Virus record (IMG/VR): IMGVR_UViG_3300037042_003997
Coordinates: 1-41,475 of that record
Length of the DNA: 41,475 bases
Source: a virus
Strand: one strand, 5' to 3'
Shown: positions 1 through 41,475 of the stretch, piece by piece
Layout of the letters: every line of letters starts with the position of its first letter
Position numbering within the stretch: the stretch's first letter is position 1
Notes under the pieces: model-generated
Told to the model about the DNA's origin: nothing
The model's database searches: none
What the model saw: only the letters and a program-made list of their open reading frames with translations
Made by a program: the position numbers and the translations under genes

Positions 1-1109
1 TTTATCCACCTGAATTTGAATCTGTACTTTCCTTTTGTGGGTATGCCCTTTGACGGGTCATTCGAAAATACCTGATCTCCAAATTCGTTTGTTACTATGT
101 AATTTAAATTCATGGGAACACTAGCAACAAAAGCCCCATTGTCATCTATAATTCTTCCTTTATCTTCGAATTCATATTGTTCCAATGTTGGTCTTCCAAA
201 TTCATCGGAAAATATAGTTTGTCTAATTGCTAATATTTGTCCTGGACCTGTTGTTAACTCACAAAGATTTCCTGTGTCATTTTTTGGCCTACAAGCAATA
301 GAAAGAGCATCGTCGTCAGTTGTACTTAATATTGACCCCATGAATACGGCGTACGGTCTAATAACTATGTTCGCAAACTTAGTTAAGTCAAAATCAACTC
401 TTGTAATACCTAACTGACATATGTCATTATCCCCCCAAAGAGGTCTTACATCAACATTAAAATTCAAATTAACTATTTGAGGTAATGAATCTAAGTTAGT
501 TGATGTTTTGAACTGAGCCCCATCGACTTGTGCTTCAGTTGCTACCCCTTCTTGTAGTAAATCTTGTGGAGAAAGTGAAAAACACCCAATGTCGGATAAG
601 TCTACATCCATTACAACTGTTTGTTCTCCAATCGGAACACCAAAAATCATGAAATCACCACTCTCATTTGTTTTTACCGTGAATCTATAATATTTGTCAT
701 AAACCTCAACATAGGAATCATTCATCAAAACATCACCTCTTGATGGGAACGATCCGGTTGATTGGTGACCGATGTAAGCAGGATCTTTTGGTAGTAGATT
801 ATATCGGTAACCCTCTTCATTTCTTGATGTTAAGTTTACATATGGGTACAATTCAGCAATTACCGGATTGTCAGCATCTTCATCTTGTAAAGGTATGAAG
901 ACTGAAACTCTTGCGTTTGGAACTCCGTACCCGTTATTAACCACAACACGACCTACAATTACACCGTAGTCTGAACAATATCTAGTGTAGACATCATTTG
1001 CTAAAATTTTCAAAGACAAGATTTCTAAAAATTCAAAATCTTGATCTAACTCCACGTTGATATACTTATCAACACCAACTTCAGTTCTTATTCTATATGA
1101 TTTGGGCAT
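1..1109 (-). CDS. large virion structural protein, N-terminal part (truncated by window edge)
   Basis: An open frame starts at ATG 1107-1109 and runs without a stop through the left edge, giving about 369 residues of a longer protein. It begins MPKSYRIRTEVGVDKYINVE. Around residues 50-75 there is a stretch (VVVNNGYGVPNARVSVFIP) that resembles the carboxypeptidase-regulatory-like/Ig beta-sandwich fold found in surface and virion proteins. Further on it is rich in beta-prone and acidic residues, with no catalytic motif. It lies directly downstream of the baseplate wedge genes on the same strand and has a TATTTATC motif 16 nt before the start, so it is probably expressed late as a baseplate-associated or fibre-like structural protein. 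The exact role is inference from context; the C-terminus is not visible. Confidence 0.7.
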   Translation of the reverse strand, partial: MPKSYRIRTEVGVDKYINVELDQDFEFLEILSLKILANDVYTRYCSDYGVIVGRVVVNNGYGVPNARVSVFIPLQDEDADNPVIAELYPYVNLTSRNEEGYRYNLLPKDPAYIGHQSTGSFPSRGDVLMNDSYVEVYDKYYRFTVKTNESGDFMIFGVPIGEQTVVMDVDLSDIGCFSLSPQDLLQEGVATEAQVDGAQFKTSTNLDSLPQIVNLNFNVDVRPLWGDNDICQLGITRVDFDLTKFANIVIRPYAVFMGSILSTTDDDALSIACRPKNDTGNLCELTTGPGQILAIRQTIFSDEFGRPTLEQYEFEDKGRIIDDNGAFVASVPMNLNYIVTNEFGDQVFSNDPSKGIPTKGKYRFKFRWI

Positions 1110-1125
1110 TAAATTTTGCTTTTTT

Positions 1126-1133
1126 GATAAATA
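1126..1133 (-). promoter_or_regulatory. TATTTATC promoter-like motif
   Basis: The minus strand reads CTATTTATC, ending 16 nt before the ATG at 1109. This is one of fourteen similar sense-oriented motifs in the window that sit in gaps in front of genes. I read it as a phage-specific promoter element; this is inference from recurrence, strand consistency and position. Confidence 0.45.
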
Positions 1134-1184
1134 GTTTATTTCCCATTTTCAAAAAAGTAAGTGGGTAATTCTAAAAATAAATCA

Positions 1185-3026
1185 CTAAGAGAAACTTACA
1201 GTTTTTAAGTTCAAAACTCTGACGTTAATATCTTTTTTTGGATACCTTATTTGATATATTTGTGATGGTTCCGCGTAAATTACGTCAGCGTAAAGTTGGA
1301 TTTCCCTTGTTACAGGATCTGAGTATGCTTGAGAGGTTTCAAAAGAAGAATATTGCCCCCAAACCAAGTTAAAAAACTTCATATCTGAAATACTAATTAC
1401 ACCATTTTCTGATTGTATTAATCTTCTTAATTCCGATACGACAACATTTTGCCCTAACTGTCTTGTTAACGGATTAAAATAATTAGATATAATTTCTATT
1501 ATTTTTGCAACCACAGCACCTTGTGTTTGTGAGTTGTCTAAAACAACATTACAATCAACCGCCAAATCAATTGGTTCGGCACTTTCAATAGAAATGTAGT
1601 CATTTATCATCCTATAATTTGATAGGTAGTTTGCAATATTTTGTTTTAATGTGTTTGATATGACATCTGTTAGATTACCACTAGTATCGTAAGATAACAT
1701 TTTAATTTTTACTTTATTGTTTTCTTCAACAACACCTACTTTTGCAGGTGCACCAAATATAGATGGCATTGTTTTTATTATAGACTCATAGTCATTTACG
1801 GTAACCGCTCTATTTTGTGCTGCGAAGTTGAATGAAACCATTTGTCTTACATCTTCGGTCGTAGGTGCGTTTGCACCTCCAATAGCGGCAGTAACGTTAT
1901 TACATCTTAAACTGTTTATTACAGATCTATTTATTGTTTCTGAAGGCCCATTTACAGAAAATGTTACAGTTCCAACTTGATTGATCGCATTAACCCCAAC
2001 GTTTGTCGCTAAACCACCTCCGATTCTGTATTGGATGAAAAGTGTGCTATTTGATTTCAACGCACTTCCCAAACCTAAGTTGTTTGTATATCTTGATATA
2101 TCAATACCCTTTCCATCTCTTGCAAATTCTCTCAATTGTTCTTCAGCAGAAACATTTCCACCACCAAAAGTCAACTTGAGGAATCCTTCGGGAGTATATT
2201 CAGTTATAAATTTTTGTGATGTTGAGATATATCTACCAACTTTAACACCAGGTTGATCTGAAGGTTTTGTTGGGTCTTCAATAAAAACTCTATCTTCAAC
2301 TAAAGCTTTTACCTCATACCATCTATCAGGACCTAAAGTTATAAAATCTTGGGCCTCAGGAATTGTAGTGTATTGTGTACCATCTTTTAATAAAACGCTT
2401 GTAATTCCTAATACATTTTTTTCAGGTAAAAACAATTGAAAGTATGGTGTAACATCATTAGGTGTAATAACTCTTTTAAAAACTTTTGTAATTCCATTAA
2501 CAACAACTTCTCTTTTTGTTATTGTATAATTTACTAAGTTACCGTTCGAATCAAAATTAGGTATTTTAAGTCTATTTGGTGTCCCTTCCGCATTTATTGC
2601 CGATGCAAAATCGATATCATAAACGGTTTCGAATGTTTGACCCGCACCATTAACTTGAGATCCTCGTGATAATATTCCACAGTATCTTAGATCTTCTCTA
2701 TCCCCGAATGCTGGTACTGTAATTGAAAAATCAATAAGGGCGACTGACGGTCTTTGTCCAGGAATTTTTAATCCATAGGTTCTTGCTATGTTGTATATTG
2801 ATCCCTTTTGTTGTGCAAATTGTAGTACGGTTTCTTGTATACTTCTGTCAATTTGATATTGTAGGTTATCTGTGACGGCAGCATTTAGATCCAAAAGAAC
2901 AGAAAAAATACCTGCATCGTTAAAGTTTTGAACTAAATCAGGATAATACGTCCTTGTAAAATTGATTAGTTCAGTTCTTGTTCCTTGAAAGTCTCTTGTT
3001 GTGTAAGAAATTTTTTTCTCAGCCAT
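1185..3026 (-). CDS. baseplate wedge protein, gp6-like (Baseplate_J family)
   Basis: 613 aa, close to the 660 aa of T4 gp6. The N-terminus (SYTTRDFQGTRTELINFTRT, then YPDLVQNFNDAGIFSVLLDL) is the typical opening of gp6/baseplate J-type wedge proteins, followed by a long beta-rich middle and a C-terminal part with the repeated small alpha/beta units (for example VNDYESIIKTMPSIFGAPAK) typical of this family. In T4, gp6 forms the dimeric ring that joins the wedges around the hub. The gene lies 5 nt downstream of the gp25-like gene, as expected for a wedge operon, and has no promoter-like motif of its own. It is followed by a 75-nt gap containing the motif that serves the next gene. The family assignment is from sequence pattern, not a database search. 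Confidence 0.85.
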   Translation of the reverse strand: MAEKKISYTTRDFQGTRTELINFTRTYYPDLVQNFNDAGIFSVLLDLNAAVTDNLQYQIDRSIQETVLQFAQQKGSIYNIARTYGLKIPGQRPSVALIDFSITVPAFGDREDLRYCGILSRGSQVNGAGQTFETVYDIDFASAINAEGTPNRLKIPNFDSNGNLVNYTITKREVVVNGITKVFKRVITPNDVTPYFQLFLPEKNVLGITSVLLKDGTQYTTIPEAQDFITLGPDRWYEVKALVEDRVFIEDPTKPSDQPGVKVGRYISTSQKFITEYTPEGFLKLTFGGGNVSAEEQLREFARDGKGIDISRYTNNLGLGSALKSNSTLFIQYRIGGGLATNVGVNAINQVGTVTFSVNGPSETINRSVINSLRCNNVTAAIGGANAPTTEDVRQMVSFNFAAQNRAVTVNDYESIIKTMPSIFGAPAKVGVVEENNKVKIKMLSYDTSGNLTDVISNTLKQNIANYLSNYRMINDYISIESAEPIDLAVDCNVVLDNSQTQGAVVAKIIEIISNYFNPLTRQLGQNVVVSELRRLIQSENGVISISDMKFFNLVWGQYSSFETSQAYSDPVTREIQLYADVIYAEPSQIYQIRYPKKDINVRVLNLKTVSFS

Positions 3027-3031
3027 AGTTT

Positions 3032-3490
3032 TTAGATATTGATGATAACAAAATCACTTGACTCGAAAGCCTGATTAGTTACCCTATAATTTATTGTTAT
3101 TTTAGCAGTATGTTCTAAGTCAGAAATACCAGGAACTCTGAACTCTCTTTCATCATATTGGTTTATTGTATAACCCTTATCTTCTAAACCCGTAGAACCT
3201 GACTCTATTTTAATTTCAGTGATGAGTAAATTCGGCATGAATTCACCTATCGAATCTCTTATATCTGATTCTATTTCAGTGAAAGTAGGTCCGTCCAAAG
3301 GTTCAAAAATATATTCATATAATCTTGTACCAAAAGTTGGTAAATAATATCTAGACCCCTTTCTTGTTAATAAAAGGTGTATCAATGAATTTCTTATTTC
3401 TTGTTGGTTACTGTCAGAAACATCTAAGTATCTTCCAACAAAAGAATCCCTAAAAGGAAATGTTATACCATATGTAATCCCGTTTGCCAT
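3032..3490 (-). CDS. baseplate wedge protein, gp25-like (GPW/gp25 family)
   Basis: 152 aa, near the usual 130-150 aa for the family. The core pattern RKGSRYYLPTFGTRLYEYIF, followed by EPLDGPTFTEIESDIRDSI, is characteristic of gp25/gpW-type lysozyme-like baseplate proteins, which in T4 connect the wedge to the sheath and start sheath assembly. The start ATG at 3488-3490 is preceded by TATTTATA only 6 nt upstream. The gene leads a two- or three-gene run (gp25-like, gp6-like, large structural protein) on the minus strand. A terminator at 3530-3559 separates it from the phosphatase cassette upstream, so it should depend on its own promoter. Confidence 0.88.
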   Translation of the reverse strand: MANGITYGITFPFRDSFVGRYLDVSDSNQQEIRNSLIHLLLTRKGSRYYLPTFGTRLYEYIFEPLDGPTFTEIESDIRDSIGEFMPNLLITEIKIESGSTGLEDKGYTINQYDEREFRVPGISDLEHTAKITINYRVTNQAFESSDFVIINI

Positions 3491-3496
3491 ATCACA

Positions 3497-3504
3497 TATA
3501 AATA
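3497..3504 (-). promoter_or_regulatory. TATTTATA promoter-like motif before gp25-like gene
   Basis: The minus strand reads TATATTTATATG, the core ending 6 nt before the ATG at 3490. It sits between a terminator and the baseplate operon, where a promoter is required. If it is a -10 element the transcript would be nearly leaderless. Confidence 0.5.
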
Positions 3505-3526
3505 TAAGTCTAGGTTTTTTTAAGTA

Positions 3527-3566
3527 AAAAAAAAATCACTACTTCTGTAGTGATTTTTTGATGTTT
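3527..3566. repeat. 40-bp direct repeat, copy B (terminator plus flank)
   Basis: This 40-bp stretch matches 4458-4497 at 37 positions; the three differences are all in the 4-nt hairpin loop. The match extends past the stem into GATGTTT, so it is longer than a terminator needs to be and suggests duplication. The two copies bracket the phosphatase gene. Confidence 0.8.
3530..3559. terminator. bidirectional intrinsic terminator, copy B
   Basis: A 13-bp perfect inverted repeat (AAAAAATCACTAC / GTAGTGATTTTTT) with a 4-nt loop TTCT and A/T tracts on both sides. It can end transcription leaving the phosphatase cassette on the minus strand. The stem is identical to the one at 4461-4490; only the loop differs. 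Confidence 0.85.
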
Positions 3567-3667
3567 TTACTATCTTGTAATTTTTGGACGATATTTTTTA
3601 ATTGACTTTCTGTTATTTTTATTTTTAATTTTCTTTTCTTCTTAATATGTTCTCTCGTAGGTTCATT
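3539..3667 (-). pseudogene. decayed ORF fragment with a KIKITESQLK motif
   Basis: Directly after the phosphatase stop codon and in the same frame, 42 sense codons follow before a TAG inside terminator copy B. The translation contains KIKITESQLKNIVQKL, nearly the same as the first residues of the phosphatase (MKIKITESQLKKIVNLL), but the position of the initiator methionine is now ATA, and no ATG, GTG or TTG start lies at a sensible place. Its last residues NIKKSLQK parallel NIKKSLLR, the end of the DUF5522 protein, because both are encoded by the same repeated terminator arm. It looks like the remnant of a second gene with the same N-terminal tag. Readthrough of the phosphatase TAA could still express it as an extension; that is speculative. 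Confidence 0.55.
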
Positions 3668-4429
3668 TTATTTTACCCATTTTGATTTTTTTAATTCCGA
3701 TATAGGATAAAATCCATCAGCATATTTATCGTAACCAGTTCCAAAAAAATTATTATTATTAACCATTTTTTGCCAATTATTATATTGTGTAGTATAATTC
3801 CATAGTTCGTCTTTATTTGTCATGTAACCTTTATTTTTAAGATATGCTCCAACCATACCTCCAGTTCTATCTGCACCGTGAGCACAATGAATTAAAGTAT
3901 TTCCTTTTGATAAAATATCGCTAGTTTTTTGTATTGACGTGGTGTAACCTTTACCTAATTTAAATCCACTATGTGAATTAATAAAATGGTAAGTACAGTC
4001 ATTTTCTTCACATATTTTTTTCTCAGTATCTGTAGATGTTTTAGTGTGTTTACCCATATGTTTTTCGTCATCACCACTCATTCTAATAATATTTTTTATT
4101 TTATATTTTTTAATCACAGAAGGTAATAAATCAGCGGTTATTTGTGCCGATCTCCAATTATTTAATCCATCAGGTATTTGATTAAAATTAAATTCTTTTA
4201 AATCTCCAATATTAACATCCTCTTTTTTATATTTTTTAACTTCAGACTCAAGTTTTTTTTTAAATTCCGTTTTATTTATGTTACCATCTTTAAAAGAACT
4301 AATTAAATTTTTAAATTTATCTGACACTAAATCATATAAATTAGATAATAATCCTTCTTTTATTTGTTCTTCATCATCTAATAAATTAACAATTTTTTTT
4401 AATTGTGATTCCGTTATTTTAATCTTCAT
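3668..4429 (-). CDS. dual-specificity/tyrosine phosphatase-like protein with N-terminal ITESQLK tag
   Basis: 253 aa from the ATG at 4427-4429. A longer reading back to 4552 would run through terminator copy A and into the end of the neighbouring gene, so I prefer this start. Residues 1-25 form a tag (MKIKITESQLKKIVNLL, then acidic). Residues 35-75 are lysine-rich and helical. From residue 80 there is a cysteine phosphatase domain: NWRSAQ at 91-96 resembles the RSAQ motif of DSP/Siw14-type phosphatases, and HCAHGADRTGG at 181-191 is the HCx5R catalytic loop with C182 and R188. The expected reaction is removal of phosphate from Tyr/Ser/Thr or a small phosphorylated molecule; substrate unknown. 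It has its own promoter-like motif and terminator, like a moron. The aspartate acid/base was not assigned with certainty. Confidence 0.82.
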   Translation of the reverse strand: MKIKITESQLKKIVNLLDDEEQIKEGLLSNLYDLVSDKFKNLISSFKDGNINKTEFKKKLESEVKKYKKEDVNIGDLKEFNFNQIPDGLNNWRSAQITADLLPSVIKKYKIKNIIRMSGDDEKHMGKHTKTSTDTEKKICEENDCTYHFINSHSGFKLGKGYTTSIQKTSDILSKGNTLIHCAHGADRTGGMVGAYLKNKGYMTNKDELWNYTTQYNNWQKMVNNNNFFGTGYDKYADGFYPISELKKSKWVK

Positions 4430-4442
4430 GACATCTTTATTA

Positions 4443-4450
4443 GATAAATA
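4443..4450 (-). promoter_or_regulatory. TATTTATC promoter-like motif before phosphatase
   Basis: The minus strand reads GTATTTATCTAATAAAG, with the core ending 13 nt before the ATG at 4429. It lies directly after terminator copy A, giving the phosphatase a private transcription unit. Confidence 0.5.
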
Positions 4451-4457
4451 CACCCAT

Positions 4458-4497
4458 AAAAAAAAATCACTACCTAAGTAGTGATTTTTTGATGTTT
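4458..4497. repeat. 40-bp direct repeat, copy A (terminator plus flank)
   Basis: Partner of the repeat at 3527-3566, with 37 of 40 positions identical. This copy overlaps the last codons of the DUF5522 gene. Confidence 0.8.
4461..4490. terminator. bidirectional intrinsic terminator, copy A
   Basis: A 13-bp perfect inverted repeat with loop CTAA and flanking A/T tracts. On the minus strand it ends the ribonucleotide reductase/DUF5522 unit. The stop codon of the DUF5522 gene (4470-4472) lies inside the stem, so the hairpin's first arm is also coding sequence. Confidence 0.85.
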
Positions 4498-4697
4498 GTA
4501 TTTCCTTTATCGTACATCGGGTCGTAAGGACAATGTTTACATTTTGATCCACAACATGAACCTCTTTTTATATGAAAAGATTCGGTCATTACAAACCTAC
4601 CATTTTCATCTTTATAAAAGTCAGGTTCAGGAGATTTTTTTGTCGTCTCCTGAACGTATAACTGTTGTATCCAATCGTTTGATGCACTTACTGTCAT
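4470..4697 (-). CDS. small cysteine-motif protein, DUF5522-like
   Basis: 75 aa. The C-terminal half reads FHIKRGSCCGSKCKHCPYDP (residues 41-60), with C48, C49, C53 and C56. This is the signature I associate with DUF5522, a family of small, mostly Bacteroidota proteins of unknown function in which the segment before is [YF].[NE].G..VFTE.[YF]H.KRG. Here the same layout is seen (DENGRFVMTESFHIKRG). The cysteines suggest zinc or iron-sulphur binding, which is inference. The gene starts 3 nt after the stop of the class II ribonucleotide reductase and is surely co-transcribed with it. Its last codons are built from the arm of a terminator hairpin. A host-derived origin is plausible. Confidence 0.75.
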   Translation of the reverse strand: MTVSASNDWIQQLYVQETTKKSPEPDFYKDENGRFVMTESFHIKRGSCCGSKCKHCPYDPMYDKGNTNIKKSLLR

Positions 4698-4700
4698 ATC

Positions 4701-6560
4701 TTATACTATTTCACATGCACCACCCGCACAAGCCGCCTCACCTGATAGGTTTGTATTATCTTGTAGTTCGATAACTTTTGTTAAATCTACATCATGTAGG
4801 GTCTTAATAAGTTTTTCGAAATCTTCTTGTGTACAATCTTCAAAAGGAGCTTGAGTGTAGGTTCCTCCGTTGTATGGAAGTACAGACAATCCATTATAGA
4901 ATTTTCTGTTGTTCCACATCCAGTCACCTACTAAATCCCACTCATCTTCTTTAATTGAAACTGTTGCAGATACGTTATGTGTGTTTTGACCTGTTCTGTG
5001 TCCATTTCTAACCCACTCTTGTGATACTTTTTTAACACGCTCCAACATTTGGAATACTGATTCGTGTCTAAGGATTGATCCTTCAGGAGATTTTTGTGGA
5101 ATCGAAATAACCGCGGTGTCATGTGGACGGAAATACTCGTCTTCAACTAACTCAGGATGATTTATCGCCAAATAAGAATAGATAGCCTCATTCTTACCAA
5201 CACGTATTCTTCTAACATAGAAGTCATTATGCCATGCGTGAATACCTGAGGAAGTTCCCAAAACTAATGATGATGTTCCTGATGGTTTAACAGTTGTTGA
5301 TCTTGCAGATTTGTTAATACCAATAAGTTTAGCGACTCTCTCATTTTCAAATTTAACCATTTCTGCTGCAGATTTCATATCATAACCCAAAACAACACCA
5401 GATCCAATTCCTGTCATTCCAACGCCAATAAGGGCATCTTTTTCAGTAGTTCTTTTCCAAACATCTCTTAAGTAATGAAAATCAGTATAACCTGCTTGTA
5501 ATGTTCCGATAAACGCCGCTCCTTTAACTCTTTGTTCAAAATCTTCTTGTGATTCAATATCAGATGCATTTACCTCACATAAGTTACAGAATTGGTTAGG
5601 ACGAAGTGCGATCTCACAACATGGATTAGTTCCCCAATCTTTGTCGTTTGACAAATAGATACCAGGTTCTCCTGCTCCCGATAATTCAATTCTTTTCCAA
5701 AGACCCATAAAGAATTCTTTAGTAATTTTGTGACGAAGAAGAACCGCTGAGTTATTAGCTCTACCTCTTTGTGCATTTTGTTCCCACCAATTTCCTGACT
5801 TACAAGAAATCATTTCCTCGTCATCAGCAGAAAATAACGAGATAAGTGCCGCCCTTCTAATACCACCGGCCAATACCGCATCAGCAATATGACATACAAT
5901 ATCGTGAGTTTCAATTGGTGATAATCTTTCACCGTCTTTTTTGTTTTCAAACACTTTAGTAATATTGTGAACACAATCTTTAAGTGGTTGAGGGCCAGGA
6001 GCTTTTCCTCCTGACGTTACCAATAACGCACCTTTGTGACGGATGTCAGAGAAATCAAAAATAGGTGTTGATGATTTAACCCCTAAATAAGATTCAATTA
6101 ATACTTTGATCGCATCTGCCCACCCTTCAATACTATCACCGATAAGGTAACGTCTTGTTCTTGTTGGGTTTGGTTTTTTAATTTCAGGTAGTTTATCAAT
6201 GTGGTGTTTCTGAACTGAGAAACCTACACCTGTTCCACCCAATAACAAGAACATTGTTTCAGAAAATGCATCTGGATGATCAATTGGCATATAAGCACAA
6301 TTGTAAATTCTGTTTGGTGAAATCTCAATTGGTTTTCCACCGAATTGTAAAGATCTCATTGAGGGAAGAATCTTTTTTTCGTATACCATTTTGTAAACTT
6401 CCTCAATCTCATCTTTAATTTGTGGGTATTTCTTTTGGTGCATTTCTTTATTTCTTGTCACCAACTCTTCCCATGTCTCCCGTCTGTTTTTCTCGGGGAG
6501 AAACTTGGCGTATTTCATGTACACCGTAATGTCACTCAATATTCTTTGTGATATATCCAT
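4701..6560 (-). CDS. class II (adenosylcobalamin-dependent) ribonucleotide reductase, monomeric type
   Basis: 619 aa from ATG 6558-6560. A longer frame to 6668 would overlap the helicase gene by 86 nt; this start leaves a 22-nt gap and begins with the usual MDISQRILSDIT. The enzyme reduces ribonucleotides to deoxyribonucleotides for phage DNA synthesis using a cobalamin-generated thiyl radical. Visible active-site features: C88 (RIYNCAYMP), the N-x-C-x-E motif as N312-P-C314-C-E316, C325 (NQFCNL) and a C-terminal redox pair C611/C616 in AACAGGACEIV. These match the layout of Lactobacillus-type RTPR (C119, C408/E410, C419, C731/C736), though the protein is shorter than its 739 aa. There is no NrdB-like partner gene nearby, consistent with class II. 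It lies between the helicase and the DUF5522 gene. Confidence 0.9.
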   Translation of the reverse strand: MDISQRILSDITVYMKYAKFLPEKNRRETWEELVTRNKEMHQKKYPQIKDEIEEVYKMVYEKKILPSMRSLQFGGKPIEISPNRIYNCAYMPIDHPDAFSETMFLLLGGTGVGFSVQKHHIDKLPEIKKPNPTRTRRYLIGDSIEGWADAIKVLIESYLGVKSSTPIFDFSDIRHKGALLVTSGGKAPGPQPLKDCVHNITKVFENKKDGERLSPIETHDIVCHIADAVLAGGIRRAALISLFSADDEEMISCKSGNWWEQNAQRGRANNSAVLLRHKITKEFFMGLWKRIELSGAGEPGIYLSNDKDWGTNPCCEIALRPNQFCNLCEVNASDIESQEDFEQRVKGAAFIGTLQAGYTDFHYLRDVWKRTTEKDALIGVGMTGIGSGVVLGYDMKSAAEMVKFENERVAKLIGINKSARSTTVKPSGTSSLVLGTSSGIHAWHNDFYVRRIRVGKNEAIYSYLAINHPELVEDEYFRPHDTAVISIPQKSPEGSILRHESVFQMLERVKKVSQEWVRNGHRTGQNTHNVSATVSIKEDEWDLVGDWMWNNRKFYNGLSVLPYNGGTYTQAPFEDCTQEDFEKLIKTLHDVDLTKVIELQDNTNLSGEAACAGGACEIV

Positions 6561-6582
6561 TTTTGTAAAATTTATTTTTTTG

Positions 6583-7965
6583 TTAATTAGTTTGAGATTC
6601 CCTTTGCTTCCTTTTGTCAAGAAGCTCTTTAACTCGTTGTCGTTGTCTTTCTTCTTTTTGTTCTTCAAGACCTAAGAACGTCGTCGTACTTTCTGTATCG
6701 ATCTCTATCATCGAGTTATCAAATTTACAATTTTCAAACACTATTCCGTCGTCACCTATTCGAGACTTTGTTATTGCGATGGTTGCCAACTTCATTTCTT
6801 TTTGTTGTAGTGTTTTAGCCACCGAGATTATAACGTGTCCGACTTGTGCCTTTTTAATTGATCCACCCATTTGATCTGTTGTTACTACTTCTGAAGATAT
6901 TGAAGCTCGGTTACCTTGTGTGGCAGTCCAACCTACAATATTCATTTCGTGACACATTGCCTCAAATGCTCTCATCACCGATCCCTCACTTTTCCATTCA
7001 TCACCCAAATTTTTGTCAGGAACAACACAATCAATGTAATCCAAAACAACCATATCCATTTTGATACCATCTGCAACCATCTTTCTAATTTGGTTTTTGA
7101 TTTGCAACATGGTCATCGTATCGGATGGTAATTTTTTCATAATTAATTTATTATCCATCGTTTCTTCGATTTCTTTTACCTTTGCGAAAACTTTTTCTTT
7201 TTCATCTGACAAGTCGTCAGGATGAATACCAGTCCAAAGTGTAAAATGTTTTCTCTGAATAACCTTTGGGTTATCTTCAAAAAAGACTTGTAGAACATTA
7301 AATCCGAGATTGAAAGCGTGATTTGAGATCTTGGTTAACACTGTAGATTTACCCACACCTGTTGGTGCTAATATGACCCCAATTTCACCCTTTGCTAGTC
7401 CACCTTTAAGCAATCTGTCAATACCTGGAATTCCCATAGGAATCGGGTGTCTGTAATCTTCCTCGAGTACTTGTTCTAAGTTGGAAAATACATCCATCAT
7501 AGAAGTATCTTTATTTCCAACCAGTAATGCTTCTCTAACCAATTCTTCGAGGGTGTCATAGTTCTCAAACTCCCCACCGTCAATAATCTTCTGAGCTTTA
7601 GTCATTACCTTTTGTAACTCTTGTTGTTTACAGAACTTCAGTGCCTTTTCTTGGACAAAACCTACGCCATCAATAGCGACATCCTTAATTTTCTTGATTG
7701 TGTCAAGAACAATTTTTGATGCAATTTCTTGTTGAAGTTCGGATTTTGTTACTTGTTCTAAGGTTTCAAATGATGGTGTGTGGTCAAATTTTTTGTAGTA
7801 CTCTTTAACCATTTGAATAATGATTTTAAAATACTTGTTTTCGAAATAACTGTTCTCGATTACATCAATTATTGTATGAGAAAAATCTTTATCTACAATA
7901 ACTTGATTTAATAACTGTAACTGAAACTGTTGTCCGAGATACTCAAAATTTTTACCTGTCGCCAT
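6583..7965 (-). CDS. replicative DNA helicase, gp41/DnaB-like
   Basis: 460 aa, the size of T4 gp41 (475 aa). The N-terminal 150 residues are helical, as in DnaB family N-domains. The RecA-like motor follows: Walker A APTGVGKST at 200-208, a catalytic glutamate in FFEDNP (228-233), Walker B MVVLDYID at 305-312 and a TQGNR motif at 349-353. The expected role is hexameric 5'-3' unwinding at the replication fork. The start has a reasonable ribosome site (AAAGGA, about 9 nt before ATG) and a TATTTATC motif further up. The C-terminal tail is rich in K, R, E and Q. It is the first gene of a unit continuing into ribonucleotide reductase. A separate primase gene is not in the window. Confidence 0.92.
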   Translation of the reverse strand: MATGKNFEYLGQQFQLQLLNQVIVDKDFSHTIIDVIENSYFENKYFKIIIQMVKEYYKKFDHTPSFETLEQVTKSELQQEIASKIVLDTIKKIKDVAIDGVGFVQEKALKFCKQQELQKVMTKAQKIIDGGEFENYDTLEELVREALLVGNKDTSMMDVFSNLEQVLEEDYRHPIPMGIPGIDRLLKGGLAKGEIGVILAPTGVGKSTVLTKISNHAFNLGFNVLQVFFEDNPKVIQRKHFTLWTGIHPDDLSDEKEKVFAKVKEIEETMDNKLIMKKLPSDTMTMLQIKNQIRKMVADGIKMDMVVLDYIDCVVPDKNLGDEWKSEGSVMRAFEAMCHEMNIVGWTATQGNRASISSEVVTTDQMGGSIKKAQVGHVIISVAKTLQQKEMKLATIAITKSRIGDDGIVFENCKFDNSMIEIDTESTTTFLGLEEQKEERQRQRVKELLDKRKQRESQTN

Positions 7966-7988
7966 AATTTTTTCCTTTCTTTAGTAAT

Positions 7989-7996
7989 GATAAATA
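7989..7996 (-). promoter_or_regulatory. TATTTATC promoter-like motif before helicase
   Basis: The minus strand reads AGTATTTATCATTAC, 23 nt before the helicase ATG, in the 34-nt gap after the preceding gene's stop codon. Confidence 0.45.
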
Positions 7997-7999
7997 CTA

Positions 8000-8449
8000 T
8001 CAGTTTTTAATAAGTTGTGGGTAAAAATAAATTAAATTTTTGTCTGAAAAAATGTCAGTCAATCTAGCCAACACCGCTTTTAACTTTGGGCGTAGGTCTA
8101 CAGTATATCTGACCTTAGGAGGGTATGGTTTTGCGTCAAATTGCCTCTGACAAATTGTCATATCTCCAACCTTAATTAATAGGTTAAATTTCTCAGGCCC
8201 ATCAGTAATTGAGGTGTTTAATACCTCGGGATTTTCTACAATTTCGTACCGATTCTCCAACATATAAACCACAGATCTCATTTTTAAATCATAATTCATT
8301 TCATTACAAAAATCAGTTATGAAGTAATGAAGATCTTGAGATTTAGATGCATTTTTGTTGAACCCTCGTACATTAAAAAATCTTTGAACGACAATGTTCT
8401 CATTACACATTAACAAAAATTCTACTTTTGTTATATCTTGTTCTTTCAT
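8000..8449 (-). CDS. unknown protein in the replication cluster
   Basis: 149 aa; I do not recognise a family. It is soluble-looking, with no membrane segment or signal peptide and no obvious catalytic motif. It contains an aromatic-rich segment and a stretch MLENRYEIVENPEVLNTSIT, followed by a beta-prone C-terminal half ending in LIYFYPQLIKN. It lies 11 nt downstream of the 5' nuclease gene and just before the helicase promoter motif, so it is likely co-expressed with recombination and replication proteins and may be an accessory factor. By position it could be a helicase loader or similar, but nothing in the sequence shows this. Confidence 0.7.
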   Translation of the reverse strand: MKEQDITKVEFLLMCNENIVVQRFFNVRGFNKNASKSQDLHYFITDFCNEMNYDLKMRSVVYMLENRYEIVENPEVLNTSITDGPEKFNLLIKVGDMTICQRQFDAKPYPPKVRYTVDLRPKLKAVLARLTDIFSDKNLIYFYPQLIKN

Positions 8450-8460
8450 TTGTTTTTTTT

Positions 8461-9471
8461 TTAATTTTTTTTGTTTCTAAACTTACTCTTTTCTTTTCTT
8501 GTCAATTTTAGAAAAGGTTTTAAAAAATTTACCCAAGCGTCGTCACCCTTTGGTAAGTATTTAAAAAACCCATCGTCCATCATCATTCGAATTAGATTTC
8601 TATGTCCTCTTCCGTCGGGATCCATCGACTCAGAATAATATAAACTAACTAATTCTTTTTCCTCTTCATTCAAAAGTGGGTTATCTAAATCAACAAGTTT
8701 TTCATTAATCACAAAAAACTCATTTCCAAAAATCCCCTCTTTTGTTTTTCCACTTAATAGGTTTTGAAGAGCCACGTTTCCTTTTTCTTCTTTTAAGAGT
8801 TGTTCGCTCTTTTCTAAAATATAAGTTAATTCTACCCTTTCATCAAGGAGTTCAGGAAACAATTTAATTAAAGTTTTCTCACCTAAATAGAAGATACCAT
8901 CAATGTTATCTGAACTATCCCCAGTAAGAATCTTTACGGTCTTAACATTATAGTGAGGAATTTCAACATCATGTAATTTGATTTTGTCTCCAAACTTATA
9001 ATATTTTTTTGTGGATGGTGAATAAATCGAAACTTTATCAGAAATAAGTTGAGTTAAATCTCTATCACTAGAAAAGATTGTTTTTTCTTCGTCTAACGAA
9101 ACTTTACAGTAATGTGCGATTAAGTCATCAGCTTCTGCGTGTTCTGTCTCGAGTTGTCTTACAAACATCTCCTCAAGATATTGTTTTACCCTTTGTTTTT
9201 GTTCAACAAAAGATTCCTCTTTTAACTCAGATTCTGAAGGTTTACGATTTAATTTGTACTTGGGATATATCAATCTTCGTTGTGAAGATGAGGTTTTTGA
9301 ATCCCATAAAACAACAACTTTATTATAGTTGTGTTCTTCTAAGAATTTACGAAGAGTGTTTAGAAAGTGCCAAACACCGCCAACATGTTTTCCATTATGA
9401 TAGAAATCTCTAACACCGTGAAACCCAATTTTCAATAAATTATTTCCGTCTACTAATAATGTCTTGGACAC
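8461..9471 (-). CDS. 5'-3' exonuclease / RNase H (T4 Rnh-like, FEN family)
   Basis: 336 aa, close to the 305 aa of T4 RNase H. It starts with GTG at 9469-9471 (MSKTLLVDGNNLL), which puts the first catalytic aspartate D8 where the family needs it. The acidic active site of the FEN/PIN-like nucleases is complete to the eye: D8, D57 (LWDSK), E113/D115/D116 (AEADDL), D136/D138 (SSDRDL) and D185/D188 (LTGDSSDN). The enzyme is expected to remove RNA primers and flaps from lagging strands. It sits 21 nt after uvsX in a run of replication genes. The extended C-terminus is basic and lysine-rich. Confidence 0.9.
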   Translation of the reverse strand: MSKTLLVDGNNLLKIGFHGVRDFYHNGKHVGGVWHFLNTLRKFLEEHNYNKVVVLWDSKTSSSQRRLIYPKYKLNRKPSESELKEESFVEQKQRVKQYLEEMFVRQLETEHAEADDLIAHYCKVSLDEEKTIFSSDRDLTQLISDKVSIYSPSTKKYYKFGDKIKLHDVEIPHYNVKTVKILTGDSSDNIDGIFYLGEKTLIKLFPELLDERVELTYILEKSEQLLKEEKGNVALQNLLSGKTKEGIFGNEFFVINEKLVDLDNPLLNEEEKELVSLYYSESMDPDGRGHRNLIRMMMDDGFFKYLPKGDDAWVNFLKPFLKLTRKEKSKFRNKKN

Positions 9472-9492
9472 TCTCTAATTCTTAAGTTGTTC

Positions 9493-10500
9493 TTACTCTA
9501 CCTCTTCTTTTTCTGTTTTCAAATCAAAGTCACCATCAACTCCGATTATATCTTTCCAATAGTCAGCGTATTCTTTTTTATACTTTTCTATTGACGCTTT
9601 TTCCTCAGTTGTATCCTTACCCGGTAAAAATCCATGAGGTGTAACAATAATTCTTCCGTCTTCAAAACCAAGACCATTGATGTGGTTTTTCATAACCGAC
9701 ACTTTTGTTCTTGAAGCAAACTTCACAGTTCGTTTATCTTTTGTTGCCGTGATCTTTGTTGTTCCTGCACCTTTTTGATTACCAAATAAGAACACCAATG
9801 AAGAGTTTAACCAAATTGCTTCACCACCTTTTGCTTTAATTTTGGGTTGACCAAACGGATTGTCAGGTAATTCCACCCATGGTTGATTAACAATGATTAA
9901 GGTGTTTTCATATTTAGAATCCGCTTTACGAGATCCTGAAATACGTTGGTTAATACCCATACCAATTTTGTCCGCCAATGTGGAGGCGTTGTGTTGTTTA
10001 CCTCCTTTACCTTCGTAAGTCATTTTACAAGGAACTGATCCAACTGAATCCCACATAATACAAAGTGAATAATCTAATTCACCTTTTTCTTGTGCGTCCA
10101 ATAGTCCATTAATGTAATCTGTAATTTGTTCAATATAACTGAAGTTGTTATTAAACAAGAAGAATCCATCCCAAGTTAATTCACCTGTTTCTTCATCAAC
10201 TACTTCCTCACACTCAAACCCCATTATTTTTGAGTGTTCAAAAGACCATTTTTGTTCGGTAATAATGAAAACAGGGAGTATTTCTTTCTTTTGTGCATCG
10301 ACCGCAGTTTTAATAAGTGCTGTTGTTTTACCAGTATCGGAGTGACCCAATAACATATTAAGGTGTCCAATTGCAGGGCCAGGTAAACCAACCGCGTCCA
10401 AAAAATCAGATCCAAGATCAAAAAATCTTTGTGGTTTGTATTTTGCGTCCGATGAAAACTTTTTCTTTATCGAACTAAAGTCGTTCTTTTTAAGTGCCAT
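9493..10500 (-). CDS. uvsX: UvsX/RecA-like recombinase
   Basis: 335 aa, somewhat shorter than the 391 aa of T4 UvsX. Walker A is GHSDTGKTT at 52-60, Walker B ends at D151 (CIMWDSVG), and a region around IIVNQPWVELPDNPFGQP resembles the L1/L2 zone, followed by KGGEAIWLNSS (RecA-type KGG..L). It should form filaments on ssDNA, displace gp32-type protein and drive strand exchange for recombination-dependent replication and repair. The C-terminus is acidic. The gene follows the terminator of the gp32-like gene, with no good match to either promoter type in its short leader, so it may rely on readthrough. Confidence 0.92.
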   Translation of the reverse strand: MALKKNDFSSIKKKFSSDAKYKPQRFFDLGSDFLDAVGLPGPAIGHLNMLLGHSDTGKTTALIKTAVDAQKKEILPVFIITEQKWSFEHSKIMGFECEEVVDEETGELTWDGFFLFNNNFSYIEQITDYINGLLDAQEKGELDYSLCIMWDSVGSVPCKMTYEGKGGKQHNASTLADKIGMGINQRISGSRKADSKYENTLIIVNQPWVELPDNPFGQPKIKAKGGEAIWLNSSLVFLFGNQKGAGTTKITATKDKRTVKFASRTKVSVMKNHINGLGFEDGRIIVTPHGFLPGKDTTEEKASIEKYKKEYADYWKDIIGVDGDFDLKTEKEEVE

Positions 10501-10535
10501 ATTTTTTTGTTTCTATATAAAATATAGATAAAAAA

Positions 10536-10559
10536 ACGGGAACAATAAACTGCTCCCGT
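10536..10559 (-). terminator. intrinsic terminator after gp32-like gene
   Basis: The minus strand folds into a 9-bp stem (ACGGGAGCA / TGTTCCCGT, one G-T pair) with a 6-nt loop, followed by a run of T. It lies 18 nt beyond the gp32 stop codon and would limit transcription into uvsX, allowing gp32 to be made in excess. Confidence 0.8.
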
Positions 10560-10577
10560 CGTATTTTTTTTAATAAA

Positions 10578-11450
10578 TTAGAATGGTAATTCTTCGTCAA
10601 TTTCGTCGTTGACCTGTGGATCCGCAACTTCATTAATTGACTTTGGTTGTGCCTTTGGTGTTCCACCCATAGAAACTTCAGAAGTTTCAGTATTAGAGTA
10701 AACATACCCTCCTTTGTCAGAATCCCAACGTGGAGTTTCTCCTCTTGCAATAGCCTCAAGATATTCTAAAGGTTTTTTAGAGTAAACGTCTTCCCATGTC
10801 ATTTCATCACCAACCCATTCAGACATTTGTGTTTCGTCTTCTGAAATTGCAGATGGATCATCATACATAACAGTTTGGATTACAGTGTAAAACGATCCTT
10901 TTGGAGTTTTAGCCTTTGTTAACTCAAGGATTAAATCTCGTCCTTTATCAGGATCTGTAATGTCACCTTTAGCCTTCCAAATTGGAATTATTTTATCAAG
11001 GATTCCTTCTTGTTTGTAGTTGTGTTTAAATCTCCAAAATTTAACTCCGTCTTGTTCGTTGTCTCGGTCGATAACTTTAACAATATAAAATTTACGTGCT
11101 CTATATTGTGTTGCTAATTGTTTGTCCGCTTCACGACCTGTTGACATAAGTTCTTCATAAACCTCGTTTAATGGTGAACGTTCGTTGTCATTTTTTCCCG
11201 GATCATAAAATTTTTGGTATTTACCATCCACAAGGATTTCGTGGAACCATACTTCTTTGAACGGTGAAGATCCGTCAGTTGTAGGAAGAATACGAACTCG
11301 TCTCTGTCCTTGTTTTTCGTTGTCTTTTAAAAGAGCCGCGAAATATTTTTTCATTCGGTCTTCTGAAGACATTTTTGAACCGCTAGATGTGCCGTTCTGT
11401 GTTGATTTTTCGTACTGTGCAAGTACTGCGTCTAATGAATTTGTCGCCAT
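10578..11450 (-). CDS. single-stranded DNA-binding protein, gp32-like, without zinc ligands
   Basis: 290 aa (T4 gp32 is 301 aa). The core (RRVRILPTTDGSSPFKEVWF, followed by a basic/aromatic stretch and NYKQEGILDKIIPIWKAKGD) fits the gp32 OB-fold family. It coats ssDNA at forks and recombination sites and partners with UvsX. Two departures are visible. The protein contains no cysteine, so the zinc site of T4 gp32 is absent. It ends DEIDEELPF, an acidic tail with a Pro-Phe tip like bacterial SSB rather than the T4-type tail. It has a strong sigma70-type promoter and a private terminator. Confidence 0.87.
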   Translation of the reverse strand: MATNSLDAVLAQYEKSTQNGTSSGSKMSSEDRMKKYFAALLKDNEKQGQRRVRILPTTDGSSPFKEVWFHEILVDGKYQKFYDPGKNDNERSPLNEVYEELMSTGREADKQLATQYRARKFYIVKVIDRDNEQDGVKFWRFKHNYKQEGILDKIIPIWKAKGDITDPDKGRDLILELTKAKTPKGSFYTVIQTVMYDDPSAISEDETQMSEWVGDEMTWEDVYSKKPLEYLEAIARGETPRWDSDKGGYVYSNTETSEVSMGGTPKAQPKSINEVADPQVNDEIDEELPF

Positions 11451-11482
11451 GTGTAAATAGAAATTAAAGTTTATGTGTTAAA

Positions 11483-11511
11483 ATTATAAGTGTATAAAAA
11501 GTTATAGTCAA
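11483..11511 (-). promoter_or_regulatory. sigma70-type promoter for gp32-like gene
   Basis: On the minus strand TTGACT (11511-11506) and TATAAT (11488-11483) are separated by exactly 17 nt. The -10 box ends 32 nt before the ATG at 11450, leaving a leader of about 25 nt. This is the only near-consensus -35/-10 pair I saw, which suggests early expression by host polymerase. Confidence 0.75.
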
Positions 11512-11528
11512 ATAGTGTCGCCAAAAAA

Positions 11529-11555
11529 ATTAAGGTCGATAATTTCGACCTTAAT
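11529..11555 (-). terminator. intrinsic terminator
   Basis: An 11-bp perfect inverted repeat (ATTAAGGTCGA / TCGACCTTAAT) with a 5-nt loop, followed by a T tract on the minus strand. It begins 3 nt after the stop codon of the gene at 11558-12250 and closes the large structural unit before the gp32 promoter. Confidence 0.85.
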
Positions 11556-11557
11556 CA

Positions 11558-12250
11558 TTATTTATTGTACATGTCGGAATTTATAGTTGGCATTCCGTCA
11601 TCAAAAGATTTTTCAATATCCGATGAACTGTAATTTTCAATATCATCCGATGTTAAAACATATTCATTTTTTCCCGATTTTTCCATTTCAGGCATTTTAT
11701 CTTCAAAGAAATCTGATAATTTTTGTTTAAATGGCCCTGAGTCTAAAGATCTTAATTCTAATTTTTCTTCTGGTGTTTTAGGTCTGTAATTATCAACTTT
11801 GGTTTCAATTGCGTTTAATTTTTGAACTAATTGATCCATTTCACCTAATTTACTTTGAAGTGTTTCTAACTGTGAAAATAAGTTATTAAAATATTCTTCT
11901 TGTTTGTCTGACATTGTTTTTTGTGTGTCGATTAAATCAGTAATATCAATTTCTTCGGTTTCTTCTCCACCTTCTTCACTTTTAACCTCACCTTCAATAC
12001 CAATTTCTTCAACATCAGGATCATTCGCAACATCCACATTTTCAGCCGCGGGTGGTGTAGGTGGTGCGGGAACTGCGGGAACTGCGGGGGCTGCCGCTGC
12101 TGCCGGATCTGCCTCAGCACCTCCAGTCTCGGCACCAAAATCTCCAGGAATAGCTTCCGGTGGTGGAGGTAATGCCTCTTGTTCAAAGATGTAACTTGTA
12201 ATTTGGTTATATCTTTTAATTTCTTCTAAAATTTTTTTATCAATGCTCAT
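11558..12250 (-). CDS. acidic Ala/Pro-rich coiled-coil protein, unknown (possible scaffold or internal protein)
   Basis: 230 aa. Residues 1-25 form a helical start (MSIDKKILEEIKRYNQITSY). Residues about 27-75 are a low-complexity Ala/Pro/Gly linker, coded by a locally GC-rich stretch near 12040-12160. Residues 78-105 are very acidic, and about 110-155 look like a coiled coil (SQLETLQSKLGEMDQLVQKL). The C-terminus is acidic and disordered-looking. No enzyme motif is present. The acidic, helical, linker-rich make-up is like scaffold or core proteins of T4-like phages, but its position after baseplate genes would also fit a tail or fibre chaperone. I do not assign a function. It is the last gene of its unit. 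Confidence 0.7.
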   Translation of the reverse strand: MSIDKKILEEIKRYNQITSYIFEQEALPPPPEAIPGDFGAETGGAEADPAAAAAPAVPAVPAPPTPPAAENVDVANDPDVEEIGIEGEVKSEEGGEETEEIDITDLIDTQKTMSDKQEEYFNNLFSQLETLQSKLGEMDQLVQKLNAIETKVDNYRPKTPEEKLELRSLDSGPFKQKLSDFFEDKMPEMEKSGKNEYVLTSDDIENYSSSDIEKSFDDGMPTINSDMYNK

Positions 12251-12251
12251 C

Positions 12252-12476
12252 TTAACCGTTTAATAAAGTTTTAATACCATTATTGGTTTCCACTTGGATT
12301 TTTTTGAATTGTTTCATCGTGTTATCAACTCTTTCTATTAGACCATCTTTCATTCTAATTGTATAACAGTCACCTGTGTCCAAGTCACAAACTTGTTTTG
12401 TACCGTTTCCCATGTCTTTTTCAGAAACTCTTGTTTGTTTACCCAAGTAGTTATCTAATATCAATTTAACATTCAT
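12252..12476 (-). CDS. small unknown protein
   Basis: 74 aa; not recognised. It begins MNVKLILDNYLGKQTRVSEK and has a short segment QVCDLDTGDCYTIRMKDGLIER with two cysteines, which looks like a small beta-hairpin domain. It has no membrane segment. It is separated by a single base from the acidic coiled-coil gene and has a TATTTATA motif 11 nt before its start, so the two small genes form one unit after the giant hub gene. The start choice is supported by the leader motif and by its placement just after the stop codon of the upstream gene. Confidence 0.65.
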   Translation of the reverse strand: MNVKLILDNYLGKQTRVSEKDMGNGTKQVCDLDTGDCYTIRMKDGLIERVDNTMKQFKKIQVETNNGIKTLLNG

Positions 12477-12487
12477 AGTTTTTTTAT

Positions 12488-12495
12488 TATAAATA
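12488..12495 (-). promoter_or_regulatory. TATTTATA promoter-like motif
   Basis: The minus strand reads GTATATTTATAATA, with the core ending 11 nt before the ATG at 12476, in the 29-nt gap behind the 2192-aa gene. Confidence 0.5.
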
Positions 12496-12505
12496 TACTG
12501 TTATT

Positions 12506-15500
12506 TTACTTTTTCACCGAATTATAACTTTCGATAGCCTTTTTGAATTTATTATATAGTTTTTGTTTGTCTGCTTCAGTCATTGTATCCCAAACATTCT
12601 TATTTTTTTCTGTTGGGTAGAATCTAACATAGATTTCAGACAATTCTTCATTAGCATTTCCTGTTGAAGTTATTGAGTTTGAAAGTATCCCATTAACTCT
12701 TGTTATTACAAAATCAATAAATGATGGTAGATCTATAAATGAAACAACAGGATAGTTAATGTTTTCCCCTCTATTCACACAAAAATATTTTCTATTTACG
12801 TAGTCATTGAAGGAAGCTCCATAAAAATCTTTCAGGTTTATTGTTGAGAAATTATTCTCATAAGATTCAAATCCTTGAGTTGTTGATGAATCAACAAATA
12901 TAAATGAGTAAATTAAAGTTGCATATAAATCTAAAGTGCTGGTATATCCGTTTTGTATTAATTTATCTTTAATTAACGTGTACATTTGACTAAAAGTTGC
13001 AACAACTTTTTGTGGTGTATCAACTTGTGTGTAACCAGCATAATAAGGATTAATTTCTGAAGAACAATTTTGATTTGCGGTAAGAGTTTCTTGTGCCTCG
13101 ATATTTGCAATAATGTTATTTTTCTCTGCAATAACAGTTTTAGAATCTGACTTCAATTTGTTTTGATCTTCTTGGATTCTTGTTTGTATACTAGTTAAAA
13201 TATTTTCATTTAAACTTTGTATAAAATTATTAATTCTTGGTAAACTATAGAATGGTTGCCTTATACCTTCAAATATCGTATCAAATCCATTTTCACTAAT
13301 TCTATGTTTAACAGATGTAATCATATATGGCCCCGAAAACATAGGCACATTTCTAACGTTAAAATACATTGTTGGTTGTATAAGTGCATTACCCATCATG
13401 TCTACTGAACATCGATAACTTCTGTTTTTATATAGGTTATATAATGAAACGTTTTGAGTTGACGATCTTCTGTTTTTAGAAAGATTTGCCATTTGATTTA
13501 AAACCTCCAAAGATTCTGAAGTTGGTTTACCAGGATCTTGAGCAACATCGAACTGTTTAAATATTTGTTGGTTTTGTAGTGATGGATCAACATTAAAACC
13601 AACAATTTTATTTGATTTATCCCAATCCGTTTTATTAAGTTGATTTTCAATTAATGGGTTATCACTTGCTCTTCTTAGATCAAAAGCATCATCTCTAAAT
13701 CTATAATCAATGTTTTCATTCATTGCCAAGTGTTCACTTGGTTTGCTAGCGTAGATACAAACATATTTTGGCGAACTTTCTCTATAATCCACATTTAAAA
13801 ATGTACCAAACATTGAGTTTGCAAATTCTGCGGTTCCTTCAGTTTTTGGTACGGGATTTTTCTGTACATTTTGTACATTATAAAAATTAATATATGAAGG
13901 TAACATATACGTTACAAAATTGTTGTCTTTTAAAATTCCTTCAACAATACCTAATAATGTATTTTTATATGTTGATCCTTCTAATATATTTTTAATTTCA
14001 AAAATATCTACAATTATCTTATTACCAATATCTCTACTTGCTCTGTCCATTAATAAAACATCTTCAAATAATGTTTTTTGACTAAAATCATATCCCGCAA
14101 TCCAAGTATCGTTTAACGCCTTAAATGTCTCCCAAAGTTCTACTCTCGTTTGTTCAGTAAAACCAGCTTCTAAATTAGATCTAACGGATCCTTCCTGTGG
14201 ACTAATAACAACTGTTGGTAATTCTTTTCTTACAGAAGGCATTAAGACACTTATAACATTATCTAAATAACTTTTACAACTAATTAAATAATCATCCATT
14301 AAACTTAAAAAGTCTGAGTAAGATAGGTTATTATCATATAATTTTTGTGTTGCAAATATTTTAATTAGTGGTGCAAATTCAGAAATGTTTTTCTCGTTAA
14401 ACCCTACATTCATGGTTATAAAAAAGTCTGTTATGTATGAACCATTATTATCATATTTTAATGTTGGTATTTCAGAAAAACCAATATATGTTTCTAATGC
14501 CTTCCAAGAATCGGGGTTTTGAGTCTTAGAAGATGCCAAACTAACCGAAGGGATAAACCCATCACCAGGTAATGTTCCGCTTATGTAAGGATCAATTTTA
14601 ATTGGGTCTGAGATAAACTGTGTTGAAAAAGTATAAAAAGTTCTTCTATCAAATCCTGATGGGTTACCGATTTTTAATACAACGTCATATAATAAGAAAT
14701 TTTTTAAAACACTACTAAATGTTGTATTTTGACTAACGATACAACTATTTAATAAATCAGTAGGACTTGTTCCTGATGGTTTGTTTATCTTCATTAGTTC
14801 TCTGAATAACTGTTGGAAATTTTTAAACGTTTTTTCACTTAAACTTTCAGTCGAACTTAATGTTGTTACATTTTCTTGTGTTAGTTCTGATATTGAGAAA
14901 TTTTGTGTAGGTGGTATTGTATCTTCATAATCATATACCGATTTACTAAAGTTTAAAAATTCATATTCCAATAAATCTAAAAGTTGTTTATCGAAAGCCG
15001 AAAACATATCATCTATCTTACTGTAATCACCATTAGTTCCAGCGATTCTAAAATTTTCTTGTTGTGCTGACCCTGAAAATATTGTTTTTAAATATGTGTC
15101 AGGAGAATTTTTACTAACCTCTGAATTATTAAAATAACCATATTGAGGTGCGTTCCAATATAATCTGACTGATCCGTTAAACATCGCTTTATTTTGTGAA
15201 ACCTCAATTTCCATGATGTTATTAACAAAACATTCGTTTTTAGTTTGATTTACATTTGCACCGAATGAAGGGGCAGTAAAGTACACACTTTGATTTGTAT
15301 TAGATCTTAAGGCTACTGACCAAGCATTTAATTTTAAACTTCTTGTTATTAAGTTTGTGTCAAAACCTTGTGGTAAGTTAATGTTAGATCCTGGTGCATT
15401 TATTAAGATCATTGACTCATCATTTAAAAGGGTCTGCATATCAGCAGCACTTGGCCCATTTAGTATAAAATTAACAATCGTAAACGTATTTGTTGATGCT

Positions 15501-18500
15501 GTTTGTGGTGGTGAAATTATATATTCCCCCACACCACCAGTCACACCATTCAATTGATTAACTATAATACTGTTTGGTGCAATATTAGGCCCCGAAATTT
15601 GAGCACCAGCAAACATACTGTTACTTGAGATCGTATCTACGGTCATTGTTGTCCCCGTAATTGAACATACCCCTTGTACTAAAGAAGTTCCTGTTAAAAG
15701 TTTTGTACCTTGGATGAATACATTATAATCGTCCAATAATTGTGGATAAAATCCTACATTAATGTTTGTTAATGAATTTGTAGTACTATCTAAGATAATA
15801 TTTCTTTGTTGACCATCCACAACTAATGGATAGTTTTGTGTTGTTGCTGAAGATATTGGGTCAAAGTTTCTTACGTAGTTGAAGTTTTGCCAAGCCCCGT
15901 CCAAAATATCTACACCAGTTTCAACCCAAGTTTTATATCTATGCCATATACCACCATACTTCAAAATCCAAGCATATGGTAATTTATGAATCGCACCAAA
16001 CTTTTTAAGAGTTGATATTATATAGTCTAATTCAGTAGAACTATTGTCTTGTAATGTTTTATATCTTTCTTTTGTGGTTGATAAAGGTAAACTTTCTAAA
16101 AACAAAAGTGCCGCCGCTTTGTATGGACTTAACTCGTTTGCGTCATATCTAAATTTATAAACACCATCTTGTATTGCGTTAATAAAATACGGTGTGTTTA
16201 ACATTGACGTGGTTTGACTTGGTGTTAAATTACCTGAATAGTTTTTATAAAAAAGGTTACCTTCAGTTGTTACTTGGAATGGTATTGTTCTTGTAGTGTA
16301 AAATAACGATAGGTTTGAATTATCAATTTGTTGAGGTATGTTAGTATAGTTAAAATTAGAGAATGGTTTTTTAGATGTCGTTGCATCCGCCAAATCAAAA
16401 TTTGTTATTGTTTTTTGTACATCACCAAACTCTAAAGTTTTTTTAGTGTCAAAAGATTCTGTCGCAAAATTCAATACATTTCCATTCGATAAATAAGCTT
16501 TATCCCAAGATAAATTCGTGGTTGGGTAAATATCTGTAAAATCAAAGACATTTGATGATGAGGAGTTTATGTAGTTTTCAATATTAACTTTAAAGTTGTC
16601 GTTTCTAAAATTAACGTCTGGTTGTGATTTAACGTTAGTTAATATGTCCTTATTAAATATTCTATTTGGGTTTTCAACTTCACTTTTAATGTAAGGAGTA
16701 ACAAAATATCCTCTGATAAACTCCTGCCAACTTTCTCCTTGTCCTTCATTTGATATGTGTCTAAGAAAAACTTCAAAATTTGTTTGATCTATTTGATACT
16801 CTTTTAAAATTTTACTTAAATAAGGGTTTGAGGCCCCTAAACTCTCAAGTATGTTTACCGCTTCATCCTCAGCCTCAACATTATATATTGAGTTTGCGTA
16901 ACCACTACTTCTACTTAACTTACTATAAAATGCGTTTAATATTACTCTTTCATATATTTCATAAAAATATTTTGATTGTTGTTTGTTTTGGAACACTTGG
17001 TTTGAAACCGGGAAATCAATTGAGTTTAAAGATATTCTTCGTGGTTTATTTAATAAATTAGTTTCGTTAGAATCTAACTTTGTAAAATCAGTGTCCCTAT
17101 ATGTATAACCTTTTATAAATTCTTCAACAAATTCAACCTCAGGCCATATTTCTGGAGTGTACGCCCGATATTGTAGTGCCAAATCACCAGCACCAGGGTA
17201 TACAATTTCAAATTTTTCATCACCATCAGTACCAATACTTTCTTTTATAACCTGTGGCCAAGGATAAATTGGTTCGTCGTTCTGTGTTGATGTTTTTACA
17301 TCTACCGATGGTGCGGTAACTGACCCACCAAAAATTGCCAACTTTCTATATGGATTTGCCCTTTGATCCCAAGATTTTTGATGTACCTCATCTAATAATC
17401 TTAGAAAAGCCTCACCTTGACAATAAAAAACAGCTAAAACATTTCTTAATGTGGGAATAAAACCTAAACCTGTTTGTCTGTTGTTAAATTGTTCTTTAAG
17501 GTTTGCTAATATTTTTTCTTCGATCTGTTTTTTATAACTTTCAACATCTTTATTTATTTTGTTTGTTATATCAATAAAAGAACCTGGCCCCTCAAACCAA
17601 AAAAAGTTTGGCACGTTATCCTCAGCGATTTTTAGTCTTTGTGCGTAAAAGTTAATAAACTTAGGATCATTTTCAGGAATTATACCAACAGTTGGGTTAA
17701 CATATTGAAAACTTTTAATCCAATCTATATCTGTCTTTGGGTTTAATTGGTAAATAAAATTATTTTTACTTTTAACCGCATTATCTATTTTTGATGGATA
17801 TGTAATTCCACCTACGGTATATGTACCAGGATTTGTTCCAAAAACACTATTACTCGATAATTGAGCATTATATTTAGTTATTCGACTTTCTAAATCTGTA
17901 ATTGCGTTTGGTCTATCTTGTGCTTTGATTGTGTCTTTGAAGATGTAAACTTTTTGTCCGTTTGTAAGTATAAAAGGTCTTTCATAATCCATATACTTTT
18001 TAAACCATGAAGTCTCGGCAAAAAGAAATATCGTTTGTTGATATCCTAAAAGACTATTAGAATAGTTTGAAATGTCGGTTAGGACTCCCAAATTGTTTTT
18101 TGTAAATTGTTCTAAAATATTTTTGATGAACTCATCCAACTTATACCTTAATTGATTAAGTGTAATTTCAGGGAAATCATCAGCGATGAGTCCTTTGGAT
18201 TTATAATCAGAATAAATCTCTTTCATTTTTTCATATCCCCGACTTATCAAAGATGGTGTTTGCCCATTAGATTTTTCGGTTTGGTTTGTTACGGTAACTG
18301 AATTAGTGGTTGTAATCAAATTTTTATACATATGTGGAACCGCCATAAGGGCTCCAAAATTTATATAAGACAATAAAGTGTATTTATAACCATAAAATTT
18401 TAATCTGATTATAAAGTTATGTGAAGATGGATCAAAATTTGATGTAAAAGATTGTAACATCAATGGGTATTTTATGGCCTTACCATAGTATCCCTTTAAA

Positions 18501-19084
18501 GTTAATGTAAACAAAGGGTATGGTAATTGAAAGAAAGCGGCGTAAGGTGAGTTATTTCCAGCCTCAAAAAGTGTTCTCCCTTTTATATCCTCTAAAGTAA
18601 TTTCAACAACCGGTAAGAAATCTTGTCCCATCGAAATATTGATGTCTTTTATTCCTAACATTCCAGTATCGACAGCACCTGTCTTACCATTTGAGTATGT
18701 ATTTTGTGTTAGGTAATAGTCGTTAGACTTATCCGGGTTTTTTACTGCCGTTATTTTTCTTTGATTAACCCCTCTACCTTGTAACGTATCTTTACCTGTT
18801 AATTCATCTGTCCATTTTGTATTTAAAAAATCTTTAAATCCTGGATTTAAAAAATTTATTTTACCTACAGATATTGTTCTTTGTCTATCGTTAAATGGTG
18901 CTCCAACCGCAAGTTTTGTTCTTGGTAAAACACTACACTCAAGATTCGCGTAATAAACTAAATCTTCTTGTTTGACCAATCTATTATTAACTTTACCAAA
19001 GTTATCTACAACTCTGTTTGGATCAATTAATGTAATATTATCATAATCAAATTCTACTAATATATTTTCTGTTCTATCTGCCAT
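12506..19084 (-). CDS. giant baseplate hub-like structural protein (2192 aa)
   Basis: The longest gene in the window. The N-terminal 250 residues contain a tube-like beta domain (LPVVEITLEDIKGRTLF, YPLFTLTLKGYYGKAIKYPL). Near the C-terminus, around residues 1880-1945, NRSYRCSVDMMGNALIQPTM and NVPMFSGPYMITSVKHRISE resemble the closing part of gp27/gpD-type hub proteins. I infer a hub role, anchoring the tube and spike. The middle is mostly Asn/Ser/Tyr-rich. Around residues 1130-1210 sits a Gly/Thr-rich insert (TGTTMTVDTISSNSMFAG, then GPNIAPNSIIVNQLNGVTGG), which looks like a separate beta module. The gene overlaps the LysM-type gene by 11 nt, pointing to coupled translation. The extreme C-terminus is lysine-rich. 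Confidence 0.72.
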   Translation of the reverse strand: MADRTENILVEFDYDNITLIDPNRVVDNFGKVNNRLVKQEDLVYYANLECSVLPRTKLAVGAPFNDRQRTISVGKINFLNPGFKDFLNTKWTDELTGKDTLQGRGVNQRKITAVKNPDKSNDYYLTQNTYSNGKTGAVDTGMLGIKDINISMGQDFLPVVEITLEDIKGRTLFEAGNNSPYAAFFQLPYPLFTLTLKGYYGKAIKYPLMLQSFTSNFDPSSHNFIIRLKFYGYKYTLLSYINFGALMAVPHMYKNLITTTNSVTVTNQTEKSNGQTPSLISRGYEKMKEIYSDYKSKGLIADDFPEITLNQLRYKLDEFIKNILEQFTKNNLGVLTDISNYSNSLLGYQQTIFLFAETSWFKKYMDYERPFILTNGQKVYIFKDTIKAQDRPNAITDLESRITKYNAQLSSNSVFGTNPGTYTVGGITYPSKIDNAVKSKNNFIYQLNPKTDIDWIKSFQYVNPTVGIIPENDPKFINFYAQRLKIAEDNVPNFFWFEGPGSFIDITNKINKDVESYKKQIEEKILANLKEQFNNRQTGLGFIPTLRNVLAVFYCQGEAFLRLLDEVHQKSWDQRANPYRKLAIFGGSVTAPSVDVKTSTQNDEPIYPWPQVIKESIGTDGDEKFEIVYPGAGDLALQYRAYTPEIWPEVEFVEEFIKGYTYRDTDFTKLDSNETNLLNKPRRISLNSIDFPVSNQVFQNKQQSKYFYEIYERVILNAFYSKLSRSSGYANSIYNVEAEDEAVNILESLGASNPYLSKILKEYQIDQTNFEVFLRHISNEGQGESWQEFIRGYFVTPYIKSEVENPNRIFNKDILTNVKSQPDVNFRNDNFKVNIENYINSSSSNVFDFTDIYPTTNLSWDKAYLSNGNVLNFATESFDTKKTLEFGDVQKTITNFDLADATTSKKPFSNFNYTNIPQQIDNSNLSLFYTTRTIPFQVTTEGNLFYKNYSGNLTPSQTTSMLNTPYFINAIQDGVYKFRYDANELSPYKAAALLFLESLPLSTTKERYKTLQDNSSTELDYIISTLKKFGAIHKLPYAWILKYGGIWHRYKTWVETGVDILDGAWQNFNYVRNFDPISSATTQNYPLVVDGQQRNIILDSTTNSLTNINVGFYPQLLDDYNVFIQGTKLLTGTSLVQGVCSITGTTMTVDTISSNSMFAGAQISGPNIAPNSIIVNQLNGVTGGVGEYIISPPQTASTNTFTIVNFILNGPSAADMQTLLNDESMILINAPGSNINLPQGFDTNLITRSLKLNAWSVALRSNTNQSVYFTAPSFGANVNQTKNECFVNNIMEIEVSQNKAMFNGSVRLYWNAPQYGYFNNSEVSKNSPDTYLKTIFSGSAQQENFRIAGTNGDYSKIDDMFSAFDKQLLDLLEYEFLNFSKSVYDYEDTIPPTQNFSISELTQENVTTLSSTESLSEKTFKNFQQLFRELMKINKPSGTSPTDLLNSCIVSQNTTFSSVLKNFLLYDVVLKIGNPSGFDRRTFYTFSTQFISDPIKIDPYISGTLPGDGFIPSVSLASSKTQNPDSWKALETYIGFSEIPTLKYDNNGSYITDFFITMNVGFNEKNISEFAPLIKIFATQKLYDNNLSYSDFLSLMDDYLISCKSYLDNVISVLMPSVRKELPTVVISPQEGSVRSNLEAGFTEQTRVELWETFKALNDTWIAGYDFSQKTLFEDVLLMDRASRDIGNKIIVDIFEIKNILEGSTYKNTLLGIVEGILKDNNFVTYMLPSYINFYNVQNVQKNPVPKTEGTAEFANSMFGTFLNVDYRESSPKYVCIYASKPSEHLAMNENIDYRFRDDAFDLRRASDNPLIENQLNKTDWDKSNKIVGFNVDPSLQNQQIFKQFDVAQDPGKPTSESLEVLNQMANLSKNRRSSTQNVSLYNLYKNRSYRCSVDMMGNALIQPTMYFNVRNVPMFSGPYMITSVKHRISENGFDTIFEGIRQPFYSLPRINNFIQSLNENILTSIQTRIQEDQNKLKSDSKTVIAEKNNIIANIEAQETLTANQNCSSEINPYYAGYTQVDTPQKVVATFSQMYTLIKDKLIQNGYTSTLDLYATLIYSFIFVDSSTTQGFESYENNFSTINLKDFYGASFNDYVNRKYFCVNRGENINYPVVSFIDLPSFIDFVITRVNGILSNSITSTGNANEELSEIYVRFYPTEKNKNVWDTMTEADKQKLYNKFKKAIESYNSVKK
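15470..15690 (-). other. Gly/Thr-rich inserted domain coded within the giant hub-like gene
   Basis: Residues about 1130-1205 contain the pattern SITGTTMTVDTISS...GAQISGPNIAPNSIIVN...GGVGEYIISPPQ, similar to the small TGT..TVT..GTGVGTYTVS-type module seen scattered in many phage and bacterial surface proteins. The composition differs from the Asn/Tyr-rich surroundings, so it may be a mobile domain insert. Confidence 0.5.
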
Positions 19085-19397
19085 AGTAGAAGAAATAGTT
19101 ATCTAAAGAATTTTTATAGTCTTGTAATGAAGCGACTAACGGGAATGGTATTGTTAAAATTGCACCGTCAGGTATATCCGTCTCAACACCAGAATATTGT
19201 GGGTTTGCGACTTGTATTAACCATCCAAAAAATGGTGAACCATAATATTGTTGTGATAACTTATCAAGTCTTGATTGACTAACAACGTATATGTGATTTT
19301 TATCACTACTTTTAGAAGGTAAAAAAACATATGGTACAACAGTTTGTTGTCCATTAATTAAAAAATCATTATATCTGTTATAATATTGTTGTGCCAT
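19074..19397 (-). CDS. baseplate protein with LysM-like domain, gp53/gpX-like
   Basis: 107 aa. The central part YVVSQSRLDKLSQQYYGSPF, then GWLIQVANPQ and a final DIPDGAILTIPFPL, follows the LysM plan (start strand, helix with a small residue-rich turn, N-P, then I..G..L.IP). Such domains occur in tail protein X and in T4 gp53, a wedge component that fastens wedges together. The gene is 1 nt downstream of the 1667-aa gene and overlaps the 2192-aa gene by 11 nt, so all three are probably translated in a row. It is shorter than T4 gp53 (196 aa), so the exact orthology is open. Confidence 0.72.
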   Translation of the reverse strand: MAQQYYNRYNDFLINGQQTVVPYVFLPSKSSDKNHIYVVSQSRLDKLSQQYYGSPFFGWLIQVANPQYSGVETDIPDGAILTIPFPLVASLQDYKNSLDNYFFYYGR

Positions 19398-19398
19398 T

Positions 19399-22300
19399 TT
19401 AGTTAAAAGTTACTTTACCATTGAATGATTTATCCGTGTTAAGGTTTTGATTTGCATATAAATCTTTAATCTTTTTTGTCTTAACTTCAACATCTGTTGT
19501 TGGTGGTGTTATATAACCAACCACACTTGGTATTGTTGGTAGTTTTTCACTCTTAATTGTTGTAAACGCTTGTCCTGATTCTAAATCTGTAAATATTTTA
19601 GTCTCAGCATCGTACTCTATTTTGTAGTTATTGACCAAAGAATTAATAACCTTTTCAATTGCCGGTATAATATCAGATTCTGCCTTAACATCAGGGCCAC
19701 TTGTCAAATCAGTTATCAATGTTTGTCTCTTTGTTGAATCTAAGATAATTGGAGACATGAGAATGTAAAACCTTGACTGTGGTTCTGTGATAAAATTAAC
19801 GGCAACTCCTTTGAATGTTGAGGTATCTTTATTAAAGGATGCCGGTTTATTTATGGTATCATTCATTAAAACGTTAAAGGTTTTTAACCTATTATACTCT
19901 TTATCTAAATAAAGATATTTTATACTTTGATCTGATGATATCGATCCAAACATTGTGGTTCCTGTTAAGTCATAAATCTGAGGGTTGTTAGTGTCTATAA
20001 GTGTACCATCTAACTGATTGGTCACAACATCCATTTTTCTAAACGTATAATTTAAATTTTGTTCATTACCCACAAAATCATTGATTGGGCCTGTAACAAT
20101 ATTTGATAACACAGCGTTTTGATCTTTTGCCACTTTTTTAAGTTTTTCTTCAACTTCTCTAAGTGTTTTATTTTTAAAATTGGCAGTGTTATTTTTAAGA
20201 CTCAACATTATAGGGTCTTCTCTTTTATTAATATCAGAAACAACTCGATCAGATAAGGTGTTTATCAAAGCGCCCGGATCAACAGGTTTTCCATATATTT
20301 TAGATTCTTTAGGTTCTGTATATTCAGACAACTTACCATTAGAATAATTTGTTTCTGAATTAACTAATTGTAGTATTCCAAAATTACTTTGTTGTTGGAT
20401 ACTTTTCATGTAGTTTACATATCCCTGTATGTATAAGTCTGTATTAGTTTGTAACTCGGTAAATAAAATTGTATAATCTAAAGATTCTCCAGTAAACACA
20501 CCAATAGTTGATTGTCCTTTCTTTGGTTGGTTATTTTGCGCCTGACCTGTCCCTAATGTAGGTGGTGTAGCCCCTAATTGTTTTTCAACGTATTTGTCTA
20601 TTTTTTCAGTATTTTCAGTGGCTGTCGCTCTTTCATCATATATTTCAGTATTAGCGTAATAATTAAATGAAAGTGCATTCTGTAATTCTTGTACAGGTTC
20701 TTTAAGTCCCATACCACCAATAATATTAAATCCTAATGTAATTTTAGCAAACATTGGTTGGATCCCTATACCTTCGGGATTCATATCATAAACCAATGGT
20801 TCGTATTGTATTGATAAGTTATTTGGTACTATTTTAGTATTATAAAAATCACCCACCCTTAAAACTAAAATTGGTGGTGTACCAAATGAGGTGTTAAGAG
20901 CATCATTATATTTTGGTCTTCCATCAGGCCCAATGACAGGTATGGTTTGACCAGGTCTCATACATTGATTTAAGAAAGTTAATCTAGCGTTCAAACCTTC
21001 AGGTGTCATTGAGTGAAATGCAGGATTAAAGTATTTTATCTTCTCTTTAATTGAGTCATAAATCATAGGGTTTGTTTCTTTAATTATTTCAAAATAATCA
21101 CATTCACTAAAAAGATTTCTTAAGATTTTTTTTGAGATTCCATCTTTCAATCTTGCCTCTATGTTTATTTCTGCTTCTGGTTTTATATTTCTTGTAGTCC
21201 CTGTTGTTGGTGTTTGAACATCTTTATCACCACCAGGATTTGTTGTCTCTATATTTTGGTTACTTTTTTTCTCTTCTAATGGTTCCGGTATTTCTGCTGT
21301 TATTCTTGGCATTACAACTCTCCTACACGCCATCGCAGGAATACTATAAATTTGAGCCGTGGATGTTGTTACTTTAGTATTGTCAACTTTTTCTTTAATA
21401 TCCACTTCACAGTTTATAGGTTCAGAAATTATTGCCGTTGTTCCCTGTTGTTGTTTAGGTATTGATAGATTTTGAACATTTTCACCTAAAGAACCTGTCG
21501 CAGTTGATGTTGAGTCTCCTTCACCAAAAGTATAACCAAATCTTCCATTTTCACGATATTGACCTAAAGTTTTACCATCTTTTGTTGGTTGGGAGTCAAA
21601 CCATTGTATAACACTACTTATTCTTCTTTCTGATAGATTTATATTATATTCTTCGGTATTTGGTGCCGAAGCGGAACCTGTAAGATTAACCGTAACTTTT
21701 CCACCATTGTCTATTATAATTTTTTCGATTAAAGGAATAAGTTCATTTTTAATAGTGTCAAAGTTTCCTGTAACAACATTTTGAAAAAAGTTTGATATTC
21801 CTCCCTTTTCAAATTCTTTATCGGTAACATATACCTTTGATGGTGCCTTAGTTTGGTAACTACTTTCTAATCCAATATATTGTTCATACCAAACATTGAA
21901 TGGTTTTGTTGCAACTTTCAACTCAGTTTTAGGATCCGGCAAATCATTATGGAAATAAAAACCAAATCCTTGATATTTTTTCAATTCGTCTTGTAGTGAT
22001 TGAGGCGTTTCTTTTTGTATTGTAGATTCTGAACCAGAAAGAAACACATTACCATCAGCACCACTTTGACTACTTGAGTTCTGTAACCCTTCAGAATTTG
22101 ACCAAGTACTTTGTAAAACCGCTTCATATTCTTCCGTTGTGAGTCTTGGGTTATTTAAAACTTGTTGATATATGTATAAATCACGAGTTGGTATTTGATT
22201 AAATTTAATACCCAATTCATAAATGTCATATTTTGTACAACCCGCAAAGAACGAATCTATTATTGAATCTATTCTTTCTTTTGCAACCCCTTTAAGTTGT

Positions 22301-24402
22301 TTTTCGATTATTGTATTCATCATTGATGGGTTGTCCACCAAAATAGTCCATGATAAAGATCCTGATCTAGATGTATTTTTATAAGTGTATATAGGTTCAG
22401 GATTACCTAAAAATGTAGTTTCATTAAAGGAAGGTCTAGAATCGTCATTGAATTTTAAATCATATGGTGGGAACCACATTATTCTACCTCCATTTGGCCC
22501 TTTTTCACAAACAGGTAAATCATCATATGTATATCCAGGTCTGTCTGATGTTCTCCATGCCAAATTTTCTAATGAGAACATATATTTTTTAACCTTACCA
22601 TCAATAATATTTGTTGATCCAGGATTTTTAATTGGTGCAATATTCAAGTTATATGTGTTATCAAAAACTGAATATGTGAACCTTCTACCTGAATTTACAA
22701 TACCATCTGTTTTTTGTAAGTCTGCGTAAGTGAAGTATGGATTATCTTTTGTAAAAATTCTACAATACTCAATACCCGCTTCTTGCCCTGTTGTCTGATC
22801 TTCATAAGCAATAACTTTAGAACCTTTTGTTATTTCTTTGTATCCGTCATTAAAAACTTTAGAAACTTGATTAATTGCGTTCCCAACATGTTTAAGTCTT
22901 GTTGTACCTTGTACATTGTCACCAGACTCGACAAGTCTTTGAGTTTTATCTAAAATTGATCCAACTTTAAATGTATAATCGGTGGATTGATATCTATTGT
23001 AATCACTTTGGATTACATTAAATTCTTGATCAACAAATTTTGGATCCGCACCAATACCGACTTTCCATCCTGCATTTGGTTTATATTTTGGTGATGTCCA
23101 AACAAATTGTCCTGCAATACCACCATCATCTGAATAAGACTTACCTGCTAATCCAAATTGGAATTTGTTTTCATTACCTTCATATAATATACCTAACTCT
23201 TGTGGGCCATATACTATTGTTTGGACTTGTTGTCCATATTCATCAACAGGAAGTTGGTTTGGTGGTGAGTCTATTTGACTTGGTTCTGATGTTTTACTAC
23301 CCACATAATAACCGCCACTTGACTTATTATCTTGATTAAATAAGTTTGATACCGCTTGAGTTAAACCTAAAAATATACCTACATTATAATCAGGTTTATA
23401 TTTGTTATAATTTAAACTTGCAAATAAAACAGATTGTTGTCCGTTACCTGTATTAGCAACAAATACTTCAGATGGGTTTCTATATTTGTTTAGAATTGGC
23501 CCTATAAGACCACCAGTTAAATTATTAACGGTATTAAGAGCTCCTATATTTTGTGGTAATTTTTCATCTGTTACATCCTCAAAATAGTCACCAGGAATTG
23601 GTGAAGCGGGAAAATACGTACCCGTTAATCTTGTCGCCAAAGATACCGCCGCAAGTAGAGGCCCCTCAGGAACTGTAATTCTCCAATTTTTTTCAAAAAA
23701 AGGTTGTTTACCTGCCGCCAATTGTGCGGCAGAAAATGGATCAGTTATTGTATCTAAATTTATTAATCCAACAGTGTTTTGTGCAATTTCTCGATTTATT
23801 CTATCTTGGAAAAGTCCTTTTAATTGACTTGCCCCAAACTGCATCATTCTAGTATCTTGAGATAAAAGACCATTACTACCTAATGGGTCGTTTTGAAAAA
23901 TTATATTAAATGGTGTATATACCGAAAAATTAAAAAAGTTAGGGTCGGTATATGGTGAAAAATACTGATACGGTAATTGTACGTCAGTTATTATTACTAA
24001 ATCTTTATATCCCGCTTGAGGCCCCCAAATGTTCTTAACATAAGCAGCCTCAATATAAAATTCATTTACTAAATCTAATACCGTATCGTTTGGGGCATAT
24101 GGCCCTTGATTAGTCCCTTCGGGATTATTTGTGGACGCAATTGAGTTGATCCCTATCGGTTCTCCAAACCCACCTTCAGGCCCATATTCATTTAAAGGAT
24201 ATAAGTTTTCCGCAAAATAATTTGTTGAAACTAAATTATTATCGGAATCTATAACATTTGAAACGGTTAGGTTTGTTTCATAATTAACTGATGGTTGGTT
24301 GGGTGAAAAGGCACCTAATACCGTATAAGGTTGTAAATTCCTTACAAGAAGTTGTTTTCTAAATGACTCAGATCCGGCAAATGATAAAGTGCTTTCTGAC
24401 AT
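19399..24402 (-). CDS. large baseplate/virion structural protein with an OmpA-like segment (1667 aa)
   Basis: The protein starts MSESTLSFAGSESFRKQLLV. Around residues 640-700 it has RIMWFPPYDLKFNDDSRPSF, followed by EPIYTYKNTSRSGSLSWTIL, a beta-rich tail-type domain. Around residues 890-945 the sequence KVTVNLTGSASAPNTEEYNI, then LSERRISSVIQWF, matches the core of OmpA C-terminal-like domains (V.V.G..S.....YN..LSERR...V..W), which bind peptidoglycan. A possible role in gripping the cell wall during infection follows from this, but is inference. It lies between tape measure and gp53-like genes and heads a unit with its own TATTTATC motif. Which T4 part it replaces (gp27, gp5 or none) cannot be said from sequence alone. 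Confidence 0.7.
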   Translation of the reverse strand: MSESTLSFAGSESFRKQLLVRNLQPYTVLGAFSPNQPSVNYETNLTVSNVIDSDNNLVSTNYFAENLYPLNEYGPEGGFGEPIGINSIASTNNPEGTNQGPYAPNDTVLDLVNEFYIEAAYVKNIWGPQAGYKDLVIITDVQLPYQYFSPYTDPNFFNFSVYTPFNIIFQNDPLGSNGLLSQDTRMMQFGASQLKGLFQDRINREIAQNTVGLINLDTITDPFSAAQLAAGKQPFFEKNWRITVPEGPLLAAVSLATRLTGTYFPASPIPGDYFEDVTDEKLPQNIGALNTVNNLTGGLIGPILNKYRNPSEVFVANTGNGQQSVLFASLNYNKYKPDYNVGIFLGLTQAVSNLFNQDNKSSGGYYVGSKTSEPSQIDSPPNQLPVDEYGQQVQTIVYGPQELGILYEGNENKFQFGLAGKSYSDDGGIAGQFVWTSPKYKPNAGWKVGIGADPKFVDQEFNVIQSDYNRYQSTDYTFKVGSILDKTQRLVESGDNVQGTTRLKHVGNAINQVSKVFNDGYKEITKGSKVIAYEDQTTGQEAGIEYCRIFTKDNPYFTYADLQKTDGIVNSGRRFTYSVFDNTYNLNIAPIKNPGSTNIIDGKVKKYMFSLENLAWRTSDRPGYTYDDLPVCEKGPNGGRIMWFPPYDLKFNDDSRPSFNETTFLGNPEPIYTYKNTSRSGSLSWTILVDNPSMMNTIIEKQLKGVAKERIDSIIDSFFAGCTKYDIYELGIKFNQIPTRDLYIYQQVLNNPRLTTEEYEAVLQSTWSNSEGLQNSSSQSGADGNVFLSGSESTIQKETPQSLQDELKKYQGFGFYFHNDLPDPKTELKVATKPFNVWYEQYIGLESSYQTKAPSKVYVTDKEFEKGGISNFFQNVVTGNFDTIKNELIPLIEKIIIDNGGKVTVNLTGSASAPNTEEYNINLSERRISSVIQWFDSQPTKDGKTLGQYRENGRFGYTFGEGDSTSTATGSLGENVQNLSIPKQQQGTTAIISEPINCEVDIKEKVDNTKVTTSTAQIYSIPAMACRRVVMPRITAEIPEPLEEKKSNQNIETTNPGGDKDVQTPTTGTTRNIKPEAEINIEARLKDGISKKILRNLFSECDYFEIIKETNPMIYDSIKEKIKYFNPAFHSMTPEGLNARLTFLNQCMRPGQTIPVIGPDGRPKYNDALNTSFGTPPILVLRVGDFYNTKIVPNNLSIQYEPLVYDMNPEGIGIQPMFAKITLGFNIIGGMGLKEPVQELQNALSFNYYANTEIYDERATATENTEKIDKYVEKQLGATPPTLGTGQAQNNQPKKGQSTIGVFTGESLDYTILFTELQTNTDLYIQGYVNYMKSIQQQSNFGILQLVNSETNYSNGKLSEYTEPKESKIYGKPVDPGALINTLSDRVVSDINKREDPIMLSLKNNTANFKNKTLREVEEKLKKVAKDQNAVLSNIVTGPINDFVGNEQNLNYTFRKMDVVTNQLDGTLIDTNNPQIYDLTGTTMFGSISSDQSIKYLYLDKEYNRLKTFNVLMNDTINKPASFNKDTSTFKGVAVNFITEPQSRFYILMSPIILDSTKRQTLITDLTSGPDVKAESDIIPAIEKVINSLVNNYKIEYDAETKIFTDLESGQAFTTIKSEKLPTIPSVVGYITPPTTDVEVKTKKIKDLYANQNLNTDKSFNGKVTFN

Positions 24403-24414
24403 ACGTTGTTTTTA

Positions 24415-24422
24415 GATAAATA
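24415..24422 (-). promoter_or_regulatory. TATTTATC promoter-like motif
   Basis: The minus strand reads TGTATTTATCTAAAA, with the core ending 12 nt before the ATG at 24402, in the 42-nt gap after the tape-measure gene. Confidence 0.5.
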
Positions 24423-24444
24423 CATTATTTTTGTATTTCTAAGA

Positions 24445-26265
24445 TTACTCACTTAAAGGGTTTATATTAAGAGTACTCTTAAAAGTATTTGCAAGATCTA
24501 GACTACCTTTAAGTGATGCAATCACACTTTCGGTTATAGCACGTCCATCTATATTAGATGTATTTTGATCAGAACTTATTTTAAAATTTAAATTAATTTC
24601 TTGTTCTTTTTTTTCCACAATTTTACTTTCACCAACCCCTTTATAAGTCTCCGTAATGTAAGTAGTGGCATAATCATAAGCCTTTTGAATAATTTCTTTA
24701 GAATTAGTTTCGATTTTGCTTTCAAGTTCAATAAGTTTATTGAAGCTGTCACTTAAACCTTGTTGTATTTTTGTAACGTCTCCAGTTTTTATAGCCCCTG
24801 CAACTCCTTCTTCAAAAGGACTTGTTATTTGTTCAAACCCTCTTCTCACATCTCTCGTACCAAATTGTTCATTTGCACTCATCGCTAAACTTCTTGTCAA
24901 TGCTTGTCCTGCTTGTTGGGCTCTACCAAGTTGTTCATTAGTCGCCAAACCTAAAACTGTTTTACCTGCGGCGGCGGCAATTTGTGTGTTTAATAGTTTT
25001 AATTGATCAAGTTGTTCTATAGCCAACTGTTCTGCAGTTTTAGCAGATTCCGCATCAGACTCTTTTAGTTTGTCAATATCTTCTTTTGTTAGATCTTTAA
25101 CATCTTTGTCTATTTTTATACCTGTTTTTTGATCTTTTATTTCAATTATTGCTCTTCCTCCTTTAATCTGAGACATTCCCGCAATCATTTCTCTTGTTTC
25201 TTTATCTCCGGCAAAATCAGGAAACTCAATTTGTTTTAATTTTCTATCAAAGTCAGCCGCTTTTATAGACATTTGTGTCAATTGACCTATAGGGATATTC
25301 ATTTCTTGTGCAATTTCCCTTAACCTTCTCTTTTCACCTGGCATGATTTCAAACTGTTGTGTTTGTTCGTTGAATCTTGTAAACGTTTTAGTCAGGTCTA
25401 TAAGTTGGTTTTGTAATTCTTCAGGGTCGTTTGCTGCCAAATCCATTGCCCTTAATGGATCTAATAAATCACTGGACACAACACCTAATCTTTGTAGTCC
25501 TGCCGCCAATTCTATTGCACCTTCAGGATTAAATATTTTTTCAGCCAAACCAAACACAGTACCCATATCAACACCAAGTCTTGCAGCTTGAGCCGCCATC
25601 TTGGTAAGTCCATTTATACCATTTTCAAAGTTATATATGTTCATTTTATCTAAATTAGTTATGACCCCATCACTAACCGCTTTTACTGAAACACCAACTT
25701 TTTTTGCATAATCAATTATGTCTTCCATTCTATCACCAACATCATATATTGAAACTCCGACATTTCTAAAATTTGTTGCCAACGTGGCAAATTCTTGTGC
25801 TGAAACTTGAGCAGATGCTGCAATTTCAACTAAGGCCTCTTGGCCAACAATTCCTGTTGTTCCTAACGCCTCTCCCAATCCAATAACCATTTTTGCGGCG
25901 TCGTCTTGGTCTAAACCAAACTGTACTAATTCTGGAGCTAAATCGGCAATAGACTCTTTAAATTCTTGGAGTCTCTCTTTTGAAGTACCGAAAGCATTTT
26001 GTATCTTGGTGGCCTCAAGATCTAAATAAGATAACGCACCTTCAAAACTCATACTTTGAGTAAGTGTGTCAATACTTTCAGTAATGTTAGTTAAATTTAA
26101 AGTAAGGGTTTCAGAGTATTTTGAGAAGGTGTTGACGTTTATGTCAAACGCTCTTTGGGTTTTGTTATATGAGCTAGTTAATTTATCCCAATTATCCGCG
26201 TTCCCTTTAAGGGCTTCATTTTCTTTTTGTAACCTCGCTATTAATTCTTCTGGTGTTTCTGCCAT
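24445..26265 (-). CDS. tail tape measure protein
   Basis: 606 aa, of the size of T4 gp29 (590 aa). Residues 1-75 look like a coiled coil (EELIARLQKENEALKGNADN). The middle (residues 100-330) has alternating helices with small residues (GEALGTTGIVGQEALVEIAA, TKMAAQAARLGVDMGTVFGL) typical of phage tape-measure proteins of the TP901/MID type. The rest is a helical rod with Q/K/E. The protein sets tail length and occupies the tube lumen. Position between the gp26-like/47-aa pair and the baseplate genes is the usual one for a tape measure. No transmembrane segment or lytic domain is visible. Confidence 0.82.
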   Translation of the reverse strand: MAETPEELIARLQKENEALKGNADNWDKLTSSYNKTQRAFDINVNTFSKYSETLTLNLTNITESIDTLTQSMSFEGALSYLDLEATKIQNAFGTSKERLQEFKESIADLAPELVQFGLDQDDAAKMVIGLGEALGTTGIVGQEALVEIAASAQVSAQEFATLATNFRNVGVSIYDVGDRMEDIIDYAKKVGVSVKAVSDGVITNLDKMNIYNFENGINGLTKMAAQAARLGVDMGTVFGLAEKIFNPEGAIELAAGLQRLGVVSSDLLDPLRAMDLAANDPEELQNQLIDLTKTFTRFNEQTQQFEIMPGEKRRLREIAQEMNIPIGQLTQMSIKAADFDRKLKQIEFPDFAGDKETREMIAGMSQIKGGRAIIEIKDQKTGIKIDKDVKDLTKEDIDKLKESDAESAKTAEQLAIEQLDQLKLLNTQIAAAAGKTVLGLATNEQLGRAQQAGQALTRSLAMSANEQFGTRDVRRGFEQITSPFEEGVAGAIKTGDVTKIQQGLSDSFNKLIELESKIETNSKEIIQKAYDYATTYITETYKGVGESKIVEKKEQEINLNFKISSDQNTSNIDGRAITESVIASLKGSLDLANTFKSTLNINPLSE

Positions 26266-26272
26266 AACATCT

Positions 26273-26280
26273 TATAAATA
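26273..26280 (-). promoter_or_regulatory. TATTTATA promoter-like motif before tape measure
   Basis: The minus strand reads AATATTTATAAGATG, with the core ending 7 nt before the tape-measure ATG at 26265. Confidence 0.45.
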
Positions 26281-26281
26281 T

Positions 26282-26425
26282 TTATTTTGTGGGTTTTTTT
26301 AACTCAACAATCTTATCTATAAGATATTTTCTAATATAGGTTGGAATATTTAAGAATTCCTTGTATGAAAAAAACAATTCTTTTGCTAAAACAAAAAATT
26401 CATCTAAAAGATATTGTTTATACAC
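26282..26425 (-). CDS. small 47-aa protein overlapping the gp26-like gene
   Basis: A frame begins at GTG 26423-26425, which overlaps the stop codon of the gp26-like gene (GTGTATAA), and runs to TAA at 26282-26284. The product is MYKQYLLDEFFVLAKELFFS, then YKEFLNIPTYIRKYLIDKIV and ELKKPTK. It is amphipathic and helical, with no gap in the coding-like composition and only 16 nt between its stop and the tape-measure start. The region would otherwise be an unexplained 152-nt hole. Either it is translated by stop-start coupling or made as a +1 frameshift extension of the preceding gene (a TTT TTT C run lies upstream). Its place before the tape measure is that of the second tail assembly chaperone in many phages. 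Confidence 0.62.
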   Translation of the reverse strand: MYKQYLLDEFFVLAKELFFSYKEFLNIPTYIRKYLIDKIVELKKPTK

Positions 26426-27182
26426 CGAAGAAAGGCCGAAAAAATTCCACCCCAAAGGTTATCGAAAACGACACCTTTTCTCCTGACGGGGCTAAAACTT
26501 CTTTAGTTAAGTCTAATCTTGGTTCATTTTCTAATAAGAACTTTCTTATAAATTTAGAATCCGCAATTGGCATTTGTTCACAGAATACCGATATAATACT
26601 CCTATCGTCATTTCCGTCTATTGAGACTATGTGTTTGTTAAGTTTAGCGGTTACGGTAGGGGCAACTCTATTGGCAGGATACATAGAAATCATTTGATCC
26701 AATTCTATTGTATCTCTAAGACTTAATAATTTAATTTTAACGTTTTTCTTTGTAATTGGTAGTTCAACATTCCATGTACCCTCTTCATCAGGTTGTACTA
26801 ATATTTTCTTAATATTTAATTCGTCTAACATAAAAGAGTGACTGAATTTTTTTCCTGTTTCAGGATCTTCTAGTGATACAGTATATTCAGGGCCAAATGA
26901 AGTATTTCTTAAAAATATTAAAATTGCCTCAATATCACTCTCAACTAAATCTTCAGGTCTTAAGTCTTTTTCATAAAGACGATTTCTTAATAGTGGAAGT
27001 ACTATTGATTCTTTAATTGTTTTTTTTGAGTCAATGTTTGAAATAACGTTCTCATCGGTTGCGGTAAGATACCCAACTTTCACACTTTTCTTTTTTGATT
27101 TGTAAAAGATTCCTCCTGATGGTAATTGAACCACGTCGTGTGGTAAATTAAATTCTTGTTGACCTGCTGTATATTCGTCCAT
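26418..27182 (-). CDS. gp26-like baseplate hub / tail assembly protein
   Basis: 254 aa from ATG 27180-27182 (MDEYTAGQQEFNLPHD); a start 42 nt further up at 27224 would add a hydrophobic leader overlapping the terminator region and is less likely. The motif LPSGGIFYKSKKKSVKVGYL, then TATDENVIS and later ESDIEAILIFLRNTSFGPEY, corresponds to the T4 gp26-type (T4 baseplate) family. In T4-like phages this protein is needed for hub assembly; by position before the tape measure it may act as a tail assembly chaperone. It lies between the tail tube gene's terminator and the 47-aa ORF. Its leader has TATTTTTAATTA, a looser form of the recurrent promoter motif. Confidence 0.75.
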   Translation of the reverse strand: MDEYTAGQQEFNLPHDVVQLPSGGIFYKSKKKSVKVGYLTATDENVISNIDSKKTIKESIVLPLLRNRLYEKDLRPEDLVESDIEAILIFLRNTSFGPEYTVSLEDPETGKKFSHSFMLDELNIKKILVQPDEEGTWNVELPITKKNVKIKLLSLRDTIELDQMISMYPANRVAPTVTAKLNKHIVSIDGNDDRSIISVFCEQMPIADSKFIRKFLLENEPRLDLTKEVLAPSGEKVSFSITFGVEFFRPFFGV

Positions 27183-27204
27183 ACTATTATATTTTATAAT
27201 TAAA

Positions 27205-27239
27205 AATAAAAAAAAACCATACACTGTAAAGTATATGGT
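27205..27239 (-). terminator. intrinsic terminator after tail tube gene
   Basis: The minus strand folds as ACCATATACT / AGTGTATGGT, a 10-bp stem with one mismatch and a 4-nt loop, followed by a long T tract. It lies 27 nt past the tail tube stop codon. It should keep the abundant tube message separate from the gp26-like unit. Confidence 0.8.
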
Positions 27240-27265
27240 CTTTAATATGTTATTTTATTTTTAGT

Positions 27266-27754
27266 TTAGTAAACTAATATACAACGATCCATTTGGATTG
27301 AACAAGATACTCCAGCAATACCGTCACTTGAATACTGTAACTGTCCTCCGTCGTACCCTAAAAGAAATGCTCCTTCTAATAACCATTTCTCAACAACAAC
27401 TCCTGTTGGATCCAACATTTCTAAATCAATGTTTTTCTTGTAACCTGCAGCATAACCCATACGTCCAGTAACTGACTCGGCACATAGTCTGATCCATTCC
27501 ATAATTGCCTGAGACGCGGAAGGCCCAATAGGGTCACGAAACTTTATTGATAGTGGATCCCACTTAAATCTACCTGCAACGTATGTGGATGTGTTAAGAA
27601 ACGCAATCTCTGTAGATGCGATCGTCATTTTAGGTCGAGCGAATGTTTCAACATACCACTCATTTATACCTAATGAAGACGGAAATCTTACTATCCATCT
27701 ATTCTCCCTTTTCGGTTCGTAAGGGATCGGCATTTTCATTAACAAATCAGCCAT
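27266..27754 (-). CDS. tail tube protein, gp19-like
   Basis: 162 aa, matching the 163 aa of T4 gp19. The sequence RENRWIVRFPSSLGINEWYV, then PKMTIASTEIAFLNTSTYVA and KWDPLSIKFRDPIGPSASQA, is the characteristic tail-tube pattern. The protein polymerises into hexameric rings that form the inner tube. It carries its own upstream promoter-like motif and a strong terminator, fitting a highly expressed structural gene. Unusually, it is separated from the sheath gene by the HAD gene rather than being adjacent to it as in T4. Confidence 0.92.
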   Translation of the reverse strand: MADLLMKMPIPYEPKRENRWIVRFPSSLGINEWYVETFARPKMTIASTEIAFLNTSTYVAGRFKWDPLSIKFRDPIGPSASQAIMEWIRLCAESVTGRMGYAAGYKKNIDLEMLDPTGVVVEKWLLEGAFLLGYDGGQLQYSSDGIAGVSCSIQMDRCILVY

Positions 27755-27786
27755 CTTTTTTTAGTTTTTTAATTTTTTTATTTTAT

Positions 27787-27794
27787 TATAAATA
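27787..27794 (-). promoter_or_regulatory. TATTTATA promoter-like motif before tail tube
   Basis: The minus strand reads AGTATTTATAATAA, with the core ending 32 nt before the tail-tube ATG at 27754, in a 111-nt non-coding gap that otherwise is only A/T-rich. Confidence 0.5.
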
Positions 27795-27865
27795 CTATGA
27801 AATAAAAATTTTTCTATTTACTTCAATAATTTTTCGAGTTATATCTTTTCTAGGCCTAGTTTTTA

Positions 27866-28693
27866 TTAAAATTTAGTTTTCTTTCCTCCTCCAGTATGAT
27901 AAATATCTAATCCACTTTTATCATCAAAATGTTTTTTCATTGTTTGGACATTCTTTAAATCATCATCTGAAAAACCAATATATGGTGTAAAATAATTACT
28001 TATTTTGTTTTTCATAAATGCCTTTTCTTGAAGTCTTTGTGATAAGTTTCTTACATATTCTATAAATTGTTTCATAGCACTTACTTTTAATTCTTCAGGG
28101 TTCGCAGCAGAACCTTCACCAAAACTAACAGGGTGCCATTTACACATTTCTAAGTAAGTTCTTATAAGTTCATCATCAGACAAATCTTCTTCATCTGAAA
28201 TATCCCTATATTTTTTAAGATTTTTAACTATTTCTTCTTTATTTAAACCTTCCCTATTTTTTAATATTAAATTATATACCCCATTTTTTAATACACTCGG
28301 GGTGTGACCTCTTGCTGTGATGATCGAAAAAATTGACCCGTTATTAACCGCCTCAACAAAATCACTCCACGCAGGGCCTGTAGGTGCTTTCATTGCATCA
28401 ACTAAGAATTTTTTATCACCAGTAACTTTAAAGTCTCTAAATGCATCGTCATCAAACCCTACAATAGTGTGACCTTCATATTCAAAAGGATCTTTACCGA
28501 TTTCTGTCCTATATTCGGCAAAATCTTCTGTAGACATACCAACACTATTTCCGTCTTCATCTTTCAAATAAATTTTGGTTGGCATATACATTAAATTATC
28601 ATCCCAGTCAAAAGCATAATACTTCATCGTAGGTTTCATCTCCTCTTGTATTATCTCAGATAAAATCTGATTAACAAATTTTTTATAATTCAT
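27866..28693 (-). CDS. HAD-superfamily phosphatase-like protein with N-terminal tag
   Basis: 275 aa. Residues 1-18 (MNYKKFVNQILSEIIQEE) form a short helical, I/L-x-E-rich leader. Then the HAD motifs appear in order: motif I AFDWDDN with D29 and D31, motif II SIITARG with T127, a lysine near K204 (EELKVSAMKQ) and motif IV IGFSDDD with D244-D246. All catalytic residues of a working phosphohydrolase are present; the substrate is unknown. It is inserted between tail sheath and tail tube genes, with its own TATTTATT motif right at the start codon and the sheath terminator just upstream. Likely an accessory gene; the tag may direct packaging, which is inference. Confidence 0.83.
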   Translation of the reverse strand: MNYKKFVNQILSEIIQEEMKPTMKYYAFDWDDNLMYMPTKIYLKDEDGNSVGMSTEDFAEYRTEIGKDPFEYEGHTIVGFDDDAFRDFKVTGDKKFLVDAMKAPTGPAWSDFVEAVNNGSIFSIITARGHTPSVLKNGVYNLILKNREGLNKEEIVKNLKKYRDISDEEDLSDDELIRTYLEMCKWHPVSFGEGSAANPEELKVSAMKQFIEYVRNLSQRLQEKAFMKNKISNYFTPYIGFSDDDLKNVQTMKKHFDDKSGLDIYHTGGGKKTKF

Positions 28694-28696
28694 ATT

Positions 28697-28704
28697 AATA
28701 AATA
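28697..28704 (-). promoter_or_regulatory. TATTTATT promoter-like motif before HAD gene
   Basis: The minus strand reads AATATTTATTAATATG: the core ends 3 nt before the ATG at 28693. A transcript from here would be leaderless or nearly so. Confidence 0.4.
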
Positions 28705-28714
28705 TTACAATAAA

Positions 28715-28742
28715 TAAAAAAGGGGGAAATAAATCTCCCCCT
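28715..28742 (-). terminator. intrinsic terminator after tail sheath gene
   Basis: The minus strand has AGGGGGA and TCCCCCT arms around an 8-nt loop, followed by TTTTTTATTTATT. It lies 25 nt past the sheath stop codon. Confidence 0.82.
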
Positions 28743-28766
28743 CTTTATGTGTGAAACAAATAGAAC

Positions 28767-31700
28767 TTATATGTTCTCGAAACTAGCTCCCGTAGGAGTA
28801 ATATAGAATGTGATATCAATGAACTCAAGTGAACGAGTTGGTTTGATATAAATCTTACCTGTTAATTGATTTCTGTCGATATCTTCAGGATCACTTGAGA
28901 CTGTAACTCTAAAGTCGTATAGACCTCTGTCTCTTCTGATAGCATCTAAGATAGGGTTAACCGCGTTTAAGAAGTCTTGTCTAACTTGTGCGTCGTTTTG
29001 TTCAAACAACAATCTTACAGATACTGCTGAAATCAATTTACGTGCTTGTAACAACAATCTTCTTACGTTTATTCTATCAAGTGCAGATTCTCTAATTTGA
29101 AGTGTTTTGTTACCCCAAATTACCGTACCTACATCAGAGAAAGTTGCGATTGGGTTAATTCTACCACCATAAAGAACATCTCTATCTTCTTGAGTTAATT
29201 TCTTACGTGCTTTAATACAGTTTACAATACCACGAGTATATCCTGCTGCTGCGAACCAAGGGAACGCAATGTTATCTGTCAACGCCAAGTTTCTTGTTAC
29301 CTCAGCGGTTGGTGGGATATAAATTTGTGTATTATTAACAGTATCTCTTGTCAACACCCAAGGGTAGTAAGTTGCGGTGTAGTTAGAGTCTAATCCACTA
29401 TCGGCCAATAAGTCAACTGCTTCTTGTGGGTAGATAAACCCGTCGATACCTGTTGTTGTTGGTAAATAAAGATTATAGTCAGGACAAGTTGTAATATACA
29501 ATGAGTCAGCTCTGTTAAACTCAATCATGTTAACCGCATTTTCAACTAAGTCATTGTTATTGATAAAGTCAATACCAGGTGTAACAAATACGTTAATGTT
29601 AGTCGCTTCAGGGTTTGCAAATGTCTGTTGACCTAACAAGTATGCGTAATAGTCAGTGTTTGCAAAATCTTGAGTTCCATCTCCAACAGCAATTTGTTTA
29701 AACGCTCCCCAACCTTTAGCGTTAGGATAACGATTAGATACGCAAGCTCCGTTTAAGAAACCAGGTCTACCTAATACGAAGTTGTTTGTGTTTGTTCTAT
29801 ATTCTCTATAGATATCCCAACCATCAAACCCTCCTTGTACTAATAAAGTAAACTTACGAGCGAATAATCTGAAATATGCGTTTGTAGGATCTTGTGGATC
29901 GGTAATAAATGATGAGTCACCACATACGAATCTTGGGTCTCCACTTGTAGAGAATCCAGCTCCGATAGTAATACCTGTTGCATTTTTATCCATGTGGAAA
30001 CCTGCAGATCTATAATTCCAATCTACTGAATCAATATCACAAGTATTATTTGGGTTTCTCTTACCAATATACTCATAATAAGCAGGATCCCATCCGTAGA
30101 AGTTACCAATACCTAAGTATGTTCTTCTAATGTTGTCACCTGAACTAACGATAACATCATCAACACCTGTAGATAAACCAAATGGTGGATTCCAAATAGG
30201 TTCTCCCGGATAATCATACTTCGCCTTAATAACTGGGAATGGTGATTGTGCTCCTTGGTATAATCTAAAGTTAAATCCGTTAAATCCACAAGGAAGTGCA
30301 TCTATCGGTGCATCCTCATTAATTTCAACCATTATGTATTTAGAGTTTAATGTATACTCACCATCAAGTGTTCCGATTTTAACACCAATAAAGTTATTCT
30401 GTCCTGGATCCATTCCACAATTAGTGAATTTTTCTAAAACTACAGGATTAGCATCTGTATCGTAATAATCTCTAACAAGTACAGTAAATGTTTGGTTTTG
30501 GAATGAAACATCTATAATAGATAATTTAACCAATGTGTTAGCACCATCACCATCAGAAACCGTATAGAATTTAAATAGGTCATAAACTTTATTACCTCTA
30601 AGTTCAGATACAACCCATGGCGAACTTGGTGTTTGCCATCTATCAAGATACCAACCAATTGATGAAGCCGAACCACTTTGAGCCGAATTTAATTTAATTA
30701 AATTAGGGTTCAAACCTCTAATATAACCTTTCTTCCAAGAATAGTTTAACCATGATTGGAAGTTTTCTTCGCAGAATAATGGAGTTTCTAATCTTGGTTT
30801 TTGGAAGTTAGTAACACCAAATACTTTTGTAACATATTCAGGTGCGTTTTGTTGGAATGAAGTCTCAAACGTATAAGACTGACCATATCTATTAGTACAA
30901 TTAACCGCAAATGTTGAGAATGGGTTTTTCAATACAGGTGAATATTGTCCAGTCATGTTGATTGAAACATCAGTAACTCCTGTCACTTCATATGTAGGGT
31001 TTTCATCTGATGTATAAAAAGATACACCTCTTGAACGTAATGTACCTACAACTACATTATCATATTGTGTATATGATGTACCAGTGTAGTAGTATACTTT
31101 AATCACCAAATTACCTTGATAACAGTTTAAAGGAACTGGTGTTGGGGTAGGCGTAGGATTAACCTGTGGTGATGGAGTAATACAAGGATTAGCCGGTGTT
31201 GAAGTTGGGGTAGGAGTTAAAGTCGTAGTTGGTGTAGGAGTTGGTGTTGGGTTAATAAGTTGTAAATTTTGTACAATAGACCAAAATGAATATCCTGAAT
31301 ACTGATAGTTTCCTAAATTACTAAATTGAGAATAATACCAAGGATCGTTAAAACCTGAAGATAAATTATTCTGTGTAAATGAGATATTTGGAACATTATA
31401 AACGTTTGTAATACCTGTAAATCCTGTAAGTGTAAGATCTTCGTAATCTTGTTGATCCACAGAACCAAAATAATAAATCTGATTATCTTCTGCGGTATAA
31501 GGATTTGGACTTGTTATAACATTAAAAATTAAATTCTGAAGTTGTTGGTCAATAGTTGACGTAGAACCATTAGATGTTTCATATTGATTAAATAAGTTTT
31601 GTAAAATTGGACTATCAAAAGAAGTTGTATATTTGATACTATCAACTGAGTTTGTACATCCAGTAAACCCAACATTAAAAGTAGATTCTAACGGAATTAA

Positions 31701-32111
31701 ACATGTAGGGATACAATCGATAGTTGTACCTGAAACACAATTAACATCAATTGTTGTTGGATCTACGTTAGCGGTAGTTGTTATTGACCAAGAAGGCCCT
31801 GCGTCATAACCTGATAATCCTAAGATTCTTGTTACGAATAATTGGTTAGATTGCTGAAGGTATGCCTTAGCAATATAACCCGCTTCGTATTTAGGGATTT
31901 GTGTGTTAACAAATTTTTCTGGTGATACTCCACCAAAATACTGTGTAAACTCATCGTAGTTTGTGATAAAGATAGGTTCGAATGCCGGGCCTATGATAGT
32001 CTCTCCGACTATACCCAAGGTTGTAACCCCAACACTTTGTGCTACGAAACTCAAGTCTACTTCAGAAGTATATACACCTGGTGAAACAAACACTTTACTA
32101 TTAGTTGCCAT
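28767..32111 (-). CDS. tail sheath protein, gp18-like, with a large insertion
   Basis: 1114 aa, much longer than T4 gp18 (659 aa). The N-terminus (KVFVSPGVYTSEVDLSFVAQ) and the C-terminal domain (TRNLALTDNIAFPWFAAAGY, then VNCIKARKKLTQEDRDVLYG and INVRRLLLQARKLISA) are typical sheath. Between them, from roughly residue 110 to 600, there is extra sequence, including a Pro-Thr run at about 285-327 and a Tyr/Thr-rich domain after it. The sheath contracts to drive the tube through the envelope; extra domains would decorate the outside of the tail. The gene has its own promoter-like motif and terminator. The C-terminal half is complete, so the assignment is secure although the inserted domains are not identified. 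Confidence 0.92.
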   Translation of the reverse strand: MATNSKVFVSPGVYTSEVDLSFVAQSVGVTTLGIVGETIIGPAFEPIFITNYDEFTQYFGGVSPEKFVNTQIPKYEAGYIAKAYLQQSNQLFVTRILGLSGYDAGPSWSITTTANVDPTTIDVNCVSGTTIDCIPTCLIPLESTFNVGFTGCTNSVDSIKYTTSFDSPILQNLFNQYETSNGSTSTIDQQLQNLIFNVITSPNPYTAEDNQIYYFGSVDQQDYEDLTLTGFTGITNVYNVPNISFTQNNLSSGFNDPWYYSQFSNLGNYQYSGYSFWSIVQNLQLINPTPTPTPTTTLTPTPTSTPANPCITPSPQVNPTPTPTPVPLNCYQGNLVIKVYYYTGTSYTQYDNVVVGTLRSRGVSFYTSDENPTYEVTGVTDVSINMTGQYSPVLKNPFSTFAVNCTNRYGQSYTFETSFQQNAPEYVTKVFGVTNFQKPRLETPLFCEENFQSWLNYSWKKGYIRGLNPNLIKLNSAQSGSASSIGWYLDRWQTPSSPWVVSELRGNKVYDLFKFYTVSDGDGANTLVKLSIIDVSFQNQTFTVLVRDYYDTDANPVVLEKFTNCGMDPGQNNFIGVKIGTLDGEYTLNSKYIMVEINEDAPIDALPCGFNGFNFRLYQGAQSPFPVIKAKYDYPGEPIWNPPFGLSTGVDDVIVSSGDNIRRTYLGIGNFYGWDPAYYEYIGKRNPNNTCDIDSVDWNYRSAGFHMDKNATGITIGAGFSTSGDPRFVCGDSSFITDPQDPTNAYFRLFARKFTLLVQGGFDGWDIYREYRTNTNNFVLGRPGFLNGACVSNRYPNAKGWGAFKQIAVGDGTQDFANTDYYAYLLGQQTFANPEATNINVFVTPGIDFINNNDLVENAVNMIEFNRADSLYITTCPDYNLYLPTTTGIDGFIYPQEAVDLLADSGLDSNYTATYYPWVLTRDTVNNTQIYIPPTAEVTRNLALTDNIAFPWFAAAGYTRGIVNCIKARKKLTQEDRDVLYGGRINPIATFSDVGTVIWGNKTLQIRESALDRINVRRLLLQARKLISAVSVRLLFEQNDAQVRQDFLNAVNPILDAIRRDRGLYDFRVTVSSDPEDIDRNQLTGKIYIKPTRSLEFIDITFYITPTGASFENI
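31131..31255 (-). repeat. Pro-Thr-rich coding repeat in sheath
   Basis: Codons here give alternating PT units (NPTPTPTPTTTLTPTPTST, then a second run QVNPTPTPTPVP separated by a Cys-containing stretch). The DNA is a degenerate 6-bp repeat (CCAACA/CCTACT type). It probably forms a stiff, extended linker between the sheath core and an exposed domain. Confidence 0.8.
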
Positions 32112-32145
32112 AATTATTTTTTCTGTTTATTAATTTATTTTCTTT

Positions 32146-32153
32146 TATAAATA
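32146..32153 (-). promoter_or_regulatory. TATTTATA promoter-like motif before tail sheath
   Basis: The minus strand reads CAATATTTATAAAAG, with the core ending 34 nt before the sheath ATG at 32111. It lies in the divergent 122-nt gap shared with the RHH gene. Confidence 0.5.
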
Positions 32154-32189
32154 TTGTGCTTTTTTGCAAAAACAATGTAGATAATAAAG

Positions 32190-32197
32190 TATTTATT
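32190..32197 (+). promoter_or_regulatory. TATTTATT promoter-like motif before RHH gene
   Basis: The plus strand reads AAGTATTTATTCATT, 36 nt before ATG 32234. It faces away from the sheath promoter motif, so the gap would hold two divergent promoters. Confidence 0.4.
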
Positions 32198-32213
32198 CAT
32201 TAGTGAGAATAAA

Positions 32214-32233
32214 TTCTGCCTTTTTTCTGCCTT
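32214..32233 (+). promoter_or_regulatory. tandem 9-bp repeat, candidate operator
   Basis: TTCTGCCTT occurs twice, at 32214-32222 and 32225-32233, with an 11-bp period (one helical turn) and directly before the ATG of the ribbon-helix-helix gene. RHH repressors often bind tandem short repeats on one face of the helix, so this is a natural autoregulatory site. Binding is not shown. Confidence 0.5.
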
Positions 32234-32395
32234 ATGTTAAATAAAAAAAAAGAAATCAAAAATTTGAAGATAGATACCAAGGTTCATGAGGTACTAAAGA
32301 AGTATTGTGATAAAAGAGGTATTAAGATGTATAAGTTTCTTGAAAACTTAATTTTAGAAAAATGTACTGAAAAGAAGGATGTTTACGGTGAGTAA
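32234..32395 (+). CDS. small ribbon-helix-helix-type regulator
   Basis: 53 aa, too short for usual ORF thresholds. It reads MLNKKKEIKNLKIDTKVHEV, then LKKYCDKRGIKMYKFLENLI and LEKCTEKKDVYGE. The plan of a basic start, a short beta strand (NLKIDT), helix (KVHEVLKKYCDKRG), turn and a second helix (KMYKFLENLILEK) is that of Arc/MetJ-type DNA-binding proteins. It is on the plus strand, alone between minus-strand tail genes: divergent from the sheath gene and ending exactly one base before the stop codon of the gp15-like gene. A tandem repeat touches its start. It could repress itself and the sheath promoter, in line with a timing role. The fold call is from pattern only. Confidence 0.65.
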   Translation: MLNKKKEIKNLKIDTKVHEVLKKYCDKRGIKMYKFLENLILEKCTEKKDVYGE

Positions 32396-33436
32396 CTAAA
32401 TCAAATCTTGACTGAAAGTTATATAAGAAACTAATGACGTATCTGTTTTAACAATATCAATCTTAACCACATCATTTGTATTGATTTGTAAATTATATAA
32501 GTCAGTACCATAAAACATATCATTTATATACACATCAAACGAATCCATATTCTCTGAAGATACTAAACTTAAATTACATGTATATTCATATAGTTTTGAT
32601 TGTTGTGTTTCTCCTGTGTTAAAAACATATACAGAATCCTCAGTTGTGTTAGGTATTGGTTTTTTTAACTTACGTTTTCTTGTTTTAGCATCAACCTCAA
32701 ACATTGTGAAAGTTCTTGAGATTGCCGGAGAAACTGTAAAGTCATCTTCATCAATCAAAAATCCCATCATTGTGAAGTCATATTTTTGTATATAATATTT
32801 TCTCTTATCAAGATCCATTACAGATTCATCAGACATACTATCATTTATTATTGGAATGTAATGACCTTTAATTACCTGATATGCCTGTCTTGATGCAAAT
32901 GTTTGGTTTACATTTTGATTAAATTTATTTAACTCTCTCATTCTGTTACACACAATTGCAACAGTAAACTTAATATCTATTGGTACTGGTTGTGGTATTT
33001 TATAGATATCCATACCATGTCTTTGACCATCCCATGTTGGAACTTGCATATAATAATACATTCTTCTGTTTGGTATGTTATACATAACAGAAGGATTGTT
33101 ACCGTATTTAACCTCAGGATTTCTTATTACGGTAATAAATGGTGGTTCTACATTCTTGTCTATATTTTGAAAGTTCCAAGTCTCAACAAATTGAGACCAA
33201 TTTTGTGAACTTATAAGAATGTCAACTACGGGAATTATTTGACCTTCAACAATTGTCTGTAATGATCCTTTAACAAAATCTAAAAATCCTCTATCTAAAT
33301 CTGCATGTAATAGAGATTTAGGAAGATAAGTTCCGTCTTTAGAAATCATATCCGCAATCTGATGTCTTCTAGCCGACAAAGTTTTTGGGTAGGTTAGAGG
33401 TAGATATGGTTTGACTTGTTTTTTTGGAAGTGCCAT
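32396..33436 (-). CDS. tail completion / sheath-stabiliser-like structural protein (gp15-like)
   Basis: 346 aa. The conserved-looking opening KTLSARRHQIADMISKDGTY, then LPKSLLHADLDRGFLDFVKG, is one I associate with the tail-terminator/sheath-stabiliser position in T4-like phages with this gene order. The gene lies between the gp14-like neck gene (2-nt gap) and the sheath gene, exactly where T4 carries gp15. In T4, gp15 caps the tail and joins it to the neck. The rest is beta-rich with tyrosines, with no enzymatic motif. T4 gp15 is 272 aa, so the protein here is longer, and orthology is a position-supported inference. Confidence 0.55.
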   Translation of the reverse strand: MALPKKQVKPYLPLTYPKTLSARRHQIADMISKDGTYLPKSLLHADLDRGFLDFVKGSLQTIVEGQIIPVVDILISSQNWSQFVETWNFQNIDKNVEPPFITVIRNPEVKYGNNPSVMYNIPNRRMYYYMQVPTWDGQRHGMDIYKIPQPVPIDIKFTVAIVCNRMRELNKFNQNVNQTFASRQAYQVIKGHYIPIINDSMSDESVMDLDKRKYYIQKYDFTMMGFLIDEDDFTVSPAISRTFTMFEVDAKTRKRKLKKPIPNTTEDSVYVFNTGETQQSKLYEYTCNLSLVSSENMDSFDVYINDMFYGTDLYNLQINTNDVVKIDIVKTDTSLVSYITFSQDLI

Positions 33437-33438
33437 CT

Positions 33439-33951
33439 TTATAATGCTCTAAATTCATCAGGCCCTACATATGAACCAAGGATAGTTCTGTAGAAAGGTT
33501 TATATCCTTTATAAGTATGTTTTAAATCAGAATAAACACGACCGTCATCGACCACCGTATAATATCTTACAAAATTTTCCGAATCATAGTAACCAACATA
33601 ATCACCTAAATTTATATCAATCTCCAAATCATCCAATGTTTTATTGTAAACTGACATTGTAATATTACCTGGTTCACTTTGATTTATTTTAGTAGACCCA
33701 ACTTTTTGATTTGTTGGTGCTGCAATATTCACATACGCATTAAACTCAACGGGTGGTAAAAATTTAATCCCATCTTTAAGTACCTCACCATATACATCGT
33801 CAATTTTAACCTTGTTTTTATCCACTCTATATAAGACACATGTGAAGTTCATATCCCCAACAAGCCACTCTTGACCCATCTCAATTTCCAAACTAAAGTC
33901 TTCTTCTCCAAAAAATTTACCTAATCTTGTGATCGGAACTCTGTTACTCAT
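33439..33951 (-). CDS. neck protein, gp14-like
   Basis: 170 aa. Segments GQEWLVGDMNFTCVLYRVDK, KFLPPVEFNAYVNI and INLGDYVGYYDSENFVRYYT, then YKGYKPFYRTILGSYV, form a small beta-barrel-type structural protein that I recognise as the neck (gp14-type) protein in T4-like phages, although T4 gp14 itself is longer (256 aa). The neck connects head and tail. It is the first gene of a unit gp14-like, gp15-like, and lies divergent to the SNF2 helicase gene with a 55-nt gap. A TATTTATC motif sits 13 nt before its start. Confidence 0.6.
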   Translation of the reverse strand: MSNRVPITRLGKFFGEEDFSLEIEMGQEWLVGDMNFTCVLYRVDKNKVKIDDVYGEVLKDGIKFLPPVEFNAYVNIAAPTNQKVGSTKINQSEPGNITMSVYNKTLDDLEIDINLGDYVGYYDSENFVRYYTVVDDGRVYSDLKHTYKGYKPFYRTILGSYVGPDEFRAL

Positions 33952-33964
33952 AAACTATTTTATT

Positions 33965-33972
33965 GATAAATA
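33965..33972 (-). promoter_or_regulatory. TATTTATC promoter-like motif before gp14-like gene
   Basis: The minus strand reads GATATTTATCAATA, the core ending 13 nt before ATG 33951, in the divergent gap to the helicase gene. The opposite side of the gap has only a looser TATTTTTATTA for the helicase. Confidence 0.45.
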
Positions 33973-34006
33973 TCTTTTTTATTAGTATTTTTATTAAAAG
34001 GTAGTT

Positions 34007-35776
34007 TTGGAAAATATACAAACACTATTAGAACACAAGGCTCTACAGATTCTCGACTCATATTCGGGGGCAAATAACTATATCCTATATCTTCAGAATA
34101 AAAAAGTAGTTTCTAAAAAATTCTACCCTACAAGATCGCAAGCGGATTATATAATAACTTATCATGATGTGGTTCCTAAAGTCGCAAGACGGTGGGTTGA
34201 GTTGGATTCTTATTTCGCCAAAAAATTTGCCGAAGAAAAATATCTTTTAGAAACTCCTGAAACAATATACATAGAAAAATTATTAGTCGAAAAAGAAAAA
34301 TCTTACCATGTATGGGGAAAATTTTTTGAGAAAGATAATCTTTCTGAATTTTGGGTTCCTAAATCTGCATTAATTAAAACACACAGAGTTGAAAAAGTTG
34401 AGATTGACTACACCAAATACAATCATAGACCACCATTAAATCACCAAAAAGAGGCCATTGAAAAGTTAGTAGGTTCTAAAAGATTTATTTTAGCCGATGA
34501 TATGGGTCTTGGTAAAACAACATCAACAATTATCGCGGCTTTAGAGACAGGTTCTAAAAAAATATTAATAGTATGTCCTGCGTCTTTAAAAATAAATTGG
34601 CAAAGAGAAATTGAAAATTATTCAGATAGAACCGTTTTTATTGCGGAAGGGAAAAAATTTTCAACTGATTCTGATTTTGTTATTATAAACTACGACATTT
34701 TAAAAAATTTCCACGATACAGACCCAAAAAAGAAAGATGAGTCATTATTAAGTCAAAGTAATTTTGATTTAGTTATATTAGATGAGGCCCACATGATCTC
34801 AAATGTTCAAGCACAAAGAACTAAATTAATTAACAGTTTTGTTAAAAAACTTAATAGGGTTTGGTTATTAACAGGAACACCAATGACATCAAGACCTATG
34901 AATTATTATAATCTTTTAAACATTATTGAAAGTCCTGTTGCTCAAAATTGGATGGCGTATGCAATACGTTACTGTCAAGGATATCAATTTATGGCCGGTA
35001 AAAGAAAAGTTTGGAATGTTACAGGTGCTTCTAATCTTGAGGAACTTAGAGAAAGAACATCTAAACAAATATTAAGAAGATTAAAAGAAGATGTTTTGGA
35101 TTTACCTGACAAAATTATTACACCTGTTTATTTAAGTTTGAAGTCCAAAGATTATGAAAATCTTATGGGGGAATACTATGATTGGTATGATAAAAACCCA
35201 GATGAGTCCTCGTCACTTACGGTTCAGTTTTCAAAACTAATGAAAGTTAGAAAAGTTATTGCGAATGAAAAAGTTAAACAAACAATTGAATTTACCGAAA
35301 ACATTTTAGAACAAGGAAAAAAAGTTATAATCTTTACAAACTTTACGGACACACTTCAAAGTATCTACCAACACTTTGGCAAAAAGGCGGTATATCTTGA
35401 CGGTAGTTGTTCGAACTCACAACGTCAACAATCTGTTGACCTATTCCAAAACGACGAAAAGATTCAAGTATTTGTTGGAAACTTAAAGGCCGCTGGAGTT
35501 GGTTTAACATTAACCGCAGCTGAGGTTGTAATAATGAATGACTTATCTTTTGTTCCCGCAGAACATGCACAGGCAGAAGATCGAGCGTATCGTTATGGTC
35601 AAAAATCAAATGTACTTGTTTACTACCCATTATATGAAAACACAATTGAAGGTGCCATATATGACATTCTAAATCGTAAAAAAGAAATTATCAGAACCGT
35701 AATGGGTGATGAACAACCTGAAAATACAGGAGATGTTGTTGAAGAAATAATGTCTTTGATAAATAAGACTAGATAG
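34007..35776 (+). CDS. SNF2-family helicase/ATPase
   Basis: 589 aa, starting with TTG at 34007 (MENIQTLLEHKALQ); a stop codon lies 12 nt upstream in frame, and AAAAGG precedes the start by about 7 nt. The N-terminal 140 residues are a lysine/aromatic-rich domain, then the two RecA-like lobes of SNF2 ATPases: Walker A DDMGLGKTTS at 164-173, DEAH at 259-262, LTGTP at 288-292, and late motifs including GVGLTLTAAE and QAEDRAYRYGQ. Such phage proteins resemble SMARCAL1-type annealing helicases and UvsW-like functions in fork remodelling. It is the first gene of a plus-strand island. Confidence 0.88.
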   Translation: MENIQTLLEHKALQILDSYSGANNYILYLQNKKVVSKKFYPTRSQADYIITYHDVVPKVARRWVELDSYFAKKFAEEKYLLETPETIYIEKLLVEKEKSYHVWGKFFEKDNLSEFWVPKSALIKTHRVEKVEIDYTKYNHRPPLNHQKEAIEKLVGSKRFILADDMGLGKTTSTIIAALETGSKKILIVCPASLKINWQREIENYSDRTVFIAEGKKFSTDSDFVIINYDILKNFHDTDPKKKDESLLSQSNFDLVILDEAHMISNVQAQRTKLINSFVKKLNRVWLLTGTPMTSRPMNYYNLLNIIESPVAQNWMAYAIRYCQGYQFMAGKRKVWNVTGASNLEELRERTSKQILRRLKEDVLDLPDKIITPVYLSLKSKDYENLMGEYYDWYDKNPDESSSLTVQFSKLMKVRKVIANEKVKQTIEFTENILEQGKKVIIFTNFTDTLQSIYQHFGKKAVYLDGSCSNSQRQQSVDLFQNDEKIQVFVGNLKAAGVGLTLTAAEVVIMNDLSFVPAEHAQAEDRAYRYGQKSNVLVYYPLYENTIEGAIYDILNRKKEIIRTVMGDEQPENTGDVVEEIMSLINKTR

Positions 35777-35779
35777 ATA

Positions 35780-35787
35780 TATTTATC
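35780..35787 (+). promoter_or_regulatory. TATTTATC promoter-like motif before SOD fusion gene
   Basis: The plus strand reads ATATATTTATCATTAATG: the core ends 4 nt before the start codon at 35792 and begins 3 nt after the SNF2 stop codon. Confidence 0.45.
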
Positions 35788-35791
35788 ATTA

Positions 35792-37900
35792 ATGAAAGCT
35801 TTAATAACCTTTGATGATACAAAATTTGTTAAGAAAGACAAAGAGTTGATTAACAAGTTTGTAAAATTTTTACAATCTGAATACCCTCTTAAAGATGATG
35901 TTACCATTAGTTTAATGGGTCATAGAACGGGTAAGATGTCTACAGGTGCCAGAACCAATGATTCGGAAATAAAAGTCTTAGCCAAAAATAGACTTAATAG
36001 AGATATCATGAGAACTTTAGCTCATGAATGGGTTCACGAACACCAAAGAAATGTTCTTAATAGAGAACACGGGCCTGATATAGGTGGTCAAAATGAAGAC
36101 GAAGCAAATGCATTTGCCGGCCAACTTGTTAAAAAATTTGAGAAAAAATATCCTCATCTTGAACCAAAAATGTATGAAATGAAATCAATAAATTCTAAAT
36201 TGGATTTATTGTCTGAACAAATATTGTTAACAGAAAAACAATCAATAGAAGAAACTCTTTTACTTGAGATGAAAAAAATTGGTATTGATAAACTACCTTA
36301 TTCATACTCATCTTTACAAAGATTTATCGATTCAAAAACCATGAATGTTCATTATAACAAACACTACAAAGGTTATGTTGATAAGTTGAATAAATCTATT
36401 AAGGACAAAAAGGGTGATATGGACTTAGAAGAAATTATTAGATCCATAAGTAAATTTGACGATAAGGTTAGAAATAATGCTGGTGGGGCATTTAACCACG
36501 CATTGTTTTGGAAAATGTTATCACCCAAAAAACAATTACCAAAAGGTGAGATTTTAAAAAAGATTACAAAAGATTTTGGTAATATTAAAAAAATGAAAGA
36601 TGAATTTAATGAAGTTGCAAAAGACAGATTTGGTTCAGGTTGGGCTTGGTTGTATTTAGGAAAAGACGGTAAATTAAAAATTATGTCAACTCCAAACCAA
36701 GACAACCCATTGATGAATGTTATTAAAAATGGGGGATATCCTTTATTAGGTCTTGATGTTTGGGAACACGCATATTATTTAAAGTATCAAAACAAAAGAG
36801 ATGAATATATAAAAAAGTTTTGGGATGCTGTTAATTGGGAATTTGTTGAGGAGTTATACTTGAGTAAAACAAAAAAAGACATTCAAAAAGAAAGTTTAAA
36901 GGAATCTCAAATAATAACTGAAAACAGAGGGTTCTCAAAAGTTCTTAATATACCAACCAAGACTATTGAGTCAATTTATTTAAGTGTATATCCACCTTGT
37001 GACGGAAGTAACAAAACAAATGGTTGTATAGGTATGATCAAAGACCCGAATTGTGAGACTGGATTGGGTGTTATTGGTGGAAATTATTCTGAAAAAAATT
37101 TTGGTGGTGTTAGTGATTGGTCAATTATTAATAGGTTTGACACAAATGGTAATGTTCATCAAAAAATATTAGAATTTTATAAAAATGACAAGGATCCTAC
37201 AAAAGGTCGTTTAGAAACTTGGATGAAAAAAAACGCACAAGATTTGTTTGGTAATGATGGTGAAAAAATTAAACCTTTAATTGACTTGAATTCAGATACA
37301 ATTAGAAGGGGTGGGGAAAATGAAAAGTATGCAATAGAGGTTTTAGAAAATGTGTTCGGAGACAGATTGGAATCAATTACACAAATGTGTTCGGGTGATC
37401 TAAGAGATAGGCACGATGGTCAAGATTTAGAGGCAAAGATTGATGGTAAAGAATATTTCTATCAAGTCAAACCTGTTAATTTTAAAATAGCTAGAATTGT
37501 AAATTCAGAAAGAGGTATGTACTATAAAATACCAATTGCTTTACCTGCCGACAGATACAAAGAGGATAAAGTAGATTTTTATATTTTTGTTGATGTCAGT
37601 AACGAAAAATATGCGATTTTCTACAATGAAAAAAAATATATTAGTTCAGAAGGTGGTCAGTACGGAGGTTTAAAATTTTACAAACCAAACATGTACTCAA
37701 CAAACGTTGATTTCACGACTTACAAACCAAGAAATAAACCAATAACACCAAAAATGGAGAGAGATAAAGATTCTCAAATTCAATACTATGAGGAAATGAT
37801 AAAGTATTATAGTGACAAATTGAAAGAACTTGGTCAATCTGAAGAAATTTCCGAAAGAAAAAAATACTATATGAACAAATTGGTAAAGTTGTTGAAATAA
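35792..37900 (+). CDS. three-domain fusion: zincin metallopeptidase-like, Mn/Fe superoxide dismutase, PD-(D/E)XK-like nuclease
   Basis: 702 aa. Residues 1-125: zincin-like domain with HEWVH (H78, E79, H82) and a later NEDEANAFA with E104, a good third ligand. Residues 160-358: a complete Mn/Fe superoxide dismutase. Ligands H187 (VHYNKHY), H236 (AGGAFNHALFW), D322 and H326 (LDVWEHAYYL) are all present, as are GSGWAWLYL and NQDNPLM (MnSOD-type glutamine at 303). Residues about 380-650: unknown to nuclease-like, with GGENEKYAIEVL, D545 in DGQDLEAK and Q558-V-K560, like the D...QxK core of PD-(D/E)XK nucleases. The end is a coiled coil. Linkers at 140-160 (SEQILLTEKQSIEETLLLE) and 366-380 (KESLKESQIITENR) are rich in I/L-x-E, the T4 prohead protease consensus. 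Lies between SNF2 and neck genes. Role unknown; the nuclease call is weak. Confidence 0.78.
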   Translation: MKALITFDDTKFVKKDKELINKFVKFLQSEYPLKDDVTISLMGHRTGKMSTGARTNDSEIKVLAKNRLNRDIMRTLAHEWVHEHQRNVLNREHGPDIGGQNEDEANAFAGQLVKKFEKKYPHLEPKMYEMKSINSKLDLLSEQILLTEKQSIEETLLLEMKKIGIDKLPYSYSSLQRFIDSKTMNVHYNKHYKGYVDKLNKSIKDKKGDMDLEEIIRSISKFDDKVRNNAGGAFNHALFWKMLSPKKQLPKGEILKKITKDFGNIKKMKDEFNEVAKDRFGSGWAWLYLGKDGKLKIMSTPNQDNPLMNVIKNGGYPLLGLDVWEHAYYLKYQNKRDEYIKKFWDAVNWEFVEELYLSKTKKDIQKESLKESQIITENRGFSKVLNIPTKTIESIYLSVYPPCDGSNKTNGCIGMIKDPNCETGLGVIGGNYSEKNFGGVSDWSIINRFDTNGNVHQKILEFYKNDKDPTKGRLETWMKKNAQDLFGNDGEKIKPLIDLNSDTIRRGGENEKYAIEVLENVFGDRLESITQMCSGDLRDRHDGQDLEAKIDGKEYFYQVKPVNFKIARIVNSERGMYYKIPIALPADRYKEDKVDFYIFVDVSNEKYAIFYNEKKYISSEGGQYGGLKFYKPNMYSTNVDFTTYKPRNKPITPKMERDKDSQIQYYEEMIKYYSDKLKELGQSEEISERKKYYMNKLVKLLK

Positions 37901-37911
37901 AAAACAAAAGA

Positions 37912-37919
37912 TATTTATA
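37912..37919 (+). promoter_or_regulatory. TATTTATA promoter-like motif before neck gene
   Basis: The plus strand reads GATATTTATAAATAAAAG, with the core ending 10 nt before the ATG at 37930. Confidence 0.5.
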
Positions 37920-37929
37920 AATAAAAGAT

Positions 37930-39057
37930 ATGGCAATTATTAGTGAACCAGAAAGAAGTAATTTCTACCAAAAAGTCAGACATCTTTTAGGTGCTCCTCT
38001 AAGGTCTGTGGAACTTGAGGATGAAATGATGGATACTTTATTAGAGTACTCTATTGATGATTATTCACAATATGTTCAAGATTGGTTAACAGAATCTCAA
38101 TGGACATCATTATATAATTTAAATTTAGATACTCAATCTTTAACAAAGGCATTTATAAGTAAGAGTTTGGATTTTGAAACTCGTTACACTTACGCTTATT
38201 CTAAAATTGTAGGGTTACAAGCCGGAGGAGATTGGGTAATTAAAAAAGACTTTGTTCAATTAGTACCAAACCAACAAATATATGAAATTCCCGCGGGTCG
38301 TGAGTTAAATGAAATTTTGTGGTTTACACCGGCAACTCTTAATAACCTAATGTTTGGGTTAGGTGGTTTTGCAGGTATTGGTACAGGAACTGGATTAGGA
38401 GGTGGAGGTGGTTTGGCACAAATTGGTAATATGGCGGGAAGTTATTATTTAACACCGGCATTTGACACACTACTTAGAATGCAAGAAGTAAACATACAAA
38501 GAAGAATGTTTGCGGGTGAATTAACTTATTATATCACCGCACTTCCTGGTGGTAAAAAGGCATTACACCTTTTAAACACGCCAGGTGGTAAATTTGATTT
38601 TGGAAATGCCGAATTGGCAAAAGGTCAAGTTTGGTATTGGTATTATGATACGACAGATGGAGATAGAGATCAGTGTTTAAAAGATAATCCTGATATTATA
38701 AAATTACCTTCTGATGTCCCGTTTGAAAGGATGAGTTGGTACGATTTAAACAATCCTGCTCAGGTTTGGGTTAGAAGATGGTTTACCGCTTATTGTAAAG
38801 AAACATTAGCAAGAGTTAGAGGTAAATTCAGTGGTAGTTTAAAAACTCCTGATGGGGATTTAACTATGGATTACACCGCATTGGCAACTGAAGCTAAGGA
38901 TGAAAAAAGTAAATTGATTGAGGAATTGATTGGCGCTGATGGTAGATTAACAAGACTTCGTCCCGAAAAAATTATGGAAAGAGAAGCACTACTTGCTGAA
39001 AATCTTAACAAACAATTGAAGTTTAGGGCGATGCCTAGACAAATATATGTAATTTAA
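37930..39057 (+). CDS. neck/head-completion protein, gp13-like
   Basis: 375 aa. The N-terminal EPERSNFYQKVRHLLGAPLR is followed by ELEDEMMDTLLEYSIDDYSQ, helices typical of head-tail connector adaptors. A glycine-rich turn (GIGTGTGLGGGGGLAQIGN) interrupts at about residues 155-173, and near residue 285 there is WYDLNNPAQVWVRRWFTAYC, then KETLARVRGKFSG, which I associate with the gp13-type neck proteins of T4-like phages (T4 gp13 is 309 aa). The C-terminus is helical. The gene is the third of the plus-strand run and is 3 nt upstream of a small unknown gene. Role as neck is by family resemblance and by the presence of gp14/gp15-like genes close by. Confidence 0.55.
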   Translation: MAIISEPERSNFYQKVRHLLGAPLRSVELEDEMMDTLLEYSIDDYSQYVQDWLTESQWTSLYNLNLDTQSLTKAFISKSLDFETRYTYAYSKIVGLQAGGDWVIKKDFVQLVPNQQIYEIPAGRELNEILWFTPATLNNLMFGLGGFAGIGTGTGLGGGGGLAQIGNMAGSYYLTPAFDTLLRMQEVNIQRRMFAGELTYYITALPGGKKALHLLNTPGGKFDFGNAELAKGQVWYWYYDTTDGDRDQCLKDNPDIIKLPSDVPFERMSWYDLNNPAQVWVRRWFTAYCKETLARVRGKFSGSLKTPDGDLTMDYTALATEAKDEKSKLIEELIGADGRLTRLRPEKIMEREALLAENLNKQLKFRAMPRQIYVI

Positions 39058-39060
39058 TTT

Positions 39061-39408
39061 ATGGCTATTCACCAAGGTAAACCATTAAGAAAAACTATTT
39101 TGAGAGGTAACAGATCAATTTTTATTGAGACTTACGATACTTGTATAGTTTCTGAAAATTTTTATAATACTCGTGGTGAAGAACTTTTGATTATTAAAGA
39201 TATAGAACAATCTAAGGTCAAATTAGATTCTACAACCACAGAAAAAATCACAATTAAAACCTTAACAAATTTAATTGTGATTCCTGATATTGGTAGAATA
39301 GATGAAGATTGGGACGAAATATCACTTAAACGAGGAGCTTGTGTGTCATTCCAATTTGTTTCAGGTAATTGGTATATATTATCCTCAGACGGTATTAAGC
39401 TCGAATAA
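39061..39408 (+). CDS. small unknown virion-associated-like protein
   Basis: 115 aa; not recognised. It begins MAIHQGKPLRKTILRGNRSI and is beta-rich (LLIIKDIEQSKVKLDSTTTE, then TLTNLIVIPDIGRIDEDWDE), ending with FVSGNWYILSSDGIKLE, like a small jelly-roll or fibre-tip type domain. There is no enzyme motif. It follows the gp13-like gene by 3 nt and is certainly in the same transcript, so a structural role is likely. Its end overlaps the 3' end of the DNA polymerase gene by 24 nt on the opposite strand, a convergent overlap with no clear terminator between. Confidence 0.7.
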   Translation: MAIHQGKPLRKTILRGNRSIFIETYDTCIVSENFYNTRGEELLIIKDIEQSKVKLDSTTTEKITIKTLTNLIVIPDIGRIDEDWDEISLKRGACVSFQFVSGNWYILSSDGIKLE

Positions 39409-41475
39409 ATTTTTATCAGGTAAGTACTTCCACATATAAGGATCTGCATTTTTATACATGTGGTATGGGGTTTCACCAACTCTATTCCAAAATAACATTT
39501 CTTCGTTAGAGATTTCCATAACATCTTCTAATTTATCTTGATCTCCTTCATCAAAAGGTTGTCCATTAATTAATTCACATTGAACTTTGGTAAAGAATGG
39601 TCTGTCCTCAGGATTTTTAACCAACAACCCATTTCTAACCTCTTCTTTAAACACCACAAGTAATGGCTCAACTCTTTTGTTAAATGTTGCAATTGCTCGT
39701 TGGATATTATATTGACCTTTCATAGTTGGGTTATTTTCTAAGTCTGAGGGATCAATTCGGTAACAGTTAAGTTGTATTATCGAATCTAATGATTCAGGTA
39801 TTGTCCCTCCGTAAGTGTTAACATGTTCTTCATTCCATCCCTTTTTTGGTTTATTAACTTTCTGAACATCTCCGTGTGATGCTTTAGTTCCGTTATTTAC
39901 ATAGAAAATTACATCACCAAGATTTACATTAAGTCCTTCTTTAATTGCAAGTTCCATATGTGCTTGACGAGACATCAATGCACCTGCCTTAGTTTTGGTT
40001 TTACTTCGTGCAATGTAATCATCAATACTTTGTTTCACTTTTGCCTTGTTTGCAATATCCATCAAAGGAATTTGTAAATCAAATATTTGTTGTACGTATT
40101 CATAATACCATTCTACAAACTCTTGTCCTTTACCATCAAGTAAAAGTTTGATCCCCTTATCTAAGAACTTCTCAATGTAGATTGGCATTTTCTTAGATTT
40201 GATTGAGTTTCCTGTTAGTTTGATTTTACCTTTTGCGGTAATAAGTGCGTAGTTCTTACGAGCCAAGTTAATACACGCTGGCCATTGTCCATCAGTATCA
40301 AGTGCCATCTCACCTCTCATTGCAAGATCGTTAAACTCCATTACATCTGCTTCCTCACCAATATATTCTTTACCATCAACTACTTTCCAGTTAAGACCTT
40401 TACCGACATACTTTCTTTCTTCCACACCTTCAGGAACTGAGAAGTTAATACCGTCCGTGTCCATTACGAGTGGTGTGTACCCACGATCCATAAAGAAACT
40501 AATCATCATACGAAGATACTGACGACCTGTACAAGTAATCATCTCACCTTTATCCATATCACCCCAATGAAATACTTGTGGTGCTGACAACGCCCCGAAC
40601 ATCGAGTTGATGAAGATCTTAATTGGCAATTGTTTACGGTCATAAGAAGTTGATTTCTTTTTATCAATACTTGCATATTCCTCAGCTAATTGTTTGTATT
40701 TGATACGAGTGTTACGGAAGTAAGATAATAAACCTTTCATCGCACCTGTCACATCACACTCGGGGAATACATCGTGTACCAACTGAATGGATGGGTATAG
40801 AGACGAGTAGTCAAGCTTTAGAACGTTTCTTGAGTATCCTGTTCGGATAAGACGAGAAAGTCCACCTACGAAGTTCCCTTTGTCATTTTTTGCAGGAATC
40901 GCCAATCCATGTTTATAAGACCAAGCCAACATCAACATTTTCCATAATGTTGCAGTACCCATCGTTGAAACTCTTTCATATGTTGTTGGGAGAAGTGACG
41001 CCAACAAAAACGAACCTTGATTGAATTCTTCGTCAACCAATAGTGTTTCTTCCAAGTCATCGTCAAGATAACGCTCAATAATGTCGTCCCCCGTTGTTTT
41101 AATATAAACACTTGAGTGTCTACCACAAACCTCATCAATCTTTGAGTCGACCCCTACTTTCTTGTACTTACCATTTTCAATGTTTAACCAATACTCTTCC
41201 TTCTCACGATACATCGACCCAATTTTATTATGCTCAACATAAACACGATCAGGAGCCTCAGCCTCAATATACTTTGTGATATACTTCAAACCAGCTTCTT
41301 TGATGTTTGAGTTGATTGCTTGAGCTCTACGAACCGAGTGTAGAATGTCAATGATGTTATAACCCCACATTTGAGTTTGAGTAAATTTCTCAACCTCGTT
41401 TGCAAGTTTTAACATTGACTCCTTTTGTGAAATAGATTTTTCAGGGTTTAGAGATTTTGCAACTCGCTTAATATC
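39385..41475 (-). CDS. family B DNA polymerase, gp43-like (N-terminus beyond window edge)
   Basis: The frame is open to the right edge, giving 696 visible residues; a methionine at 41415 is internal rather than the start, since 20 further sense codons precede it in frame. Palm motif A is LDYSSLYPSIQ (DxxSLYPS, about plus 40780-40815), motif B KIFINSMFGALS, and motif C MDTDGINF with the catalytic DTD. The exonuclease domain is mostly missing, but its last part (WGYNIIDILHSVRRAQAINS) is present. Compared with T4 gp43 (898 aa), roughly 200 residues should lie outside. The enzyme copies the phage genome with proofreading. It is on the minus strand, facing the plus-strand neck island, with a 24-nt tail-to-tail overlap. 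Confidence 0.93.
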   Translation of the reverse strand, partial: DIKRVAKSLNPEKSISQKESMLKLANEVEKFTQTQMWGYNIIDILHSVRRAQAINSNIKEAGLKYITKYIEAEAPDRVYVEHNKIGSMYREKEEYWLNIENGKYKKVGVDSKIDEVCGRHSSVYIKTTGDDIIERYLDDDLEETLLVDEEFNQGSFLLASLLPTTYERVSTMGTATLWKMLMLAWSYKHGLAIPAKNDKGNFVGGLSRLIRTGYSRNVLKLDYSSLYPSIQLVHDVFPECDVTGAMKGLLSYFRNTRIKYKQLAEEYASIDKKKSTSYDRKQLPIKIFINSMFGALSAPQVFHWGDMDKGEMITCTGRQYLRMMISFFMDRGYTPLVMDTDGINFSVPEGVEERKYVGKGLNWKVVDGKEYIGEEADVMEFNDLAMRGEMALDTDGQWPACINLARKNYALITAKGKIKLTGNSIKSKKMPIYIEKFLDKGIKLLLDGKGQEFVEWYYEYVQQIFDLQIPLMDIANKAKVKQSIDDYIARSKTKTKAGALMSRQAHMELAIKEGLNVNLGDVIFYVNNGTKASHGDVQKVNKPKKGWNEEHVNTYGGTIPESLDSIIQLNCYRIDPSDLENNPTMKGQYNIQRAIATFNKRVEPLLVVFKEEVRNGLLVKNPEDRPFFTKVQCELINGQPFDEGDQDKLEDVMEISNEEMLFWNRVGETPYHMYKNADPYMWKYLPDKNLFELNTV

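Follow-up and report, generated by a model that had tools for sequence, protein, structure and literature searches.

The window analysed here, a 41,475-bp stretch of an IMG/VR virus record, contains a frame of 702 codons that encodes a protein of 702 amino acids and has no internal stops. The gene occupies a slot between a UvsW-type helicase gene and a conserved neck gene (Table 1); the latter, which we take to be T4 gp13-like, had no Pfam match. The window is a fragment without the head region, and the gp21 and capsid genes are absent from it.

Table 1. Features discussed in the text, in window coordinates. An arrow (↓) marks a predicted cut or the corresponding junction.
Feature	Position	Strand	Basis or remark
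Predicted 702-aa cargo polyprotein with N peptidase-like, SOD and PD-(D/E)XK-like modules	35792..37900	+	ORF, Pfam, structure models
Module N, residues 1-129, gluzincin-like metallopeptidase (predicted)	35792..36178	+	AF2, Foldseek, ends of free single-domain genes
Helical linker 1, residues 130-159, with four [LI]xE sites (E142, E148, E154, E159); predicted cut E159↓M160	36179..36268	+	motifs, conservation
SOD module, residues 160-360, Mn-type Fe/Mn superoxide dismutase	36269..36871	+	Pfam, PDB match, conserved ligands
Linker 2, residues 361-377, disordered in the prediction; two [LI]xE sites (E371, E377), the second with a predicted cut (E377↓N378)	36872..36922	+	
Module C1, residues 378-702, PD-(D/E)XK-type nuclease-like domain	36923..37897	+	AF2, Foldseek, invariant residues
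UvsW-type SNF2/DEAD helicase gene, upstream flank of the cargo slot	34007..35776	+	Pfam, synteny
Conserved neck gene, downstream flank of the cargo slot	37930..39057	+	synteny in relatives
TATTTAT, late-promoter-like motif, 12 nt upstream of the polyprotein start codon	35780..35786	+	
Gene with N-terminal tag (MKIKITESQLKKIV...), dual-specificity-phosphatase-like	3668..4429	-	PF00782, E 7.6e-6, below cut-off
Gene with N-terminal tag (MSIDKKILEEIKRYNQITSYIFE↓Q...), Pro/Ala-rich protein	11558..12250	-	
Gene with N-terminal tag (MNYKKFVNQILSE↓...); late motif upstream	27866..28693	-	conserved in G003

Pfam analysis of the 702-residue protein returned two Fe/Mn-SOD domains as the sole matches. When 50,697 phage records were searched by tblastn, the relatives recovered were essentially confined to the SOD part, and none spanned 80% of the protein. 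Relatives are encoded by 171 IMG/VR stretches, and among the best 80 of these the N+SOD+C fusion was found on tens of distinct contigs at 51-59% identity. This architecture is common in an uncultured phage group. Since the same fusion recurs on tens of distinct contigs, it is not an assembly error, and an assembly or frameshift artefact was ruled out. In one relative (L081/L152) the polyprotein frame is broken inside the SOD region into two ORFs, possibly by a sequencing error.

Modules of the 702-residue protein

The AF2 model of module N had a pLDDT of 87, and Foldseek matched it to M61, neutral protease, thermolysin, aureolysin and BepA with probabilities of 0.80-0.99, the best E value being only 0.01. 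The H78-E79-x-x-H82 motif and residues E102, D103 and E104 are identical in 57/57 relatives; in a wider set of 40 sequences, E102 is invariant and E104 is not. A distance of 20 residues, as between H82 and E102, is the spacing of thermolysin. Because of this invariance and spacing, the third zinc ligand is more probably E102 than E104. Module N is likely to fold as a gluzincin-like metallopeptidase, as predicted by the model, while its activity is inferred. No named peptidase family was reached above the cut-off. The sub-threshold matches (SprT-like, M78, DUF6055, DUF4344 and M76) are mostly to metallopeptidases and, because they stay sub-threshold, the module was filed as zincin-like without a family. 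An ImmA/IrrE identity is not claimed, as the M78 match was sub-threshold and the Foldseek match to IrrE (probability 0.35) was weaker than those to M61 and thermolysin. A bacterial origin was not supported either, since a scan of genome contigs yielded no relatives of the module. Module N also occurs alone, in ten distinct genes, which lack an N-terminal tag and whose ends lie no more than a few residues from residue 129. Because these free genes stop there, E129 was taken as the end of the module, which explains its invariance better than cleavage at E129.

The middle part of the protein is a complete Mn-type Fe/Mn-SOD. Both Pfam domains, Sod_Fe_N (PF00081, residues 165-244, E 2e-20) and Sod_Fe_C (PF02777, residues 250-354, E 3.6e-40), scored above their curated cut-offs, one with 136.6 bits vs 20.9 and the other with 73.5 bits vs 27. 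The best PDB match of the segment was 6gsc (E 1.1e-65), and bacterial Mn-SODs matched at E values of about 1e-64 to 1e-65. The metal ligands H187, H236, D322 and H326 (three His and one Asp) are identical in 57/57 relatives, as are H191, Y195, E325 and Q303, and the Mn-type Gln is kept within the sequence NQDNPL. Dismutase activity and oligomerisation are inferred. The segment shares with bacterial Fe/Mn SODs (PF00081/PF02777) the full-length two-domain fold, all ligands and the Mn-type Gln. Unlike them, it sits between two other enzymes with phi-x-E sites as its boundaries, and its gene lies in a virion/replication block. SOD genes are found as ordinary genes in other large phages, e.g., PA5oct and a Vibrio phage. 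Several phage-labelled records (OR850395, OR844989, OR846594 and others) contain intact bacterial-type SOD genes with 45-47% identity to the query; these records may be bacterial contigs.

Module C1 was modelled with a pLDDT of 84 and reached no Pfam family. Foldseek matched it to the PD-(D/E)XK homing endonuclease I-Ssp6803I with a probability of 1.00 (E 1.9e-3), to Hjc with up to 0.95, and to RecU with lower values. The residues E511, D545, Q558 and K560, which would form the catalytic E...D...(E/Q)xK set, are invariant in 24/24 relatives of the C module. This part probably folds as a PD-(D/E)XK nuclease; the fold is predicted by the model and catalysis is inferred. I-Ssp6803I and the Hjc resolvases, PD-(D/E)XK enzymes with QxK, share with C1 the fold and the D-x12-Q-x-K arrangement plus an upstream Glu, but C1 has large extra N- and C-terminal regions. 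In many relatives the nuclease is replaced by another module, C2, which ends in IELYWSNKGQRGCDEKRLSIRFRI (e.g., residues ~375-731 in L046); C2 matched no Pfam family and remains unidentified.

The sequence-only reading of this locus had proposed an uninterrupted 702-codon frame that fuses a zincin-like domain with an HExxH motif and E104, a complete Mn/Fe SOD with four metal ligands, and a nuclease-like domain with D545...Q558xK560. The frame held, as did the zincin-like domain (by model and fold search) and its HExxH motif; E104 as a ligand is probably wrong, E102 being preferred. The SOD claim was confirmed by Pfam, the PDB match and the 57/57 conservation. The nuclease-like domain was upheld by model and fold search, with the addition of E511, absent from that reading. 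Structure prediction showing that the N-part is not a peptidase or the C-part not a nuclease had been named as refuting, as had an assembly error joining separate genes; neither was borne out. The domain order, which was to be looked for in viral metagenomes, recurs in many IMG/VR contigs.

Linkers and predicted cut sites

The linkers carry the signature of the T4 prohead protease, L/I-x-E; the motif is observed and cleavage is inferred. Six of the ten [LI]xE sites of the window protein fall inside the 48 linker residues. The density of these sites is 10.0 per 100 aa in linkers vs 0.95 in domains, and it is higher in the linkers in 57/57 relatives. Composition-keeping shuffles gave 52.3 +/- 5.6 sites for linker 1, where 121 were observed (38 unique sequences), and 13.7 +/- 3.0 for linker 2, where 50 were observed (27 unique sequences). 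Since shuffled linkers contain far fewer sites, the excess is not due to linker composition. The Glu at the junction is in a phi-x-E context in all cases: 57/57 before the SOD (E159), 13/13 before C1 and 12/12 before C2. E377 is invariant in 13 aligned rows, and outside the Glu-centred motifs the linkers vary freely. The invariance of E159 could, possibly, be partly structural. Linker 1 is predicted as a single long helix. In the AF2 model residues 354-378 are disordered, and the order of C1 begins at the second predicted cut. A tag score matrix placed its best site in a linker in 46/57 relatives; it was rejected as sole proof because, in absolute terms, the scores did not exceed those of control proteins. 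An internal translation start at M160 was also considered. All fused relatives keep the ATG at this position, but the candidate was rejected: L149 keeps the preceding Glu and not the Met (..SLIEE↓AKKIGIEKL), and inspection by eye showed no Shine-Dalgarno-like stretch.

Where C1 has a gene of its own, the product begins with a tag whose end corresponds to the end of the linker in the fused protein (L149, MKYIFTESQLDILKNKILINE↓DFT..; also L134, L162, L165, L167 and L168). ORFs that begin with the SOD have a tag at the same junction, as in L119 (..EFLLLE↓MKKIGIEKL) and L149. A fourth module, C4, is a gene of its own in L134 and L207 and part of a fusion in L149, where its homology begins at the E↓S junction. 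The small module C5 has a free form, MKIIITE↓SSRD.., and a fused form, ..TINE↓SVDH.., in L160. The position between uvsW and the neck gene is occupied by N+SOD, by N+SOD followed by C1, C2 or C3, and by N+SOD+C5+C1. Other contents of the slot are SOD+C1'+C1, SOD+C4 followed by a free C1, C4+C1, and C4+C2. This pattern suggests that modules have been shuffled, the tag serving as the joint. A putative HNH-type endonuclease gene, identified by eye, lies at 2344-3003 of L134 beside the free C4 and C1 genes in the same slot; it is perhaps a mobilising element.

Prohead protease and a late-promoter-like motif

The T4 gp21 protease cleaves after L/I-X-E, and T4 internal proteins have N-terminal CTS propeptides of 10-19 residues that target them to the head (PMC9026906). 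For mature head proteins, propeptide lengths lie between 7 and 65 residues, and targeting and processing by the CTS are separable (PMC9026906). A gp21 homologue (PF03420, E ~1e-23) was found in three large relatives, in a gp20-gp21-gp22-gp23-like order. The capsid proteins of all three contain the sequence ..NQAS(F/Y)LINE↓A.. near residue 60, and a comparable site, ..QIVSE↓A.., is present in that of a Flavobacterium isolate. By capsid protein, the nearest isolates include a Microcystis phage as well as Flavobacterium phages. Among solved SODs, the closest are what we take to be Sphingobacterium enzymes, and together with the capsid-protein neighbours they hint at a possible Bacteroidota host. 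From the IMG sample series we take the habitat to be freshwater.

The motif TATTTAT lies within 30 nt upstream of the polyprotein gene in 45/57 relatives, compared with a background of 1.0%. In the window it is found upstream of the genes for gp25 (3490), sheath (32111) and tube (27754), as well as at 35780 and 37912. In one relative, G003 (272,576 bp), it occurs 11-42 nt upstream of the portal, gp21, gp22, terminase, sheath, tube and neck genes; the gp21 gene of G003 lies at 184046-184774. It precedes 94/277 genes of G003 in sense and 36 in antisense, with an intragenic rate of 1.6%; as TATTTAT reads the same backwards, the strand control gave no information. Tagged genes of G003 have the motif more often than untagged ones (33/58 vs 61/219, p 7e-5), and this association was not significant in the partial contigs G004 and G007. 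The motif is also present before some other genes, e.g., the helicase gene. TATTTAT may be the late promoter of this phage group; its promoter role is inferred.

Tags are not limited to the cargo slot (Table 1). At the N-terminus, 58/251 proteins of G003 fit a simple tag rule, compared with 14-16 at inner offsets, and at least five different bodies share a near-identical MKR(I/T)xRLxExDLxRIVxRVIxE tag. In the partial contigs this excess is only weak (8 vs 4-5 in G004 and 14 vs 5-7 in G007). Pfam analysis of 20 tagged G003 proteins found few functions. Inspection of G003 (L085-L098) showed tens of unrelated small proteins with similar N-terminal tags, densest at 215,000-272,576; examples are MKRIVRLTESDLARIVRRVINE↓E, MKELIRHILKE↓E and MNLQEQIRRILKE↓E. 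As inferred from the tags, the tagged small proteins of G003 are likely a large repertoire of head-packaged effectors.

Interpretation

On balance we favour, with modest confidence, the view that the 702-residue protein is a head-packaged cargo polyprotein with internal targeting/cleavage tags that is cut by gp21 and injected with the DNA. The computation supports the folds, the conservation of catalytic residues, the clustering and conservation of cut sites, the equivalence of linkers and tags, the presence of gp21 in relatives, and the late-like motif. The inferred parts of this view are that the chain is cut, packaged and injected, that its enzymes are active, and that they have targets in the host. 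The polyprotein would be a late product, like those of the structural genes. Ahead of the SOD and the nuclease, the linkers would be internal copies of capsid-targeting/propeptide tags, of the same kind that sits at the N-termini of single cargo proteins in these phages. The whole chain would be taken into the prohead core, on the assumption that an internal tag can act on the entire chain. There, a T4 gp21-type prohead protease would recognise L/I-x-E and cut behind the Glu, the sites including at least E159↓M160 and E377↓N378. The zinc peptidase, the Mn-SOD and the PD-(D/E)XK nuclease would be freed inside the capsid and then injected with the genome. The peptidase and the nuclease may attack host targets, and the SOD may remove superoxide in the freshly infected cell or protect the DNA in the particle. 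Several points count against this view: the window fragment itself lacks gp21 and the capsid gene, the tag scores stay within the control range, the tag excess is weak in the partial contigs, and E159 could be invariant in part for structural reasons. In addition, module N lacks an N-terminal tag both as a single gene and in the fusion, which leaves its route into the head unexplained. The suggestion, made from sequence alone, of a polyprotein or injected virion component is supported by the linker sites, the free tagged modules, gp21 in relatives and the late-like motif, with processing and injection inferred. The accompanying idea that the SOD protects the phage or the host from an oxidative burst stays a hypothesis, and its site of action could be the capsid or the host.

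An alternative is that the protein is an uncleaved three-domain enzyme that acts in the infected cell in an auxiliary metabolic or anti-stress role, its linkers being ordinary flexible helices. The fusion is very common in the relatives, no cleavage has been demonstrated, and SOD is an ordinary gene in large phages such as PA5oct and the Vibrio phage. However, this explanation does not account for the excess of [LI]xE over composition-preserving shuffles, for the conservation of mainly a Glu-centred motif in otherwise variable linkers, for the match between fused linkers and the N-terminal tags of free modules, or for the late-promoter-like motif before the gene, and we consider it unlikely.

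Two further explanations appear very unlikely. The chain could be processed by its own N-terminal zincin, either within the head or once injected; a zincin-like module does head the chain, and self-processing by the peptidase has been suggested for other phage multidomain proteins, the polyvalent proteins (PMC5512222). Nevertheless, SOD+C1 (L119) and SOD+C4 (L149) lack module N and keep the same Glu-bounded linkers, the free modules bear the same tags, and the motif fits both the specificity of T4 gp21 and the capsid-protein site of these phages. The linkers could also be docking or localisation helices (e.g., for binding to the scaffold core or a membrane) in virion components that are not processed. 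The prediction of linker 1 as one long helix and the separability of targeting and processing in the T4 CTS are compatible with this idea, which, however, leaves unexplained the invariant Glu exactly at the module starts and the match to the capsid-protein site.

The cargo-polyprotein reading can be compared with two known systems. As in the system of T4 internal head proteins (IPI, IPII, IPIII and Alt), a gp21 homologue belongs to a T4-type set of head genes, here seen in the three large relatives; also shared are L/I-x-E sites ending in Glu, short tags that precede cargo of diverse kinds, and a variable cargo repertoire. The gp21 cleavage motif L/I-X-E of T4-type cargo is present in the linkers. 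The T4-type tag at the protein's own N-terminus is absent: the polyprotein has no phi-x-E-ended tag there, its tags being internal. Unlike in T4, the putative tags are also internal and join up to four modules per chain, the cargo consists of SOD, peptidase and nuclease-like enzymes, and module N is untagged. The polyvalent proteins (Iyer et al. 2017, PMC5512222) are also multidomain, combine unlike activities, are predicted to be injected and often include a zincin-like peptidase. The 702-residue protein likewise has several unlike enzymatic domains in one phage polypeptide, with injection with the DNA inferred. In contrast to the polyvalent proteins, in which processing is ascribed to the zincin, processing is here ascribed to the prohead protease, and the linkers match capsid-targeting tags. 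SOD is mentioned zero times in that paper. The ingredients (CTS cargo in T4, polyvalent proteins and viral SODs) are already known. In the open-access literature searched, which excluded subscription papers, no report was found of internal capsid-targeting tags joining several enzymes, of prohead-protease polyproteins, or of a phage SOD in virions or as head cargo.

A bolder reading, for which we see roughly equal grounds for and against, is that a freshwater T4-like phage lineage has a modular capsid-delivery system in which modules are freed in the head by the prohead protease. The modules would be interchangeable, each placed after a short L/I-x-E-ended tag, and kept as single tagged genes (tens in one genome) or as polyproteins with internal tags in a fixed slot; an antioxidant enzyme would be part of the multi-enzyme payload. 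In that case, the head-maturation protease of a tailed phage would do what polyprotein proteases do in RNA viruses, and one chain would yield several separate delivered enzymes. Superoxide dismutase would then join the known injected or packaged phage payloads, a hint that superoxide is important early in infection, within its first minutes, or in water exposed to sunlight. There would also be a readable tag for predicting head-packaged effectors from sequence in uncultured phages.

As a minor observation, a tagged protein of 407 aa (MRDLIKKILKE↓A...) is encoded on the minus strand at 1269-2492 of L167. It contains the sequence HELKH and is possibly another packaged metallopeptidase.
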